From an uncultured Macellibacteroides sp. (GTDB lineage Bacteria; Bacteroidota; Bacteroidia; Bacteroidales; Tannerellaceae), in NCBI RefSeq assembly GCF_963667135.1, contig NZ_OY762974.1, positions 2,232,001 to 2,296,000 on the forward strand: a DNA stretch of 64,000 nucleotides, read 5' to 3'. This document shows, one piece after another, positions 1 through 64,000 of this stretch; position 1 is the first letter of the stretch; every line of letters starts with the position of its first letter. The position numbers and the translations under genes were made by a program. The notes under the pieces are model-generated. The model was not told the DNA's origin, made no database searches, and worked only from the letters and a program-made list of their open reading frames with translations.

Positions 1-1406
1 AGCTGAAGGCATATGGAGAGAATCCTCTCGACAGCGCCAATTCCGGCTTGTTGTTTATTTTCTTTGCAGGTTTTGTAGGAGGTTTTATCGCTCTGCTTAC
101 CCCTTGCGTTTGGCCGATGATTCCTATGACTGTGAGCTTCTTCCTTAAACGGACTAAAAATAAAAAGAAAGCTATCCAGGATGCGCTGACGTATGGTGCA
201 TCAATTATAGTTATATACCTTGCATTGGGATTACTGATTACCGGTGTATTCGGAGCAAGCGCGTTAAACGACCTTTCCACCAATGCGGTATTCAATATCC
301 TGTTCTTTGCATTGCTGGTTTTATTTGCTGTTTCTTTCTTCGGAGCATTCGAACTGGTATTACCTTCCTCGTGGACAAATAAACTGGATGCTAAAGCAGA
401 CTCTTCCAAGGGTATTATCAGCATATTCTTTATGGCTTTCACCCTGGCGTTAGTTTCCTTCTCCTGCACAGGTCCTATTATTGGTACCTTACTGGTTCAG
501 GCTGCTACCATGGGATCGGTTGTCGGTCCGGCTGTAGGAATGTTTGGTTTTGCCTTTGCGCTAGCTATCCCGTTCAGCTTTTTTGCCATCTTCCCCAATA
601 TGCTTCAGAGTATGCCTAAATCGGGCGGCTGGCTTAATTCAGTTAAGGTGGTACTCGGATTTCTGGAACTGGCGCTTGCGCTTAAGTTCTTCTCCGTAGC
701 CGACCTGGCTTATGGCTGGCGTATTCTTGACCGTGAAACTTTCCTTGTCCTTTGGATCGTTATCTTTGCTTTATTAGGATTCTACCTGTTGGGTAAGATT
801 AAATTTAGTCACGACAGCGATGTAAAATATGTTTCTGTTCCTCGTCTTTTCATGGCTATCATTTCTCTGGCTTTTGCCATTTACATGATACCTGGCTTGT
901 GGGGAGCACCTTTAAAATCGATCAGTGCTTTCGCACCTCCTTTGTATACGCAGGATTTTAGTTTGTATAAAGGAGAAGTACATGCCCAATTCGACGATTA
1001 CGAAACAGGTATGGCGTACGCAAAGAAACACAATAAACCGGTAATGGTCGACTTTTCCGGATTCGGTTGTGTGAATTGCCGTAAGATGGAAGCTTCTGTG
1101 TGGACAGATCCGAAGGTGAAGCAGATTCTTGAAAACGACTATGTGCTGATTACCTTGTTCGTGGACGACAAGGCTAAACTTCCCGAAGTAATTGAAATTG
1201 AAGAAAACGGAAAGACACGTAAGCTTAAAACTATCGGCGACAAGTGGAGCTACCTGCAACGGAGTAAATTCGGAGCAAATGCGCAACCTTTCTATATTTT
1301 GCTGGATAACGCCGGAAAACCTCTTGCTCCGTCTTACGCTTACGACCAAGACATAAACAAGTATGTTCAATTCCTGCAAGGCGGATTAAAGAATTACAAG
1401 AAATAA
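1..1406 (+). CDS. DsbD-like thiol:disulfide interchange protein (5' end outside window)
   Basis: Membrane protein that carries reducing power from the cytoplasm to the cell envelope. The reading frame is open from the left edge (first full codon at base 3), so the start lies outside the window; a TTG at 48 is an internal Leu inside the first membrane segment, not a start. Visible parts are a DsbD/CcdA-type membrane domain with the TPCVWPMIPMT signature at its N-terminal side, a second cysteine in SFSCTGP, about eight hydrophobic segments, and a C-terminal thioredoxin-like domain with the motif GFGCVNCRKME. These paired cysteines are the hallmark of DsbD. The usual N-terminal immunoglobulin-like domain would be upstream. 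mazG starts one base after the stop, so the two are probably co-transcribed. Confidence 0.9.
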   Translation, partial: LKAYGENPLDSANSGLLFIFFAGFVGGFIALLTPCVWPMIPMTVSFFLKRTKNKKKAIQDALTYGASIIVIYLALGLLITGVFGASALNDLSTNAVFNILFFALLVLFAVSFFGAFELVLPSSWTNKLDAKADSSKGIISIFFMAFTLALVSFSCTGPIIGTLLVQAATMGSVVGPAVGMFGFAFALAIPFSFFAIFPNMLQSMPKSGGWLNSVKVVLGFLELALALKFFSVADLAYGWRILDRETFLVLWIVIFALLGFYLLGKIKFSHDSDVKYVSVPRLFMAIISLAFAIYMIPGLWGAPLKSISAFAPPLYTQDFSLYKGEVHAQFDDYETGMAYAKKHNKPVMVDFSGFGCVNCRKMEASVWTDPKVKQILENDYVLITLFVDDKAKLPEVIEIEENGKTRKLKTIGDKWSYLQRSKFGANAQPFYILLDNAGKPLAPSYAYDQDINKYVQFLQGGLKNYKK

Positions 1407-1407
1407 G

Positions 1408-2193
1408 ATGAGTACAAGAGAAGAAAAGATGGAGGCTTTTGGCCGTTTGCTGGATGTAATGGAAGAACTACGGGAAAAGTGTCCGTGGGACCGGAAGCAA
1501 ACCAACGAAAGCCTTCGTACCAACACAATAGAAGAAACATACGAGTTGTGCGATGCCATCATTCGCGACGACAATAATGAGATAAAGAAGGAGCTGGGCG
1601 ATTTGCTGCTGCATATTGTTTTTTACTCCAAAATAGGAGAGGAGAAGCAGGTGTTCGACATCAAGAGCGTATGCGATAGTCTTTGCCAAAAACTTATTTA
1701 CCGTCACCCGCACGTCTTTGGCGACGCTGTTGCCGATACGGCAAAAAAGGTGGAGCAAAGCTGGGAACAACTAAAGCTAAAAGAAAAGGGCGGAAACAAA
1801 ACCGTACTCGAAGGTGTTCCCGCCTCTTTGCCATCTGTAGTGAAAGCCCACCGGATGCAAGACAAAGCCCGCAATGTGGGCTTTGACTGGGAGCAACGCG
1901 AACAGGTATGGGACAAGGTACTCGAAGAGTTTACCGAACTGAAAGACGAAATAAACAAAATGGATGCCGATAAGATGGAAAACGAATTCGGCGATCTGTT
2001 TTTCAGTCTTATCAACGCCGCCCGTCTTTATAAAATTAATCCGGACAATGCCTTGGAACGAACCAATCAGAAGTTCCTGCGCCGCTTCAATTACCTCGAA
2101 TCGCAAACCATTCAGCAAGGACGCTCATTAAAAGAGATGAGTCTGGAAGAAATGGATAAAATATGGAATGAGGCAAAAATCAAAGGCATGTAA
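1408..2193 (+). CDS. mazG: MazG nucleoside triphosphate pyrophosphohydrolase
   Basis: Hydrolyses NTPs and dNTPs to the monophosphate and pyrophosphate, probably as a house-cleaning enzyme. The 261 residues show two MazG domains. The first carries the signature LREKCPWDRKQT near residue 22 followed by the metal-binding pattern EETYE and ELGDLL; the second has the similar EFTELKDE and EFGDLFF near residues 170-200. Length and tandem layout match full-length bacterial MazG. The ATG at 1408 lies one base after the stop of the DsbD-like gene, which implies translational coupling. Confidence 0.95.
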   Translation: MSTREEKMEAFGRLLDVMEELREKCPWDRKQTNESLRTNTIEETYELCDAIIRDDNNEIKKELGDLLLHIVFYSKIGEEKQVFDIKSVCDSLCQKLIYRHPHVFGDAVADTAKKVEQSWEQLKLKEKGGNKTVLEGVPASLPSVVKAHRMQDKARNVGFDWEQREQVWDKVLEEFTELKDEINKMDADKMENEFGDLFFSLINAARLYKINPDNALERTNQKFLRRFNYLESQTIQQGRSLKEMSLEEMDKIWNEAKIKGM

Positions 2194-2238
2194 TCGCAAA
2201 TAAATTAGATATTTATGTTTGTTGTTTAGATTATTAGT

Positions 2239-2246
2239 TATATTTG
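2239..2246 (+). promoter_or_regulatory. -7 promoter box for the outer membrane protein gene
   Basis: TATATTTG fits the Bacteroidetes TAnnTTTG box about 55 bases before the next start codon. A TTG sits 17 bases upstream (2219-2221), slightly closer than the usual 19-21. Inferred from consensus only. Confidence 0.45.
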
Positions 2247-2300
2247 CCTGCAATATAACATATAACCTTTTAATAATAACTATCCTAATTTATCTAATGT

Positions 2301-3644
2301 ATGAAAAAGAGAAGAGTGATTATTATGACTGCCCTGTGTCTGGTAGGAAGTCTGTCTGCTTTTAGTCAGCTGTACCAGGATTTTAACCTGAGTGAATACA
2401 TTACCCCGGATATTGTAAGAAATGAACTTGACTTTACATTGAAATCGGCCGGATCTTTCGACGACGGAGAAGGATCGTATATCGATATAAAGGGAATTAA
2501 CGGAAGTCTGGGTAATGTATTTAAGCGGTACAAGAATACCCGTTCATTTTGGAGTACCCAAACTGCCTCGGCCGACTTTGCCGGCAGTTATAAAAATGAA
2601 GACGGACTCAAGAATAGCTACTACAATGTATCCCTTCTTTATGTAAACACAAGCCGCTTCTATAAGCAAAACAACTCCTTTTTCGAAATAGGAGCATACC
2701 TTCGTGGCGGACTTGCTGGCACAAAAGAAACTACTACCGGGTCTGTTACCAATAAAAATCATACCAATACCGTTTACGCCGCCTTGCCCCTGCATGTCGG
2801 CAAAGGACGTATCGAACAGGTGGAAGATGCCCGACAGGCCATCTATATATTGGAGAATCTTTCTAAGCGAGGCGTACTAACCCGTAAACTTACGGATGCC
2901 GAGATTCATTCGTTCGCCCATACAATATCTACCGTAAAGAATAAACGATTTTTTGATTCCCGTTTGAGGATGATCGATGAGATCTCGACCGTGGATTCTT
3001 TTCTGGTAAAGAATAACTTTCTTGCCTCTGGCGGTGCCACTTATTTTACCACCCTGTACGATTATTGGATGTATGGCGATTTATTCGACCGAGGCTCAGG
3101 TTCCGTATTAAGTGCAGGAATCACCCCGTCATTCGGATACAATGAAATGAAAGACCCAGTTTCATTCAAAGGATCCGAAACAAGTGTAAGAGCGGATGTA
3201 TCGTTTACGTACGAGAAACCCTTAAACCTATATTGGCAACGCAGTGCTTATGCCGAGGTGTACGGAACGTATGGGTATATACGAAATGATTATGAAACAC
3301 TGACCAAGTATAATTCTTACCGGGCCGGATTATCGGGCAAATATGGCTGGGGATATTATCCAACTTCGCGAACGAACATTAATTTTGGCGTGCAAGAGAA
3401 CATCTACTGGAGTAAATTAAGAACAATAGATGAATCTCCTGCCTTATCCAATGCCTTACTTACTTCCGTAAGCTCGGCTTTTGTTGATCTGTATTACTAT
3501 ATTTCCCCTCAACTACGGTTTTCTGCCACGGCAAACTTAGGCTTACTGTACAACAGACGACTCGAAGACGATAGCCTAACGGATAAAGATTATCTCAGAT
3601 GGAATGGTAATTTCATGGCCACATTAACCTATTCGCTTTTCTGA
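2301..3644 (+). CDS. Predicted outer membrane beta-barrel protein of unknown function
   Basis: A 447-residue exported protein that I do not recognise. It begins with a basic, hydrophobic signal peptide ending at about SAFSQ (residues 1-22). The rest is rich in alternating polar and aromatic residues, typical of beta strands, with short motifs such as YGYIRNDY and FSATANLGLLYN. The last residue is Phe, as in many barrel proteins inserted by BAM. A central segment (about 170-240) is more helical and may form a plug or periplasmic part. It has its own promoter-like box upstream and converges with the next gene, overlapping it by 16 bases at the stop codons. Confidence 0.7.
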   Translation: MKKRRVIIMTALCLVGSLSAFSQLYQDFNLSEYITPDIVRNELDFTLKSAGSFDDGEGSYIDIKGINGSLGNVFKRYKNTRSFWSTQTASADFAGSYKNEDGLKNSYYNVSLLYVNTSRFYKQNNSFFEIGAYLRGGLAGTKETTTGSVTNKNHTNTVYAALPLHVGKGRIEQVEDARQAIYILENLSKRGVLTRKLTDAEIHSFAHTISTVKNKRFFDSRLRMIDEISTVDSFLVKNNFLASGGATYFTTLYDYWMYGDLFDRGSGSVLSAGITPSFGYNEMKDPVSFKGSETSVRADVSFTYEKPLNLYWQRSAYAEVYGTYGYIRNDYETLTKYNSYRAGLSGKYGWGYYPTSRTNINFGVQENIYWSKLRTIDESPALSNALLTSVSSAFVDLYYYISPQLRFSATANLGLLYNRRLEDDSLTDKDYLRWNGNFMATLTYSLF

Positions 3645-4711
3645 GTCTTCATTCTTTTTTTGATAATGGGGTAAAGTATTTTTGAATAGCGGGTAAAACC
3701 AAGGTCGGTAAAGTGAGCGCCATCTACGGTTGCTTCGCCATCACTGCCTATAATATCTTTGGAGGAGAGAAAATAGATATTTTTTTCTCCTCTTTTCTTT
3801 AACATCTGGAAGAAAACATTGATTACCTCATTTCTTTCTTTCACCTCTTTGGCTATGTCCTGGTCGAAACGGGTATGAGTAAAAATAGGATCCTCCACAA
3901 AGAGTACAGGCGTTTCGGGATGCTTGCTGCGAATAATAGTAAAGAATTTATCCGCCTTTTCCTTCATCTGTTCAACAGAAGCGTTCGGAACAAAATCGAG
4001 TACAAACATCGAAGCATCCACACCCGCAATCACTTCGGCAATCTCCAGATCCAACTGACCATTCCCGCTGAATCCCAGATTGATTGTTTGGCGATTCAAC
4101 CAACGGGATAATATATTGGTATGCGCCATTCCGGGACGAGAAGCACAAGCACCCTGAAGAATGCTGGTTCCATAAAATACGACCGGCTTCTCGCGAACAG
4201 GTAAATCTACAGTAGGTTGTGAGATTTCGGATAAAGAATCAACCCCGATAGCCAGGGAAGTTACCCCGTCATAAAGAGGAAGATACAGCAAGTACTCCCT
4301 TTTCTCCGGTTTCATCTTTGAGATAATGGTTGCGGTGGTTTCTTTTCCGGACGGACGTCCGCTATTTACAAATACCCATTTGCCATCCTGCAAGCAATAG
4401 AGGTCGAGCCCTTTTGTGCCGGTAGGCGACATATGATTCATGCTTCGGTTTAAAAGCACTTCCCATTTAGCCGCAATCGTTGTGGAGTTGGAGCTAAAAC
4501 GAATCGCCATTCCCGCACTGTTAAGCCCAAGTTCCCACAAGGCATCTCTGGATATATTTCTTAAAGAATCCGGTAAGCGTTCGTACCGGGTTGCCGTATT
4601 TTGTGAAGCCTTTCCCAGCAGAGGGAAGGCGGAAGCATCATGATAAACAAGCTGTCCCTTTACGGTTAACGACAGCAAAACGAGAGCAATTGAAGTAAGC
4701 AGAGTTTTCAT
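3629..4711 (-). CDS. Secreted SGNH/GDSL-type hydrolase
   Basis: Probably a periplasmic or surface esterase of the SGNH superfamily, likely removing acetyl groups from glycans; the substrate is inferred. The start was set at the ATG at 4711 because the signal peptide MKTLLTSIALVLLSLTVKGQ begins there; an upstream alternative would add 11 charged residues. An N-terminal beta-sandwich-like domain precedes the catalytic domain. Block I reads VVFYGTSILQGACAS with Ser as probable nucleophile, block II is NLGFSGNGQ, and block V is DGAHFTDLG supplying the Asp-His pair. The 360-residue length suits two-domain Bacteroidetes family members. Confidence 0.85.
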   Translation of the reverse strand: MKTLLTSIALVLLSLTVKGQLVYHDASAFPLLGKASQNTATRYERLPDSLRNISRDALWELGLNSAGMAIRFSSNSTTIAAKWEVLLNRSMNHMSPTGTKGLDLYCLQDGKWVFVNSGRPSGKETTATIISKMKPEKREYLLYLPLYDGVTSLAIGVDSLSEISQPTVDLPVREKPVVFYGTSILQGACASRPGMAHTNILSRWLNRQTINLGFSGNGQLDLEIAEVIAGVDASMFVLDFVPNASVEQMKEKADKFFTIIRSKHPETPVLFVEDPIFTHTRFDQDIAKEVKERNEVINVFFQMLKKRGEKNIYFLSSKDIIGSDGEATVDGAHFTDLGFTRYSKILYPIIKKRMKTQKSE

Positions 4712-4786
4712 ATGTATTCTTTCTATAATGGTTAAGAACCGCAAAGGTAAGAATACAATGAAAAATATAAATAAAGTCCGGCTTTT

Positions 4787-5431
4787 TTATTTAGAACAAT
4801 GGCAGCCACAACTACACTCTTTCCCTTTTGCCATTTCGAAAGCTTCTTTTCCTTCGGTAAACGAAAAATAGATTAACCCGGCCGCCCCAATAACATCAGC
4901 GTAGGCAAAGCCTGTTAGTTCGTAAATAAGACTGGACAGAAGTAAGACAACAGACATATAAACACATACCTTAGTGCAATTGCTATCAGCTACGATAGGC
5001 TCCGAATTCAGTTTTAATCCGATACGCTTCTTTGCATACATCAACCAAATCATAACAAGAATCGATAAGGAAGAAATGATAACCCCCCACAACGTTGTCT
5101 CGGGTTTATGCTTGGTAATTAGGTTCACGATAATGCCGGCCAATAAACCTGCCGATAAAAGATAAAAGGCAATCCCAGTAATTCTTAAAGCCGTTTTCTC
5201 AAAATCACTCTTATTACTTTCGGGGTTTTGTTTGATACGCAGTATCATAACAGCAATGCCAATACCAGACATAACCTCAATAAAACTATCCACCCCAAAG
5301 CCAAACAAAGCCAGCGTTTCGTCCTGATATCCGAAAAACATGGAAACAAGACCTTCCGCCACATTATAGAAAATCGTAAACAGGCTTAAAAGCCATGCCC
5401 GTTTATAAAGCTTTTGTTCCGAATTTGTCAT
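4787..5431 (-). CDS. Cation efflux (CDF-like) membrane protein, short form
   Basis: A 214-residue protein with about six membrane segments resembling the transmembrane half of cation diffusion facilitators; it lacks the usual C-terminal cytoplasmic domain. An acidic pair in the second segment (FGVDSFIEVMSG) corresponds to the metal-handling region of the family. The tail ends in GKECSCGCHCSK, with four Cys and one His that could bind a soft or transition metal. Substrate metal is unknown. It stands alone next to the IS66 insertion. Confidence 0.75.
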   Translation of the reverse strand: MTNSEQKLYKRAWLLSLFTIFYNVAEGLVSMFFGYQDETLALFGFGVDSFIEVMSGIGIAVMILRIKQNPESNKSDFEKTALRITGIAFYLLSAGLLAGIIVNLITKHKPETTLWGVIISSLSILVMIWLMYAKKRIGLKLNSEPIVADSNCTKVCVYMSVVLLLSSLIYELTGFAYADVIGAAGLIYFSFTEGKEAFEMAKGKECSCGCHCSK

Positions 5432-5478
5432 CGTCTTAGTTTTGTTTCTACAAAAATAACATTAAAATGTTTAGATTT

Positions 5479-5580
5479 ATCTGTCACCTATCACTTTTAG
5501 CGCCACAACCCTTTACCCATAAGGATTCCGGGAGTGATAGATCCAGTGTGACAGATCCATCTTATCTGTCATCTGTCACC
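5479..5580. repeat. Cluster of GTGAYAG repeat units in both orientations
   Basis: Short units recur here. GTGATAGATCCA (5534-5545) and GTGACAGATCCA (5548-5559) form a 14-base-period tandem. Reverse-oriented versions ATCTGTCACCTATCAC (5479-5494) and TCTGTCATCTGTCAC (about 5565-5579) lie on either side. The arrangement could fold into hairpins or bind a protein. It abuts the IS66 element and has no coding potential. Confidence 0.55.
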
Positions 5581-5591
5581 CCATTGTTTCA

Positions 5592-5597
5592 GCCACG
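5592..5597. repeat. Left copy of the GCCACG direct repeat flanking IS66
   Basis: GCCACG directly abuts the left terminal repeat and is repeated at 8129-8134 directly after the right terminal repeat. IS66 elements usually give an 8-bp duplication; here only 6 bases match. Confidence 0.6.
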
Positions 5598-5643
5598 GTA
5601 AGCGTCTCCACGATACCGTCTTGTAAGATTTAATAATCTGTTA

Positions 5644-7215
5644 TTACAGTTTAGTCCACTTGTCAGGGAGTAAATCTCGGTATATTTGGTCAGGAGCTGT
5701 TGGGCTAATGTAGGCCAACCGACTTAATATATCTGTGAAGTATTCGAAGGTATTAATTCTATGGAGCTTGCAGGATATGGCCAGCGAGTATAGCAATGCT
5801 GTTCTCTTAGCTCCCTGGTGAGAGCCACAAAAAAGAGAGTTCTTTCTGCTTAAAGATATACTTCGCATACATCGTTCCACAGCATTGTTGTCCAAAGCAT
5901 AGTCCGGACTAACAATGTAATTGCACAGGGAATCATACTCGTTGAGCGTATAATTCGTGGCCTTAGAGAGCGGACTCTTGGGAAGGGTAGATGGGTTGGA
6001 TTGTATTTCCAACAGTTTGTTTTTTAGTTCGGCTAGTATGGGTGGGGCATACTTCTGTCTATATTTCAGGATTTTGTCGGGCTTCCATTTCGCTTCGATC
6101 TTATGCTCCGCCTGATAGAGCCGGTTGATTATGTTGACAATCCCGATGGCTTCTTTATCGTTTTCGATATCCAGGAACTGACGCTTGCAATGCTGGAAGC
6201 ATGCCAGCCGGATTACGTCAGGATAGGTATCGGTCTCAAGTATTTTATAGTTGATCAGTCCGTCACACTGGATGGCTCCTTTGTAGTGATTGCCTATATA
6301 GTTGGTGAGAACCTCCCGGGATCGGGAGCCGTTTTCATAAAAGTACTGGACTAATTTCTTTGTATTGGCCAGTGCTGCCCATATATACCCTTTGCGTACG
6401 CCCTTACCATTCTTATTTTTCTCTTTGGTAAGGATGGTATGGTAGCTTTCATCCATACAAAGATAGTCATCCTCAAGGATAGCTGTATGAAGAGCATCAT
6501 CCAGACGGTCCATTAATCCGGCGGACTTCTTAATCAGTCCGTGAGCGGTAGCTTTGTTTAATTCAAAGCCGTTCTCTGTAAAATACTTGACAATCCGCTC
6601 CACAGGCATGGAGTAAACGTATCTCAGTTGCAGCATGCCGGCGATAAAAGAGGCATCGTAGTTTGAGTTCTGCAGCGGAGGTCTGGGGGCCTTGCCCGAG
6701 TAAACCTTTTCCTGCTGTACACAATTGTACTGTCTGTATATAGTTTTTGTAAACCTGGCTTTGCTGTAAGTGTACATAATGGAGTCCACTGATCCTATGA
6801 CCCTGGCCTTATCTTTATCAAAGGCAGGATCATCGGGATATACATGCTCGACAATGGTTTCCAGAGAGAAGTGTTCTTTCCGTTTGGCATTGTTGTTTCC
6901 ACGGTCCTTGGGTGAAACAGGGGGAGCTATTTCTGCCGGTTCTTCTTTTGCGGCATCGGGCACACGCTTTTCTGATTTATTGGAGAGAAGCTTGCTCATT
7001 CCCCGGTTTTTCCCGCTAAGCTTCTCCATGTCCCCGTTCTTCTGAAGCAGACTTTCTTCCAGCGAACGGACTGTATCGGTTAAGCTACCAACCTGCACAG
7101 AGAGTCTTTCTATTTGTGCAGATTGCCGGATGAGTTGTTCCAAATGGATCTTTTCTCTTTCAGAAAAAAGCTTCAGCTGGTCTTCCAGTAATTCAATCAT
7201 CCGTTTGCTATTCAT
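5644..7215 (-). CDS. tnpC: IS66 transposase TnpC
   Basis: The 523-residue DDE transposase of the IS66 element. An N-terminal leucine-rich coiled coil (about 1-75) is followed by a charged linker, a Zn-ribbon-like/IS66-specific region, and the DDE catalytic core with MDESYH, IQCDGLINY and the C-terminal NNAVERCMRSISLSRKNSLF block that supplies the Glu. The end region TALLYSLAISCKLHRINTFEY is highly typical of TnpC. The gene is full length with no frameshift. Confidence 0.95.
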   Translation of the reverse strand: MNSKRMIELLEDQLKLFSEREKIHLEQLIRQSAQIERLSVQVGSLTDTVRSLEESLLQKNGDMEKLSGKNRGMSKLLSNKSEKRVPDAAKEEPAEIAPPVSPKDRGNNNAKRKEHFSLETIVEHVYPDDPAFDKDKARVIGSVDSIMYTYSKARFTKTIYRQYNCVQQEKVYSGKAPRPPLQNSNYDASFIAGMLQLRYVYSMPVERIVKYFTENGFELNKATAHGLIKKSAGLMDRLDDALHTAILEDDYLCMDESYHTILTKEKNKNGKGVRKGYIWAALANTKKLVQYFYENGSRSREVLTNYIGNHYKGAIQCDGLINYKILETDTYPDVIRLACFQHCKRQFLDIENDKEAIGIVNIINRLYQAEHKIEAKWKPDKILKYRQKYAPPILAELKNKLLEIQSNPSTLPKSPLSKATNYTLNEYDSLCNYIVSPDYALDNNAVERCMRSISLSRKNSLFCGSHQGAKRTALLYSLAISCKLHRINTFEYFTDILSRLAYISPTAPDQIYRDLLPDKWTKL

Positions 7216-7301
7216 GCCATAAAGATACGGACAATACTTCGGATGTCAAAGAAAAATACAAACAATATATAATATATATATTTGTATATCAATACATTAA
7301 A

Positions 7302-7649
7302 TCAATACTTAAACCTTCTCCTGTACTTTGCCGAACGAACAGAGACGCCCTCCATTATCAAAACAAAAGTCTTCCATTTCATCTCAAATTCATTGCTTGA
7401 AGGGTTAAACCGGGGAACTTCAAAGGTGCCCTGTTCCAGTTTTTTCTGATACAAAACAAATCCTCCGTTTTCCCAATGAAGGATCTTAATTAACGACCGG
7501 TTCCTGCCAAGGAAGAGAAAAACCTCTCCGGACAAAGGATTACGTTTCATATCTGATTTTACCAACTGGTACAAGGAATAGATACCTTTGCGCATATCCA
7601 CATAATGCGGACATAGATAATAGTTCATGGATTCTGTAAGTGCAAACAT
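7302..7649 (-). CDS. tnpB: IS66 accessory protein TnpB (IS66 Orf2)
   Basis: A 115-residue protein of the IS66 Orf2 family, needed with TnpA and TnpC for transposition in characterised relatives; its biochemical role is unclear. Recognised by YYLCPHYVDMRKGIYSLYQLV near the N-terminus, then FLFLGRNRSLIKILHWENGGFVLYQKKLEQGTF-type sequence across the middle. It lies between tnpA and tnpC, 7 bases after tnpA, in the standard order. Confidence 0.95.
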   Translation of the reverse strand: MFALTESMNYYLCPHYVDMRKGIYSLYQLVKSDMKRNPLSGEVFLFLGRNRSLIKILHWENGGFVLYQKKLEQGTFEVPRFNPSSNEFEMKWKTFVLIMEGVSVRSAKYRRRFKY

Positions 7650-7656
7650 CGGTTTA

Positions 7657-8055
7657 TTAGTTAGAGTAGGTTTGTATAAATTTATTGAGATCTTCCTGGC
7701 TTATCTCTTTAATGGATATAATTACGCCATCGGGAAAAGTGATGCTGACGCCTTTAAGCACAGGAAAAACATTACCTGCGAAAACCGGTTTCTCCGATGC
7801 CTCCTTTGTAAAGGAGAGCGGATAAATCTGCTGTCCTTCACAAGAAGCTTGCTCATGAGCGGAAGCAGAAACCTCGGGTAATACAGGACGTGGTTTGAGA
7901 TCTACTACTTTTATGGAATGCCTGCTCATCCAACATTGAATGCCGTTATAACAGACATGGCGCTCTTTGCAATAATCGCGTAATGTCATAGTGCATGAAA
8001 TACTGATCTGCTTGTACTCCTCAATGGCCAATGCATAAAGTTCGGATGCTTTCAT
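7657..8055 (-). CDS. tnpA: IS66 accessory protein TnpA
   Basis: First gene of the IS66 element, 132 residues. An N-terminal helix-turn-helix-like segment (MTLRDYCKERHVCYNGIQCW) suggests DNA binding; the C-terminal part, ITFPDGVIISIKEISQEDLNKFI, is common to IS66 TnpA proteins of Bacteroidetes. The ATG at 8055 lies about 50 bases inside the right inverted repeat. Confidence 0.85.
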   Translation of the reverse strand: MKASELYALAIEEYKQISISCTMTLRDYCKERHVCYNGIQCWMSRHSIKVVDLKPRPVLPEVSASAHEQASCEGQQIYPLSFTKEASEKPVFAGNVFPVLKGVSITFPDGVIISIKEISQEDLNKFIQTYSN

Positions 8056-8128
8056 TTGTTCCTTTTTTAGGAAACAAAAGTAAGATTATGCATTTATGCT
8101 GTCAAGACGGTATCGCGGAGACGCTTAC

Positions 8129-8134
8129 GCCACG
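8129..8134. repeat. Right copy of the GCCACG direct repeat flanking IS66
   Basis: Partner of 5592-5597. Removing the element and one copy would restore a continuous intergenic sequence between the CDF-like gene and the ISAs1 site. Confidence 0.6.
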
Positions 8135-8210
8135 CCGGGCGTTTTTCCCCGCACTCTACATCAACTAAGCTCAATCATTCTCAATCAACAGATAATTAGA
8201 TCCCCCTTCA

Positions 8211-8240
8211 CTATAAAGTAGTACTAACACTATAGTAAAC
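8211..8240 (+). repeat. Left arm of a 30-bp imperfect inverted repeat around the ISAs1 site
   Basis: The reverse complement of 8211-8240 matches 10020-10049 at 24 of 30 positions; both ends are near-perfect (GTTTACTAT and TACTTTATAG). Before the ISAs1 insertion the arms would have been about 140 bases apart. Possible remnant of a small non-autonomous element. Confidence 0.6.
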
Positions 8241-8247
8241 AACCCCA

Positions 8248-8257
8248 AACACTACCA
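8248..8257. repeat. Left target-site duplication of the ISAs1 element
   Basis: AACACTACCA directly before the left terminal repeat; an identical 10-mer follows the right terminal repeat at 9889-9898. Confidence 0.9.
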
Positions 8258-8270
8258 CAGGGCAGACGCA

Positions 8271-9431
8271 TTAAAATTTATCCACAGAAAGTATGCCTTG
8301 CAGAACGTCGTCAGACCATCCGGCTGTTTTTCTTTTGCGAGCAATACTACTTTTGCTTTCATAGTGCTTTAACATAGATAAAGCTGTTTTTGAGACAAGA
8401 GAAAAGTTTACAGCGGCATTGTTCTTCTTTCGTCCGTAATCTTCATTAAACGAGACATCCAACTGCCAATGTAAATTATTTTCAACAGACCAATGTTTTC
8501 GGACTGAATTAGCAATTAATTCAGCATCCAAAACTAATGAAGAAATATAGTATCTGGTTTCTTTTTGTTTACGAGGTCCATTTTCGCCGGGAATGGTACG
8601 TTCCGTAAGCACACAGACAAATGTTTTTAATCCAGCCCATTGGGTGTAATCGTTAGCATTTAACCAGTATAGATTGTCACAGACTATGCAAGTTCTTTTT
8701 TCCAAACGGCCATGTCCAGTCTCGGTATTCTCGTAAACACTTACCCGGTTAGGCTTCTCAGCTCTCCAAATGGTGAAAAAATGTTTGATTTTTCTATATA
8801 AATGCTTATGGTTGTTTTTAACAGCCAAAACGTAATCTGCTTCTTTTTCTATTATTTTAGATGCTATAGTCTTTTGACATCCCATAGCATCAATAGTGAT
8901 TATACACTCTTTAATATCTAATGCCTCTAATAGTTCGGGGATAGCGGTAATTTCATTCGATTTTTCCTCTGTTTTGATTTGTCCAAGGCTTATTCCATTG
9001 TCAGCGGCCCAGGCACTTACCATGTGAAGTTTGTATTGGGGGCTCGAGGGTTTTAGGTAGGTACCTCGCAACAATTTAGCCTCTTCAGACTCATATGCTC
9101 CGCATATTGTTTTGCCGTCAATAGCAACCACTCCTTTATACTTTCCACAAATACACTTAACCCATTCTCTGAATTGATTTTCAAAATAGGTGGAATCCAA
9201 TACTGTGAAAAATCGGTTAAAAGTATCATGTGAGGGTATTCCATTAAAAGAAGGAATAGTGCGAGAGAAAAAATCAATTTTACACCGACCGAAATCCTCT
9301 ATTTCGTTCCATGTCTCGGCCCCACAAATAACGGCAGCTAACGTAATATAAATAATAGTTTCGGCTGAATGAACTTTATTCCTGTCAAAACGATAGTCTT
9401 CAATACTTGAAGCAAATGCAAGCAATGTCAT
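8271..9431 (-). CDS. ISAs1-family transposase
   Basis: A 386-residue DDE transposase. The N-terminal DUF4277-like part (SIEDYRFDRNKVHSAETIIY) is followed by GIPSHDTFNRFF, then the catalytic VAIDGKTICGAYE with the first Asp, ITIDAMGCQKTIASKI with the second, and SVENNLHWQLDVSFNEDYGR containing the Glu. These motifs are diagnostic of ISAs1. The frame is intact. A perfect 14-bp inverted repeat directly upstream of the start codon may limit its translation. Confidence 0.95.
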   Translation of the reverse strand: MTLLAFASSIEDYRFDRNKVHSAETIIYITLAAVICGAETWNEIEDFGRCKIDFFSRTIPSFNGIPSHDTFNRFFTVLDSTYFENQFREWVKCICGKYKGVVAIDGKTICGAYESEEAKLLRGTYLKPSSPQYKLHMVSAWAADNGISLGQIKTEEKSNEITAIPELLEALDIKECIITIDAMGCQKTIASKIIEKEADYVLAVKNNHKHLYRKIKHFFTIWRAEKPNRVSVYENTETGHGRLEKRTCIVCDNLYWLNANDYTQWAGLKTFVCVLTERTIPGENGPRKQKETRYYISSLVLDAELIANSVRKHWSVENNLHWQLDVSFNEDYGRKKNNAAVNFSLVSKTALSMLKHYESKSSIARKRKTAGWSDDVLQGILSVDKF

Positions 9432-9478
9432 ATATTTGTATATTTAATACGTTGATAATAAGACAAATATACAAATAT
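9432..9478 (-). promoter_or_regulatory. Hairpin directly upstream of the ISAs1 transposase start
   Basis: ATATTTGTATATTT (9432-9445) and AAATATACAAATAT (9465-9478) are exact reverse complements separated by 19 bases. The structure ends one base before the ATG of the transposase on the minus strand. It could be a hairpin in the mRNA that blocks ribosomes, or a dimeric binding site for the transposase or a repressor. The remaining stretch to 9874 is AT-rich and shows no gene; a second palindrome CATCAAA-GA-TTTGATG lies at 9784-9799. Confidence 0.5.
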
Positions 9479-9888
9479 TTACTGAGATATCAATGTATTT
9501 AAGTGATTGTTTTGGACATTTATTATCTTTCTTTTCGTAGTTATAATTACTGTTTTTGGTCTCTTTTAAGTAATGTCAATATGATTCCAGACATAACATA
9601 AACGTTCTGATTTGATTATTCAACTTAACGAAATTATCGTTGTAAAAAGAAAGATCCAATTTTCAGAGAAGGTTGTTATCTATGAAGCAAATTTTATAAC
9701 GCTCAATATGTTTATAAATACTAATTATGCCCATTTTAATGTTAGTTTATGTTAGCAACATTCGGTGAAGAAGACATATAGAGCATCAAAGATTTGATGT
9801 GTAATATATTGAAATACTGCATCATATACGTACATATTAAATGATACACCTAGGACTTTTAGCTCTATAATAATATGCGTCTGCCCTG

Positions 9889-9898
9889 AACACTACCA
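9889..9898. repeat. Right target-site duplication of the ISAs1 element
   Basis: AACACTACCA, identical to 8248-8257. Confidence 0.9.
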
Positions 9899-9907
9899 AC
9901 ATTTATT

Positions 9908-9998
9908 CGTTTGCCATATGTCAAACGCAAAGTCAATATATGAATAACTATCATTCAACAGCTGTTGAATGAAAAGTATACAGCTGTTGAACGAATAG
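9908..9998. repeat. Palindrome cluster in the ATPase upstream region
   Basis: Three symmetric elements lie within 90 bases: the near-palindrome CGTTTGCCATATGTCAAACG (9908-9927), the perfect 20-bp palindrome CATTCAACAGCTGTTGAATG (9952-9971), and a partial copy CAGCTGTTGAACGAA (9981-9995). No coding sequence is present. They may be operators or remains of a small repeat element. Confidence 0.55.
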
Positions 9999-10019
9999 AT
10001 GATCGTAGTGAAAATGATA

Positions 10020-10049
10020 GTTTACTATTGTGAAACAGCTACTTTATAG
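10020..10049 (-). repeat. Right arm of the 30-bp imperfect inverted repeat
   Basis: Matches the reverse complement of 8211-8240 at 24 of 30 positions; see that entry. Confidence 0.6.
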
Positions 10050-10114
10050 GGGATTCGCTGTTAAAGATAAAGTGAATGAATTTACATAAAAGACATGGGT
10101 TGCTTTTTTTCATA

Positions 10115-10167
10115 TTGTCTTGCGTATAAGACAAAAATGTGATTATATTGTCCTATTCACAAGACAG
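10115..10167 (+). promoter_or_regulatory. Paired operator-like palindromes upstream of the ATPase gene
   Basis: TTGTCTT-N6-AAGACAA (10115-10134) is a perfect 7-bp inverted repeat. A second version, TTGTC-N8-AAGACAG-like (10148-10167), keeps the outer bases. Centre-to-centre distance is 33 bases, about three helical turns, as for two dimers bound on the same DNA face. It lies about 90 bases before the -7 box of the ATPase gene. Confidence 0.5.
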
Positions 10168-10253
10168 TATGAGTTCGTTTGTTGTTAATTTCGCAAAAAA
10201 ACACTCTATATACTTAAAATTGAGTAGAATTACATGAGTATTAAAACTTTTAT

Positions 10254-10261
10254 TATCTTTG
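10254..10261 (+). promoter_or_regulatory. -7 promoter box of the ATPase gene
   Basis: TATCTTTG fits TAnnTTTG. It lies downstream of a possible ATG at 10234, so the transcript would start at about 10268 and the ATG at 10303 is the likely start. Confidence 0.55.
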
Positions 10262-10302
10262 TAACAACCGTAACAGTTACGGGCAGAACAAAAACAGAGA
10301 GC

Positions 10303-11625
10303 ATGAAGTTTTATAATCGAACAAGCGAGTTAGCAGAACTGCAACGGATACAAAATTTATCGTTTGCAGACCATTCTCGTCTTACAGTGGTAACTGGAAG
10401 ACGGAGAATCGGTAAAACAAGCCTTATAATGAAGTCGATTGAAGATTTACCGACTGTCTATTTGTTTGTAGGTCGTAAAAGCGAAGCAACACTTTGTTCG
10501 GAATTTATCCCGGTTATCAGTCAATCGCTCGATACATTTGTGCCTGCTGAAATCCGTACATTTCGGTCGTTATTTCAATATTTAATGGAGTTGGCTTCCC
10601 ACAAATCGTTCAATCTTGTTATTGATGAATTTCAGGAGTTCTACAACATCAATGAATCTGTATATAGCGATATGCAAAACATTTGGGATACCTACCGAAA
10701 GAAATCTAAAATGAATTTGATTGTGTCGGGTTCTGTTTATTCGTTAATGCAGAAAATATTCCAGAATAAAAAAGAGCCTCTATTTGGCAGAGCGGATAAT
10801 ATCATCAAGTTATCCGCATTTGATTTGACCACGCTGAAAGAAATTATGCGTGATTACAATCCCAATTATACAAATGATGATTTACTAGCTCTCTACTCCT
10901 TTACAGGTGGAGTTCCTAAGTATGTTGAGCTATTCTGTGATAACATTACATTGAGTGTAGATGAAATGATTTCTTTCATGGTCCGGGAAAACTCCCCCTT
11001 TACCGATGAAGGAAAGAATCTGCTAATAGAAGAGTTTGGGAAAAACTATGCGACCTATTTCTCTATCCTAAGTGCCATTTCAGGTGGAATCAACGCACAA
11101 CCCGAAATAGAAGCCGCATTGGGCGATAAAAGCATAGGTGGACAAATCAAACGATTGATTGAAGATTACAACATCATTGTCCGCCAACGCCCTATATTGG
11201 CAAAAGAAGGAAGTCAAGCCGTACGTTTCGAAATACAAGATAATTTTATTCGATTTTGGTTTAACTATTTCGACCGCCATCGCTCGTTAATAGAGATAAA
11301 GAATTTTGTTGGCTTACAAGCTATTATTAAATCCGACTACCCAACTTATTCAGGTATTATACTGGAAAGATATTTCAAACAGCAATTTGCCGAAAGTTTC
11401 CAATACCGTGCTATTGGTTCGTGGTGGGAGCCGAAAGGCAATCAAAATGAAATTGATATTGTTGCCTTGAAATTGGAGAAAAATAAAGCAGTAGTCGCCG
11501 AAGTAAAACGGCAAAAGAAGAATTTCAAACCTGAACTGTTGGCTGCAAAAGTGGAGCATCTTAAGAAAAAGTTGCTGCCTAAGTATCAGATTGAGAAGAT
11601 TTGTTTGTCGCTAGAAGAAATGTAG
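10303..11625 (+). CDS. AAA-type ATPase with DUF234/nuclease-like C-terminus
   Basis: Member of the archaeal-type ATPase family with a C-terminal DUF234 domain, common and very variable in Bacteroidetes; its function is not established. From the chosen ATG (440 residues) the protein begins MKFYNRTSELAEL, a typical start for the family. Walker A is GRRRIGKT (residues 32-39) and Walker B ends in IDEF (about 107-110). Near residues 395-420 the pattern NEIDIV followed by AVVAEVKRQ resembles a PD-(D/E)xK nuclease fold. The gene looks AT-richer than the housekeeping genes around it, sits beside two insertion sequences and is preceded by paired palindromes, consistent with acquired DNA. No partner gene is adjacent. 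Confidence 0.85.
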   Translation: MKFYNRTSELAELQRIQNLSFADHSRLTVVTGRRRIGKTSLIMKSIEDLPTVYLFVGRKSEATLCSEFIPVISQSLDTFVPAEIRTFRSLFQYLMELASHKSFNLVIDEFQEFYNINESVYSDMQNIWDTYRKKSKMNLIVSGSVYSLMQKIFQNKKEPLFGRADNIIKLSAFDLTTLKEIMRDYNPNYTNDDLLALYSFTGGVPKYVELFCDNITLSVDEMISFMVRENSPFTDEGKNLLIEEFGKNYATYFSILSAISGGINAQPEIEAALGDKSIGGQIKRLIEDYNIIVRQRPILAKEGSQAVRFEIQDNFIRFWFNYFDRHRSLIEIKNFVGLQAIIKSDYPTYSGIILERYFKQQFAESFQYRAIGSWWEPKGNQNEIDIVALKLEKNKAVVAEVKRQKKNFKPELLAAKVEHLKKKLLPKYQIEKICLSLEEM

Positions 11626-11700
11626 AGCCTCCGAAATAATTAATTTGTTTTATAGGCTTTTCCAATTTAAACAATAAGGTATTTTAATGTATAATGTAAG

Positions 11701-11797
11701 AATGAACATGATCTCTGCTAATCTTTGTTTTGTTTCTATTATGCTGTAAACATAGTGCATTTTAGAAACAAAACAAAATATTAGATCATGGATCATT
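11701..11797. repeat. Large imperfect inverted repeat downstream of the ATPase gene
   Basis: The arms 11701-11738 and 11763-11797 pair through AATGA, CATGATCT and a long TTTTGTTTTGTTTCTA-type block, with a 24-base loop. The core of 22 bases matches at 20 positions. Short AGCCTC (11626-11631) and GAGGCT (11808-11813) boxes bracket the whole stretch from just after the ATPase stop codon. There is no T-run, so it is not a standard terminator; it may be a MITE-like remnant or a structured RNA. Confidence 0.55.
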
Positions 11798-11834
11798 TTA
11801 AAATATAGAGGCTTCAGAGAAAAGGGCAGAAAAG

Positions 11835-11870
11835 AAAAAGCACCTAAACCAGAAGGTTTAAGTGCTTTTT
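11835..11870 (-). terminator. Terminator downstream of tRNA-Phe
   Basis: Hairpin built from AAAAAGCAC, TAAACC, a short loop, GGTTTA and GTGCTTTTT. It has T-runs on both strands, so it can also stop transcription coming from the ATPase side. Confidence 0.8.
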
Positions 11871-11873
11871 TAA

Positions 11874-11949
11874 TGGTGGTGCCACCAGGAATCGAACCGG
11901 GGACACAAGGATTTTCAGTCCTTTGCTCTACCAACTGAGCTATGGCACC
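11874..11949 (-). tRNA. tRNA-Phe (GAA)
   Basis: A 76-nt tRNA on the minus strand with the 3' CCA encoded. The acceptor stem pairs GGTGCCA with TGGCACC; the D-arm reads AGCTCAGTTGGTAGAGC; the anticodon loop is ACTGAAAAT with anticodon GAA; the T-arm contains GGTTCGATTCC. Its 3' end faces the accessory region. A matching promoter lies upstream. Confidence 0.97.
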
Positions 11950-11968
11950 ATCGTTTTGTTTACGGGTG

Positions 11969-11998
11969 CAAAGATAGGGACTTTTTTTAATTCTGCAA
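11969..11998 (-). promoter_or_regulatory. Promoter of tRNA-Phe
   Basis: On the minus strand TTG (11998-11996), a 19-base spacer, then TATCTTTG (11976-11969). This is an exact fit to the Bacteroidetes sigma-ABfr pattern, about 20 bases before the tRNA. Confidence 0.8.
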
Positions 11999-12016
11999 CA
12001 CTTTAGTAAACTTTTT

Positions 12017-13048
12017 TTACTCTTTAATCGAGTTCCAGCCTTGGGCTATCAATTCTATTTCACTTCCGTCGCGGGCTACCATGTAGTTGCCTAACGAAGC
12101 GTTGGTAACATGACCGATTACTTTGATGCCTTTCATTGCCGAAACCTTATCATGAAGTATAAGAGGTACGGTAAAGAGGAGTTCGTAGTCTTCGCCTCCG
12201 TTTAGAGCGGCGGTTACCAGGTTCATATTAAACTGTTCTGCCATTGATGCCGTCTGATAATCAATGGGAATGCGTTCTTCGTAGATGCGGCATCCGGTAT
12301 TGCTTTGTTTGGATATATGAAGCAATTCGGAGGATAAACCGTCAGATATATCGATCATTGACGTTGGGACAATACCTGCTGCGGCAAGTTGTTCGACTAC
12401 ATCTTTTCTGGCTTCCGGTTTAAGTTGACGTTCCAGCGTATATTCTTTTCCTGAAAAATCAGGCGTAAATTCTTTTTCTCCTTTAAAGAGTTGCTTTTCT
12501 CTTTCCAGGAGTTGAAGGCCCATATAGGCTGCGCCTAAATCGCCCGACACACAAATAAGGTCTGTTTCTTTGGCTCCACTGCGGTACACTATCTTTTCTT
12601 TTTCGCCTTCACCAATACAAGTAATGCTGATTGCCATTCCGGTAAGCGATGCCGAAGTATCTCCTCCGATAATATCAACTCCATATACCTCGCAGGCAAG
12701 CTGTAGTCCTTCGTAAAAAGCTTCGAGGTCTTCTACACTGAAGCGTTTGGAAATACCTAAAGATACAGTTATCTGTTTGGGTGTTCCATTCATTGCATAT
12801 ATATCCGAGAAATTTACAACAGCTGCCTTATAACCCAAATGCTTAAGCGGACAATACATGAGATCAAAATGAATTCCTTCGAGCAGTAAATCGGTAGTTA
12901 CCAGTACCTGTTTTTCTTTATATTCAAGTACGGCTGCATCGTCGCCTACACCTTTTGTGCTGCTTTCGTTTTTAAGTTCTATTTTGTTCGTAAGGTGGTC
13001 GATAAGACCAAATTCGCCCAATGTCGCAATTTCTGTTCTTTTACTCAT
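12017..13048 (-). CDS. thiL: Thiamine-monophosphate kinase
   Basis: Phosphorylates thiamine monophosphate to the active cofactor thiamine diphosphate. The 343-residue protein has the PurM/AIR-synthase fold. Visible motifs are GDDAAVLEY near residue 37, VTTDLLLEGIHFD near 50, VNFSDIYAMNG near 80, IIGGDTSAS near 120, and ISDGLSSELLHI near 230; the acidic residues bind Mg-ATP. It is the last gene of sppA-lpxK-thiL and starts 5 bases after lpxK. Confidence 0.95.
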   Translation of the reverse strand: MSKRTEIATLGEFGLIDHLTNKIELKNESSTKGVGDDAAVLEYKEKQVLVTTDLLLEGIHFDLMYCPLKHLGYKAAVVNFSDIYAMNGTPKQITVSLGISKRFSVEDLEAFYEGLQLACEVYGVDIIGGDTSASLTGMAISITCIGEGEKEKIVYRSGAKETDLICVSGDLGAAYMGLQLLEREKQLFKGEKEFTPDFSGKEYTLERQLKPEARKDVVEQLAAAGIVPTSMIDISDGLSSELLHISKQSNTGCRIYEERIPIDYQTASMAEQFNMNLVTAALNGGEDYELLFTVPLILHDKVSAMKGIKVIGHVTNASLGNYMVARDGSEIELIAQGWNSIKE

Positions 13049-13053
13049 TTTGC

Positions 13054-14160
13054 TTAACGTAAAATATTGTTTCTGTAAAATGTAATGATATGTTTAAGTA
13101 TAATTTCATCAAACTCTGCTTCCCTGTCCAGATCAAATTTAATACGGATTGGCAGGTAATAAAGATACTTTTTCCATTCGTCTGGCACAAGGTTGTTGTT
13201 CATCAGCCTTGCAGCATCTTTTTCGGTTACGATTATATGTTTTCTATTCGCGTTTAGTTTGTTGTAGCTATCCTGAATTTTCTTAATGTCTTGCGTCGTG
13301 AATTCATGATGATCGGGGAACTGTAAAAAAGTTACCCGTCCGGGATACTTTTTGATTTCCTTTACAAATCCTGCCGGTGCCGCGATTCCGGATAACACGA
13401 GGATGGCATCGCCCGACCGGATATCAGCCAGATGCAACGAACCTCCTTCTGCAGGAAATACGGGTGTAAGTTCGTCGTATCGCACATCGGTAAAGAAAAC
13501 CTGCTGATGTGCAACAAGATGCATGTCTTCTTCAATAATTCTGCATTCTATAGGTTTTAGTTCGCTTTTACATTTGGTTACAACCACAATATCGGCTCTT
13601 CGTTTGCCGGATATGGGTTCCCTGAGTAAGCCTACAGGAAGCAGCTTGTCCCAGCGGAAGAGACGGTCGTAAGCTGTAAGCAGAATACTGAACGACGGAG
13701 TAACATACCGGTGTTGGTAGGCATCGTCAAGTAAAATAACTTCGGGACAGTCTTGTTCAGGGAGTGAAAGAAGTGCACGAATACCTCTTCGGCGGTCGGC
13801 ATCTACTGCAACAGTGAGGGAGGGAAACTTCCGTTTCATTTGGAAAGGTTCGTCTCCGATCTGCTGACTTGTACTGTTTTCGTCTGCCAAAATGTATCCT
13901 TTGGTTTCTCGTTTATATCCCCGGCTCAATACCGCGACTTTGTATGTTCCCTGAAGAAGACGGATGAGATACTCCGTATGGGGAGTTTTACCCGTTCCAC
14001 CCACTGCAAGGTTTCCGATACATATAACCGGGACCGGGAATTGTTCCGATGGTAACAATCCCCAGTCAAATAGTTGGTTTCTTAATCTTACTCCTAATCC
14101 ATATAAAAAGGATAAAGGGGATAAAAAATGATTGAGTTTTCTTGTGTTGTCTGTTGGCAT
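13054..14160 (-). CDS. lpxK: Tetraacyldisaccharide 4'-kinase
   Basis: Adds the 4' phosphate to the lipid A disaccharide precursor at the inner membrane. The 368 residues show the Walker A sequence GNLAVGGTGKTPHTEYL near residue 50, then SRGYKRETKG, GDEPFQM and LLDDAYQHRY, all typical of LpxK. It stands between sppA and thiL with spacings of 6 and 5 bases, implying one transcript. Confidence 0.95.
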   Translation of the reverse strand: MPTDNTRKLNHFLSPLSFLYGLGVRLRNQLFDWGLLPSEQFPVPVICIGNLAVGGTGKTPHTEYLIRLLQGTYKVAVLSRGYKRETKGYILADENSTSQQIGDEPFQMKRKFPSLTVAVDADRRRGIRALLSLPEQDCPEVILLDDAYQHRYVTPSFSILLTAYDRLFRWDKLLPVGLLREPISGKRRADIVVVTKCKSELKPIECRIIEEDMHLVAHQQVFFTDVRYDELTPVFPAEGGSLHLADIRSGDAILVLSGIAAPAGFVKEIKKYPGRVTFLQFPDHHEFTTQDIKKIQDSYNKLNANRKHIIVTEKDAARLMNNNLVPDEWKKYLYYLPIRIKFDLDREAEFDEIILKHIITFYRNNILR

Positions 14161-14166
14161 GTCATT

Positions 14167-15930
14167 TTATAATGGTTGCACATCGTAGGGCAGTCTCGTC
14201 TGAATAGCCGGAGCCGATTTGATTAAATGGAGTGCTTTTACGTACTCATATTCATCTCCCAATACTTGTTTCACCATATTTACTTTTACTTCATCTAGTT
14301 CTTTTTCCAATAAATCTTTGAAGAAATCTTTACTTCCCGATACTTCGGTTAGCTTATAATCTTTAAGTTTGGCTAGTTTGGCAGCCACAGTAATGGCTTT
14401 CTCTATTCCTCCCAGTTCATCTACAAGTCCTCTGTCCAATGCTTGTTCGCCTGTCCAAACACGACCCTGGCCAATCGAGTCGATGGCGGCTTTACTTACT
14501 CCGCGGCCATCGGCACAGCGGGTGATAAATGTATCGTATCCGGCATTGATGCGCGCCTGGATCAATGCTTTTTCGTCTTCACGCATCGGACGGCTTGCAT
14601 CGCCTAAGTCGGCATAGGTGTTTGTTTTTACAACATCGGTTGTAAGAGCTAGTTTATTGAATAAACCGGTTAAATTGGGGAACATACCAAAAATACCGAT
14701 TGAGCCTGTAAGCGTATTGCGTTCGGCAACAATTTTGCTGGCGGCACACGAAATATAATATCCCCCCGATGCAGCTACATCTCCCATGGATACAACGATT
14801 GGTTTCACTTTCTTTAGTTCCAGCACCTGTTTCCAGATCTGTTCTGAAGTGAAAGCGCTTCCTCCCCGTGAATTAACACGTAAAACAACTGCCTTTACAG
14901 ACTCATCGTCTTTCAGCTTAATCAGCTCTTCGGCTACTTTTTCAGTAATCGTTTTGTCCATATCATAGGTGTTGCTTTCCGTTTCGGTAATTTCACCTTC
15001 GGCATACAACACTGCAATTTTATTTTTGCTTTTAGGTTCGGACGATTTAATGTTCTTTACTTTATCAACACCAACAGTCTTGAATTTGTCGTCGGTCTGC
15101 CCTGCAAGCTCTTTTACATAGGCTTCGGCTTCCGGTTTATATTTTAAATCATCAATCAAACCGCATTCTTTGGCTTTGCCCGGAAGTTCGGCCGCGTAAC
15201 CCTGGTTGGCAAATAGATTTATATCGTCGACCGTAATTTTTCTTGAAGTCGCAATGTCTTTTGTTACATTATTCCAGATGCCGTTCATATACGAACTAAT
15301 CTGTTCGCGGTTGGCATCGCTTAACTTGTCAAGCATAAAAGGTTCGACAGCTCCTTTGTATGTACCTACTTTGAAAATAAGCATCTCTACACCCAGTTTA
15401 TTCAACAAACCCTTATAAAACATGGTTTGCGAGGACATTCCGGTTAACATAAGCAGTCCCTGTGGATTAACAAATACTTTATCGGCCACGCTGCAAAGAT
15501 AATAGCAGCCCTGAGTATAACTGTCGCCGTAAGCAACAACGAATTTTTTACTTTCCTTAAAGTCAATCAACGCACGGCGTATAGCATCAATGCTTGATGA
15601 ACCTGCTGAAAGTGAGCCTGCTTCCAGGTAAATTCCTTTAATTTTATCCGATTTTTTAGCTTCCTTAATGGCTTTTAGAATATCTTTAAGAGATAATGTT
15701 TCTTCATCTTCTCCAAAAATCATGGCAAAAGGATTTTCGACAGTCTGATCACTTAACGTTCCGTTGAGGCTTATCTTCAGAACGGTGTTGGAAGACGGAG
15801 AGTAAGACGTTGGTTCGCTCATGCTGGCAGAAACACCTATCAGCAGAAAAATCAAACAGGTAACAAGTAATCCGGCGGCGATGAATACACCTAATGCCGA
15901 AGCAAACATCATTTTAAAGAATTGTTTCAT
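14167..15930 (-). CDS. sppA: Signal peptide peptidase SppA, 67-kDa type
   Basis: Membrane-anchored serine protease that degrades released signal peptides. The 587 residues contain an N-terminal membrane anchor (about 7-32), then tandem S49 domains. The N-terminal domain has VAYGDSYTQGCYYLCSVADK, supplying the catalytic Lys region; the C-terminal domain has VLRVNSRGGSAF and GDVAASGGYYISCAA with the nucleophile Ser. The double-domain length matches E. coli SppA rather than the short Bacillus form. It heads the operon with lpxK and thiL; a TATATTTG box lies at 15965-15972 on the minus strand. Confidence 0.95.
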   Translation of the reverse strand: MKQFFKMMFASALGVFIAAGLLVTCLIFLLIGVSASMSEPTSYSPSSNTVLKISLNGTLSDQTVENPFAMIFGEDEETLSLKDILKAIKEAKKSDKIKGIYLEAGSLSAGSSSIDAIRRALIDFKESKKFVVAYGDSYTQGCYYLCSVADKVFVNPQGLLMLTGMSSQTMFYKGLLNKLGVEMLIFKVGTYKGAVEPFMLDKLSDANREQISSYMNGIWNNVTKDIATSRKITVDDINLFANQGYAAELPGKAKECGLIDDLKYKPEAEAYVKELAGQTDDKFKTVGVDKVKNIKSSEPKSKNKIAVLYAEGEITETESNTYDMDKTITEKVAEELIKLKDDESVKAVVLRVNSRGGSAFTSEQIWKQVLELKKVKPIVVSMGDVAASGGYYISCAASKIVAERNTLTGSIGIFGMFPNLTGLFNKLALTTDVVKTNTYADLGDASRPMREDEKALIQARINAGYDTFITRCADGRGVSKAAIDSIGQGRVWTGEQALDRGLVDELGGIEKAITVAAKLAKLKDYKLTEVSGSKDFFKDLLEKELDEVKVNMVKQVLGDEYEYVKALHLIKSAPAIQTRLPYDVQPL

Positions 15931-16007
15931 ATCTCTTATCGGGTTGTAAAGGTTTATTGAACAGCAAATATAACGAACATATTTGTAGAAGGCTCACTTT
16001 TTAGTCA

Positions 16008-16946
16008 TTATTTGCTGTAAAGCTGTTGTATGTGTCGGCATAGGTCCCTGAATGAATCATCTGGAAGACAAATTTGTCTGTAGATATCCAGGAGAAGGGA
16101 TGGTGTCGCTTTGTCATAATCTTCTTCGCTCGAGGTAATAAACAGACCACCCATTTGCACAGCCCCCGGCTTTAATAGCCGTTGGTTGCTGTCTGCCGTA
16201 TCGTATAACCCCGGGCATTGTTCTGACCGGGGAAAAATAGATACAGTCCACGTTCCATCCGTATATTGACAAAGGATGTTCATTTTTGGCTCCGGGTCAC
16301 CCTCTTTTTCGGGCAACGACTGATAAATAAGGCCGAATAGTTTCCTGGCTGCGGTAAGCGTCCGTGCTTTTATTATCAGACTGTTTCGTGCAACGCCGTA
16401 TAATCCGTAAAGAGAGGCGGTTGGTTCGGATAAAATAAGCTCTCCTTTGTGCTTAATAAGCGAATCGATTTCGTTATCGAAAGGCATGATCCCCTTGGTG
16501 CCGACCTGAAAGTGCGCGTGATCCGGAGCCGATGTCCCGCAAAAGGGTCCGTTATAGAATAAGGTGAATTTATCCAGCTTTCTGCTTAACTCAAGCAAAT
16601 CTCCGAATCGTGACAGAATCCGCTGAGGAGAATGTATCCTGGCTGGAATGGTAAAATGGCTTGGAAAAATAGGATAAGGGTTACATAAGACAATATAGTC
16701 TCTCCCGAATGGCACCCGTTCTTGTTTGACCGACAAATTGTTCGCACATAAAGGACAGGGCGAATTTGGGGTGTTCTTTCTGAAAGGATTAAACTGAACT
16801 TTTAATGTGAAATCTTCGAAAGAATATGATTTGCTTTTTACTGTCTCCAATGCCTGGTAATTGGCGGAGACCAAAGACCAGGTTGCAAATTGCTTACATA
16901 ACAATTCGTTTACCTGGGCAGAACTGATTCCGAAATTAGGTTTCAT
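16008..16946 (-). CDS. DUF4922 protein, HIT-like nucleotidyl transferase/hydrolase
   Basis: A 312-residue protein of the DUF4922 family, related to the HIT superfamily and to GDP-galactose phosphorylase-like enzymes; its substrate is unknown. The motif PDHAHFQ (residues 141-147) is an H-x-H-x-Q active-site signature, and CPLC at 64-67 resembles the zinc-binding CxxC of GalT-like HIT enzymes. The start was set at the ATG at 16946: a TTG at 16955 lies only a few bases after the probable transcription start set by TATATTTG at 16968-16975. Confidence 0.75.
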   Translation of the reverse strand: MKPNFGISSAQVNELLCKQFATWSLVSANYQALETVKSKSYSFEDFTLKVQFNPFRKNTPNSPCPLCANNLSVKQERVPFGRDYIVLCNPYPIFPSHFTIPARIHSPQRILSRFGDLLELSRKLDKFTLFYNGPFCGTSAPDHAHFQVGTKGIMPFDNEIDSLIKHKGELILSEPTASLYGLYGVARNSLIIKARTLTAARKLFGLIYQSLPEKEGDPEPKMNILCQYTDGTWTVSIFPRSEQCPGLYDTADSNQRLLKPGAVQMGGLFITSSEEDYDKATPSLLLDIYRQICLPDDSFRDLCRHIQQLYSK

Positions 16947-17000
16947 AGGCTCCAATTAACATTTAGACAAATATAAAGAAAAGTTAAGAACTTTCAAAGG

Positions 17001-17483
17001 CTAAAACTCTTTTTTTAGTCTTTCCAGTAATTTAAAAACAGCCGGGCAAGTTGCTGCATTTTTAATAGTTAGTGAATGTATTTGAAAAAACTTTTTTCTG
17101 TCGGTATGAGGGTATTCCCTGCAAGCTTTCGGACGGTCTTCGTAAATGCTGCAGTAATTGTCGGCCTCCAGAAATGGGCAGGGCATGGTTTTGAATACGT
17201 AATCGTTGTCCTCGTCAATTCGCAAATAGGTAGAAACAACTTCATGATGTTTCATTCGTTTAGCCGAAGCTATACGCTCTATGTCTCTGTCGGTAATGCG
17301 TGGTCCGAGTGAGCGGCAACAATTGGCACACGACAAGCAGTCTGTTTCTTCAAACACTTCTTCATGCAGGTAGTGGACCATATCGTCCAGTTCCCTCATC
17401 CTGTTTTTCTTTACGGTTTTAAAAAATGCTTTTGTCTCTTTTTCTACCTTTTTGGCTCGTTCGTTCAATGAGTCAATTTCCAT
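17001..17483 (-). CDS. YkgJ-type cysteine cluster protein
   Basis: Member of the YkgJ (zinc- or iron-chelating) family, function unknown. The 160 residues from the ATG at 17483 contain CLSCANCC at 49-56 and further Cys in MPCPFLEADNYCSIYEDRPKACREYP, the family pattern of about eight conserved cysteines. A GTG further upstream (17513) overlaps a TACTTTTG box at 17513-17520, so it would lie in the promoter and the ATG is preferred. Confidence 0.85.
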   Translation of the reverse strand: MEIDSLNERAKKVEKETKAFFKTVKKNRMRELDDMVHYLHEEVFEETDCLSCANCCRSLGPRITDRDIERIASAKRMKHHEVVSTYLRIDEDNDYVFKTMPCPFLEADNYCSIYEDRPKACREYPHTDRKKFFQIHSLTIKNAATCPAVFKLLERLKKEF

Positions 17484-17512
17484 ATATTCTACTATGCTGC
17501 TTGATTTAAACA

Positions 17513-17520
17513 CAAAAGTA
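17513..17520 (-). promoter_or_regulatory. -7 promoter box of the YkgJ-type gene
   Basis: On the minus strand TACTTTTG fits TAnnTTTG and overlaps a GTG in the coding frame, fixing translation at the downstream ATG. Confidence 0.55.
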
Positions 17521-17681
17521 AGCTATATTTTTTAATTCGTTTGACGCGAAACAACACTTTCTTCCTATTATATATGCTTTATAGCAGCATGAAAAGAGAT
17601 GTAAATAATGAATCGGAACGAAATACAAGTCGCATTGTTACAAACTGTAAGAAAAATAATATGAAAAATTTCGAATTTCAT

Positions 17682-17711
17682 TTGCTTGTTTCGAAAAAGG
17701 AGTTATCTTTG
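17682..17711 (+). promoter_or_regulatory. Promoter of the leu operon
   Basis: TTG (17682-17684), exactly 19 bases, then TATCTTTG (17704-17711). The transcript should start near 17719, giving a leader of about 200 nt before leuA that contains the leader peptide and terminator. Confidence 0.8.
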
Positions 17712-17733
17712 CAACGTAAAAATAAGTAAAGCA

Positions 17734-17811
17734 ATGATACAGCATACAGCAAATAGTTTCATTATTATTTCTCTAATTGATATTCTACTCTGGGAACGGA
17801 CTGGGAAGTGA
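17734..17811 (+). CDS. Leader peptide of the leu operon, Ile/Leu-rich
   Basis: A 25-codon reading frame starting about 15 bases after the predicted transcription start. Residues 10-19 read IIISLIDILL; the whole peptide has six Ile and three Leu codons (CTA, CTA, CTC). It looks like a control peptide whose translation rate reports charged tRNA-Ile and tRNA-Leu. Its TGA stop (17809-17811) lies inside the 10-base segment that can pair with the terminator arm, which is where a ribosome must sit to release the terminator. The peptide product itself probably has no function. No database match was tested. Confidence 0.8.
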   Translation: MIQHTANSFIIISLIDILLWERTGK

Positions 17812-17883
17812 GACTGTTGTGCTATGCAAAGCATATGTTAAAAGAAAAAGCCTTTCTCACTTCCTTGTGAGAGAGGCTTTTTT
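17804..17883 (+). terminator. Transcription attenuator of the leu operon
   Basis: The terminator is a 16-bp stem (17845-17860 with 17867-17882, one G-U pair) with a 6-base loop and a T-run. The segment GGAAGTGAGA (17804-17813), overlapping the leader stop codon, is an exact reverse complement of TCTCACTTCC (17855-17864) in the terminator's upstream arm and loop, so the two structures exclude each other. A small hairpin TATGC-AAA-GCATA (17823-17835) lies between them. Predicted logic: ribosome stalled at Ile/Leu codons gives antiterminator; ribosome at the stop gives terminator. Confidence 0.85.
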
Positions 17884-17921
17884 GTTGTTACGAGTACAAA
17901 CAAATTAAGAATTATAGGATT

Positions 17922-19418
17922 ATGTCAGACAAATTGTTTATTTTCGACACCACATTACGAGATGGTGAACAGGTTCCTGGCTGCCAGTTGAACACACTTG
18001 AAAAGATTCAGGTTGCCAAGGCATTGGAGGAATTGGGCGTAGATATTATTGAAGCCGGATTTCCAGTGTCGAGTCCCGGTGATTTTAAAAGCGTGGTTGA
18101 AATATCCAAAGCGGTTACCTGGCCAACCATTTGTGCGCTTACCCGCGCTGTGGAAAAAGACATTGAAGTGGCTGCCGAAGCATTGAAATTTGCCAAACGC
18201 GGACGTATTCATACCGGAATAGGCACTTCCGATTATCATATTCGCTATAAGTTCAACTCTAATCAGGATGATATTCTTGAACGCGCTAAGGCTTGTGTAA
18301 AATACGCTAAACGTTTTGTGGAAGACGTGGAGTTTTATGCCGAAGATGCCGGCCGTACGGATAATGCGTATCTGGCAAGGGTGGTGGAAGCGGTTATCAA
18401 AGCCGGAGCAACGGTTGTAAATATTCCGGATACAACCGGATATTGTCTTCCCGATGAATATGGCGCAAAGATTCGTTACCTGATGGAACATGTGGATGGT
18501 ATTCATAATGCGGTTATTTCTACACACTGTCACAACGACTTGGGAATGGCTACCGCGAATACAGTTCAGGGAGTAATGAACGGCGCGCGTCAGGTGGAAG
18601 TCACCATTAATGGCATTGGCGAACGGGCTGGAAATACGGCTTTGGAAGAGATTGCCATGATTTTTAAAAGCCATAAGGAGACAGGGATTGTTACTAATAT
18701 AAACAGTACGAAAATATATTCGACCAGCCGGATGGTTTCCAGCTTGATGAATATGCCTGTTCAGCCAAATAAGGCTATCGTGGGGCGAAATGCATTTGCA
18801 CACTCTTCCGGAATACATCAGGATGGAGTTTTAAAGAACCGCGAAAGCTATGAAATAATAGATCCTAAGGATGTAGGTATTGATGATAACGCCATTGTAT
18901 TGACTGCAAGAAGCGGACGGGCTGCGTTGAAACACCGGTTAAATTTATTGGGTGTAGACCTTGAGCAGGAAAAGCTGGATAAGGTTTACGAAGAATTCCT
19001 TAAGCTGGCCGACCGGAAGAAAGATATTAACGACGACGATGTGTTGATGCTTGCAGGGAAAGACCGTGTAGCTATGCATCGAATTAAACTTGAATACCTT
19101 CAGGTTACCTCTGGTGTAGGAGTTCAGGCTGTTGCAAGTGTTTGTCTGAATATTGCGGGCGAGAAATTTGAAGCTGCCGCATCAGGTAATGGTCCTGTTG
19201 ATGCTGCCATTAAAGCGGTGAAATCAATTATTCATCGTACAATGACAATTCAGGAATTCCTTATTCAGGCAATTAATAAAGGAAGCGATGATGTAGGTAA
19301 AGTTCATATGCAGGTTGAATATGACGGAAATAATTATTATGGTTTTTCGGCCAATACGGATATTATAGCTGCTTCCGTTGAGGCGTTTATAGATGCGATT
19401 AATAAATTTGTAAAATAA
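17922..19418 (+). CDS. leuA: 2-isopropylmalate synthase
   Basis: First enzyme of leucine synthesis: condenses acetyl-CoA with 2-oxoisovalerate. The 498 residues show the catalytic barrel with [14 protein letters not shown] (about 8-21) and [11 protein letters not shown] with metal-binding His residues near 200, and a C-terminal LeuA regulatory domain from about 385 ([12 protein letters not shown]), which in relatives binds leucine for feedback inhibition. First structural gene after the attenuator; leuC follows after 11 bases. Confidence 0.95.
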
Positions 19419-19429
19419 GATAGAAACGT

Positions 19430-20821
19430 ATGAAGACTCTTTTTGAAAAAATATGGGACAAACATGTGGTGGACACCTTAGCGGATGGGACCATACAATT
19501 GTATATTGATCGTCACTTCTGCCATGAAGTAACCAGTCCTCAGGCGTTTGGAGGGTTAAGAGCCCGCGGTCTAAAGGTGTTCCGTCCGGAACAGACGCTT
19601 TGTATGCCCGACCATAATGTACCTACCTTGAAGCAGGAGTTTCCCATTGAAGATCCGATCTCAAAAAACCAGGTGGATACTCTTGCTAATAACGCTAAGG
19701 AATTTGGTATTACCTATTATGGTATCGGCAATAATAAAAATGGAATTATCCATGTGGTAGGGCCGGAAAACGGATACACGCAACCAGGCATGACTATCGT
19801 TTGCGGAGACTCTCATACTTCTACGCATGGTGCCATGGGTGCTATTGCTTTTGGTATTGGTACAAGTGAAGTTGAAATGACTCTGGCAACGCAGTGTATT
19901 TTCCAGCGGAAACCCAAAACGATGCGTATTACGGTCGATGGAAAACTTAAAGCGGGTGTAACAGCCAAGGATATTGCTTTATATATCATCTCAAAGATGA
20001 CAACCGGTGGTGCAACGGGGTATTTTGTTGAATATGCCGGTGAAGCAATTCGTTCTACGTCCATGGAAGAACGTCTTACAATCTGTAACTTAAGTATAGA
20101 AATGGGTGCTCGCGGAGGTATGGTTGCTCCGGATCAGACAACATTCGATTACCTAGAGGGTCGCGAGTTTGCTCCTAAAGGGGAGGAGTGGGATAAGGCT
20201 TTGGCTTACTGGAAAACATTGTATAGTGAAGCAGATGCTGTATTCGATAAGGAAGTGCTTTTCCATGCAGAAGATATTGAGCTGATGGTTACCTATGGTA
20301 CCAATCCAGGTATGGGTATGGGTATCAGCGGAATTATTCCTGCGTTGGACAGTGTTGACGAAGCGAGTCGCGTGTCGTACAAAAAGGCGCTCGACTATAT
20401 GGGATTCGAGGCCGGTAAGCCTATTCAGGGAAAGCAGATCGATTATGTGTTTCTTGGTAGCTGTACCAATGGACGTATCGAAGACTTCCGGATGTTTACC
20501 AATTTTGTAAAGGGGCGTAAAAAGGCCGATCATGTAACTGCTTGGTTGGTTCCCGGGTCATGGAATGTTGCTCGTCAGATTAAAGAAGAAGGTTTGGATG
20601 TTATTCTGAAGGAAGCAGGTTTTGAATTACGTCAACCTGGTTGTTCTGCTTGTCTGGCGATGAATGAAGACAAGGTGCCTGCTGGTAAATATGCCGTAAG
20701 TACAAGCAACCGTAATTTTGAAGGCCGTCAGGGTCCTGGTGCACGTACCATTCTTGCAGGGCCGCTTGTTGCTGCCGCAGCTGCGGTTACCGGAAAAATA
20801 ACAGATCCACGAACACTATAA
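19430..20821 (+). CDS. leuC: 3-isopropylmalate dehydratase large subunit
   Basis: Large subunit of the Fe-S isomerase that converts 2- to 3-isopropylmalate, and also citramalate-type substrates in relatives. The 463-residue aconitase-fold protein has [12 protein letters not shown] near residue 125, FLGSCTNGR near 343, and [12 protein letters not shown] near 402; the three cysteines ligate the 4Fe-4S cluster. It pairs with leuD 12 bases downstream. Confidence 0.96.
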
Positions 20822-20833
20822 GAATAAGAAAAA

Positions 20834-21421
20834 ATGGAAAAATTCGTAACATTAACATCAACGGTAGTTCCTCTTCCAATCGAAAATGTGGATACCGATC
20901 AAATTATACCTGCCCGTTTCTTAAAAGCTACAACCCGCGAAGGGTTTGGAGATAACCTTTTCCGCGACTGGCGGTACGACAAAGAGAATAATCCGGTTCC
21001 TTCGTTTGTTTTAAACCAGAACACCTATTCCGGTGAGATACTGGTGGCTGGTAAAAACTTTGGTAGTGGTTCGAGCCGCGAACACGCAGCCTGGGCTATT
21101 GCCGGATACGGATTTCGAGTGGTTGTAAGCAGTTTCTTTGCCGATATATTTAAAGGAAACTCTTTGAATAATGGATTGCTTCCTGTAGTTGTATCTCCCG
21201 AATTTCTTGCCGAAATCTTTGCATCGGTTACAACCGATCCCAAAGCTACGCTTACGGTGGATTTACAAAATCAAAAAATTACAAACAATGCCACCGGCAA
21301 GAGTGAGAACTTTGATATCAATGCCTATAAGAAAGACTGCTTGTTGAATGGACTGGACGACATCGATTATTTGTTGTCCAACAAAGCAAAAATAGAGGCT
21401 TATGAGTCAGCCAGAAAATAA
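20834..21421 (+). CDS. leuD: 3-isopropylmalate dehydratase small subunit
   Basis: Swivelling small subunit of the isopropylmalate isomerase, 195 residues. Diagnostic motifs are [13 protein letters not shown] near the N-terminus and [17 protein letters not shown] near residues 73-89, the substrate-binding loop. Its end overlaps the start of the next synthase by 20 bases, implying coupled translation. Confidence 0.96.
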
Positions 21422-22928
21422 AGTAATAGAGATAATGGATACGACCCTGAGGGATGGCGAACAAACCTCAGGCGTATCTTTCTCTGCTCACGAAAAATTA
21501 AGTATTGCCCGTCAGCTTCTTACGGACCTTGGTGTAAACCGTATCGAAATTGCTTCCGCAAGGGTGTCGGAGGGTGAGTATGATGCGGTTAAGCTTACTG
21601 TACGGTGGGCCGAACGTGCCGGATACCTTTCCAAGCTGGAAGTACTCGGATTTGTTGATGGCGAGACTTCACTGAATTGGATTCAATCGGCTGGCTGCAA
21701 GGTGATGAACTTGTTGTGTAAGGGTTCTTATAAACATGTAACAGAACAATTACGCAAAACGCCTGAGCAACACATCGCCGAGATTACGGAGGTAGTTTGT
21801 AAGGCACAAAAAATGGGAATTGAGGTGAATGTTTACCTCGAGGACTGGTCCAATGGGATGATCAGCTCTCCGGAGTACGTCTTTAAACTGATGGATAATC
21901 TCTGCACCCTGCCTATCCGGCGGTTTATGCTTCCCGATACCCTTGGTATTCTGAATCCGAAAAATACCTATACTTTTTGCAAGGAGATGGTATCGCGCTG
22001 GCCCGCACTTCATTTCGATTTTCATGGGCACAATGATTATGATCTGGCTGTGGCTAATGTTTATTCGGCTATTCAAGCGGGAGTTCGTGGTGTTCATACG
22101 ACGGTGAATGGTTTGGGCGAACGTGCCGGCAATCCTCCGTTGAGTAGTGTGCTGGCTGTTATTCACGATCAGCTTAAGCTAAAGACTACGCTGAATGAAA
22201 ATAAGATATATCAGGTAAGCAAGTTGGTGGAAACCTATTCGGGTATCCACATTTCAACTAATAATCCGATTATCGGCGAACATGTATTTACGCAGTGTGC
22301 AGGTATTCATGCGGATGGAGATGCTAAAAATAATCTTTACTTCAATGATTTGCTTCCCGAGCGTTTTGGTCGTACGAGGGAGTATGCGTTGGGAAAAACA
22401 TCTGGCAAAGCCAATATCCGGAAGAATCTGGAAGCCCTGGGCATCGAAATGGATGAAGAATCCATGCGTAAGGTTACAGAACGGATTATTGAATTGGGGG
22501 ATAAGAAAGAGATGGTTACGCAAGAAGATCTTCCTTATATTATTACCGATGTGCTTCGTCACGATGCAATAGAAAACAAGGTGAAGTTGTTAAACTATTC
22601 ACTATCTTTGACGCAAGGTCTGAAGCCTGTGGCTACGCTTAAAATAGAAATTGAAGGTAAAGCGTACGAAGAAACGGCTTCGGGAGACGGACAGTATGAT
22701 GCTTTTGTTAGGGCGCTTCGCAAAATTTACAAATCGTTGGCTAAGCCCTTTCCGATGCTTACAAACTACTCCGTATCCATTCCTCCCGGCGGACGAACCG
22801 ATGCTTTTGTGCAAACGGTTATCAGCTGGAATCATGAGGGTGCAGACTTTAAAACACGTGGACTGGATGCCGACCAGACTGAGGCTGCTATCAAGGCCAC
22901 TGTTAAGATGCTTAATAAGATTGCATAA
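21402..22928 (+). CDS. Second LeuA-like synthase, candidate (R)-citramalate synthase
   Basis: A 508-residue paralogue of leuA with [19 protein letters not shown] at the N-terminus, [15 protein letters not shown] in the barrel, and a LeuA-type regulatory domain from about residue 400. Domain layout and divergence from the adjacent LeuA suggest a different keto acid substrate. Pyruvate, giving citramalate for isoleucine synthesis, is the best guess; homocitrate synthesis or a second isopropylmalate synthase cannot be excluded from sequence reading. Isoleucine relevance agrees with the Ile codons in the operon leader. The ATG is inside leuD. Confidence 0.8.
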
Positions 22929-22949
22929 GTTTAACTAATAGAAACGGAA

Positions 22950-23393
22950 ATGAAAAAACAATTGACTATTGCGCTAGTTGCGCATGATAACCGTAAGGCG
23001 GATATGGTAGAGTGGGCTGTTCATAATGCAGACATGCTTTCTATACATAAGCTGGTATGCACCGGCACAACAGGTAGTATGATTAGAAAGGCCTTTCAGG
23101 AAAAGGGAATTGAAGCAGATATTACCTGCATGAATTCCGGACCGTTGGGTGGTGATGCCGAAATTGCTGCTAAAGTAGTCCGTAAGGAAGTTAATCTGGC
23201 TGTTTTTCTGATCGACGATTTGAACGCCCAGCCACACGAAGCGGATATACAGATGCTTCTTCGTCAGTGCCGGGTACACAATGTGCCTATTGCCTGTAAC
23301 CGCTATAGTGCTGACCTTATGATTACAAGTACGCTTTGGGATAACGAAGACTATGTTCCCACTGAACCTAAGTATGTTTATTTTAAACGATAA
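22950..23393 (+). CDS. mgsA: Methylglyoxal synthase
   Basis: Converts dihydroxyacetone phosphate to methylglyoxal and phosphate, a bypass of lower glycolysis. The 147-residue protein has the family features: ALVAHDNRKADMVEWA at the N-terminus, CTGTTGSMI (phosphate binding) near residue 38, SGPLGGDAEIA with the catalytic Asp near 70, and FLIDDLNAQPHEADI near 91. It lies inside the leu operon, 21 bases after the second synthase and 21 bases before leuB, which is an unexpected place for it. Confidence 0.93.
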   Translation: MKKQLTIALVAHDNRKADMVEWAVHNADMLSIHKLVCTGTTGSMIRKAFQEKGIEADITCMNSGPLGGDAEIAAKVVRKEVNLAVFLIDDLNAQPHEADIQMLLRQCRVHNVPIACNRYSADLMITSTLWDNEDYVPTEPKYVYFKR

Positions 23394-23414
23394 TTAAAGG
23401 ATAAATTACCAAAT

Positions 23415-24485
23415 ATGAAATTGAATATTGCAGTATTGCCTGGAGATGGAATCGGACCCGAAATCATTGAACAGGCCCTAAAGAGTGTACAGGCTATATG
23501 TACAAAATTTAATCATGAACTAACGTATAATCAAGCGCTTGTTGGGGCTTGTGCCATCGATGCAACCGGTAATCCTTACCCTGAAGAGACGCACAGTCTT
23601 TGTATGCAGAGTGATGCTGTATTGTTTGGGGCGATTGGTTCGCCTGCTTACGATAATAATCCTTCGGCCAAAGTGCGTCCGGAACAAGGGTTGCTAGCCA
23701 TGCGCAAGAAGCTGGGTTTGTTTGCAAATATACGCCCGGTTACCGCTTTCCCAAGCCTTTTGCATAAGTCGCCGCTTCGTGCCGAACTGATAGAAGATGC
23801 CGACTTTATGTGTATCCGCGAACTTACCGGTGGTTTGTATTTTGGCCGTCCGCAAGGTCGCAGTGAAGATGGGGATACCGCTTATGATACCTGTGTTTAT
23901 ACCCGCGAAGAGATCGAACGCATTGTACGTTTGGCTTACGGTTATGCACAAAAACGCAGAAAGAAATTGTCGGTTGTTGATAAAGCAAATATCTTGGCAA
24001 CCTCTCGTTTGTGGCGTCAGATTGCTCAGGAAATTTCTGTTGAGTTCCCGGATGTAGAAACAGAATATATGTTTGTTGATAACGCAGCCATGCGTTTGAT
24101 ACAGTGGCCGAAAAGCTTTGATGTAATGGTTACTGAAAATATGTTCGGAGATATTCTTACAGACGAAGCTTCTGTTATTACTGGTTCGTTGGGTATGCTT
24201 CCATCTGCTTCGGTAGGGATTCATACCTCTGTATTTGAACCTATTCATGGTTCATATCCTCAGGCAGCAGGAAAAAATATTGCCAATCCGTTGGCAACAA
24301 TTTTGAGTGCGGCTTTGATGTTCGAGTATGCTTTTGATCTGAAAGAGGAAGGAAAATTAATCCGCGAAGCAGTTACCGCTTCAATGGATGCAGGTGTTGT
24401 TACAGAAGATATCTCTGAAAAGGGAAAAGCTTATTCTACATCGGCTGTTGGAGATTGGGTAGCAGCTTACATCAAGAATAAATAA
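23415..24485 (+). CDS. leuB: 3-isopropylmalate dehydrogenase
   Basis: NAD-dependent oxidative decarboxylase of leucine synthesis, 356 residues. Motifs: [12 protein letters not shown] at the N-terminus, [10 protein letters not shown] near residue 137, [22 protein letters not shown] near 237, and [19 protein letters not shown] near 275, which bind substrate, metal and NAD. Last gene of the operon; a strong terminator begins on its stop codon. Confidence 0.96.
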
Positions 24486-24519
24486 AAAAGAAAGGCCGCG
24501 GTGAGCGGCCTTTCTTTTT
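24485..24519. terminator. Bidirectional terminator after leuB
   Basis: Perfect 15-bp stem AAAAAGAAAGGCCGC / GCGGCCTTTCTTTTT with a GGTGA loop. It serves leuB and the converging TPR gene, whose stop codon it overlaps. Confidence 0.9.
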
Positions 24520-25339
24520 ATTTACATAACTTAATAAGTTCGGTAATTGTTTGCTTGTCGTAACCCATTTCGAGTGCCTTTTTAAAGTCGATCGCTGCCG
24601 ATGGTTTTTCGTATAGCGCCAGCTTAACCTTACCTCGCAGCACATAAAGTGCGGCTGTAGGAGTTGTTTCAGCAAATACTTTATTTATATCAGCCATTGC
24701 GCGTGAGTTTTTCCCCTTCATAAAATAGAGGTCAGCGCGACCTTCGTACAACGACCAGTCTTTGGGAAGTTCGCTTATCAGGTAATTATAGATACGCTCG
24801 GATTCATCAAAGTTGCCGCGCATTTTCTCCAGAATGGCGTGTCCAACTCTTCCATGAACCGATTTATCGTTTATCTCCAGAATTTTATCGAAATCCTGTT
24901 CTGCAAATAGATAGTTTTTAAGTTGCAGGTATATTAACCCTCTGTTATAAAGAGCTTCTTCGTGTTTTGGAGCAACGGCAATCAGTGTTGAATAGTCGTT
25001 AAGCGCTTTTTCCGTATCACCCATTTCGGCATACAGGGATGCACGGCTTTCAAGAATACCTTGATTTTGAGGGTGACCGCTTAATGCCGCACTGTATGAA
25101 ATCATAGCATCTTCCATTTTACCTTGTCTGCGTTGAACCGTTCCCAAGTTGGTTAGCAAAGCAAAGTTATTAGGATTTGCAGGCTCTAAACGCATGGCAG
25201 CTTTCAAACTTTCTTCTGCGGCGGGTAAATCTTTTTTCTCGAGATAATCGTAAGACTTGCTAATCAACTCCTCATATCCTTGCGCCTGCATAGAAACAAC
25301 TCCAAGAAGCAGGCAAATAAATAGCATAAATACTCTCAT
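24518..25339 (-). CDS. Exported tetratricopeptide repeat protein
   Basis: A 273-residue TPR protein with a signal peptide ending at SMQAQG. About six TPR units follow, for example NFALLTNLGTVQRRQGKMEDAMISY and EEALYNRGLIYLQLKNYLFAEQDF. TPR proteins hold protein complexes together; no catalytic motif is visible and the partner is unknown. It is a single gene converging with leuB. Confidence 0.8.
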   Translation of the reverse strand: MRVFMLFICLLLGVVSMQAQGYEELISKSYDYLEKKDLPAAEESLKAAMRLEPANPNNFALLTNLGTVQRRQGKMEDAMISYSAALSGHPQNQGILESRASLYAEMGDTEKALNDYSTLIAVAPKHEEALYNRGLIYLQLKNYLFAEQDFDKILEINDKSVHGRVGHAILEKMRGNFDESERIYNYLISELPKDWSLYEGRADLYFMKGKNSRAMADINKVFAETTPTAALYVLRGKVKLALYEKPSAAIDFKKALEMGYDKQTITELIKLCK

Positions 25340-25413
25340 CGCTTGTATTTGTTTTATTAAGTTGCAAAAGTAAGTATTTAATTGCCTCCTTTTTAGCTTT
25401 TAAATTTTATTTA

Positions 25414-25421
25414 TACCTTTG
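25414..25421 (+). promoter_or_regulatory. -7 promoter box of the MscS-type gene
   Basis: TACCTTTG fits TAnnTTTG, about 30 bases before the start codon; no clear TTG at -33. Confidence 0.4.
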
Positions 25422-25451
25422 TGAGATATCGTAACAAAACTACTTACTTAT

Positions 25452-26300
25452 ATGAATACTCTTTCTTTAATATTATTACAAGTCGAAGCGCTCTCCAAAG
25501 CGGAGCAGTTGATGAAAGTGCTGATGGATTCAGGCATTGATCTTGGTAAAAGGATAGTCACTGCTGTAATTGTATTCCTGATAGGCCGTATAATTATTGG
25601 TCTGCTTAATAAACTGTTCCGAAAGATCCTGATAAGAAGAAATGTGGAATTGTCTATCCGTACCTTCCTGGGAAGTATGGTTAATATTCTGCTGACTGTG
25701 CTGCTGATTATTTCGGTTGTAGGTGCGCTTGGTGTGGAGACAACCTCATTTGCAGCGTTACTTGCCTCTGCCGGTGTAGCAATTGGTATGGCTTTAAGTG
25801 GTAATCTGCAGAACTTTGCCGGAGGATTAATGGTGCTGTTGTTTAAACCTTATAAGGTTGGAGATGTGATTGAAGCCCAGAGTGTAAGTGGAACCGTAAA
25901 AGAAATCCAGATTTTTCATACAATCCTTACCACCTTCGATAATAAGGTGATATATGTTCCAAACGGAGCTTTAAGCAGCGGAGTAATTACCAATTACAGC
26001 AATCAGGCTACGCGTAGGGTTGATTGGGTGTTTGGTATCGAATATGGCGAAGATTATGAACGGGTAAAGAGTGTTATCGAACGACTTGCTGCCCGCGATG
26101 AAAGAATACTTACCGAGCCGCTTCCTTTTATAGCTTTGCACGCCCTTGCAGACAGTAGTGTGAATGTTACATTGAGAGCTTGGGTAAAAAGCGAAGACTA
26201 CTGGGGTGTATACTTCGATATGAACCAAAAAGTATATGAAACCTTCAACAGTGAAGGAATAAGCTTCCCCTTCCCCCAACTCACCGTCCATCAGAATTGA
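25452..26300 (+). CDS. Small-conductance mechanosensitive channel, MscS family
   Basis: A 282-residue inner membrane channel that releases solutes on osmotic downshock. Three hydrophobic segments lie within residues 30-120; the third contains the glycine/alanine-rich pore helix SAGVAIGMALSGNLQNFAGGLMVLLF-type sequence that defines MscS. The beta domain has KPYKVGDVIEA and NKVIYVPNGALSSGVITNYS, followed by the alpha/beta C-terminal domain. Length is close to E. coli MscS (286). Confidence 0.93.
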   Translation: MNTLSLILLQVEALSKAEQLMKVLMDSGIDLGKRIVTAVIVFLIGRIIIGLLNKLFRKILIRRNVELSIRTFLGSMVNILLTVLLIISVVGALGVETTSFAALLASAGVAIGMALSGNLQNFAGGLMVLLFKPYKVGDVIEAQSVSGTVKEIQIFHTILTTFDNKVIYVPNGALSSGVITNYSNQATRRVDWVFGIEYGEDYERVKSVIERLAARDERILTEPLPFIALHALADSSVNVTLRAWVKSEDYWGVYFDMNQKVYETFNSEGISFPFPQLTVHQN

Positions 26301-26321
26301 TATTTTTCAAGTTTATAAGCG

Positions 26322-26354
26322 AGGGCTGGCCATTTATTTGGTCAGCCCTTTTTG
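26322..26354 (+). terminator. Terminator after the MscS-type gene
   Basis: Stem AGGGCTGGCCA / TGGTCAGCCCT with a 6-base loop, followed by TTTTTG. Confidence 0.85.
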
Positions 26355-26761
26355 TTATTATTAATTAATGTACGCGCGTACGTTATTATTATAATCATTA
26401 TGTGATTCATTCAATTGTTCAAATAAACCTACCCGTAACTAAATAGAGATGTTGTTTACACTTTTTTGTCAAAAAATGTACACAAAATGGGTTCGTCCTC
26501 AAAACACAGGGGTTTGATAATAAACCCTCGGGCTTGGTTGGGGGAGGCCCAAATAGACTCATAATTCCTATGCAGATTCCCTGTAACTCCTAACTTTGTA
26601 AGGAAAAGTAATGTTTTGAGGAGGAAAATCTATGGAAAAGAATCAAAATTCTTTCATTTATTAATACCCCAAACTTTCTTTTTTCAGCTGCTTGTTTGTA
26701 TAAGTACTGATATTGTTTAAAACTATTGATATCTTTTTATTACTAATTAAATTAAAATTTT
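26355..26761 (+). other. Long intergenic leader before the 1370-residue secreted protein
   Basis: This 400-base stretch has no convincing gene. It holds a perfect 12-bp palindrome GTACGCGCGTAC (26370-26381), a TTTTTTG-T-CAAAAAA repeat near 26462-26476, a hairpin GGGTTT-N6-AAACCC (26510-26527), an unusually G-rich patch (26530-26550), and a TAACTTTG box (26591-26598) that could start a 5' untranslated region of about 155 bases. A ten-codon frame (26632-26664) is preceded by an unusually good Shine-Dalgarno-like GAGGAGG. Confidence 0.45.
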
Positions 26762-29700
26762 ATGATTAAATTTACAAACTTAAGAACAAAAGCTCTTGCA
26801 CTCGTGGCAATGACAGCTTTTAGTGTCGGGTCGGTATTTGGGTCGCCAATTGCTCCTCCTGCTAATCCGTTCTTTGGGGGAACTGTTACTACAGGACCGA
26901 AGATCCTTCAATGGAGCAATCAAACCAAGCTGCAGGCTCCTGTTAGTGAAGGTGCAATTGCTCAAGGAGTAAAAGTGACTTTTTCTGATTCTCCAACAGG
27001 TATGGCATTTAATACTATTGCTGTTGCTCAGAGTGCCACTGTTCCAACAACCAACCCTGGTGTTTCTACGTATTGGGTAAATGGTTCTGCTTTAAACTTG
27101 TTTGCAGGTGAAAACAATAAGGTTGCTGTATCATTTGATATTTCAACTAAGTATTTGACCGATGTAAAAGATTTACAGATCGCTTTGGATGCTAACACAT
27201 TTGGTGGAACATCTAATATGAACGTAAACTTTCACATGGCTTTACAAGTTTATGACCTGAGCGGAAACTTGGTAGATTATTCAGATATTTATCAAGGTGC
27301 CGGAATCACTCCAATGCCTTGGCCTTGGTTTGGATGGAATGAAGAAGAACTTTCACAAGTTTATCCTAGTATCTATAACACATCTGAAGGTTCTAAATTA
27401 TTGAAATTATTCCAAACAGCTGATGATGTTGTTGAAGATCATGATTTTATTCCAGGATCTTTAGATAATAAGATCATCCGTGTTACTTTAATTTCTGATA
27501 GACCAACAGGTGCAGTTGTTAATAACTTCCCTGCAGCTATGGTTGTTAAGAGTGTTAGTATTGATTCAAACGAACCTACATTAACATTATCAAGAACAGC
27601 TGAATTTAATCCATTTGAAGCTGGTATGGGTTATACAACTCCAGAAAGTGCATTGAGTCTGCTTACTGTAGATCAGGATGGTTTAAATTTACCTTCACCT
27701 GCTGCTTCTGCTGTAGAAATTACTAGTCCTAATGGATTCAAGGTTTGTGGTCTTCCTTCTACTGCTGCAGTAGCTAGTATTATGATTGCAAATTCTCCTG
27801 TAAGTGATAATTATGTTTTTGCTCCTGAAATTATTAAGACTTTCTCTGGAACATTTACTGCTGCTGCTAAGTTTATTAATGCAAATGATCCATTATCTCC
27901 AATTCAGGCTTTAACAGCAGAATCTCAGGTTGTTAATGGTAGTTCTGTTCCAGAATTAAACTTGTCTGAAGATAAATTAATCTTTACAGAAGGAACTAAC
28001 TGGACAAGCAAAGACATTCAGATCTGGGGTAAGAATATTCCAGCTGGTGACCAAGGTGATTTCCGTTTTGTAGGTGGTCACGCTGACGATCAGGATGATT
28101 CTGCTTTGGCTGAAGTTGGTGTAGATAACGAATTTACAATTGGAGATTTGGGTGTTATTGCTCATAATTCTTCAAACGTAATTGAAGTTGACTTTGCTCA
28201 GTTCTTAAACAATGTTGATATCAATGTTGCTAAGTTTGTAAAAATGAGCCGCAGATATCGTATACACGATGCATTTGGTGTTGGTGATGATTTCACTGGT
28301 AAAGAAGCTCGTTTATTTACAAATCCTGATGCAGAACTAATTCCTTTCCCACAAGTACTTGTTGTAGGTAATGTTGGTGCTGTATGGTTTGAATATGAAG
28401 GAACTGAAGGAACACCTGGACAGGTTGTAGGTGATATTTCAACTGCATTCTATGCTCCTTATAATGCTGAATTGTTAACTCAGGCTACTTCTAGAACAAA
28501 AACTTTCTATTTGAAGGGTGCTAAGGTTAAAGCTAATTCTAGCGACGAAGCAATATTTGAAATTTCTTTGGATAAGATCGCATCACACGATGATGATGGT
28601 CATATTGCATTCCTTTATAGCGTAGACAAGGGAGCAACCTGGAAAACAGCTGCTACGAAATCTACTATTAAGGTAAAACTTTTGACAGCTAAACAAATTC
28701 TTGACTTCCAAGAAATTGGTGTGCCTATTATGGTTAAATTCAGACCTGATTGTGATGGTTTCGAAGAAGCAAATGATTTGCAGCTTAGCTATCATAACCA
28801 CAATGTTTTGTACAAATGGACTCCTCATTTCAATTGTTTATTGGCTGAACAAACCAATGAAGAAGGTGCTGCCGGTGCTGCTGCTGTAGTATTTGGTGAT
28901 ACAAGAGCTAATTTGGAAAATACAATCCACGATTGGAAGTTTGTAGATGTTATGGAAAATAGTGTTCAAGTATTCTGGAGCGGTTCATTCTTAACAAAGA
29001 GCGAATTCCGTAAAGATTATGGTAATACATTCCTTGGAAGCTGTGGCGAACAAACAAATCCGCTTTCAGAAGGTGAATTCTTTGTTACAGGTTATAACTT
29101 GACAGACAAAGTAAGCGTTGTTGCAAACAAAGATGCTTATAATGAAGATGCATTTGTAATCACAGTTGAACCTGTTGCAGGTTTTGGTGTAGCAAATGGT
29201 TTGGTAATTACTCCTAATGAATTTGGTGAAGTTTATGCTAAGGTAACTGTTAAATTTGCTCCTACTGTAAAAGCTGAAGGCCGTCGTGCTGTAAATGATC
29301 TTATTACTGTAGCTTACGAAGGCAATACTGTAGCAAATGAAGGTTCACATTGGTGGGATCCTGAATTTAACTTCGTTGACATCTTGAATGAATACATGAC
29401 AGAACACGGACCAATCCATGATTTGTTCTTGTATCCTGCTTATGATTATCCTGAAGCTGTTCTTTGTGGTCGCGTTTACGATCCTACATTCGAAGCAGTT
29501 GATGTTGCAGGTATGACTGCTCCTATCAATGGTGAAACTACACAAGACTTTACTTTCTCTGCTTCTGATTTGGATAAGACTTTGAAGACTGTTACTCTTG
29601 CATTGGTTAATAATTCAGCTTCACCTTATACAATTACTTCTCCGAAGGTATTGAATATTGATGAAAATGGGAATGTTAATGCAACTGTTACTGTTAAGTT

Positions 29701-30874
29701 TGCTCCAACTCCTGCAAACAAGTGTAACAATTTGAACTCTATTGTTTATACTTATGGAACTTGTGCTTCTATTCCAGTTGAAGAATCTGAAATAGCTGGA
29801 ACAACTATTGTTGCTCAACCTACATTCCAGGCATTCCAGGCTGGTGACATCCAGGGTGATCGCGTTGATTTGAGAATTACTCCTGCAGTAGGTGGTGAAA
29901 ACTACTTGGTAGGTATCGGTGTTCTGAAATATAACAAGGTTACTTCTTCTATCTTTATGTCTGAAGTTTATGCTGCAAACGACAAGATTTTTGTAGAATT
30001 ATTTAATGGTACAGGTGAAGAACTGAATGGTGATATCATTACAGAAGATGCTCCTAACTATTATCTGCAGATCTTCAAGAGCGGTGTAACTGCTGCTATT
30101 GATACTATTATCCTTGACGGTACAGACGAAGCTCTTTGGGCTCCTTATGGAATCGAAGTTAAGTCTATTGACTTTGACATGGATGGTTCACATGACTACA
30201 AGCTTGTTTTGAAACAAGGTCAGATTACACTTGACGTTTACGAATTTACAGGTGATATCTCTCACAAAACAAGAAAAGATGACTTGGCTGTTGCTTCTTA
30301 TAAGACTTCTACATTTACCGAATCAGACTGGACAACAGTTGGTGGATGGCATACAAGTTTGAATGCATTAACTCAGGTTCCTTTGTACGCAAGTATGTTC
30401 CATGCTGAAGTTGAAGCTGCTAACTTTAAACAATACTTCGAAGATGTAACTGCTGAAAAGCTTGTTTACGGATTTGGTAAAGGTGCTTCAGTTAGTAACT
30501 TAAAGAAAGGCGTTACTTATACTGCCTATGCACAAACTGTTCCTGCTTGTGATGCAGTTGTTGTAGACGGTCATCCAGCTATTAAGCTTGTTCCTGCTAG
30601 TGATTCTAACCGTGTAACTGGTGACGCTATGGATGGTGTTACATTCGGTTTCTTCACTGGAATTGACCAAGTTGAAGTTGCTAAGAATATCTACGCTGCT
30701 AATGGTAAGATCTATGTAGCTGGTGCTACTGAAGGTGTAACTATCTTCAATGCATTAGGTATGCAGGTTAAGGCTGCTTCTATCGAAGAAGCTGCTGCTG
30801 GTATCGACGTAGCTAACGGTATCTATATGGTTAAATCTGGTGACAAGACTGCTAAAGTTCTTGTAAACAAATAA
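26762..30874 (+). CDS. Large secreted surface protein, S-layer candidate
   Basis: A 1370-residue protein with a signal peptide ending near VGSVFGS (about residue 27). It is acidic and built mostly of predicted beta-sandwich segments, with two similar internal blocks: LITVAYEGNTVANEG-type sequence near 850 and LNSIVYTYGTC near 995, each after a VTVKFAP motif. The last 60 residues form a compact domain (YAANGKIYVAG, GIYMVKSGD, terminal KVLVNK) resembling the C-terminal sorting modules of Bacteroidetes type IX secretion substrates and DUF6383. Codon use is strongly biased to GCT, GAA, GTT, GGT and AAC, unlike neighbouring genes, which points to very high expression. Size and expression suit an S-layer or dominant surface protein; this is inference. 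Confidence 0.65.
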   Translation: MIKFTNLRTKALALVAMTAFSVGSVFGSPIAPPANPFFGGTVTTGPKILQWSNQTKLQAPVSEGAIAQGVKVTFSDSPTGMAFNTIAVAQSATVPTTNPGVSTYWVNGSALNLFAGENNKVAVSFDISTKYLTDVKDLQIALDANTFGGTSNMNVNFHMALQVYDLSGNLVDYSDIYQGAGITPMPWPWFGWNEEELSQVYPSIYNTSEGSKLLKLFQTADDVVEDHDFIPGSLDNKIIRVTLISDRPTGAVVNNFPAAMVVKSVSIDSNEPTLTLSRTAEFNPFEAGMGYTTPESALSLLTVDQDGLNLPSPAASAVEITSPNGFKVCGLPSTAAVASIMIANSPVSDNYVFAPEIIKTFSGTFTAAAKFINANDPLSPIQALTAESQVVNGSSVPELNLSEDKLIFTEGTNWTSKDIQIWGKNIPAGDQGDFRFVGGHADDQDDSALAEVGVDNEFTIGDLGVIAHNSSNVIEVDFAQFLNNVDINVAKFVKMSRRYRIHDAFGVGDDFTGKEARLFTNPDAELIPFPQVLVVGNVGAVWFEYEGTEGTPGQVVGDISTAFYAPYNAELLTQATSRTKTFYLKGAKVKANSSDEAIFEISLDKIASHDDDGHIAFLYSVDKGATWKTAATKSTIKVKLLTAKQILDFQEIGVPIMVKFRPDCDGFEEANDLQLSYHNHNVLYKWTPHFNCLLAEQTNEEGAAGAAAVVFGDTRANLENTIHDWKFVDVMENSVQVFWSGSFLTKSEFRKDYGNTFLGSCGEQTNPLSEGEFFVTGYNLTDKVSVVANKDAYNEDAFVITVEPVAGFGVANGLVITPNEFGEVYAKVTVKFAPTVKAEGRRAVNDLITVAYEGNTVANEGSHWWDPEFNFVDILNEYMTEHGPIHDLFLYPAYDYPEAVLCGRVYDPTFEAVDVAGMTAPINGETTQDFTFSASDLDKTLKTVTLALVNNSASPYTITSPKVLNIDENGNVNATVTVKFAPTPANKCNNLNSIVYTYGTCASIPVEESEIAGTTIVAQPTFQAFQAGDIQGDRVDLRITPAVGGENYLVGIGVLKYNKVTSSIFMSEVYAANDKIFVELFNGTGEELNGDIITEDAPNYYLQIFKSGVTAAIDTIILDGTDEALWAPYGIEVKSIDFDMDGSHDYKLVLKQGQITLDVYEFTGDISHKTRKDDLAVASYKTSTFTESDWTTVGGWHTSLNALTQVPLYASMFHAEVEAANFKQYFEDVTAEKLVYGFGKGASVSNLKKGVTYTAYAQTVPACDAVVVDGHPAIKLVPASDSNRVTGDAMDGVTFGFFTGIDQVEVAKNIYAANGKIYVAGATEGVTIFNALGMQVKAASIEEAAAGIDVANGIYMVKSGDKTAKVLVNK

Positions 30875-30892
30875 TTCCGTAAAAATAATTTT

Positions 30893-30922
30893 AAAAGGCG
30901 TCCTTAATCGGGCGCCTTTTTT
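30893..30922 (+). terminator. Terminator between the two secreted protein genes
   Basis: Stem AAAAGGCGTCC / GGGCGCCTTTT with a 6-base loop and a T-run. The -7 box TATATTTG (30923-30930) of the next gene follows at once. Confidence 0.85.
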
Positions 30923-30930
30923 TATATTTG
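30923..30930 (+). promoter_or_regulatory. -7 promoter box of the repeat-protein gene
   Basis: TATATTTG fits TAnnTTTG, 24 bases before the start codon, so the second secreted protein is probably transcribed separately. Confidence 0.5.
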
Positions 30931-30953
30931 TACATACTCTAAATCATTGAATT

Positions 30954-32852
30954 ATGAAGAAAAATCTACTCTTTACTTTTTTTCTTTTATGTTTGCTGCC
31001 GTTAACTGTGTTTGCCCAGGTTTCCACGGACACGGTAACAATAGTTAAACCTCAAAATTGCGCTGTTAAAGTTAATTTTACTTCTGCGATAACCTCTGCA
31101 GTAAAGGATACTACTTTTACGCAATCGGGTATTTACAAGGATCAAATTTATGTTGTTGATGGTACTCCCTTGTCTATAGAGGTCATCCCAAATGAAAACT
31201 ACGATTTTGAGAAGATAACAATTGGAGGTATTGATCACGTGGATAATCCATATTCTATTGAGAGTATGAATGGTAGCCTTACTGTCTCCTCTTCTGTTGT
31301 TTTAATGCGTACTATTACAGTTACAAAACCCGAAAATTGTAAAGTTGTAATTAATTATATGCCTGCTCCGTCGGTTTCAACCAGTAGAATTGATACTATT
31401 ATTCTTTCTTCTGTTTCTGAGAATGTTAATTTGAAAGTAAAAGACGGTACTCAGGTAACAATTAAAGTTGTACCTGATTCAGGTTATTCATTTGAAAATA
31501 CAAATATTGGAGGGACAAATTCGACTCTGAATCCTTCAATAATTTCTTCTTTGACCAGTGATAAGACAATTACAGCTTCGGTTGTTAAATCACATACCGT
31601 AAAAGTTGCCAAACCAGTCAATTCGTTGGTTAAAGTAAACTATACAGCTCCGTTGGGAAGTGTGGCTAAAGATACCACTTTTACAAGTTCCTTACTTTAT
31701 GTTGATTCAATTGTTGTTAAGGATGGAACAGACCTTACAGTAACAGTTACACCTGTTACTGGTTACGAGTTTTTAAATATGTTTATTGGTTTAGATGAGT
31801 TTACCGCTAATCCAAAGACTGTAACTGCAGTTTCAGAAGATCTTGCGATTACTACTGCAGTGGTTAAGAAGAAGTATCTTGTTACTATTACATCGTCGGA
31901 CCATGGTACTATCTCTATTACGAAAGGTGGAATACCTGTACCAACTGCCTCGTTAGTTGAACATGGGTCTGAGCTTGTTATTACGGCTTCGCCTTCAACT
32001 AATTATAGGTTGTCTTCTTTAAAGGTTAATAATGTTGCAATTACTTCTGGTTCATCTAAAACGGTAACCGAAGCTATTACAGTGCAAGCCGAATTTACCT
32101 ATGTAATTCCTAAGTATGCAGTAACTTTTGTTCAACCGGAAAATGGAGAGATTATCGTTCGTAAAAAGGTGGTAAACGGATCCAACGAAGCTTATGTACA
32201 GATTAATTCCGGTGATTCGATTCCGGATGGTACTTCTCTTTATATTTACGCAGAGCCAGGTACCAATTACCTGGTATCAAATATTTTGATTAATGGTATT
32301 CCAGTTGAGAATAAATCTGATTATCCTTTGGTAATTGAGGTTGCAGGGGCAACAACAATTGCGGCTCAATTTGCTATCGCTAAGCAAATGGTTACCTTTA
32401 CACCTCCGGCTAATGGAACGTTTACCGTTAAGAACGGGGATACATTTGTAAACTCAGGGGATTTGGTAGATAGAGGGACTGTCCTGACGCTGACGGCATA
32501 TCCGAATGCAACCTACAAGTTTAAGATGTGGGGAGATGAAAACAAGGATAACCCAAGAGAAATTACTGTAGGAACATCCAACTTAACTGTTTCTGCGCTG
32601 TTTGGTCTTATTACCGGAATAGAACAGGTTTATAGCGGTATGAATGTGTATGCAGCTAATAATGCGATCTATTTAAATGGTGTTGGAACTGATGTTACTT
32701 CGGTATCTGTTGTTGATATGGCTGGTAAGGTTGTGTATAACAACAAGCCTGAACTTGGTCAGACAATTATTAATCCGGTTAACCGTGGCATTTATATTGT
32801 TGTGGTTAAAGGAAAGAAAGGAAATGTTTCAAGTAAGGTGATCGTCAAATAA
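30954..32852 (+). CDS. Secreted repeat protein with InlB-B-like repeats and sorting C-terminus
   Basis: A 632-residue exported protein (signal peptide ending TVFAQ). Three units of about 95 residues (roughly 25-120, 120-215, 215-305) each contain a V(A/T)KP-x-N start, an NFT/NYT strand, a KDTTF-like strand, VxDGTxLTV and a GYEF/NYDF strand. Three further units of 75-90 residues match the divergent InlB B-repeat type (HGTISITKGG, NGEIIVRKKV, NGTFTVKNGD). The last 70 residues repeat the sorting-module pattern of the preceding protein (NVYAANNAIYLNG, GIYIVVVKG, terminal KVIVK). Several D-T/S-hydrophobic sites could be O-glycosylated as in other Bacteroidetes. Probably a surface or adhesion protein. 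Confidence 0.75.
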   Translation: MKKNLLFTFFLLCLLPLTVFAQVSTDTVTIVKPQNCAVKVNFTSAITSAVKDTTFTQSGIYKDQIYVVDGTPLSIEVIPNENYDFEKITIGGIDHVDNPYSIESMNGSLTVSSSVVLMRTITVTKPENCKVVINYMPAPSVSTSRIDTIILSSVSENVNLKVKDGTQVTIKVVPDSGYSFENTNIGGTNSTLNPSIISSLTSDKTITASVVKSHTVKVAKPVNSLVKVNYTAPLGSVAKDTTFTSSLLYVDSIVVKDGTDLTVTVTPVTGYEFLNMFIGLDEFTANPKTVTAVSEDLAITTAVVKKKYLVTITSSDHGTISITKGGIPVPTASLVEHGSELVITASPSTNYRLSSLKVNNVAITSGSSKTVTEAITVQAEFTYVIPKYAVTFVQPENGEIIVRKKVVNGSNEAYVQINSGDSIPDGTSLYIYAEPGTNYLVSNILINGIPVENKSDYPLVIEVAGATTIAAQFAIAKQMVTFTPPANGTFTVKNGDTFVNSGDLVDRGTVLTLTAYPNATYKFKMWGDENKDNPREITVGTSNLTVSALFGLITGIEQVYSGMNVYAANNAIYLNGVGTDVTSVSVVDMAGKVVYNNKPELGQTIINPVNRGIYIVVVKGKKGNVSSKVIVK

Positions 32853-32880
32853 AACGGGTGTTGTATTTACGATTATTGAA

Positions 32881-32906
32881 GAGGGGAGTCCGTTTGGATT
32901 CCCCTC
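32881..32906. terminator. Hairpin between converging genes
   Basis: GAGGGGAGTCC / GGATTCCCCTC with a GTTT loop and a short T-rich tail. Likely terminator of the repeat-protein gene. Confidence 0.65.
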
Positions 32907-32978
32907 TGTCATTTTGTTATTTATACCAGTCGTACGGTATTGTCTAAAATATCCGATTCTCACGGACTTCAGCATTTG

Positions 32979-33803
32979 TTATTTGCCAGCTGTTTTTTGT
33001 TTCAGATAAGCCAGTCTTCTTTCGCTTTTCTCTTTTTCCTTTGTCATCCGGTTGATGTCTGAAAGAACAATGGCAAAAGCATAGGTGGTAACGATTGCTT
33101 TTTTGTCGCCGTCTGCCAGATAAATGGTATAAGGTTTACCTCCGGTATATTCCACTTTAATTCGTTCCTTTTCGTTGGACGATATAAACTTTATGGCTTC
33201 TTCTCCCTTTTCTGCCTTGTAGGTAACTACCTCCGTGGTATTGCCCAAATCTTTGAACCGATAATTTAATCCTCCATCGTAAGGGACGATATCCGTTTCG
33301 GCAAACATTCCGTCTTTTGTACTAAGCTTCATGCTTGTGTGGTTTATAGGTGAGCCACCAAAGTAGACGCTAGCCAGATACATTTCGCCTTTTTCGTTCA
33401 CTCCGCTGCGTACATACGACCGGTTTATGTTTTTTTCGATAGTCTGCTGTTTCCAGATATAGTTACCTGTTTCTTCGTAAAGACTGTCTTTCTCGAGAAT
33501 GAAATCCTTTTTAATGACTTCAAGCTCTTGCTGTTTTACAGGAAGCAGACTGTCGCAGAAAGCTATTGTCCGTTCGTTCTCCTTGGTTTCGACCAAACGC
33601 ATAAGAGACAGCGTTTCTTTCAATACATCGAACTCTTTCGGATAGAGAGTGCGGATACTGTCTATTTCATTTTTCGCGGCAAATAATTCGTTGTTTTCGT
33701 ACATTGCCTGAGCCTTTGCTAATCTGGCTTTTGCTTCTTCGCCCGAGTTACCGCAACTAGCCATCAGGGATACAAAAACCAAACCTAACAGATACTTCTT
33801 CAT
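32979..33803 (-). CDS. Lipoprotein with coiled-coil segments, function unknown
   Basis: A 274-residue predicted lipoprotein: the signal peptide ends in the lipobox LMASC with the Cys at about residue 17. Residues 25-125 are mostly charged helix, probably coiled coil and partly TPR-like (ARLAKAQAMYENNELFAAK); the middle region has strands (EMYLASVYFGG), and the C-terminus is again charged helix. I do not recognise a family function. It is transcribed away from cca. Confidence 0.65.
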   Translation of the reverse strand: MKKYLLGLVFVSLMASCGNSGEEAKARLAKAQAMYENNELFAAKNEIDSIRTLYPKEFDVLKETLSLMRLVETKENERTIAFCDSLLPVKQQELEVIKKDFILEKDSLYEETGNYIWKQQTIEKNINRSYVRSGVNEKGEMYLASVYFGGSPINHTSMKLSTKDGMFAETDIVPYDGGLNYRFKDLGNTTEVVTYKAEKGEEAIKFISSNEKERIKVEYTGGKPYTIYLADGDKKAIVTTYAFAIVLSDINRMTKEKEKSERRLAYLKQKTAGK

Positions 33804-33879
33804 AAGAATTGTTTATTAATGCGTTCTTAGTGCAAAGATATTGGAAAATGGGGAATTAGCAGCAATGGAAGAATTTAAT

Positions 33880-33887
33880 TATCTTTG
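33880..33887 (+). promoter_or_regulatory. -7 promoter box of cca
   Basis: TATCTTTG fits TAnnTTTG, 27 bases before the start codon. Confidence 0.5.
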
Positions 33888-33913
33888 TAGCCTTAAAAGT
33901 GTGAGTATAATCC

Positions 33914-35347
33914 ATGTATATAGATAAAGAAGTGATTGATAAACATCTTTCGTCGCGGACTTTCGGGCTGGTGAGCGAAGCAGCCGACGAATTAGGCCTG
34001 GAAGCTTATGTGATTGGGGGATATGTAAGGGATATTTTTCTGCGCAGACCATCTAAAGATATTGATATAGTTGCTATTGGAAGTGGTATAGAACTGGCTA
34101 AGGCTGTTTCACGTAAATTAGGACGCAACGCGCGTCTTTCCATATTTAAAACTTTTGGAACCGCTCAGGTTAAACTTGGTGATATTGAACTGGAGTTTGT
34201 TGGGGCGCGTAAAGAGTCGTATACCCACGATAGCCGGAAACCGATTGTGGAAGACGGCACGTTAGAAGACGACCAGAATCGTCGCGATTTTACAATAAAT
34301 GCGTTGGCTCTCTGCCTGAATGCCTCTCGTTATGGCGAGCTAATTGATCCTTTTGATGGGATAGGGGATATGGAGCGCCTTACAATCAAGACTCCGCTTA
34401 ATCCGGATATAACATTCAGTGATGATCCCCTCAGGATGATGCGTGCGGTTCGTTTTGCCTCGCAGCTGGGATTTGATATTGATCCGCTTACTTTTGAGGC
34501 GATCGAACGGAATAAAGAACGTATTGAGATTATTTCTAAAGAACGTATTATCGATGAGTTGAACAAGATTATCCTTTCGCCCAGGCCTTCGGTTGGTTTT
34601 GTTTTGCTTGAGGCCAGCGGGTTACTTCCGATTATTTTCCCCGAACTGCATGCTCTGAAAGGTGTTGAAACGAAAGAGGGAATTGGTCATAAGGACAATT
34701 TTTCGCATACATTGATGGTATTGGATAATCTTTCGCGGAATACAGATAATCTCTGGTTGCGTTGGAGTGCCTTGTTGCATGATATTGCTAAACCAGTAAC
34801 GAAAAGATTCGACCAACGTTTGGGCTGGACATTCCACAATCATAACTTTATTGGCGAAAAGATGCTTCCGGGTATTTTCCGCAGGATGAAGCTTCCCCTC
34901 AATGAGAAGATGAAATATGTGCAGAAGATGGTTAGCTTGCACATGCGCCCGATTGCTTTGGCTGATGATGAGGTTACAGATTCTGCCATACGCAGACTCC
35001 TTTTTGATGCAGGTGATGATATAGACGACCTGATGAAACTGTGCGAAGCGGATATAACCAGCAAGAATCCAGATAAGGTGCGCCGGTTCCTGAATAACTT
35101 CCGTTTGGTTAGGGAGAAGCTTGCAGATATCGAAGAAAAAGATCGTGTGCGTAATTTCCAGCCACCTGTTTCGGGCGAGGAAATCATGGAATTGTTTGGT
35201 CTTGGACCATGTGCGCAAGTAGGGGCTATTAAATCTTCCATAAAGGATGCCATTTTGGATGGAGTTATCCCCAATGAATACGAAGCGGCTTATCATTATA
35301 TGATGAAAAAAGCCGAAGCTATGGGATTAAAACCTGTTCAGAAATAA
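33914..35347 (+). CDS. cca: CCA tRNA nucleotidyltransferase with HD domain
   Basis: Adds or repairs the 3' CCA of tRNAs. The 477 residues have the nucleotidyltransferase signature IGGYVRDIFL with the DxD pair in SKDIDIVAIG (about 35-55), the GTAQVKLGDIELEFVGAR block, RRDFTINALAL near 120, and DDPLRMMRAVRFASQLGF near 170, then an HD domain (LRWSALLHDIAKP, near 285) that may have phosphohydrolase activity. The tRNA-Phe gene here already encodes CCA, so repair is its probable role for that tRNA. Confidence 0.92.
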   Translation: MYIDKEVIDKHLSSRTFGLVSEAADELGLEAYVIGGYVRDIFLRRPSKDIDIVAIGSGIELAKAVSRKLGRNARLSIFKTFGTAQVKLGDIELEFVGARKESYTHDSRKPIVEDGTLEDDQNRRDFTINALALCLNASRYGELIDPFDGIGDMERLTIKTPLNPDITFSDDPLRMMRAVRFASQLGFDIDPLTFEAIERNKERIEIISKERIIDELNKIILSPRPSVGFVLLEASGLLPIIFPELHALKGVETKEGIGHKDNFSHTLMVLDNLSRNTDNLWLRWSALLHDIAKPVTKRFDQRLGWTFHNHNFIGEKMLPGIFRRMKLPLNEKMKYVQKMVSLHMRPIALADDEVTDSAIRRLLFDAGDDIDDLMKLCEADITSKNPDKVRRFLNNFRLVREKLADIEEKDRVRNFQPPVSGEEIMELFGLGPCAQVGAIKSSIKDAILDGVIPNEYEAAYHYMMKKAEAMGLKPVQK

Positions 35348-35356
35348 TTATATGTA

Positions 35357-35389
35357 TTGAAGTTCAAAGATATAATCTTTGAACTTCAA
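35357..35389. terminator. Perfect 15-bp hairpin between cca and relA
   Basis: TTGAAGTTCAAAGAT and ATCTTTGAACTTCAA are exact reverse complements with a 3-base loop. There is no T-run, so terminator function is uncertain; it lies between two convergent genes. Confidence 0.6.
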
Positions 35390-35434
35390 ACATGCAATTA
35401 TAGACTTTCAAACATATAATTTTGAATCGTGCCT

Positions 35435-37651
35435 TCAGGAGTTAAGTCTTTCTACAGTCTTGACTCCCTTTACTGTTTTTATTTTTTTTACCAAGGTATT
35501 AAGCATATTGGTATCCCGTATCAATACGGTGAAATTACCCTGAAAAAGACCGTCTACCGAATCAATATTAAAAGAGCGTAACGTTACTCCCGACTCTTTA
35601 CTTATCACAGACGTGATGTTGGTTACAATGGCAATGTCGTCCCGGCCTACAACCCGAAGGGTAATGGCGTAACCGGCATTGCTTTTCCCACTCCAACGTG
35701 CTTTAATAATACGATACCCGAAGCGACTGAACATCTGCTGTGAATTGGGGCAGTCCATCCTGTGAATCTTGATTCCCTGGGTGGATACAAATCCGAACAC
35801 TTCGTCTCCGTAAATAGGGTTACAACATTTGGCAAGTTTGTATTCTATCCCGGTAAGGTTTTTATCAATCACAAGCACATCCTGCCGCGTTGATATTTCT
35901 TCTACCTCGGTTGTGGTTACGTAGTTACCAGCACTTCTTAACTCGGAACGATCAATAACTTCATTTTCTTTCCGGTCGAGCTCCAGGTATTCGTCAATCA
36001 CGTTGTTCAGATCCAGCTTCTCATCAGAAATATCGAGATAAAAATCTGTAACCGTTTTGTAGCCTTTCTTTTTAATAAGACGCATCAAGGTTCCTTCATC
36101 TACATCGATTTTCCGGTTCTTGAAACGGCGTTGCAGCATCTCTTTCGAGAAGTCGGCATTCTTGGCAGCTTCTTCGCGCAAGGACTGCTTAATTTTAGCC
36201 TTGGCTTTCGAGGTGGTAACAAACATCAACCAATCCCTTTTGGGCGACTGTGTAGGCGATGTTACTATATTTACGGTATCTCCATTATTGAGCACATACT
36301 TGATAGGAACGTTTTTCCCGTTAACCTTGGCAGACATGCACTTGCTTCCCAACTTTGTGTGAATGGAGAAAGCAAAGTCCAATACTGTTGCTCCCTTGGG
36401 CAACTTAATCAGTTCGCCCGTTGGTGTAAATACATAGATTTCATCAGAATAAAGATTAAGTTTGAAATCTTGCATCAGGTCGGACGAATTAGCTCCTTTG
36501 TTTTCGAGAGCCGCCCGAACGGTATTCATAAACTCATCCAATCCGTTCTCGGCCTTTATTCCCTTATATTTCCAGTGAGCAGCTAAGCCTCGTTCGGCAA
36601 TTTCATCCATCCGTTTGGTGCGTATCTGCACTTCAACCCACTTATTCTGTGGTCCCATTACGGTGATATGCAAACTTTCGTAACCGTTGCTTTTGGGAAT
36701 GGAAATCCAGTCCTTCATGCGTTCGGGGTTTGGTTGATACATGTCCGTAATAATCGAAAAAACTTGCCAGCACTCTGATCTTTCTTTCTCGAAAGGTGTA
36801 GTAAGAACCACACGAATAGCAAACAAGTCGTAAATGCCTTCGAAGTCTATCTGCTGTTTTTTTAGTTTGTTATTTATTGAATGGATGGACTTTGTTCTTC
36901 CTTTGATATCAAACTTGAATCCTGCAGCTTTTAGTTTTTCTTCGATGGGAGCAATGAACTCGGCAATATAAGCATCTCGCGAACGTTTGGTTTCGTTTAG
37001 CTTTTGCTTGATAAAATCGTATGTTTTCCTGTCTGTAAATTTTAAAGACAGATCTTCCATCTCACTTTTTATGCTGTACAAACCCAGACGGTGAGCAAGC
37101 GGGGCATACAAAAACGATGCTTCAAGCGCAATACGGATACGGTCGCTGTTATCTTTAAACTGCTTTCCAATGCGGAGCATATGAAGGCGGTCGGCAATCA
37201 TAATCAGAATAACGCGTACATCTTCCGCAAACGAAAGTAAAAGGTGATGAAAGTTTTCTGAATTAACGGCCGTATTACGCGAATATAAATCAGACGTTTT
37301 GAGCAAGCGGCTGATCATCAAGGTTACTTCCGAGTCAAATTCCTTTTCTATCTCTTCGAGCGTAAGAGCTTTTTTGAGCACTGTGCGATATAATAAAAGC
37401 GCGATGATGGGTGTACGCTTCAGTCCGATCTCTGATGTAGCGATCAAGGCAGTACTTATATTTCTCAATAATCCGTTGATACCGTTCCGGTCTCTTCCGT
37501 AACAATCCATGGAAACCATGCGCTGAATCAGCATGCGCATCTTACGAATATCGTCTTTCTGCAGAGAGAATTGAATACTGCGGAGAAGCAAACGGTATTT
37601 GGAGAGAAATTCTTTCCGTTCTTCGGGTGTAAAGAATGATTGTGTATCCAT
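35435..37651 (-). CDS. relA: RelA/SpoT-family (p)ppGpp synthetase with degenerate HD domain
   Basis: Stringent-response enzyme making (p)ppGpp. The start was set at the ATG at 37651 (MDTQSFFTPEERKEFL, 738 residues); an open frame further upstream lacks family similarity. Order: HD-like domain (about 50-170), synthetase domain (about 235-350) with WISIPKSNGYESLH and WVEVQIRT, TGS domain near 405 (YVFTPTGELIKLPKGAT), a Cys-containing zinc-finger-like segment, and a C-terminal ACT domain. In the hydrolase domain the expected His-Asp pair is replaced by Tyr-Arg (LLLYRTV, residues 88-89), though ADRLH remains. Hydrolysis is therefore probably lost and the enzyme is RelA-like. Confidence 0.88.
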   Translation of the reverse strand: MDTQSFFTPEERKEFLSKYRLLLRSIQFSLQKDDIRKMRMLIQRMVSMDCYGRDRNGINGLLRNISTALIATSEIGLKRTPIIALLLYRTVLKKALTLEEIEKEFDSEVTLMISRLLKTSDLYSRNTAVNSENFHHLLLSFAEDVRVILIMIADRLHMLRIGKQFKDNSDRIRIALEASFLYAPLAHRLGLYSIKSEMEDLSLKFTDRKTYDFIKQKLNETKRSRDAYIAEFIAPIEEKLKAAGFKFDIKGRTKSIHSINNKLKKQQIDFEGIYDLFAIRVVLTTPFEKERSECWQVFSIITDMYQPNPERMKDWISIPKSNGYESLHITVMGPQNKWVEVQIRTKRMDEIAERGLAAHWKYKGIKAENGLDEFMNTVRAALENKGANSSDLMQDFKLNLYSDEIYVFTPTGELIKLPKGATVLDFAFSIHTKLGSKCMSAKVNGKNVPIKYVLNNGDTVNIVTSPTQSPKRDWLMFVTTSKAKAKIKQSLREEAAKNADFSKEMLQRRFKNRKIDVDEGTLMRLIKKKGYKTVTDFYLDISDEKLDLNNVIDEYLELDRKENEVIDRSELRSAGNYVTTTEVEEISTRQDVLVIDKNLTGIEYKLAKCCNPIYGDEVFGFVSTQGIKIHRMDCPNSQQMFSRFGYRIIKARWSGKSNAGYAITLRVVGRDDIAIVTNITSVISKESGVTLRSFNIDSVDGLFQGNFTVLIRDTNMLNTLVKKIKTVKGVKTVERLNS

Positions 37652-37753
37652 AACTGTTCTTATTTTAAGCTGTTGAACAATACCAACAGTAAAACATTTT
37701 GTAAAAGTATCTTTTTTCCCCGAAAACAGACGTATCTCTAACGGGATTTTTGA

Positions 37754-37761
37754 TACATTTG
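37754..37761 (+). promoter_or_regulatory. -7 promoter box of the DUF4301 gene
   Basis: TACATTTG fits TAnnTTTG, about 62 bases before the start codon. Confidence 0.45.
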
Positions 37762-37823
37762 CATAAATTAGGAAGCAGTGTGTGTCCGGATTCAATAAAC
37801 AACACTATTAAAAATATTATACT

Positions 37824-39344
37824 ATGCTTACAACGAAAGACTTGGCTCTGCTAGAGCAAAAGGGGATAAGCGAGAAGCAGATTGAAGAACAACTTGCCTG
37901 TTTTGAGAAAGGCTTTCCCTTTCTTGAAATTATAGCTTCGGCCTCTGTTCAAAAGGGAATCAGAGTGATTGACAATGAGGCTCAGATTAAATATATGGAA
38001 GCCTGGGATACTTACCTTTCCAAAAACAAACGAATTCTGAAGTTTGTCCCTGCATCGGGAGCAGCAAGCCGTATGTTTAAGGATCTGTACGAGTTTTTGT
38101 CGTCTGAGGCCAATGAACCCCAAAATGCTTTTATGGTGAAGTTCTTTGCCAGTCTTACATCCTTTGCTTTTTATAATGCGTTGGATGCGGTTTGTCTGAA
38201 AAACGAGAAGCGTACAATTCCTCAGTTGCTTTCCGATAAAGAATATAAGGCAGTAGTAGATAATTTATTATCCGAAAAAGGATTGAATTATGGTCAGCTT
38301 CCCAAAGGATTGTTGTTATTCCATTCTTACCCAAGCGGCGTACGTACGGCGATGGAAGAACATCTTTCGGAAGGAGCTTTGTACGCCAAAAACAATGCTG
38401 CGGAAGTAAATATTCATTTTACAGTATCACCCGAACATAAGGCTTTGTTTGAGCAGTTAGTTGCCGCAAAGCTTCCTGCTTTCGAAAACAAATTTTCAGT
38501 AAGATACGATATCTCTTTCAGTGTACAGAAACCAAGTACGGATACCCTTGCTGCAGATTCAGAGAATCAGCCTTTCCGGGATAGTAACGGCAACTTATTG
38601 TTCCGTCCTGGAGGACATGGTGCTCTTATAGAGAATCTGAATGATGTGGATGCCGATGTTGTATTTGTAAAGAATATCGACAATGTGGTTCCCGATACGT
38701 TTAAATGTTCGACCATTATTTATAAAAAGGTTCTTGCAGGTGTTTTGATTACCTTGCAGCATAAGATATTCAGTTATCTGCGTCTGATCGATAGCGGTCA
38801 ATATACGCATGCACAGATAGAAGAGATGATTCATTTTCTTCAGGAGGATCTGTGTATAAAGCATCCGGAGATGAAGAATTTGGAAGATGCCGAGCTGATT
38901 ATTTATTTAAAGTCGAAGCTACTGCGTCCACTCCGGGTTTGCGGTATGGTAAAGAATGTAGGTGAACCAGGTGGAGGACCCTTCTTAACGGTTAATCCCG
39001 ATGGATCTTATTCGCTGCAGATTCTGGAAAGTTCGCAAATAGATCTGACCGATCCCCGTAAGAAAGAGTTATTCGAAAAAGGAACTCACTTTAATCCCGT
39101 TGATTTGGTTTGTGCATTAAAGGATCATAATGGAAAGAAATACCATTTACCCGATTTTGTAGATAAAAATACCGGATTTATTTCGTTGAAATCAAAAGAC
39201 GGACGCGAACTCAAAGCTCTTGAACTTCCTGGATTATGGAACGGAGCGATGAGCGACTGGAATACTGTTTTTGTTGAAGTGCCAATCGAAACATTTAATC
39301 CGGTTAAGACTGTAAACGATCTTTTAAGACCAGAACATCAATAA
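37824..39344 (+). CDS. DUF4301 family protein
   Basis: A 506-residue cytoplasmic protein of the Bacteroidetes DUF4301 family; biochemical function unknown. Near residue 75, KFVPASGAASRMFKDL resembles the phosphate-binding loop of nucleotide-sugar pyrophosphorylases, and FRPGGHGALIENLNDVDADVVFVKNIDNV near 260 fits a nucleotidyltransferase-like fold, so an NTP-transferase role is possible but unproven. No signal peptide or membrane segment is seen. Single gene ended by a strong bidirectional terminator. Confidence 0.75.
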   Translation: MLTTKDLALLEQKGISEKQIEEQLACFEKGFPFLEIIASASVQKGIRVIDNEAQIKYMEAWDTYLSKNKRILKFVPASGAASRMFKDLYEFLSSEANEPQNAFMVKFFASLTSFAFYNALDAVCLKNEKRTIPQLLSDKEYKAVVDNLLSEKGLNYGQLPKGLLLFHSYPSGVRTAMEEHLSEGALYAKNNAAEVNIHFTVSPEHKALFEQLVAAKLPAFENKFSVRYDISFSVQKPSTDTLAADSENQPFRDSNGNLLFRPGGHGALIENLNDVDADVVFVKNIDNVVPDTFKCSTIIYKKVLAGVLITLQHKIFSYLRLIDSGQYTHAQIEEMIHFLQEDLCIKHPEMKNLEDAELIIYLKSKLLRPLRVCGMVKNVGEPGGGPFLTVNPDGSYSLQILESSQIDLTDPRKKELFEKGTHFNPVDLVCALKDHNGKKYHLPDFVDKNTGFISLKSKDGRELKALELPGLWNGAMSDWNTVFVEVPIETFNPVKTVNDLLRPEHQ

Positions 39345-39345
39345 A

Positions 39346-39385
39346 AAAAAGAGAGGAGTCTTCAAGCGAAGGCTCCTCTCTTTTT
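39346..39385. terminator. Bidirectional terminator
   Basis: 17-bp stem AAAAAGAGAGGAGTCTT / AAGGCTCCTCTCTTTTT with a 6-base loop, between the DUF4301 gene and the converging oxidoreductase. Confidence 0.9.
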
Positions 39386-39388
39386 CTC

Positions 39389-40702
39389 TTATATCTTAGG
39401 AAGCTCCCAAGGAGCACGGTATTCCGGGACCAGTAATTTATTGGCATCCGAATCGTTTGTAAAGCTTATTCCATCCCAAACAAGTTTTTTCCCTGTTCGG
39501 TAAGCAATATTTCCCAGTTGGGAGAATTTGGCAATGTGAGCCCCGATTTCGATGCTGGCATGACAATCGCGATTCCGGCTCTTTATACACTCCAGGTGAT
39601 TTTTAACGTGAAGATTTAGGCCTCCTTCGCCGTAAGATTTATGCAAGGCAACTGCTTCCATTCGTGCTTTTCCATTTACCCGTTCAGGGATTACTTCCCA
39701 TCCGCTACGGTCGATAACCAGTGTTCCGTTTTCGCCAACGAATCCAAGACCATGATTCCGTCCATAGGCGCCGTCATCTATACCGATGGCATGATCCCAC
39801 ATAACGGTAAAATCGTTAAAGGTATAGATTGTTTGCAGCAAATCGGGTGTTTCGCAGGCATCATCCGGATAACCGAACTTACCGCCGGATGCCATGATAG
39901 AGTTTGGAGCAGTAACGTTCATTCCGTACAAAGCATAATCCAGCAAGTGAACACCCCAGTCGGTCATAAGTCCCCCCGCATAATCCCAGAACCAACGGAA
40001 TGTAAAGTGGAACCGGTTGCGGTTGAACTCACGCTTGCGTGCCGGACCAAGCCACATGTTGTAATCCACTCCCGCAGGAACCGGTTCGTCGGCAAGAACC
40101 GGAATGGAAGGACACCAACCCTGATAAGAAAATACCCTCACAGTTCGAATTTTACCAAGCTGACCGCTATGTACAAACTGCATGGCATCCTGCCAGTGCG
40201 GATCGCTGCGTTGCCATTGTCCGACTTGCACAACACGGTTGTACTTTTGGGCGGCACGAACCATAATATTACATTCTTCGATACTGTTTCCCAAAGGCTT
40301 CTCGCAGTAAACATCTTTTCCAGCCTGACAGGCAGCTACCATTTGCAGACAATGCCAGTGGTCCGGAGTTCCCACAATTACCACGTCTATGTCCTTATTG
40401 TCGATAAGGCTGCGCCAATCTTTGTACAGATTTTTTACTCTTTTTCCTGTAATCTTTTCTGTTTCGGCTGCTCTTTTATCCAAAACAGACTGGTCGATGT
40501 CGGCAAGAGCTACACATTCGACCTCCGGGTTACGCAGAAATGCTTTCAAATCTTCGAATCCCATACCATTACAGCCAATAAGTCCTACACGTATTTTGTC
40601 GCTGGGAGCAATACTGCCACCCGCTTTAATTAAAAATGGACTTGCGGTAAGTCCTACTCCCAACAAGGAAGCTTGCTTGATAAAATCTCTTCTTGAAGTC
40701 AT
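39389..40702 (-). CDS. Gfo/Idh/MocA oxidoreductase with twin-arginine leader
   Basis: NAD(P)-dependent sugar oxidoreductase of 437 residues. The start at 40702 gives MTSRRDFIKQASLLGVGLTA, a twin-arginine signal, suggesting export with a folded cofactor. The Rossmann motif VGLIGCNGMG follows, then YCEKPLGNS (the EKP motif of the family) and a C-terminal substrate domain including DYAGGLMTDWGVHLLDYAL. Substrate unknown. Divergent from the second oxidoreductase across a 240-bp regulatory region. Confidence 0.88.
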   Translation of the reverse strand: MTSRRDFIKQASLLGVGLTASPFLIKAGGSIAPSDKIRVGLIGCNGMGFEDLKAFLRNPEVECVALADIDQSVLDKRAAETEKITGKRVKNLYKDWRSLIDNKDIDVVIVGTPDHWHCLQMVAACQAGKDVYCEKPLGNSIEECNIMVRAAQKYNRVVQVGQWQRSDPHWQDAMQFVHSGQLGKIRTVRVFSYQGWCPSIPVLADEPVPAGVDYNMWLGPARKREFNRNRFHFTFRWFWDYAGGLMTDWGVHLLDYALYGMNVTAPNSIMASGGKFGYPDDACETPDLLQTIYTFNDFTVMWDHAIGIDDGAYGRNHGLGFVGENGTLVIDRSGWEVIPERVNGKARMEAVALHKSYGEGGLNLHVKNHLECIKSRNRDCHASIEIGAHIAKFSQLGNIAYRTGKKLVWDGISFTNDSDANKLLVPEYRAPWELPKI

Positions 40703-40805
40703 CGATCCAGATAATTTAAGGTAAACAAATGAGTCATTATTGCAAAGAACATAAAAAATGTGCAAAGATTTATTTGAAGATAGGCTTTTAACAAATATTA
40801 GTTAC

Positions 40806-40819
40806 TTGACTTAGGTCAA
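40806..40819. promoter_or_regulatory. FNR/CRP-like operator
   Basis: TTGAC-TTAG-GTCAA is a perfect 5-bp inverted repeat very close to the FNR consensus TTGAT-N4-ATCAA. It sits between two divergent oxidoreductase genes, about 60 bases upstream of the -7 box TAACTTTG (40879-40886) of the plus-strand operon. An FNR/HcpR-type regulator is inferred. Confidence 0.5.
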
Positions 40820-40878
40820 AACCGTAACCAGCTAATCTATTTTGTTTACTTAAACGGATGTATTTAAAACAATAATTA

Positions 40879-40886
40879 TAACTTTG
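40879..40886 (+). promoter_or_regulatory. -7 promoter box of the plus-strand oxidoreductase operon
   Basis: TAACTTTG fits TAnnTTTG, 57 bases before the ATG at 40944. There is no clear TTG at -33, consistent with activator dependence. Confidence 0.5.
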
Positions 40887-40943
40887 TGACTAGAATTCTT
40901 TTAACCTAAAAGATACTATTAACAAATTATTAAATGAATTACC

Positions 40944-42371
40944 ATGAAGGAAAACACTAAGAAGGGGGTAAGCCGCCGGGAATTTTTAGGCTTATCAGCG
41001 TTAGGTTTAGCTAGTTTGACAATTCTCCCCAGTTGGAAAATGGACGGTGTCCGTATTGCTCCAAGTGACCGTGTTGTGTTAGGATTCATCGGATTAGGCC
41101 AACAGGCTTTATCTGATTTTGCTGGATTTGCCGGATGTCCCGGTGTACAGGTTGCTGCTTGTTGTGATGTTGACTCTATGAAACAACAACGATTCAAAAA
41201 ACGTATCGAAACCTGGCAGACTGCAAAAAGTATGGCGCCACGTTGTGATATGTATGAATTTTACGAAGATTTACTGGAACGCAAAGATATTGATGCCGTT
41301 GAAGTTGCTACTCCGGACCATTGGCATGCTTTGTGTTCTATCCATGCAGCTCAGGCTGGAAAAGACGTATATTGTCAGAAACCATTGGCTTATACCATCC
41401 GTGAAGGACTTGAAATGGTAAAAGCCATTCGTGGAAACAAACGGGTACTGCAAGTAGGAAGTCAGCAACGTTCAAGTAAAGAATTCCAGAAAGCCATCGA
41501 ACTGGTACAAGCCGGTGCCATTGGCCACATCGAAAGTATACATGCCCGTGTAGGCGCGCCTCCCAAACCATTGGATTTACCAGAACAACCCGTTCCCGGA
41601 AACCTTAACTGGAATCAATGGATGGGTCCGTTGAATGATCCGAAGATCCATTATCATCCTGATTTGTGTCCTCCTATTTCTCTGGAACCCGAAGTAAATG
41701 AAAAACTTTGGGGTGCATGGCGTTGGTATCAGGAAACCGGTAACGGTTACACAGCCGACTGGGGTGCACATATGTTTGACATCGCTCAGGCTGCTATTGG
41801 TATGGATGGTTCTGGTCCAACCGAATTTATCCCAGCCGGTTATAATGGTTCTAAATATGCAGCCATGAAATACCAAAATGGTATTATCATGACTGAACAA
41901 CCTTATCTTGATGATAATGAAGGCGCTCAGGGTCTTAAATTTATTGGGGACAAGGGATGGATTGAAGTTGCCCGTGGTTATATGTCATGTTCAGATAAAT
42001 CATTGGTTCCCGCAGAATTGGCCGGTCAGCGTCCGCTTACCATGGAAGAAATGAAGAAGAAGTGGGAAGAAATGAAGAAGCAGGCAGAGAAAGAAGGTAA
42101 TAAAAAGCCGAAAGGTGGTATGGCCGGAAACTATGAAACCAGCTCTCCTCATATGCAGAACTTTATTGATTGCGTACGTTCAAGAGAAAATCCTATTGCA
42201 CCGGTTGAAGTTGGTTGCAGTACAAATACTCTTTGCTGTCTGGCTAACATCGCACGCGAACTAAATCGTCCGGTAAAATGGAATCCTGCAACACTTAGTT
42301 TTATAAATGATAAGGAAGCTGCAGCGCACCGTTTATATTGCTATCAATATAGAAGACCATATAGTTTATAA
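40944..42371 (+). CDS. Gfo/Idh/MocA oxidoreductase with twin-arginine leader
   Basis: A 475-residue paralogue of the divergent enzyme. The leader GVSRREFLGLSALGLASLTI is of twin-arginine type. The Rossmann motif is VLGFIGLGQQA; YCQKPLAYTI carries the family's Lys-Pro motif (Gln in place of the more usual Glu), and YTADWGAHMFDIAQ is the substrate-domain signature. A Lys/Glu-rich insert (about 365-395) is unusual for the family. The TIM-barrel isomerase follows after 20 bases. Confidence 0.87.
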   Translation: MKENTKKGVSRREFLGLSALGLASLTILPSWKMDGVRIAPSDRVVLGFIGLGQQALSDFAGFAGCPGVQVAACCDVDSMKQQRFKKRIETWQTAKSMAPRCDMYEFYEDLLERKDIDAVEVATPDHWHALCSIHAAQAGKDVYCQKPLAYTIREGLEMVKAIRGNKRVLQVGSQQRSSKEFQKAIELVQAGAIGHIESIHARVGAPPKPLDLPEQPVPGNLNWNQWMGPLNDPKIHYHPDLCPPISLEPEVNEKLWGAWRWYQETGNGYTADWGAHMFDIAQAAIGMDGSGPTEFIPAGYNGSKYAAMKYQNGIIMTEQPYLDDNEGAQGLKFIGDKGWIEVARGYMSCSDKSLVPAELAGQRPLTMEEMKKKWEEMKKQAEKEGNKKPKGGMAGNYETSSPHMQNFIDCVRSRENPIAPVEVGCSTNTLCCLANIARELNRPVKWNPATLSFINDKEAAAHRLYCYQYRRPYSL

Positions 42372-42391
42372 TTTAAATTCTCAAAATCATT

Positions 42392-43336
42392 ATGAGTAAC
42401 AGACGTGATTTCTTACGAAATGTATCTTTTTTGACTGCCGGCGGATTATTGGCAGGAAATGTAGGATCACTTCACGCATCTACTACGACTTCTTCTCAAG
42501 CCGCAGCAGCAAAAACAATAGGTTTGCAAACCTATTCATTAGGTCAGGAATTGTTTAAAGACGTTCCCGGCGGTATGAAGAAACTCAAAGATATGGGTTA
42601 CACAAACCTCGAACTTGCCGGATATAGTAAAGAAGGTAAAATCGGGCCGGTTGAAATGATGGAGTTTAAGAAAATGGCAGAAGATGCCGGTCTTAAAATT
42701 ACCAGTTCGCATGTGAATCCTGCTGTTCGCGAATTTTCTAAGGAAACATTTAATGACATTAAAGAATTCTGGAAAGTTGCTGCCGAACATCATGCTAAGC
42801 TTGGTGTTAAATATCTTATCCAGCCGATGATGCCTAAATGCGAATCGCATGCCGATGCTGCATTTCTCTGTGAAGTATTCAATGCTTCAGGAGCTATTGT
42901 AAAAGAGGCTGGTATTCCTTGGGGATATCATAATCATAACATGGAGTTCAAACGTGTTGTTAAACCCGAAGATGCTGGTAAGCCCGGAAATCCATGGATG
43001 CCTAAGGGTGATCAGATTTACGATCTTTTCCTGAAAGATACGGATCCGTCACTGGTATTCTTCGAAATGGACGTATACTGGACTGTAATGGGGCAAAATG
43101 ATCCTGTTGAATACATGCGTAAGTACCCAGACCGTATCAAAGTATTACATATTAAAGACCGGGCCGTATTTGGACAGTCTGGAATGATGAACTTTGAAAT
43201 GATCTTTAAACAGGCTTATGCTAACGGAATAAAAGATTATTTTGTGGAATTGGAAGGGTTGAAAGATGGTATGTCTCAGTTTGATGGCGTGAAGGGATGT
43301 GTAGATTATCTTTTAAATGCTCCTTTTGTAAAATAA
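42392..43336 (+). CDS. Exported sugar phosphate isomerase/epimerase-like TIM-barrel protein
   Basis: A 314-residue xylose-isomerase-like (AP endonuclease 2 fold) protein. The leader MSNRRDFLRNVSFLTAGG is twin-arginine type, followed by a Ser/Thr/Ala linker and the barrel starting at KTIGLQTYSLG. Likely metal-site residues lie in YHNHNMEFK (about 180), FFEMDVYW (about 225) and HIKDR (about 252). Co-transcribed with the oxidoreductase, suggesting joint action on an exported sugar. Confidence 0.87.
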   Translation: MSNRRDFLRNVSFLTAGGLLAGNVGSLHASTTTSSQAAAAKTIGLQTYSLGQELFKDVPGGMKKLKDMGYTNLELAGYSKEGKIGPVEMMEFKKMAEDAGLKITSSHVNPAVREFSKETFNDIKEFWKVAAEHHAKLGVKYLIQPMMPKCESHADAAFLCEVFNASGAIVKEAGIPWGYHNHNMEFKRVVKPEDAGKPGNPWMPKGDQIYDLFLKDTDPSLVFFEMDVYWTVMGQNDPVEYMRKYPDRIKVLHIKDRAVFGQSGMMNFEMIFKQAYANGIKDYFVELEGLKDGMSQFDGVKGCVDYLLNAPFVK

Positions 43337-43353
43337 AAGTTGGATGAAATAGG

Positions 43354-43390
43354 AAAAGACTCCTCGGATAACCCGCAGGAGTCTTTTTTT
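43354..43390. terminator. Bidirectional terminator
   Basis: Stem AAAAGACTCCT / AGGAGTCTTTT with a 12-base loop and T-runs on both strands, between the isomerase and the converging DUF486 gene. Confidence 0.85.
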
Positions 43391-43407
43391 TATTTCTTGA
43401 GAGGGTA

Positions 43408-43779
43408 TTATTTTTTGAATACAAGATACACGGCGCAAACCATCAGAATACATGCCAGAGCGTGATTCCATTTAAGGCTCTCTCCCTTAAAAGCCATTGT
43501 GCTGAATATAATAAAAATAACCAAGGTGATTACTTCCTGGATGATTTTCAACTGAATCAAACTAAACGGACCCCCATTTTCGCGGAATCCGATCCGGTTG
43601 GCCGGAACCTGAAAACAATATTCCAGAAATGCGATGGACCAACTGAATGCGATCACTCCCAAAAGCGGAAGCGAATCAAACCAGCTAAATTGCTGTTTCA
43701 TTTTCAAATGACCGTACCATGCGAAGGTCATGAAAATATTGGATAGAATCAATAAACCGATTGTTATAAATCCTTGCAT
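43408..43779 (-). CDS. DUF486 / DMT-family small membrane protein
   Basis: A 123-residue membrane protein with four hydrophobic helices, recognised by LSNIFMTFAWYGHLK near the N-terminus and the middle segment IAFLEYCFQVPANRIG. This family is grouped with small drug/metabolite transporters; substrate unknown. The ATG at 43779 is chosen because it lies one base after the upstream TtcA-like stop and begins the conserved sequence. Confidence 0.85.
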   Translation of the reverse strand: MQGFITIGLLILSNIFMTFAWYGHLKMKQQFSWFDSLPLLGVIAFSWSIAFLEYCFQVPANRIGFRENGGPFSLIQLKIIQEVITLVIFIIFSTMAFKGESLKWNHALACILMVCAVYLVFKK

Positions 43780-43780
43780 T

Positions 43781-44527
43781 TTATTTCTTTTTACGTGGTA
43801 AATAATCGTCCTGAATGTGCGACATGCTGCCCCATATGTTGTAACGCGCATGTGGATTAATTTCTTCGAGTTTGGCTAATATCCCTTTTAGATCCGGGCG
43901 GCTGGAAGACGATTCGTGCGGACAATTTTTTATTTGTTTCTTATATTTTTTCCATTCAGCAATGCGCATTAACTCTTTTTCTTCAACCAGACAAAGAGGT
44001 CGGATTATTGTCATGTCAAATTTATCCATCTTTAAACGTGGAGGCATTGTTCCGAATGCCCCTTGAAAAGTCATGTTCATAAGCAGGGTCTGAATGATAT
44101 CATCCTGATGATGCCCCAAGGCTATTTTATTGCATTTATATTGTTTGGCAATGTCGAACAGGGCTTTTCTTCTCGTCCACGAGCAAAGGAAACAAGGAGA
44201 TTTGCGCTTATCAGTTGATGAATCAAACGATGTTTCGTGGACAATAAAAGGAAGGTTATGCTCTTCTGCACAACTGCGCAGGTATTCCATATCAGCATTA
44301 TAGGGAATATTGGTCATAACAATATGAGCTACCACAACCTCAAACTTCGGACGAAATATTTTCATTCTTCGTCCAAGTAAATCCACAAGCGCTAATGAAT
44401 CCTTTCCTCCCGAAAGGCCTATTACTATTCGGTCTCCATCTGCAATCAGATCGTATTCCCAGATTGCCTTTTGTACTTTTGCCTCAACCTTTCGGAAAAG
44501 GAGTTCTTCTTCAGTTAGTATTGCCAT
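43781..44527 (-). CDS. TtcA-like tRNA 2-thiocytidine biosynthesis family protein
   Basis: PP-loop ATPase of the TtcA/TilS type, probably thiolating a tRNA base. The 248 residues have the PP-loop SGGKDS (about 40), PCFLCSW with a CxxC (about 117) and a single later Cys in KNCPHE, which together match the three-Cys Fe-S cluster pattern of TtcA; LGHHQDDIIQT is the second ATP-binding motif. The start at 44527 follows a TAATTTTG box at 44545-44552, which excludes an upstream TTG. Confidence 0.85.
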   Translation of the reverse strand: MAILTEEELLFRKVEAKVQKAIWEYDLIADGDRIVIGLSGGKDSLALVDLLGRRMKIFRPKFEVVVAHIVMTNIPYNADMEYLRSCAEEHNLPFIVHETSFDSSTDKRKSPCFLCSWTRRKALFDIAKQYKCNKIALGHHQDDIIQTLLMNMTFQGAFGTMPPRLKMDKFDMTIIRPLCLVEEKELMRIAEWKKYKKQIKNCPHESSSSRPDLKGILAKLEEINPHARYNIWGSMSHIQDDYLPRKKK

Positions 44528-44544
44528 AATTTTTTTATCGGGTG

Positions 44545-44552
44545 CAAAATTA
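44545..44552 (-). promoter_or_regulatory. -7 promoter box of the TtcA-like gene
   Basis: On the minus strand TAATTTTG fits TAnnTTTG, 17 bases before the chosen ATG. Confidence 0.5.
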
Positions 44553-44673
44553 GGCAAAAAAAGAATTTGTTATTCGTATACTAACCATATTTAACTTGCT
44601 TATTCGTAATTAATAAAGACAACGACAGCTGGTTATTTTTAATTATTCCTGTATACGTGAACAAAAAAATTCA

Positions 44674-44681
44674 TATCTTTG
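44674..44681 (+). promoter_or_regulatory. -7 promoter box of the TPR-nfeD-floA operon
   Basis: TATCTTTG fits TAnnTTTG; it overlaps an upstream in-frame ATG and so supports the ATG at 44715. Confidence 0.5.
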
Positions 44682-44714
44682 AATCTCTGTAACTATAAAC
44701 AAAGAAAAGGCAAA

Positions 44715-46154
44715 ATGAATCGGTTATCTATAAAACTTCTGTTTGTGGCAGGTAGTGCGCTACTATTCTGTGGATTAAAGGCACAAAGTCTGGACCAGGC
44801 GAAGAAGTTGTATAATGAAGGGAAATTTGAAGAAGCGAGACCTGCGTTTGAGAAATTAGTGGAACGTGCTCCCAACAATTCATCTTATAATCAGTGGTAT
44901 GGGGTTTGTCTGTATGAAACCGGAGATAAGAAAAACGCGGAAAAATACTTAAAGGTCGCGGCCAAACGAAACGTTCAGGAAGCTTATCGTTATCTGGGCG
45001 AACTTTGCTATGAAACGTACCGTTTCGAAGAATCTGTAGAAATGTTTCAGGAATACATTGATCTGCTAACAAAGAAAAAGCAAGAGACTTTGCCATGGGA
45101 GCAAAAACTTGAACTTTCCAAAAACGCTCTTCGTATGATGGAAAAAACGGAGGATATCCAGATTATTGACAGTGTGGTTGTTGATAAAGAATCATTTCTT
45201 TCAGTCTATAAATTAAGCGGGGAAAGTGGTTCGCTGATGATGTTTTCCGATTTCTTTCAACTTAAGAATGGCTTGGAGTCTACTGTGTATATGAACCAGA
45301 AACAGGATAAGATTTTTTATGCCCAGAATACACCCGATAACCAGTTCTGCTTGTTTACGCAATCGAAATTGATGGATAAATGGGGCGACAAGAAAATGTT
45401 ACCGATGAATGTAAACAGTGCTAGTAATGAGAATTATCCTTTTGTACTGACAGATGGTGTAACTATTTATTATGCCAGTACAGGAAATAGTTCGTTAGGA
45501 GGATATGATTTGTTTGTTACCCGTTACAATATCAGCTCGGACAGTTACCTGGTACCAGAGCAAATGGGAATGCCTTTCAATTCGCCTTTTAATGATTATA
45601 TGATGGTCATCGATGAAACGAAAGGATTGGGCTGGTTTGTTTCAGATCGCTTTCAGTCCGAGGGTAAAGTTTGTGTCTATCTTTTTATTCCAAACGCTGA
45701 ACATAAAAGACTTGAAACGGAAGATGTTGAGCTGAAACGTTCGCGGGCTGCCATCGCTACAATTAAGGATTCGTGGGCGGCTAAGGCTACTTATTCAAAT
45801 TTGATTCAATTAGCTCATCAGGAAATTCTTTCAGGAACAAACGAAGTAAAGAAGGATTTTGATTTTGTTGTATCAGACAATCTTGTTTATTATACACTTA
45901 GTGATTTTGCTAGTCCTGAGGCCAAGAATTATTTTGAAAAAGTAATAGCTTTACGTAAACAGATTGACGAACTAAATGGTAAGTTGACCGACATGCGCAA
46001 GTCCTATAAGGCAGGAAATAAAACGGATAAGGAACGGCTTGCTCCAGCCATTCTTCAAGCGGAAAATCAATTGGAGGGATTAGCCAATCAACCGCATGAA
46101 CTCGAAAAGAAGGCTCGTAACGCTGAAGTAATATTTCTTCGTAACAAACGTTGA
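44715..46154 (+). CDS. Exported TPR protein with WD40-like (PD40) domain
   Basis: A 479-residue exported protein; signal peptide ends at GLKAQS. TPR units cover about 20-125 (AKKLYNEGKFEEARPAFEKL). The middle contains PD40-like strands such as DGVTIYYASTGNSSLGGYDLF, as in TolB-like beta propellers and PorE-type envelope proteins, and the C-terminus (about 400-479) is a charged coiled coil. Role probably scaffolding at the envelope. First of a four-gene operon; nfeD follows after 25 bases. Confidence 0.8.
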   Translation: MNRLSIKLLFVAGSALLFCGLKAQSLDQAKKLYNEGKFEEARPAFEKLVERAPNNSSYNQWYGVCLYETGDKKNAEKYLKVAAKRNVQEAYRYLGELCYETYRFEESVEMFQEYIDLLTKKKQETLPWEQKLELSKNALRMMEKTEDIQIIDSVVVDKESFLSVYKLSGESGSLMMFSDFFQLKNGLESTVYMNQKQDKIFYAQNTPDNQFCLFTQSKLMDKWGDKKMLPMNVNSASNENYPFVLTDGVTIYYASTGNSSLGGYDLFVTRYNISSDSYLVPEQMGMPFNSPFNDYMMVIDETKGLGWFVSDRFQSEGKVCVYLFIPNAEHKRLETEDVELKRSRAAIATIKDSWAAKATYSNLIQLAHQEILSGTNEVKKDFDFVVSDNLVYYTLSDFASPEAKNYFEKVIALRKQIDELNGKLTDMRKSYKAGNKTDKERLAPAILQAENQLEGLANQPHELEKKARNAEVIFLRNKR

Positions 46155-46179
46155 TAAACTGGATTAAAACCATAAATAT

Positions 46180-46653
46180 ATGATACTTGATATTGCCATC
46201 GTTGCTTTTTTACTCGTTGTCGCTATTGTTTTATTGCTGCTGGAGATCTTTTTGCTCCCTGGAATAACAGTTGCGGGCATTGGAGGCTTCCTTTTTGCTG
46301 CGGGAGGTGTGGCGTATGCCTACAGCAAATTGGGTTTATTAGCCGGTAATATCAGTTTGATTTCAGCAGGATTAGTCTTTGCCATTTCTTTTTTCTGGTT
46401 ACTCAGGTCTAATTCTTTTAGTAAGGTGGCCCTTAAAAAGGAAGTAGACGGCAGATTGGTTTCCAGTCGTGATTTAGGAATTGAACCGGGTGACGAAGGC
46501 ATTACATTGTCCCGTCTTAATCCGATGGGTAAAATCAGGGTTAAGGGTATAACAGTTGAAGCAAAATCCTTTAATGGATTTGTGGACGAAAATATCCCTG
46601 TGGTTGTAGTTAGGATAGATGCCAGCAATGTATTGGTAAAAATAAAAGAATAA
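46180..46653 (+). CDS. NfeD-like membrane protein
   Basis: A 157-residue protein with three hydrophobic segments in the first 75 residues, containing [18 protein letters not shown], the NfeD signature, followed by an OB-fold domain ([20 protein letters not shown]). NfeD proteins work with flotillins in membrane microdomains, and floA follows directly, 23 bases downstream. Confidence 0.92.
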
Positions 46654-46676
46654 ATAGTATTCACACTTTAAATGAA

Positions 46677-47675
46677 ATGTCTATGGAAATGACCTTCTTA
46701 CCGTTGATCCTTCTAGGTGCCGCGGTATTGCTTTTATCCATTTTCTTCTACTACGTGCCGTTTCTGTTATGGATATCGGCCAAAGTATCGGGAGTTAACA
46801 TCTCCCTTATTCAATTATTTCTTATGCGTATACGTAAGGTCCCACCTTATATTATCGCAAGAGCGATGATTGAAGCACACAAAGCCGGTTTGAAACAGCT
46901 TACCCGCGACGAGCTGGAAGCTCACTACCTGGCTGGCGGACATGTGGAAAGAGTTGTTCATGCATTGGTTTCTGCATCTAAAGCAAACATTGATTTGTCT
47001 TTTCAGATGGCAACAGCAATTGACCTTGCCGGCCGTGATGTGTTTGAGGCTGTACAGATGTCTGTAAATCCCAAAGTAATCGATACTCCTCCTGTAACCG
47101 CTGTGGCCAAGGATGGCATCCAGTTGATAGCAAAAGCCCGTGTTACCGTTCGTGCCAGCATTAAACAGTTGGTGGGTGGTGCAGGCGAAGAAACCATATT
47201 GGCTCGTGTAGGCGAGGGCATTGTTTCTTCTATTGGTTCTTCGGAAAGTCATAAAACTGTATTGGAAAATCCGGACTCTATCTCTAAACTGGTTCTCCGT
47301 AAGGGCCTGGATGCAGGTACTGCTTTCGAAATTCTTTCCATTGATATAGCAGATATTGATATTGGTAAGAATATTGGTGCATTCCTTCAGATGGATCAGG
47401 CACAGGCCGATAAGAATATTGCGCAGGCAAAGGCTGAAGAACGCCGAGCCATGGCTGTAGCTCAGGAACAGGAGATGAAGGCAAAAGCCGAGGAGGCACG
47501 CGCTAAGGTTATCGAAGCAGAAGCTCAGATTCCTCAGGCTATGGCCGAAGCTTTCCGTAACGGGAATCTCGGTATCATGGATTATTATAAAATGAGAAAT
47601 ATTGAAGCGGACACGAATATGCGTGATTCAATTGGCAAACCGGCTTCAGGACCTTCCAAACCTTTAAAAGATTAA
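46677..47675 (+). CDS. floA: Flotillin-like protein FloA
   Basis: Membrane-domain organising protein, 332 residues. An N-terminal hydrophobic hairpin (about 5-35) anchors it; the SPFH/band-7 core spans about 50-230 (VKPYI-like [35 protein letters not shown]). An Ala/Glu-rich coiled coil (about 240-305) has repeated EA pairs typical of flotillin oligomerisation. Operon position after nfeD supports the call. Confidence 0.93.
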
Positions 47676-47680
47676 CTGAC

Positions 47681-48550
47681 GTGCGAGTAATTCCTGCTTC
47701 AGAACTTATTATTAATGCAGATGGAAGTGTATTCCATCTGCATTTAAAGCCCGGACAACTGGCCGAAAAGATTGTGTTGGTTGGCGATCCGGAGAGGGTA
47801 TCAGCGGTTGCTTCTTGCTTCGACTCGATTGAGTGCGAAGTATCCAACCGTGAATTTCATTCTGTAACCGGCATGTTCGGCGAGAAAAGAATTTCTGTTG
47901 TCTCCCATGGTATTGGAACCGATAATATTGATATTGTTCTTAATGAACTGGATGCGCTTGTTAATATTGATTTTTCATCCCGAACGGTTAAAGAAAAGTT
48001 CACCCAGCTTACGCTTGTTAGAATTGGTACATCGGGAGGTTTGCAGCATTTTGTTCCTGTTGGAACTTATGTGGCGGCAGAAAGATCGGTTGGTTTTGAT
48101 GGGGTTATTTACTTTTATGCAAACAGTGAAACTGTACGAGATCTCCCTTTCGAAAAAGAGTTGTACCATCAGCTACAATGGAAAATTTCGGGGATTCGTC
48201 CTTATGTTGTGACTGCCGATAAATCGCTTATCGAGCAAATAACAAAGGATGATATTATTCGTGGTGTTACTATTGCTGCCAACGGCTTTTATGGCCCTCA
48301 GGGACGCGAACTCCGTTTGCAATTGGCAGATCCGGAGTTGAATAAGAAGATTGAAGCTTTTAATTTTAAAGGAAGCCAGATTACCAATTTTGAAATGGAG
48401 AGTTCTTCTCTTGCCGGCCTCTCTTCCTTGATGGGGCATCGGGCGATGACTGTCTGTTGCATTATCGCCGGAAGAGTCGATAAAAACATGAATACCGATT
48501 ACAAGGATAGTTTACCGGTTCTTATAGATAAGGTACTTAACAGAATATAA
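47681..48550 (+). CDS. Nucleoside phosphorylase, uridine phosphorylase-like
   Basis: Cleaves a nucleoside with phosphate to a base and ribose 1-phosphate. The 289 residues show VGDPERV (phosphate binding) near 30, SHGIGTDNI near 77, RIGTSGGL near 110 and TNFEMESS near 230, the ribose/base-binding segment of the PNP/UDP family. The start is a GTG, 5 bases after floA. Base specificity cannot be decided by reading. Confidence 0.88.
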   Translation: MRVIPASELIINADGSVFHLHLKPGQLAEKIVLVGDPERVSAVASCFDSIECEVSNREFHSVTGMFGEKRISVVSHGIGTDNIDIVLNELDALVNIDFSSRTVKEKFTQLTLVRIGTSGGLQHFVPVGTYVAAERSVGFDGVIYFYANSETVRDLPFEKELYHQLQWKISGIRPYVVTADKSLIEQITKDDIIRGVTIAANGFYGPQGRELRLQLADPELNKKIEAFNFKGSQITNFEMESSSLAGLSSLMGHRAMTVCCIIAGRVDKNMNTDYKDSLPVLIDKVLNRI

Positions 48551-48593
48551 AAAAAGAGGGTGAACTCACATTGTGATACACCCTCTTTTTTTT
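48549..48593. terminator. Bidirectional terminator
   Basis: 14-bp stem AAAAAAAGAGGGTG / CACCCTCTTTTTTT with an inner TCACA-TT-GTGA hairpin; follows the phosphorylase and the converging nitroreductase. Confidence 0.9.
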
Positions 48594-48613
48594 ACTCATA
48601 CGACTTCGGTTGC

Positions 48614-49354
48614 TTACATGAAACCTTGTTCTTTTAATACGTTGATAAAGGCCTCAGAGAAGAACTCATTGTTTTTCTTTGTATACCGGACGTCAGTAAA
48701 TACCTGCGCCAACGTTTCTTTGTTGTTTTCCAGAACAAACTTTTTATTATCTGCCAGCGCTTCTTTAGATTCATATAAACGATTGATATCGTCTGATGTA
48801 TAATCAGCGTACGTTTCGTTGTGTATAATAGCCTCTAATGGAAGTCTTTCTACCTGATCGGGCATTCCGTCGGGATACCCTACAGTAACTGTGGTTATCG
48901 GTACAACCAGTCTGGGAATCTTAAGCGCATCAATTATTTTATCTGCATTGTAAGTGGTAGTGCCAAGGTAACAGATTCCTAATCCCATCTCCTCTGCTGC
49001 ATTACAGAATGTTTGAGCAACGAGCATCGAATCAATCACTGCTGCCATGAAGGTTTGGAAGTTGTCGAATCCTGGTTCCGCATTTCGTTCGGCACACCAT
49101 TTTACAAAACGGTTTACATCTGCGCAAAAGGTTATAACAACCGGAGCGTTTGTTATCATTGGCTGGTTGAAATGTGCCGGAGCCAGCAATTGTTTCTGTG
49201 TATCGCTCCGGGTAACAATCATGCTGTAAAGCTGCATGTTTCCCGTGTTCGATGCGCGGCAAGCAACTTCCAGTAATTCATTCAGCACTTCGTCTGTAAT
49301 ATCTTTTTTCAGATACTTGCGCACAGTACGTCTGTTTTTTAGTCCTTCAATCAT
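48614..49354 (-). CDS. Nitroreductase-family FMN oxidoreductase
   Basis: NAD(P)H-dependent FMN enzyme related to NfsA/FRP. The 246 residues begin with MIEGLKNRRTVRKYLKKDI, the FMN-phosphate binding signature (NRRTVRKY), and contain AEEMGLGICYLGTTTYN near 115 and PDQVERLPLEAIIH near 182. Physiological substrate unknown. Lies next to iron-uptake genes but apparently has its own leader. Confidence 0.88.
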   Translation of the reverse strand: MIEGLKNRRTVRKYLKKDITDEVLNELLEVACRASNTGNMQLYSMIVTRSDTQKQLLAPAHFNQPMITNAPVVITFCADVNRFVKWCAERNAEPGFDNFQTFMAAVIDSMLVAQTFCNAAEEMGLGICYLGTTTYNADKIIDALKIPRLVVPITTVTVGYPDGMPDQVERLPLEAIIHNETYADYTSDDINRLYESKEALADNKKFVLENNKETLAQVFTDVRYTKKNNEFFSEAFINVLKEQGFM

Positions 49355-49402
49355 ATCTCAGTCCCTTTTATATATAGCGCAAATATAATCAACATTTTGC
49401 AA

Positions 49403-50506
49403 TTACCGGCGTTTCTTTCTTATACGTCTGATAAACATCCAGTACCCGGAAATTGGAAGGGTAGATCCAAATAAGGCAGCGAAGAATGTAAGTAGTTTGG
49501 TGATAAAGCCTCCCCACGATCCGGTATGCAGTACATATGACCATCCGTTCATTTCTCGTTGATCATCGTCGTTGTAATAAGAAACTGATGTTATTTTACT
49601 CGTTTCAGGATGAAAGTTGTATATATCGGTTGCCCGTTCGTGCAGCGCGGTAAACGGAAGAACAGTCGCTTTGTCCTTTCCCAGACGAATATATTGATTG
49701 TCTGGAGCTTCTTTACGGACCTGGCTAATCATATCGTCCCACTTTATATTCTTTGAGATTCTTTTTGCTTCCGGCTTATTCTTATTGTGGTGTTTATCTT
49801 CTCCGTTTTTGTTTTTTTCGTGTTTACCTTCCGACATTTCAACATTGAATAGCTTTCCAACGGCGTTACGATACCAGTCAAAACTCCACATTAATCCGGT
49901 TAACGATAACGTGAGTAGAACGATACTGACATACGCACCTGCTACTGAATGCAGATCGTACAGTTTACGGGCAAATACTGCTTTACGTTTAAGGGTAAGA
50001 CTGGATTGAATATTTATTTTCTTACGGGGAAACCACAGATAGATGCCGCTTAGCAACAACACAACCATAAACAGAGTCGATACGCCTACAATCCATTTCC
50101 CGGTAGTACGGGTGCTGTCCATCAGCCACCGATGAAGCGACATCACTTTAAAGAAGAAAGTTTCGCGGAAAGAAGAAATAGCCAGAATTTTTCCTGTATA
50201 TGGATTAATAAAAGCCGATACCCTGAATCCCTCTTTTAAGGTAGCAACAGCAGTTCGTTCCGGATCGTTGAACAATTGAAGTTCAGATACACTGTTATCC
50301 GGAAGTTGTTTGTTTACCAGGTCGACCAATCTATCCAGAGGAATAGGAGAGGCTGTTGTATTTTGAACATAATAACGAGATGGATAGAACAGTTGATTTA
50401 TCTCGTCATCAAAAACAAGGATTGCCCCTGTCAGGCAGACAATCGTTAAAACGATTCCTGCCGGCAGGGACAATATCAGGTGAATATATTTTATTGCTTT
50501 CTTCAT
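49403..50506 (-). CDS. PepSY-associated transmembrane protein
   Basis: A 367-residue inner membrane protein with four membrane helices (about 10-30, 140-160, 190-212, 335-355) and periplasmic PepSY-type regions. Relatives next to siderophore receptors are thought to reduce or help release iron at the inner membrane. Helices contain His residues (LHRWLMD, YDLHSVAGAY) possibly binding heme. A Lys/His-rich loop (about 230-250: KHEKNKNGEDKHHNKNK) is prominent. It starts 3 bases after the TonB receptor gene. Confidence 0.85.
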   Translation of the reverse strand: MKKAIKYIHLILSLPAGIVLTIVCLTGAILVFDDEINQLFYPSRYYVQNTTASPIPLDRLVDLVNKQLPDNSVSELQLFNDPERTAVATLKEGFRVSAFINPYTGKILAISSFRETFFFKVMSLHRWLMDSTRTTGKWIVGVSTLFMVVLLLSGIYLWFPRKKINIQSSLTLKRKAVFARKLYDLHSVAGAYVSIVLLTLSLTGLMWSFDWYRNAVGKLFNVEMSEGKHEKNKNGEDKHHNKNKPEAKRISKNIKWDDMISQVRKEAPDNQYIRLGKDKATVLPFTALHERATDIYNFHPETSKITSVSYYNDDDQREMNGWSYVLHTGSWGGFITKLLTFFAALFGSTLPISGYWMFIRRIRKKRR

Positions 50507-50509
50507 AGA

Positions 50510-52918
50510 TTAAAACCGATAACTTACAACAGCCGCTGCGTTAAAGGGATCGGTTGGATTGATGTATCCTCCCCGGTAGTACGAGGTATATCCCATGCTG
50601 TTAAAGATATTATTGAATAATCCTCTTATCTGAAACTTATCGAAAGCATAAGCAATTTGAGCATTTACGGTTGTATAGGCATTCAGATCAAAAGGCTTAA
50701 CGTTTGGAGTTGTATTGGTGTGAGTAGCCTTATACGTATATTCGTTAACAGGGCGTTCGCCAACATAATAACCACCCAGACCAAGAGAAAGTCCTTTCAA
50801 AGCACCTCTGTTTACTGTATAATGAGCCCATCCGTTAGCCGTATGTTTCGGCGCATTCATAGGAGCAGAACCTTCATGGTAAGCAGGGCTGTCCTGATAC
50901 TTTGCATCCAGATAGGCATAACCAAAGATTACCTGGAAGTTTTCAAGAATACGGCCGGTTAATTCTGTTTCGATACCACGACGCATTAAATTACCCGCTT
51001 TTGCGTACTTGCCGGTGGCAGTCCAGCTATCGTCATACACTGCATAAGCAAGATTTTCGTTCATGATATGGAAGAAAGTAAGATTGAACCGAAGACGGTT
51101 GTTTAGCCAGTCTGATTTGATACCTGCCTCAAACTGATCGGAACGGGATGCACCTACAGGCGAATTGTCTTCCATCAGATTGGCAGCCGAACGTAAATCG
51201 GTTGTGCTGGCGTACGATCCAAATACATTCAAGCCCTTGATTGGAGTTATAATTATACCAGCCATTGGATTCCATGCGTCGCCGCTAACAAATCCGGCCG
51301 AGGTATTTGTTTTACTATTGCCATAGCTGTAACGAATACCAAGTGTGGCTTTTACGTATTTATTAAACGTAATCACATCTTGTGCCATTAATCCGTAGCT
51401 ATACGAGTCGGATATAGCTGCATCGCCGGCGGCTAATGAACCTATTCTTGAAGGAAGTCCATTATTGATTGGAAGCAACACATCAATCGTATCCACTAAT
51501 ACAGATCCGTACGCAACTGTTTCGGTATGATTTGTGCGGTAATCGAAACCCGTCTGAAAAGTATGTTTTATTTTTCCGGTAAATACATCACGACCAATCA
51601 AGTCAATCTGTAAAGCATTGTTGTCGTCGGCACGGGTAGAACGAGTCAATGAACGGCTGCGTAAATTATAAGCACCTGTTTTGGCTACATTCTTTAGTGT
51701 TGAAGTGCTGGCCCCTGTATTGTCTGTATCCAATGTAGAACCAAAGAAAGCAATACGTACACTGAACAAATCAGATAAAGAACGGTCAAAACGCAAAGCG
51801 TAAGTAAGGTTGTTTGTCATCGCCCGATCCGTATTAAAACCAAGAAAGTTGTTATTCGGCATTTTGTACAGCGCATTTACACTGTCGGCAGCCAGATTTA
51901 CTGTTCCCCGGTCTGGGGTACGGGTATCATGTAAATAATCCATTTCTACAGTAACGGTAGTCTTGTCGTTCGCTTTCCAGGCAAGAGACGGATTTACATA
52001 GATACGATCTTTGGTAGCACCCTTCCGGTAACTGTCCGACCGTTCGTATGCACCGTTAACACGGAAAGCCACCGTTTGGCTTTTATCCAGTACCGTTTGC
52101 ACATCGAAAGTAGGGCGGAACTGTCCCCAGCTGCCACCGCGAAGACTTATTTCTCCGGCGTTTAAAAACTTAGGTGTTTTTGTGGCAATATTAATTACCC
52201 CGCCAGCGCTACCCAAATCGTTGCCAATACCTTGCGTAATAGCCGCTGTACCCTTAAGAACCTGAATACTTTCTACCCCTTGCATATCGGTAAGGAAACC
52301 TCCACCGCGAAAATCGGATTGTACGCGGACACCATTCTTTAAAGTAGGAATACCCCTGAATCCACGGGTAGATAAGCTTTCCTGTGCATTACCAAAAGAG
52401 GCAAACTGAGTAACACCCACCACATTGCGAACAGCATCTGTAATAGTCATATTACCTTGTTCCTCAATTACCTTATTCGAAATCACAGAAATACTTTGTA
52501 TTTGTTCGCTTGGACGCAGAGGTAAGCGGGTTATTGAATTTAATTTTTCAGGCTGTTTCTCCCGAATACCGAATACTTCAATGTCTGTAAGTTCGTTAAC
52601 ATCGGGTTTAAGTTCAAACCGAAGAACAGCTGGTCTGCCGTCAGTAAGCTCTGCTTCCAGCGTTTGTTGCTTATATCCTATAAAACGTACGGTTACATGT
52701 CTTTTTCCCGAAGGTATCTGATTAAAAAAGAAAGTTCCTTCACTGTCTGTTGTTGTTCCCACCAACGACCCTTCAATATATACGGCAGCGGCAGGGAGTG
52801 GTTCGCCTTTTTCGTCGACAACGCGCCCTTTTATAACAGGTACCAGCGCATCCTTTGCAAAGGATGTACAGGCAATTAAGATAGAGAAAAATAACAATAC
52901 AACTTTTTGGGTTCTCAT
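50510..52918 (-). CDS. TonB-dependent siderophore receptor
   Basis: Outer membrane receptor importing an iron chelate; 802 residues. Signal peptide ends ACTSFAKD; a carboxypeptidase-regulatory-like domain (about 28-105: GRVVDEKGEPLPAAAVYIEG) precedes the plug (about 130-245, with GVESIQVLKGTAAITQG and GGVINIATKTP) and the 22-strand barrel, ending in VSYRF with terminal Phe. The plug and barrel resemble FhuE/FhuA-type receptors rather than SusC. Not a clear B12 receptor, although a cobalamin riboswitch lies upstream in the opposite direction. Confidence 0.9.
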   Translation of the reverse strand: MRTQKVVLLFFSILIACTSFAKDALVPVIKGRVVDEKGEPLPAAAVYIEGSLVGTTTDSEGTFFFNQIPSGKRHVTVRFIGYKQQTLEAELTDGRPAVLRFELKPDVNELTDIEVFGIREKQPEKLNSITRLPLRPSEQIQSISVISNKVIEEQGNMTITDAVRNVVGVTQFASFGNAQESLSTRGFRGIPTLKNGVRVQSDFRGGGFLTDMQGVESIQVLKGTAAITQGIGNDLGSAGGVINIATKTPKFLNAGEISLRGGSWGQFRPTFDVQTVLDKSQTVAFRVNGAYERSDSYRKGATKDRIYVNPSLAWKANDKTTVTVEMDYLHDTRTPDRGTVNLAADSVNALYKMPNNNFLGFNTDRAMTNNLTYALRFDRSLSDLFSVRIAFFGSTLDTDNTGASTSTLKNVAKTGAYNLRSRSLTRSTRADDNNALQIDLIGRDVFTGKIKHTFQTGFDYRTNHTETVAYGSVLVDTIDVLLPINNGLPSRIGSLAAGDAAISDSYSYGLMAQDVITFNKYVKATLGIRYSYGNSKTNTSAGFVSGDAWNPMAGIIITPIKGLNVFGSYASTTDLRSAANLMEDNSPVGASRSDQFEAGIKSDWLNNRLRFNLTFFHIMNENLAYAVYDDSWTATGKYAKAGNLMRRGIETELTGRILENFQVIFGYAYLDAKYQDSPAYHEGSAPMNAPKHTANGWAHYTVNRGALKGLSLGLGGYYVGERPVNEYTYKATHTNTTPNVKPFDLNAYTTVNAQIAYAFDKFQIRGLFNNIFNSMGYTSYYRGGYINPTDPFNAAAVVSYRF

Positions 52919-53052
52919 ATATAATTTGTTTATGTTGTTTTATGATTACAAAGGTCTTAAGAAGCAGGATAAGCCACAATCACCTTAAATAATGAATTAT
53001 TACCCCGAAAACCTGCTTAAAAGCATAAAATTCAATTCTTGATACCTAGATG

Positions 53053-53082
53053 TTGGTATTTAGAGAATAATTGCTAAGTTTG
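53053..53082 (+). promoter_or_regulatory. Promoter of the cobalamin riboswitch transcript
   Basis: TTG (53053-53055), 19 bases, TAAGTTTG (53075-53082): an exact fit to the Bacteroidetes promoter pattern. Transcription should start near 53089. Confidence 0.75.
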
Positions 53083-53088
53083 CATTGC

Positions 53089-53256
53089 AATGTTCCGTAA
53101 CCGTAATCGCGGGGAGGATTAAAAGGGAATCGGGTGTAAATCCCGGACAGTCCCGCTGCTGTAAACTTCATAACGTACCGGACAATTTCTTTGCCACTGT
53201 TTATTTTGAACGGGAAGGCGTACGGATTACGGAAGTAAGTCAGAAGACCTGCTTTG
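53089..53256 (+). ncRNA. Cobalamin riboswitch
   Basis: Aptamer for adenosyl- or aquocobalamin on the plus strand. Conserved blocks in order are AAAAGGGAATCGGGTGTAAA (53121-53140), CCCGCTGCTGTAA (the B12 box region, about 53152-53164), GCCACTG (about 53193-53199), CGGGAAGGCG (53211-53220), and AGTCAGAAGACCTGC (about 53239-53252). Segment TTCCGTAACCG (about 53093) can pair with CGGATTACGGAA (about 53223) to close the structure. No riboswitch-controlled gene is recognisable downstream. Confidence 0.93.
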
Positions 53257-53297
53257 CATCATATTTCAAAAGCTTCGAGGAAAGGCTACTGAATTGT

Positions 53298-53366
53298 ATG
53301 AATTTATATTCATATCTTTTTACACATCCTGTTGCTTCAAATATGATTTATAGTTCTGTTTTTTAA
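53298..53366 (+). CDS. Possible 22-codon reading frame after the riboswitch
   Basis: The first ATG after the aptamer opens a 22-codon frame beginning MNLYSYLFTHPVAS and ending at TAA. It has no recognised similarity and no signal peptide or membrane segment; it could be a remnant of a lost gene or chance. Confidence 0.2.
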   Translation: MNLYSYLFTHPVASNMIYSSVF

Positions 53367-53392
53367 TTATCTGCCATAATAATTAGGAAAAG

Positions 53393-53439
53393 AAGCATGA
53401 ATTTGAATTCGGGATGAGCTCCGTTTCAGGTTCGTGCTT
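53393..53439 (+). terminator. Possible terminator of the riboswitch transcript
   Basis: AAGCATGAA pairs with TTCGTGCTT (one G-U) and an inner TGAA with TTCA, followed by a T-rich tail. It would end the transcript about 350 nt after its start. Confidence 0.45.
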
Positions 53440-53575
53440 TCTTAATTTGTATCAATTTAGGCTACCCGTATATTCTTAATTCCATTGAATTTAGCTACAC
53501 AAATACTTGTTGTTAACTGGTAACCCGCTATTACTAAGACGGAATAAACCTAATGTAAACTCATTTTTCAACCGC

Positions 53576-53619
53576 GTGATAATAATACTCCAACTGGGTG
53601 ATTATTATCACCCAGTTGG
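53576..53619. repeat. Perfect 13-bp inverted repeat with a third partial copy
   Basis: CCAACTGGGTGAT (53590-53602) and ATCACCCAGTTGG (53607-53619) are exact reverse complements around TATT. A further GTGATAATAATA (about 53576-53587) repeats the inner half. The stretch from 53440 to 53784 is otherwise without a gene. Possibly a dispersed chromosomal repeat or an operator. Confidence 0.6.
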
Positions 53620-53787
53620 GTGTTAAGTTTATGATAGTATATTTAAAGACTAATGATCGTGTATAAAAGACTAATAACAGGATGAACCAAGGCTAATGTT
53701 CCTAAATAGTGTAAACTCTTCTGTATATTGATTTGTTTAGTAAAAGGAAAGTGTGTTTATTTGCATGTATAATATAGAAAATACTTG

Positions 53788-54375
53788 ATGATGAAAAAAT
53801 TAATCTTATTAGCATTTGTAGCCGTTATGGCAAGCGCTTTTGCAATTCCTGCAAATGCACAGTTAAAATTTGGAGTGAAGGGTGGAGTTAATATTGCTTC
53901 AGTAAGCTTTAGCAATGACGTTATTGATCCGAGTAATGTAACTGGATTTCAAGTTGGACCGATGATTGAAGCAATGTTACCAGTTGCCGGTTTTGGTTTT
54001 GATGCAGCTGTTCTTTATTCGCAAAAAGGACTTGAATTTGAAAATGAAAGCATGAAAACCGATTATATCGAAGTTCCCGTAAATTTGAAATTGAAACTGG
54101 GAGTACCCGTTGCTAAGTTATATTTGGCTGCAGGTCCTTATGTAGGATTCCGTGTGGGGGGCGATAAGATATGGACTGTAATAGACAACCAGATCGAAGC
54201 CAAATCATTTAGTGCCGGATTAAATTTCGGTGGAGGTATTGAACTCTTGAATCACTTACAGGTTGGACTTAATTACGGATTGGGATTAACAAACAACTAT
54301 GGACTGGAGAAAGCTAGTCTTGATGGAGAAGGTAAGGCCCGTACATGGTCCATTACTGCAGCGATATTGTTTTAA
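53788..54375 (+). CDS. Small outer membrane beta-barrel protein, PorT/porin-like family
   Basis: A 195-residue predicted eight-stranded barrel. The signal peptide ends at IPANAQ; the mature part starts LKFGVKGGVNIASV, the common opening of the Bacteroidetes outer membrane beta-barrel family, and ends WSITAAILF with terminal Phe. The ATG at 53788 was chosen over an adjacent TTG at 53785. TTG (53733-53735), 20 bases and TTTATTTG (53756-53763) form a near-consensus promoter, so it is probably not controlled by the distant riboswitch. Confidence 0.85.
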   Translation: MMKKLILLAFVAVMASAFAIPANAQLKFGVKGGVNIASVSFSNDVIDPSNVTGFQVGPMIEAMLPVAGFGFDAAVLYSQKGLEFENESMKTDYIEVPVNLKLKLGVPVAKLYLAAGPYVGFRVGGDKIWTVIDNQIEAKSFSAGLNFGGGIELLNHLQVGLNYGLGLTNNYGLEKASLDGEGKARTWSITAAILF

Positions 54376-54393
54376 CAAACGAATATAAAGAGG

Positions 54394-54422
54394 GCCGGAC
54401 TTTCAAAAGTCCGGCTTTTTTT
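54394..54422 (+). terminator. Terminator after the barrel protein gene
   Basis: 10-bp stem GCCGGACTTT / AAAGTCCGGC followed by a run of seven T. Confidence 0.9.
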
Positions 54423-54450
54423 GTTATTTTGAAGTCTCAAAGAACAAAGA

Positions 54451-56913
54451 ATGAAATACGCAGATGTCATCTTACCTCTTTCGCTGGCTAATAGTTATAC
54501 GTATCGTATCCCCGAAGATATGGTTGCGTCTGTTGCAGTGGGTTGCCGGGTAGTTGTTCATTTTGGGAAAAGAAGGTATTATACAGCGATAGTACTGGAG
54601 GTGCATAACAGACAGCCGGATGCCGGAGTCGACGTGAAGGAAATCTATGCCCTTTTAGATGCATCGCCTATTCTGCGTCGCCCTCAGCTTCGTTTTTGGC
54701 AGTGGCTTTCCGAATACTATTTATGTAAATTGGGAGATGTCTATAAGGCAGCCTTACCATCTGGTCTTAAATTGGAAAGCGAAACATCTGTTACTTGCAA
54801 GGACGATTTTGAAGCACACTTTCCATTACGACCCGCAGAGCAGTCGGTTTTAGATGCTTTTGCCGGAAAGGAAAAGCTAACGGTTTCAGAACTGGAAAAG
54901 AAAACAGGTCTACGAAATGTGGTGCCAACCCTCTCTTCTTTACTTTCCTATGGAGCCATCGAAGTACAGGAAGAAATGAAACGAGGATTTGCCCCTAAAA
55001 TGGAAACCTTTGTCCGGCTTGCCGAAGCTTACCGCACAGATGAAGCGCTACAGGAGGCTTTCTTGTTATTGAAACGGGCCAGAAAACAAGAGATGATACT
55101 TGTCTGCTACCTCGATTTAAGTCATGTCCTTAATCCTGTGCTGGCAGCCGAATTATCCAAAAAAGAGCTAATAGAACAAAGCGGGTACTCCGTTAGTGTA
55201 TTGGATGGATTGGTAAAACGCGGGATATTGGAATATTATGAAAAGGAAGTCGGACGATTGCAAGTATCAGTCTGCCGTATTCAACCACCTCTTCATCTAT
55301 CGCCCGATCAGGAAAGAGCCTATTCTGAGATTCATGAATCGTTTAAAACAAAAGAAGTCTGTTTGCTGCATGGAGTTACTTCGAGCGGTAAAACAGAAAT
55401 ATACATTCGCCTTATATCCGAAGCACTTCGGTTAAACAGGCAAGTCCTTTACCTCCTGCCGGAGATAGCAATCACAACACAGATAACCAGCCGACTTGCA
55501 AAAATATTCGGGGATAAGCTGCTTGTTTATCATTCCAAATATTCCGACAATGAACGGGTGGAAGTATGGAATAAATTACGATACGGAAAAGAACCCCGTG
55601 TAGTTTTGGGAGTGAGATCGTCGTTATTCCTTCCATTTAATGACCTGGGTTTAATTATAGTAGATGAAGAGCATGAACCGGGGTACAAACAACAAGATCC
55701 GGCTCCCCGCTATCATGCCCGTAATGCGGCTATTGTATTGGCCAATATGCACGGAGCAAAAACTCTTTTGGGTTCGGCTACGCCATCTATCGATTCGTAC
55801 TTTAACGCGGCAACCGGAAAGTATGGTTTGGTAACCCTCGATTCACGTTTCGGAGATAAAGAAATGCCGACAATCATTACAGTGGATATAAAAGAGCTGA
55901 GGAGAAAAAAGATAATGAAAGATACTCTTTTTTCACCACTGTTGGTCGAAAAGATAGGAGATGCCTTGAGTAGAAATGAACAGGTTATTCTCTTTCAGAA
56001 TCGCCGGGGATTTGCGCCCGTAATTGAATGTAAGTCTTGTGGCTGGGTACCTCATTGCATAAATTGTGATGTGAGCCTTACCTATCATAAATACAGGAAC
56101 CAGCTTGTTTGCCACTATTGCGGATATACATATCAACTACCGCCTGTATGTCCGGAATGTAAAGCCACGGATTTAAAAATGATGGGGGTGGGTACAGAAA
56201 AGGTGGAAGAAGAGATCGCCCAACTGTTTCCTCTGGCAAAAGTAGATCGGCTCGATTTTGATACAGCCCGTACCCGAACGGCATACGAACGAATTATCGA
56301 CGATTTTGATAAAGGAAAGATTCCCATCCTTATCGGAACACAGATGGTTTCGAAGGGACTCGATTTTGATAACGTAAGTGTGGTTGGTATTATCAATGCC
56401 GATAATCTGTTGAACTATCCGGATTTCCGCTCTCACGAACGGGCTTATCAATTAATGGCTCAGGTTAGTGGTCGTGCAGGCAGACGAGAGAAAAAAGGAA
56501 CTGTAGTTTTGCAGACTTCTCAGCCGGAGCATCCGTTAATTCAAATGGTCAAACGATTTGCCTACAAAGATATGGCTCGTTTGCAGTTAACCGAGCGCAG
56601 TATGTTCCGTTATCCTCCCTACTATCGGCTTATTATAGTTGTTATGCGGAGCAAAAATGAAGTAATACTTCAGGAGCAGTCTCTTCTTTTTGCGGGCAAA
56701 CTAAGAGAGAAACTGGGAGATCGTGTGCTTGGACCGGTAACACCTCCGGTTACCAGAATCCAAACATTTCATATAAAGAAAATTGTTCTGAAAATAGAAA
56801 TATCTGCATCTATAACTCCCGTAAGGAAACTTCTGGATTCTGTGCAGCAGGAGATGCAGGCAAATGCTTCTTATAAACAACTGTTGGTCCATTTTGATGT
56901 GGATCCGGCTTAA
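54451..56913 (+). CDS. priA: Primosomal protein N' (replication restart helicase)
   Basis: 3'-5' helicase that reloads the replisome at stalled forks. The 820 residues show the N-terminal DNA-binding domain (about 1-100), the helicase core with Walker A HGVTSSGKTEIY near 310 and VDEEHE (DEAH-like box) near 405, GSATPS, then the zinc-binding insert CKSCGWVPHCINCDVSL ... CHYCGYTYQLPPVCPEC near 530-570, and MVSKGLDFDNV plus HERAYQLMAQVSGRAGR (motifs V, VI). Complete and typical. Confidence 0.96.
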   Translation: MKYADVILPLSLANSYTYRIPEDMVASVAVGCRVVVHFGKRRYYTAIVLEVHNRQPDAGVDVKEIYALLDASPILRRPQLRFWQWLSEYYLCKLGDVYKAALPSGLKLESETSVTCKDDFEAHFPLRPAEQSVLDAFAGKEKLTVSELEKKTGLRNVVPTLSSLLSYGAIEVQEEMKRGFAPKMETFVRLAEAYRTDEALQEAFLLLKRARKQEMILVCYLDLSHVLNPVLAAELSKKELIEQSGYSVSVLDGLVKRGILEYYEKEVGRLQVSVCRIQPPLHLSPDQERAYSEIHESFKTKEVCLLHGVTSSGKTEIYIRLISEALRLNRQVLYLLPEIAITTQITSRLAKIFGDKLLVYHSKYSDNERVEVWNKLRYGKEPRVVLGVRSSLFLPFNDLGLIIVDEEHEPGYKQQDPAPRYHARNAAIVLANMHGAKTLLGSATPSIDSYFNAATGKYGLVTLDSRFGDKEMPTIITVDIKELRRKKIMKDTLFSPLLVEKIGDALSRNEQVILFQNRRGFAPVIECKSCGWVPHCINCDVSLTYHKYRNQLVCHYCGYTYQLPPVCPECKATDLKMMGVGTEKVEEEIAQLFPLAKVDRLDFDTARTRTAYERIIDDFDKGKIPILIGTQMVSKGLDFDNVSVVGIINADNLLNYPDFRSHERAYQLMAQVSGRAGRREKKGTVVLQTSQPEHPLIQMVKRFAYKDMARLQLTERSMFRYPPYYRLIIVVMRSKNEVILQEQSLLFAGKLREKLGDRVLGPVTPPVTRIQTFHIKKIVLKIEISASITPVRKLLDSVQQEMQANASYKQLLVHFDVDPA

Positions 56914-56925
56914 ACATCACAAATC

Positions 56926-57414
56926 ATGAAACAGGAAAAAATACGAATACTTTTTGTTTGTCTGGGAAACATATGTCGTTCGCCTTCGGCCGAAGGCGTT
57001 ATGAAGAAACTGGTTAAAGAAGCCGGATTGGAGAATGAAATTGAAATTGATTCGGCTGGCATTTTAAGTGTTCATCAGGGAGAACTTCCCGATTCACGGA
57101 TGAGGCGGCATGCTTCCCTCAGGGGGTATGTGCTGGATTCAAGATCGCGTCCGGTCGTTATGTCCGACTTTTATGATTTTGATCTTATTATTGGTATGGA
57201 CGACCGTAATATCCAGGATCTGAAAGACCGGGCCCCCGATTTGGATTCGGTTGCAAAGATACATCGTATGACCGAATATTCCCGCGCATTTAATTATAAC
57301 CACGTTCCTGATCCTTATTTTGGAGGAGATGCCGGATTTGAATTAGTGCTGGACTTACTCGAAGATGCCTGCGTTGGTTTGCTAAAGACTATTTCTTCAA
57401 ATCCGGATAACTGA
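56926..57414 (+). CDS. Low-molecular-weight protein tyrosine phosphatase
   Basis: Cysteine phosphatase of 162 residues. The P-loop CLGNICRS (about 12-19) provides the nucleophile Cys and Arg, and the general acid Asp is in VPDPYFGG near 126. In bacteria such enzymes often act on tyrosine kinases of capsule synthesis; none is present here. Starts 12 bases after priA and overlaps the converging PgpH-like gene by 26 bases at their 3' ends. Confidence 0.93.
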   Translation: MKQEKIRILFVCLGNICRSPSAEGVMKKLVKEAGLENEIEIDSAGILSVHQGELPDSRMRRHASLRGYVLDSRSRPVVMSDFYDFDLIIGMDDRNIQDLKDRAPDLDSVAKIHRMTEYSRAFNYNHVPDPYFGGDAGFELVLDLLEDACVGLLKTISSNPDN

Positions 57415-59419
57415 TTCGGGTGTGGTACATCGTTTTCAGTTTTTCACAGAAAACGTTTTTAATTGTTTCCACATCGCGGTAAGTAAGAGGGGTATTTCTA
57501 AGTAACCCGTCGGCTATTTGTCCGTCGATAATTCGTGTTACAACATCATGAATATTTTTCTCTGTGTATTCTTTTAAACTACGTGAAGTTGCCTCCACTG
57601 CGTCGGCCATCATTAAAATAGCCGTTTCTTTTGTAAATGGATTCGGACCCGGATAGGTAAATAGGTTTTCATCTATCTCTTGGTTGGGATGCAAATTCTT
57701 AAGAGAGTTGTAGAAGTATTTAGCTTTTCCACGTCCGTGATGTGTTCTGATAAAGTTTATTATTGCTTTGGGCAACAAGGCTTTCTCTGCAATCTTCACT
57801 CCTTCTGTTACGTGACTGATTATAACCTTGGCACTTTCATCAAACGAAAGTTGCTCGTGAGGGTTTACGCTACTTTGATTCTCTGTAAAGAAGGCCGGGT
57901 TGCTCATCTTCCCGATATCGTGATACAAGGCTCCGGTTCGGACAAGTTGAGCATTTGCTCCAACCCTTGTTGCGGCATCAGCGGCAAGAATCGAAACTTG
58001 TAGGGAATGCTGGAATGTACCCGGACAGGTTTCGGATAGCTTTTTCAGCAGAGGGTTGTTAATATTGGAAAGCTCTACCAGCGTGATACTTGAAACATAT
58101 CCAAATGCTTTTTCTAACATATATACCAGCAAATAGGCAAATGTCAGCAGAATAAAGTTTATGCCAAAGTAAAGCAACATCATCCAGTTAATTTTCTGAA
58201 AGTCTGCTTCCTGATACAACGAAAGACTTAGATAGATAACAGCGTAGGCGATAAAAATAAAGAACGAAGACCGGATTAGCTGCGAGCGTTCCGATAATTC
58301 CTTCAGACTAAATGTTACCACCATACCGGCAACCGTTTGCAGTAAAAGAAATTCATGTGGAAACGGAACCATCAGCGAGCACAAGAGTACCGTTACAAGA
58401 TGCATGAACAAAGCTGTCCGCGAATCGAAAAATGTACGGACTACTATCGGGGCAATGGCATAAGGGAGTATATAAACATTGAATAACCCGTACGTAACGC
58501 ATAGTTCCGTAAGAATACAAGGAACAATAATGGTAAGTAATAAAAAAAACACACTTCGCTTATTGTTATAGATTCTTGCCCTGAACGACCATAGATAAAG
58601 CCACATACAACACATAATCCCAAACACAAGAACAAACTGTCCTCCCAGGATAATCCCTTGACGTTGATTTCCTCCGGTTTTGTTTTCATAGACAATTTTC
58701 AACGAGCGCAACACATTGTACGTATATTCATCTATTATTTCACCCCGGTCTACAATCCGTTCTCCGGCTTGTACCATTCCCGATGCCAATGAAACGCTTT
58801 GTAAAAGTTCATCTTTTATCTGCGCAGTCATGTCTCCGTTATAGGTGATGTTCTCCGTCAGGTAGTTATTAATATCGCACGACTTGAGCACTTGCTTGTC
58901 TAATTTTGGGGGGCAGTTGTTGATAATAAATTCGTAGGCGGTTTTTACTGTAAAAAGATCGCTTACGAAGTGGGTTTGCGATATATTTGTCTCAACAAGA
59001 TTTATTTCTGTTAGATTTCCCTTATTTAGTTCTGTAAGCGATTCGAACGAGACAATCCCTTTTTTATAAAGACTATTTAACGATTGCTCAATATATTGCA
59101 TATAAGATGACCCTGCTTTTTTTCTTAATGTAGTAGCATAGGCTTTTCTCAGTTTTTCAATTTGCTCCGACTCTATTGCCTTGTTGATGCGGTAATAGGG
59201 TTTGAAATTTTTTAGGACACTATCTTTTTCTAAAGCTACCTCCTTGTCTGTCTTGTAAATCGGAAAATTGGATGGCGCGGTAAGCAGTCCGTATCTCCAG
59301 GGTTTACCTTCATGAAACTGGTATCTGAATTTTCCTTCTCTTGGAAAAAAGTAGGCAATAAGCAGGGCAGTGATAATGAAGTAAACGGCGGAAGGTATGC
59401 TATAGTTTTTTACTGTCAT
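57389..59419 (-). CDS. PgpH-like 7TM-HD membrane phosphodiesterase
   Basis: A 676-residue protein with the PgpH layout: a membrane helix (about 8-25), a 7TMR-HD extracellular domain (about 40-255), seven helices (about 260-440), and a cytoplasmic HD domain. The HD motif is GALYHDIGKMSNPAFF near 495, preceded by CPGTFQHSLQVSILA with the first His and followed by HVTEGV and RTHHG. Characterised relatives hydrolyse cyclic di-AMP; the same is inferred here. No cyclase gene is in the window. Confidence 0.9.
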   Translation of the reverse strand: MTVKNYSIPSAVYFIITALLIAYFFPREGKFRYQFHEGKPWRYGLLTAPSNFPIYKTDKEVALEKDSVLKNFKPYYRINKAIESEQIEKLRKAYATTLRKKAGSSYMQYIEQSLNSLYKKGIVSFESLTELNKGNLTEINLVETNISQTHFVSDLFTVKTAYEFIINNCPPKLDKQVLKSCDINNYLTENITYNGDMTAQIKDELLQSVSLASGMVQAGERIVDRGEIIDEYTYNVLRSLKIVYENKTGGNQRQGIILGGQFVLVFGIMCCMWLYLWSFRARIYNNKRSVFFLLLTIIVPCILTELCVTYGLFNVYILPYAIAPIVVRTFFDSRTALFMHLVTVLLCSLMVPFPHEFLLLQTVAGMVVTFSLKELSERSQLIRSSFFIFIAYAVIYLSLSLYQEADFQKINWMMLLYFGINFILLTFAYLLVYMLEKAFGYVSSITLVELSNINNPLLKKLSETCPGTFQHSLQVSILAADAATRVGANAQLVRTGALYHDIGKMSNPAFFTENQSSVNPHEQLSFDESAKVIISHVTEGVKIAEKALLPKAIINFIRTHHGRGKAKYFYNSLKNLHPNQEIDENLFTYPGPNPFTKETAILMMADAVEATSRSLKEYTEKNIHDVVTRIIDGQIADGLLRNTPLTYRDVETIKNVFCEKLKTMYHTRISYPDLKK

Positions 59420-59500
59420 ATTGTTCGTTATTTCTGGTCAAAAGTACATAATTTGATCCGAAATGTACATAAAAAAGTTTACTAGGCGAAAAAAAAAGGC

Positions 59501-59508
59501 TACTTTTG
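59501..59508 (+). promoter_or_regulatory. -7 promoter box of gltX
   Basis: TACTTTTG fits TAnnTTTG, 29 bases before the start codon. Confidence 0.5.
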
Positions 59509-59537
59509 CCCAATTATTATAACTATACAACAAAATT

Positions 59538-61055
59538 ATGTCTCAAAGAAAAGTTAGAGTTCGCTTTGCTCCCAGTCCTACAGGGGCTTTGCATATAGGT
59601 GGCGTACGTACAGCTTTATACAATTACTTATTTGCCAAACAGCATGGCGGCGATTTAATTCTTCGCATCGAAGATACAGATTCTCAGCGATTTGTTCCCG
59701 GAGCGGAGGCATATATTATTGAATCTTTAACCTGGCTGGGTATAAAGTTTGACGAAGGCGTAAGTTTCGGTGGAAAATACGGCCCTTATCGTCAGAGTGA
59801 ACGTAAAGAAATTTATAAGCAGTACGTAGATCAGCTTTTAAACGAAGGCCTAGCCTATATCGCTTTTGACACCCCTTCGGAACTTGAAGAAAAAAGAAGT
59901 GTAATTGCTAATTTTCAATACGACGCGTCAACCCGTTTGCAGATGCGTAATTCGCTTACACTTTCTGCCGACGAAACTAAAGCTCTTGTTGATGCAGGCA
60001 ACCAATATGTAGTACGTATAAAGATTGAACCAAACGAAAATATTGTTGTAAACGATTTGATTCGCGGCGAAGTTGTCATCAATTCATCTGTTCTGGATGA
60101 TAAAGTGCTGTATAAGTCGGCCGACAATCTTCCAACCTATCATTTGGCTAATATAGTGGACGATCATTTAATGGAGGTTACGCATGTTATCCGGGGTGAA
60201 GAGTGGTTACCAAGCGCTCCGTTGCATGTATTACTATATCGTTTCCTCGGATGGACCGATACCATGCCTTCATTTGCTCATCTTCCTTTACTGCTTAAAC
60301 CAGAAGGAAACGGAAAGTTAAGCAAACGGGATGGAGACCGCTTAGGATTTCCTGTGTTTCCTTTGCAATGGACTGACCCAGTAAGCGGTGATATCTCTTC
60401 GGGCTACCGCGAAAGTGGTTATTTGCCTGAAGCACTTGTAAACTTCCTGGCTTTGCTTGGATGGAATCCGGGAAACGATCAGGAATTACTAGCTATGGAA
60501 GAACTTATCCAGCTGTTTTCGCTTGCGCATTGCAGTAAAAGCGGTGCTAAGTTTGATTACGAAAAAGGAAAATGGTTCAATCATCAGTATATACAAAAGA
60601 AAGAAAATGCTGTATTAGCTGCCATGTTTGCTCCCTTACTTGCCGAAAAGGGTGTAGAAGCTTGTCCGGAATATATTGAAAAGGTCGTTGGCCTTATGAA
60701 GGAACGCGTAAACTTTGTAAAAGAACTTTGGGATCAGGCTTCCTTTTTCTTTGTTGCGCCAACGTCTTACGATGAGAAAACGGTTAAGAAACGTTGGAAA
60801 GATAATTCAGCCGCTCAGTTAACCGAACTTATGGCTGTTTTGCTTCCAATCGAAGATTTTGGTTCTGTCAATACCGAAGAAATCGTGAAAGGATGGATTG
60901 AAGAAAATCAATATCATTTGGGAAATATAATGAATGCTTTCCGTTTAGCATTGGTCGGAGAATCAAAAGGTCCTCATATTTTTGACATTACAGAGGCTTT
61001 AGGGAAGGACGAATCTATTGTACGCTTGAAGCGGGCAATTGAAATATTAAAGTAA
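59538..61055 (+). CDS. gltX: Glutamyl-tRNA synthetase
   Basis: Charges tRNA-Glu; 505 residues. Class I signatures: [20 protein letters not shown] at the N-terminus (HIGG) and KLSKRDGDR near residue 260 (KMSKS equivalent), with EDTDSQRF near 40 as the Glu-binding region and the helical anticodon-binding domain at the C-terminus. waaA follows after 11 bases. Confidence 0.96.
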
Positions 61056-61066
61056 CGAGAATTAAT

Positions 61067-62299
61067 ATGTATAGTATTGCCATCCACCTTTATGCATTTA
61101 TTGTTGAGTTGATTTCACCTTTTCACAGAAAAGCTCGGCTAATGCGTTTAGGGCAATGGAAAACAAACGGTACGCTTCGGGAGAAGATAGACCGAAATGC
61201 AAAATATATTTGGTTTCATGCTTCTTCCTTGGGAGAATTTGAACAGGGACGCCCCTTGATTGAGAAAATTAAGGCGGAACATCCGGAGTATAAGGTACTG
61301 CTTACATTCTTTTCGCCTTCGGGTTACGAAGTCAGGAAGAACTATAGCGGGGCTGATGTTGTTTGTTACTTGCCTTTCGACACCCCTTTTCGGGTAAAGA
61401 AGTTTCTGGATCTGGCAAATCCTGTTATGGCTGTTTTTATTAAGTATGAATTTTGGGCAAACTATCTGATAGAACTGAAGAACAGAAAGATCCCGGTTTA
61501 TATTATTTCTGCCATATTTCGGAAAGATCAGTTGTTTTTTAAATGGTATGGAGCAATCTACCGGAAGGTCCTTTCCTGTTTCTCACACATCTATGTACAA
61601 GATGATACTTCATATGCATTACTGAATAAATATGGAATAACGAATGTTTCTGTTTATGGAGATACACGTTTTGACAGGGTTCAGGATGTATTTAAGAATA
61701 CAAAGCAGCTTCCAGTGGTTGAAATGTTTGTCAAAAACAATAAGAGTGAAAAGCAGGTAACCATGGTTGCCGGAAGTTCCTGGCCACAGGATGAAGAAAT
61801 ATTTTTAAGTTATTTCAACGAGCATCCGGAATTAAAGCTAATCATTGCTCCTCATGAAATTCATAAGGACCATCTGATGTATATTGAATCATTGCTAAAG
61901 CGTCCGTCTATTCGCCTTTCCGAAGCAAACGAAAAAGATATTTGCGGGAAAGACTGTCTGATTGTGGATAGTTTTGGGTTATTGTCATCCATTTACAGAT
62001 ATGGAGATTTGGCATATGTTGGAGGTGGTTTCGGTGCAGGAATTCATAACGTTCTTGAGGCGGCAGTATATGGCATTCCGGTATTATTCGGACCCAAATA
62101 CCATAAGTTTAAGGAAGCAAGGGAATTGCTTAAAGTAGGTGGAGGTTTTTCTGTTACTGATAAGAAATCTTTTGATGAGAAAATAGATGAACTGATAACC
62201 TATCGTGATCTGCTTAAAGCTGCAGGATCTAATGCGGGTGATTTTGTAAAAGATAATACAGGAGCGACAGAAAAGGTTTATAAAGAATTGCCCTTGTAA
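61067..62299 (+). CDS. waaA: 3-deoxy-D-manno-octulosonic acid transferase
   Basis: Transfers Kdo from CMP-Kdo to lipid A precursor at the inner membrane. The 410-residue GT-B protein has an N-terminal hydrophobic anchor (about 1-18), IWFHASSLGEFEQGRPLI near 45 with the catalytic Glu, FFSPSGYEVRKNY near 80, FIKYEFWANYL near 125, and the C-terminal VGGGFGAGIHNVLEAAVYGIPVLFGPKY near 323, which binds the nucleotide sugar. It complements lpxK in this window. Confidence 0.95.
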   Translation: MYSIAIHLYAFIVELISPFHRKARLMRLGQWKTNGTLREKIDRNAKYIWFHASSLGEFEQGRPLIEKIKAEHPEYKVLLTFFSPSGYEVRKNYSGADVVCYLPFDTPFRVKKFLDLANPVMAVFIKYEFWANYLIELKNRKIPVYIISAIFRKDQLFFKWYGAIYRKVLSCFSHIYVQDDTSYALLNKYGITNVSVYGDTRFDRVQDVFKNTKQLPVVEMFVKNNKSEKQVTMVAGSSWPQDEEIFLSYFNEHPELKLIIAPHEIHKDHLMYIESLLKRPSIRLSEANEKDICGKDCLIVDSFGLLSSIYRYGDLAYVGGGFGAGIHNVLEAAVYGIPVLFGPKYHKFKEARELLKVGGGFSVTDKKSFDEKIDELITYRDLLKAAGSNAGDFVKDNTGATEKVYKELPL

Positions 62300-62310
62300 T
62301 CATCTCTATC

Positions 62311-62376
62311 AAACAGGATAAAAAGCAAGAAGGAGAATTGGCTAGCCGATTCTCCTTCTTGCTTTTTATCCTGTTT
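62311..62376. terminator. 66-base near-perfect palindrome, bidirectional terminator
   Basis: A 28-bp perfect stem (62311-62338 with 62349-62376) encloses TGGCTAGCCG, which contains the self-complementary GGCTAGCC. T-runs flank both ends. It separates waaA from the converging peptidase gene and is far longer than the other terminators here. Confidence 0.85.
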
Positions 62377-62379
62377 TTA

Positions 62380-63780
62380 CTATTCTTCTTCTGCAAACAT
62401 TGGATCCCAGGCCGGAAGTCGGGTAGGGGTTTGTTTTAATACCTCTTTGACTTTCTCTGTTATGTACTTCTTTTCAACAACAAGCCGGAACATATATTCG
62501 TTGAACCATTGATCTGTCATAATCAGGTGACCGTTATTAGCTCCAGGCCCCCAGCTGTTTTCTACCATCCATTTTTTAGAATTACCGTTGCTATCCAGAT
62601 CTACTGCCATAAGAGTCATGGCATGAGAGGAACCGCTGGCAAAAGTGGCTATACGTTGCTTTTTATCCATACTGAATGTTGTTCCCATAAGAGATTCGTA
62701 GTCAAAATTGGCGATGTCAAGTAATCCGCGATCACGATCAAGAAACTTGCCAACATCGCACGAAAAATACATCATCGTACTGTCTTTGATTGACTGAATG
62801 GCCATCCCCTTAATATCCTCTACAGGTAGATTCACGTATGTCCAGTTTTTGCCATCGTAACGGTGACGGTCAAAATCTATTTCATACAGTTTATAGTAAG
62901 GACGGGTAGGGTCATTCATCAACATCACATAATTGTCTGACAGATTTTCTCCTATAAATTCTTTATAAAAAGAAAGAGGTGTGTATTCTTTTGTTGATAC
63001 TGGATTTCCTTGCGCATCCTTATGTGTCCATTGAAACTTTGCGGGAGGTTCGCCAAGATTCAGAACCAACATCCGGTAAATGGTACCCAGCATTTCAGTT
63101 TTGCTTTTTGCCAGTTGGGCAGTTTTCCCTCCTTTTGCTCCCATATCACGAAGCTGCATACCATATTCACGAAGCTTTAATGAGACCAAATTCGCCATTT
63201 TGGATGTATTCTCACTGCTGTTAGTTTCTGGCATTACCTCGCGCGGTACTACTCCGTATTTCCCGATAATATCCGAAATGCCAGTAAACTGACCTCCGTC
63301 ACTTAGCGGATTACGGAACAACCATTCTACCATCTTATCATCCATAGGCTTCTGTCTGGTATCAATTACACCTTGCAGAAATAGGTTTGCTTTTTCAAGT
63401 TGATCCCAGAAGAAAGAATAATTTTGAGAATATTGAAATTCTCCCAGATTATGACTGGCAATTGCTTTAGCACGGAACACATTAAGTCCGGTAAAAAGCC
63501 AGCAACGGCCAGACGACTTTTGGTTTGTGATGCCTTTCGAGTTTACTTTGTTTGAGAAATAGGTATCTATTTCTTTCAGATTCTCTCCATTCACTGCCAG
63601 CTTGTTGATGTCATTATTTCCAATGGCATTTCGAAGGGCTTTGTCGGCAGGAGTTCCCTGATATGACTGTTTGATTTGTTCCAACATTTGAGGAGAAATA
63701 CCTCCGTCGGCCTGTTGGGCATTTACTGAAAGCGACATTGTCAAGGTCAGAGCCGCTATCCATACGTTATTTTTATTCAT
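62380..63780 (-). CDS. Secreted C1B cysteine peptidase (bleomycin hydrolase/PepC family)
   Basis: Papain-fold peptidase of the C1B group, 466 residues. The signal peptide ends at LSVNAQQ, so the enzyme is exported, unlike classical cytoplasmic PepC. The catalytic Cys is in SSGRCWLFTGLNVFR (about 93), the His in SSHAMTLMAVDL near 390 and the Asn in MVENSWG near 408. The C-terminal end LPAWDPMFAEEE is typical of bacterial PepC-like proteins. Single gene. Confidence 0.92.
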   Translation of the reverse strand: MNKNNVWIAALTLTMSLSVNAQQADGGISPQMLEQIKQSYQGTPADKALRNAIGNNDINKLAVNGENLKEIDTYFSNKVNSKGITNQKSSGRCWLFTGLNVFRAKAIASHNLGEFQYSQNYSFFWDQLEKANLFLQGVIDTRQKPMDDKMVEWLFRNPLSDGGQFTGISDIIGKYGVVPREVMPETNSSENTSKMANLVSLKLREYGMQLRDMGAKGGKTAQLAKSKTEMLGTIYRMLVLNLGEPPAKFQWTHKDAQGNPVSTKEYTPLSFYKEFIGENLSDNYVMLMNDPTRPYYKLYEIDFDRHRYDGKNWTYVNLPVEDIKGMAIQSIKDSTMMYFSCDVGKFLDRDRGLLDIANFDYESLMGTTFSMDKKQRIATFASGSSHAMTLMAVDLDSNGNSKKWMVENSWGPGANNGHLIMTDQWFNEYMFRLVVEKKYITEKVKEVLKQTPTRLPAWDPMFAEEE

Positions 63781-63810
63781 GATTTATATAATAAGTTGAT
63801 AGGTTTCTTT

Positions 63811-64000
63811 TTACCAAACCAATCCATCCTGACGGATATGCCAACATTTATTGGGGGTGGCTAGTGTTATTTCGTACATGCCCGGAGTTGTATATAATTT
63901 GATTCGTTTTGCAATTTCCGCTGAGCAGATTTCTTCGGGTTTTAAAATGGCCGTCTTTGTCGCATACTCTCCGTTTATACCTTTGTATTCTTGCTGACGG
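63811..64000 (-). CDS. 3' end of an unidentified gene (5' end outside window)
   Basis: An open minus-strand frame runs from the right edge to a TAA at 63811-63813, giving 62 residues that end PNKCWHIRQDGLVW. It includes KTAILKPEEICSAEIAKRI. The frame has no internal stop and ends 30 bases before the peptidase start, with no terminator between, so the two may share an operon. The family is not recognised. Confidence 0.6.
   Translation of the reverse strand, partial: RQQEYKGINGEYATKTAILKPEEICSAEIAKRIKLYTTPGMYEITLATPNKCWHIRQDGLVW

Follow-up and report, generated by a model that had tools for sequence, protein, structure and literature searches.

Does a ribosome that translates a leader peptide decide whether the leu operon of this uncultured Macellibacteroides sp., a member of the Bacteroidota, is transcribed? 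For Proteobacteria, attenuation by leaders is described in textbooks. Classic attenuation needs fast initiation by the ribosome and its closeness to RNA polymerase, and the Bacteroidota lack Shine-Dalgarno sequences (PMC6847099). The question is raised by the region in front of leuA in the window, i.e. the whole 64,000-nucleotide stretch of DNA analysed here, which comes from a genome of 4.46 Mb in one contig and for which a first-pass annotation had claimed leader-peptide attenuation.

The promoter with exact spacing, the 25-codon leader with IIISLIDILL at residues 10-19, the exact complementarity between segments 2 and 3, the leader stop codon within segment 2 and the strong terminator shortly before leuA, all claimed in that annotation, could be read directly (Table 1). 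The short translatable ORF lies right behind the promoter, starting 22 nt past the TAnnTTTG box (the -7 box of PMC9723704), and contains six Ile and three Leu codons; the T-run ends 38 nt before the leuA ATG. The terminator fold has a predicted energy of -25.6 kcal/mol, which was equalled in 0 of 200 shuffles, and an exact complement of at least 10 bases between the upstream region and the terminator arm and loop occurred in 10 of 5000 dinucleotide shuffles. Taken alone, the 10-base complement is moderately unlikely to have arisen by chance; the comparison of genomes provides stronger evidence for the element than do these shuffle statistics at the window.

Table 1. Parts of the leu control region and genes of the operon behind it (window positions)
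Feature	Position	Strand	Description
Promoter, Bacteroidota-type	17681..17711	+	TTTG 17681-17684, 19 nt gap, TATCTTTG 17704-17711
Leader ORF	17734..17811	+	25 codons, MIQHTANSFIIISLIDILLWERTGK; ATG 17734, stop TGA 17809-17811
Control codons IIISLIDILL (residues 10-19)	17761..17790	+	ATT ATT ATT TCT CTA ATT GAT ATT CTA CTC
Segment 1	17742..17763	+	pairs with 17807-17827 (likely protector helix 1:2) in the MFE fold; overlaps leader codons 3-10
Segment 2, GGAAGTGAGA	17804..17813	+	antiterminator 5' side; exact complement of segment 3
Segment 3, TCTCACTTCC	17855..17864	+	common to the antiterminator and the terminator arm/loop
Intrinsic terminator	17845..17883	+	16-bp stem 17845-17860/17867-17882, T-run 17878-17883
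leuA, 2-isopropylmalate synthase	17922..19418	+	NCBIfam NF002086 731 bits, TIGR00973 663 bits, both above cut-off
leuC	19430..20821	+	TIGR00170 above cut-off
leuD	20834..21421	+	TIGR00171 above cut-off
cimA-like second synthase	21402..22928	+	best model NF042433 (Leptospira CimA) 653 bits, cut-off 950 unreached
mgsA-like, methylglyoxal synthase	22950..23393	+	NF003559 163.8 bits, cut-off 84
leuB	23415..24485	+	TIGR00169 455 bits, above cut-off

For this comparison, GTDB genomes were scanned for LeuA and the best 80 of 592 confirmed stretches were used, the closest LeuA among these 80 being that of a Parabacteroides MAG (L003; 99% identity). A leader was called when an ATG at most 60 nt from TAnnTTTG opened a frame of 12-45 codons with at least six Ile+Leu+Val. 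By this rule a leader is present in 51 of the 80 leuA loci, plus the window, and TTTG lies 18-23 nt 5' of TAnnTTTG in 43 of these 52 leader sequences (duplicates counted). Among the same best 80, 29 loci have no leader by the rule: 28 show no candidate ORF and L071 fails on composition. In 19 of the 28 ORF-less loci, including the Muribaculaceae loci L056, L074 and L078, a TAnnTTTG box stands at most 130 nt from leuA, which leaves little room for the element. The sequence 5' of leuA amounts to only 61, 44 and 151 bases in L004, L021 and L029, respectively, and L026 has the terminator and the 10-base match of segments 2 and 3 with no leader by the rule. The resulting alignment (A1) comprises 50 sequences, L012 and L050 being omitted as duplicates of L011 and L049, and L003 being nearly the window itself; all P values given here are optimistic because related sequences are not independent. 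Both features that the first-pass annotation had proposed to look for across Bacteroidales, a covarying antiterminator and terminator and a conserved Ile/Leu-rich small frame, were found in these 50 sequences.

The antiterminator helix (2:3) is paired in 86.4% of 477 alignment cells and the terminator helix (3:4) in 88.7% of 778, values as high in 0 of 500 shuffles in both cases, whereas sliding the partner by 1-3 columns lowered the pairing to 34-58% and 42-69%, respectively. Double-change cells number 16 for 2:3 (4.4 in shuffles) and 44 for 3:4 (11.2 in shuffles), each count being reached in 0 of 500 shuffles; the number of 2:3 pairs that bear a double change was equalled by 30 of 500. The two helices are mutually exclusive, and segments 2, 3 and 4 change jointly, columns 112, 191 and 203 reading TAT in 32 rows and CGC in 7 of the 50. 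The terminator-loop bases beside the stem have no partner inside the terminator, and the combination seen most often, with AA in segment 2 and TT in the terminator loop, accounts for 35 of 50 rows. Neither the length nor the sequence of the linker between segments 2 and 3 is constant, and RNAalifold run on the whole alignment recovered only part of the terminator stem. 

A further helix, absent from the first-pass annotation, would join segment 1 to segment 2 and its 3' flank. It was examined in 47 leaders (L003, L041 and L070 were dropped) against 60 synonymous shuffles each, weighted by codon use in six genes of the window. In all 47, the 5' part of the leader is expected to pair with segment 2 and its flank more than in the average shuffle (mean z 1.29), and in 20 of them no more than 3 of the 60 shuffles reached the observed value; for the window alone, z was 1.07 and 7 of 60 shuffles did so. 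Covariation between columns is weak for 1:2, with 14 double-change pairs where shuffles have 12.6, a count reached by 121 of 500 shuffles; this would be expected of a helix whose register drifts. We regard this protector helix as likely, though short of proven, and termination is then predicted in the absence of translation.

In the leader itself, the ATG and the Ile/Leu core are separated by a multiple of three nucleotides in 48 of 50 rows, and the last core codon stands 13-15 nt from AAGTGAG in 45 of 50. Stop codon and segment 2 share bases in 28 of the 50 rows, the window among them; the stop follows segment 2 in 19 and precedes it in 3. Where it follows, as in Bacteroides and Phocaeicola, the frame crosses segment 2 and the stop lies beyond. 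The position of the stop is thus less constant than the spacing between the Ile/Leu core and segment 2, which is the best-kept feature. 

Codon choice in the leaders is also distinctive. In 49 distinct leaders (1226 codons), Leu makes up 19.1% and Ile 17.8%, as compared to 8.6% and 6.8% in 12 window genes, an enrichment that is partly circular because the leaders were picked with at least six Ile+Leu+Val; this does not apply to the scarcity of Val (1.6% versus 7.8%). CTA accounts for 33% of the 234 leader Leu codons and CTC for 18%, each being used for 5.6% of the 465 Leu codons of the 12 window genes. In 47 leaders, the Ile/Leu share is 89-98% at the last four core codons and 9% at the following codon. 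The starts of the leaders are rich in A at -13 (34 of 49) and -12 (31 of 49), without enrichment of A at -3 (17 of 49); the starts of Flavobacterium johnsoniae are likewise A-rich at -13/-12, and A at -3 favours initiation there (PMC6847099). The Tannerella leuA leaders L017 and L018 carry Val runs (VV, VVV) in place of Ile.

The consequences of a stalled ribosome were predicted by folding, assuming an E. coli-like footprint from A-15 to A+13. With a transcript ending at 17866, the best fold contains 2:3 for each of the four stalls tested (A site at 17764, 17779, 17785 or 17788), and lacks it when the A site is at 17797 or at the stop codon, or when there is no ribosome. With a transcript to 17872, 2:3 is kept for the stall at 17764 only, the other three reverting to 1:2 plus a growing terminator, and from 17878 on the terminator is part of the best fold in all states tested. 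Since the terminator is present in every fold of the full-length RNA, the choice between the helices must be made kinetically. When the test equivalent to that with the 17866 transcript was applied to 47 leaders, a fraction of 0.79 was permissive one codon ahead of the last core codon, 0.62 at this codon, 0.40 and 0.09 at one and two codons after it, and 0 at three to eleven codons after it; the use of Ile/Leu drops at the same place (0.98, 0.89, 0.09, 0.04). Ile/Leu account for 352 of 685 permissive codons and 80 of 529 others, and of the 47 stop positions 2 are permissive, so that the control codons for the operon products stand where stalling is predicted to free segment 2. The two edges come from separate computations plotted from one alignment anchor, and their coincidence is taken as the most specific support for ribosome stalling.

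From the sequence we infer a course of events that runs from the start site through stalling and a kinetic choice to a single six-gene transcript and a cellular response to Ile and Leu. RNA polymerase would start near 17717, judging from the promoter boxes, and, with no Shine-Dalgarno sequence to guide it, a ribosome would start translating the leader at 17734. At low levels of charged tRNA-Ile or tRNA-Leu, the ribosome would stall in IIISLIDILL and leave segment 2 free to pair with segment 3 once this is made, before segment 4 exists; the terminator would then come too late, and leuA-leuC-leuD-cimA-mgsA-leuB would be transcribed. When both tRNAs are charged, the ribosome would proceed and cover segment 2, and the 3:4 terminator would end the transcript. 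With no translation, 1:2 would form and the terminator would win too. Since both helices covary, the frame is kept, and the choice and the placement of codons agree, we are highly confident that the element acts as a ribosome-mediated attenuator of leu/cim transcription with Ile and Leu control codons, as the first-pass annotation had proposed; the leader very probably turns on the leucine and isoleucine genes when either amino acid runs short.

The presence of Ile codons in front of a leu operon would be explained by the second synthase, which looks like a citramalate synthase. Its next-best model after Leptospira CimA is an isopropylmalate synthase model (337 bits), with TIGR00977 at 179 bits (cut-off 450), and citramalate synthase is its probable identity as judged from these scores. 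Citramalate is converted to 2-ketobutyrate via LeuCD and LeuB, so that the operon would make both Ile and Leu. No threonine dehydratase in the genome exceeds the TIGR01127 cut-off of 379 (best 70 bits, with this one model), and together with the CimA-like enzyme this suggests that Ile and Leu probably both depend on the operon. The mixed Ile/Leu code therefore fits the operon, in line with the remark of the first-pass annotation on its second synthase. The methylglyoxal synthase gene sits between cimA and leuB; an mgsA-like gene also occurs in the same-family genome L150 and was not found in stretches L151-L158, and in L157 an unrelated ORF (6972-8057; acyltransferase-like by eye) separates leuA from leuC.

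Related elements were sought with R2, a covariance model of the leader-and-terminator element. In 149 genomes of the order it matched 44 at E ≤ 0.001 (69 rows), of which 67 rows were used in the follow-up, two opposite-strand rows being omitted. CimA was found in 48 of the 149 genomes; an R2 match lies 3-5 kb 5' of it on the same strand in 22 and at 9.0-9.4 kb in 3 more, whereas 26 of the 48 have no match at 3-5 kb and 23 none within 12 kb. The 52 rows examined, window included, comprise 25 before leuA, 22 before ilvD and one each before ilvE, a prephenate dehydratase gene, an aminotransferase gene and gltB, and a gene-less terminator. The glutamate synthase case (L181, G457:C2:73300-74900) is attenuator-like and may have a leader, MKTKHTSFANKHAYKHNKIVQ, with residues that do not match the product. 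Loci L131 and L171 lie on one contig (G423:C4), where an attenuator in front of ilvD (leader MKFSISLILSLVIILVVKTSGK) is followed or preceded at a distance of 7.6 kb by one in front of leuA, a pair that provides a natural test of nested control.

Leaders before ilvD differ from those before leuA in their Val content. Val and Ile+Leu codons number 31 and 98 in 12 ilvD leaders against 30 and 642 in 70 leuA leaders (Fisher 4e-11 when each codon is counted as independent; the set excludes 12 later ilvD leaders, the over-long start used for L005 adds one Val, and L126, identical to L008, is counted twice). In 13 genomes where the two could be paired, Val takes a larger share of the ilvD leader than of the leuA leader in 12 and an equal share in 1. 

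In the window genome, the ilvD leader is MINGVLHSIILVVVLLVIRR. This Val/Ile/Leu leader stands about 17 kb before the window (L159, C1:2213500-2222500), in front of ilvD-ilvB-ilvN-acyl-ACP thioesterase-ilvC, the presence of a thioesterase gene (PF01643) inside an ilv cluster being odd. The trp leader MKTILVNAYWWRFLQLIKS coincides with an RF01692 match of 66.9 bits before the trp genes. A putative His leader, MKVNTLHHHHHYNGQ, with a terminator-like hairpin precedes hisG (L169, C1:2887000-2888600), and a putative Phe/Tyr-rich leader, MKQMNSFSFTYSYYYFYFSRVKAGSYM, precedes the prephenate dehydratase gene (L170, C1:3122900-3124300), neither locus having an Rfam match at gathering score. No leader was seen upstream of the aspartokinase-homoserine dehydrogenase gene. 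The third strong R2 match in this genome (L085) is a terminator behind which no ORF of at least 100 codons was found, and the weaker ones (L087-L092) look like terminators.

In a phylum sample of 395 genomes, R2 matched 120 at E ≤ 0.01. Twenty-two further loci were examined (a set that leaves aside L109, L113, L117, L120 and L121), three of them leuA loci within the order and 19 outside it. Judged by eye, the leader fits the gene in 11 of these 19 (two ilvD-like, four branched-chain/class-IV aminotransferase, two aspartate kinase, two trpE and one unnamed) and does not in 8; the loci without a fitting leader among the 22 are L099, L105, L108, L110, L112, L114, L116 and L118. The L111 gene, taken by eye for an acetolactate synthase small subunit, matched no family, and this name was dropped.

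Among known systems, the enterobacterial leu leader (leuL; Rfam Leu_leader, RF00512) has rare CUA Leu codons (in E. coli), alternative pairings and an intrinsic terminator before leuA, three traits that it shares with the element described here. This element differs from it by a mixed Ile/Leu code, the lack of a Shine-Dalgarno sequence, the TTTG/TAnnTTTG promoter and the CimA-like operon gene, and Leu_leader does not appear in the matches listed for it. The ilv leaders of Proteobacteria and Corynebacterium likewise sense several branched-chain amino acids with one leader; unlike them, a Val-containing ilv-type and a Val-poor leu/cim-type element here coexist in one genome. The Bacteroid-trp leader RNA (RF01692), listed in a table of Weinberg 2010 (PMC2864571), is also a leader-peptide RNA of Bacteroidota before amino-acid genes, but has Trp codons, is another RNA and does not figure in the matches listed for the leu site. 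In Flavobacterium psychrophilum, which belongs to another class of the phylum, structured 5' regions were reported to give strong clues to leader attenuation, the section of PMC9723704 on these regions not naming leuA. Short ORFs of Bacteroides thetaiotaomicron were found reminiscent of leader peptides (a passage of PMC7366714), and such attenuators may have originated in gamma-proteobacteria (a passage of PMC3766115). Naville and Gautheret wrote in 2010 that they knew of no such case demonstrated beyond Proteobacteria and Actinobacteria prior to their own in Firmicutes (PMC2965389). Among the open-access titles and abstracts listed, none was recognised as dealing with a leu leader of Bacteroidota, and the passages considered of PMC6429828 and PMC9026213 contain nothing on the leu element. 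The novelty is smaller than the first-pass annotation had suggested, since RF01692 and the hints from Flavobacterium psychrophilum came before. As judged from its sequence, the leu element appears to be classic ribosome-mediated attenuation without an Rfam match; the mechanism is known, and we claim no priority for the element.

Could the terminator instead be a fixed brake behind a fortuitous leader ORF, with no control by translation? Intrinsic terminators do occur in 5' regions, and the 8 phylum-level matches without a fitting leader are of this kind, but frame conservation, the choice of rare codons, the partnerless loop bases that match segment 2 and the fact that leader amino-acid identity follows the downstream gene make this very improbable. 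We give as little credence to a functional small hydrophobic protein to which the attenuator-like structure would be secondary: the leader peptides are indeed short, hydrophobic and conserved in position, but their sequence varies beyond the Ile/Leu core, their C-terminus changes frame across segment 2, and the his and prephenate dehydratase leaders of the same genome fit codon sensing better than one membrane peptide.

Reading of the attenuator by a T-box, a riboswitch or an RNA-binding protein, which control amino-acid operons in other phyla, is very improbable too, nothing in the present analysis speaking for it. The only Rfam matches at gathering score in the window are a tRNA and a cobalamin riboswitch (53073-53270, 105 bits), neither at the leu site, where leader families reach at best 22-23 bits on either strand (cut-off 55), and no T-box appears there at gathering score or among 18 weak matches at E ≤ 10, all of which are far below gathering scores and were taken as chance. 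The variable linker between segments 2 and 3 also speaks against such readers. More weight, though still on the unlikely side, goes to attenuation by the ribosome with a single amino acid sensed (Leu only or Ile only) and the other codons as passengers. The last two core codons, closest to the decision point, encode Leu (CTA CTC), and sequence cannot give the relative weight of Ile and Leu; against this, Ile precedes the terminal Leu codons in most aligned rows, and the operon looks like the sole Ile route in the window genome (by the one threonine dehydratase model). Attenuation that senses both amino acids is thus the reading we retain.

Together, these data make it probable that leader-peptide attenuation is the standard control of amino-acid biosynthesis in the Bacteroidota, with leu/cim (Ile+Leu), ilvD (Ile+Leu+Val), ilvE, his, Phe/Tyr, trp and Thr leaders sharing one architecture. 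The trick itself is old; the surprise lies in the breadth and regularity of such leaders in a phylum without Shine-Dalgarno sequences. The split between Ile/Leu and Ile/Leu/Val operons predicts that these bacteria make isoleucine via citramalate and the leu operon, and the leader-and-terminator model, which finds elements before other genes too, can help annotation. If true, the proposal would mean that a ribosome reliably starts near the 5' end and trails RNA polymerase closely enough to decide termination, i.e. that transcription and translation are tightly coupled in Bacteroidota, a coupling for which the conserved attenuator would be a ready reporter in gut commensals.
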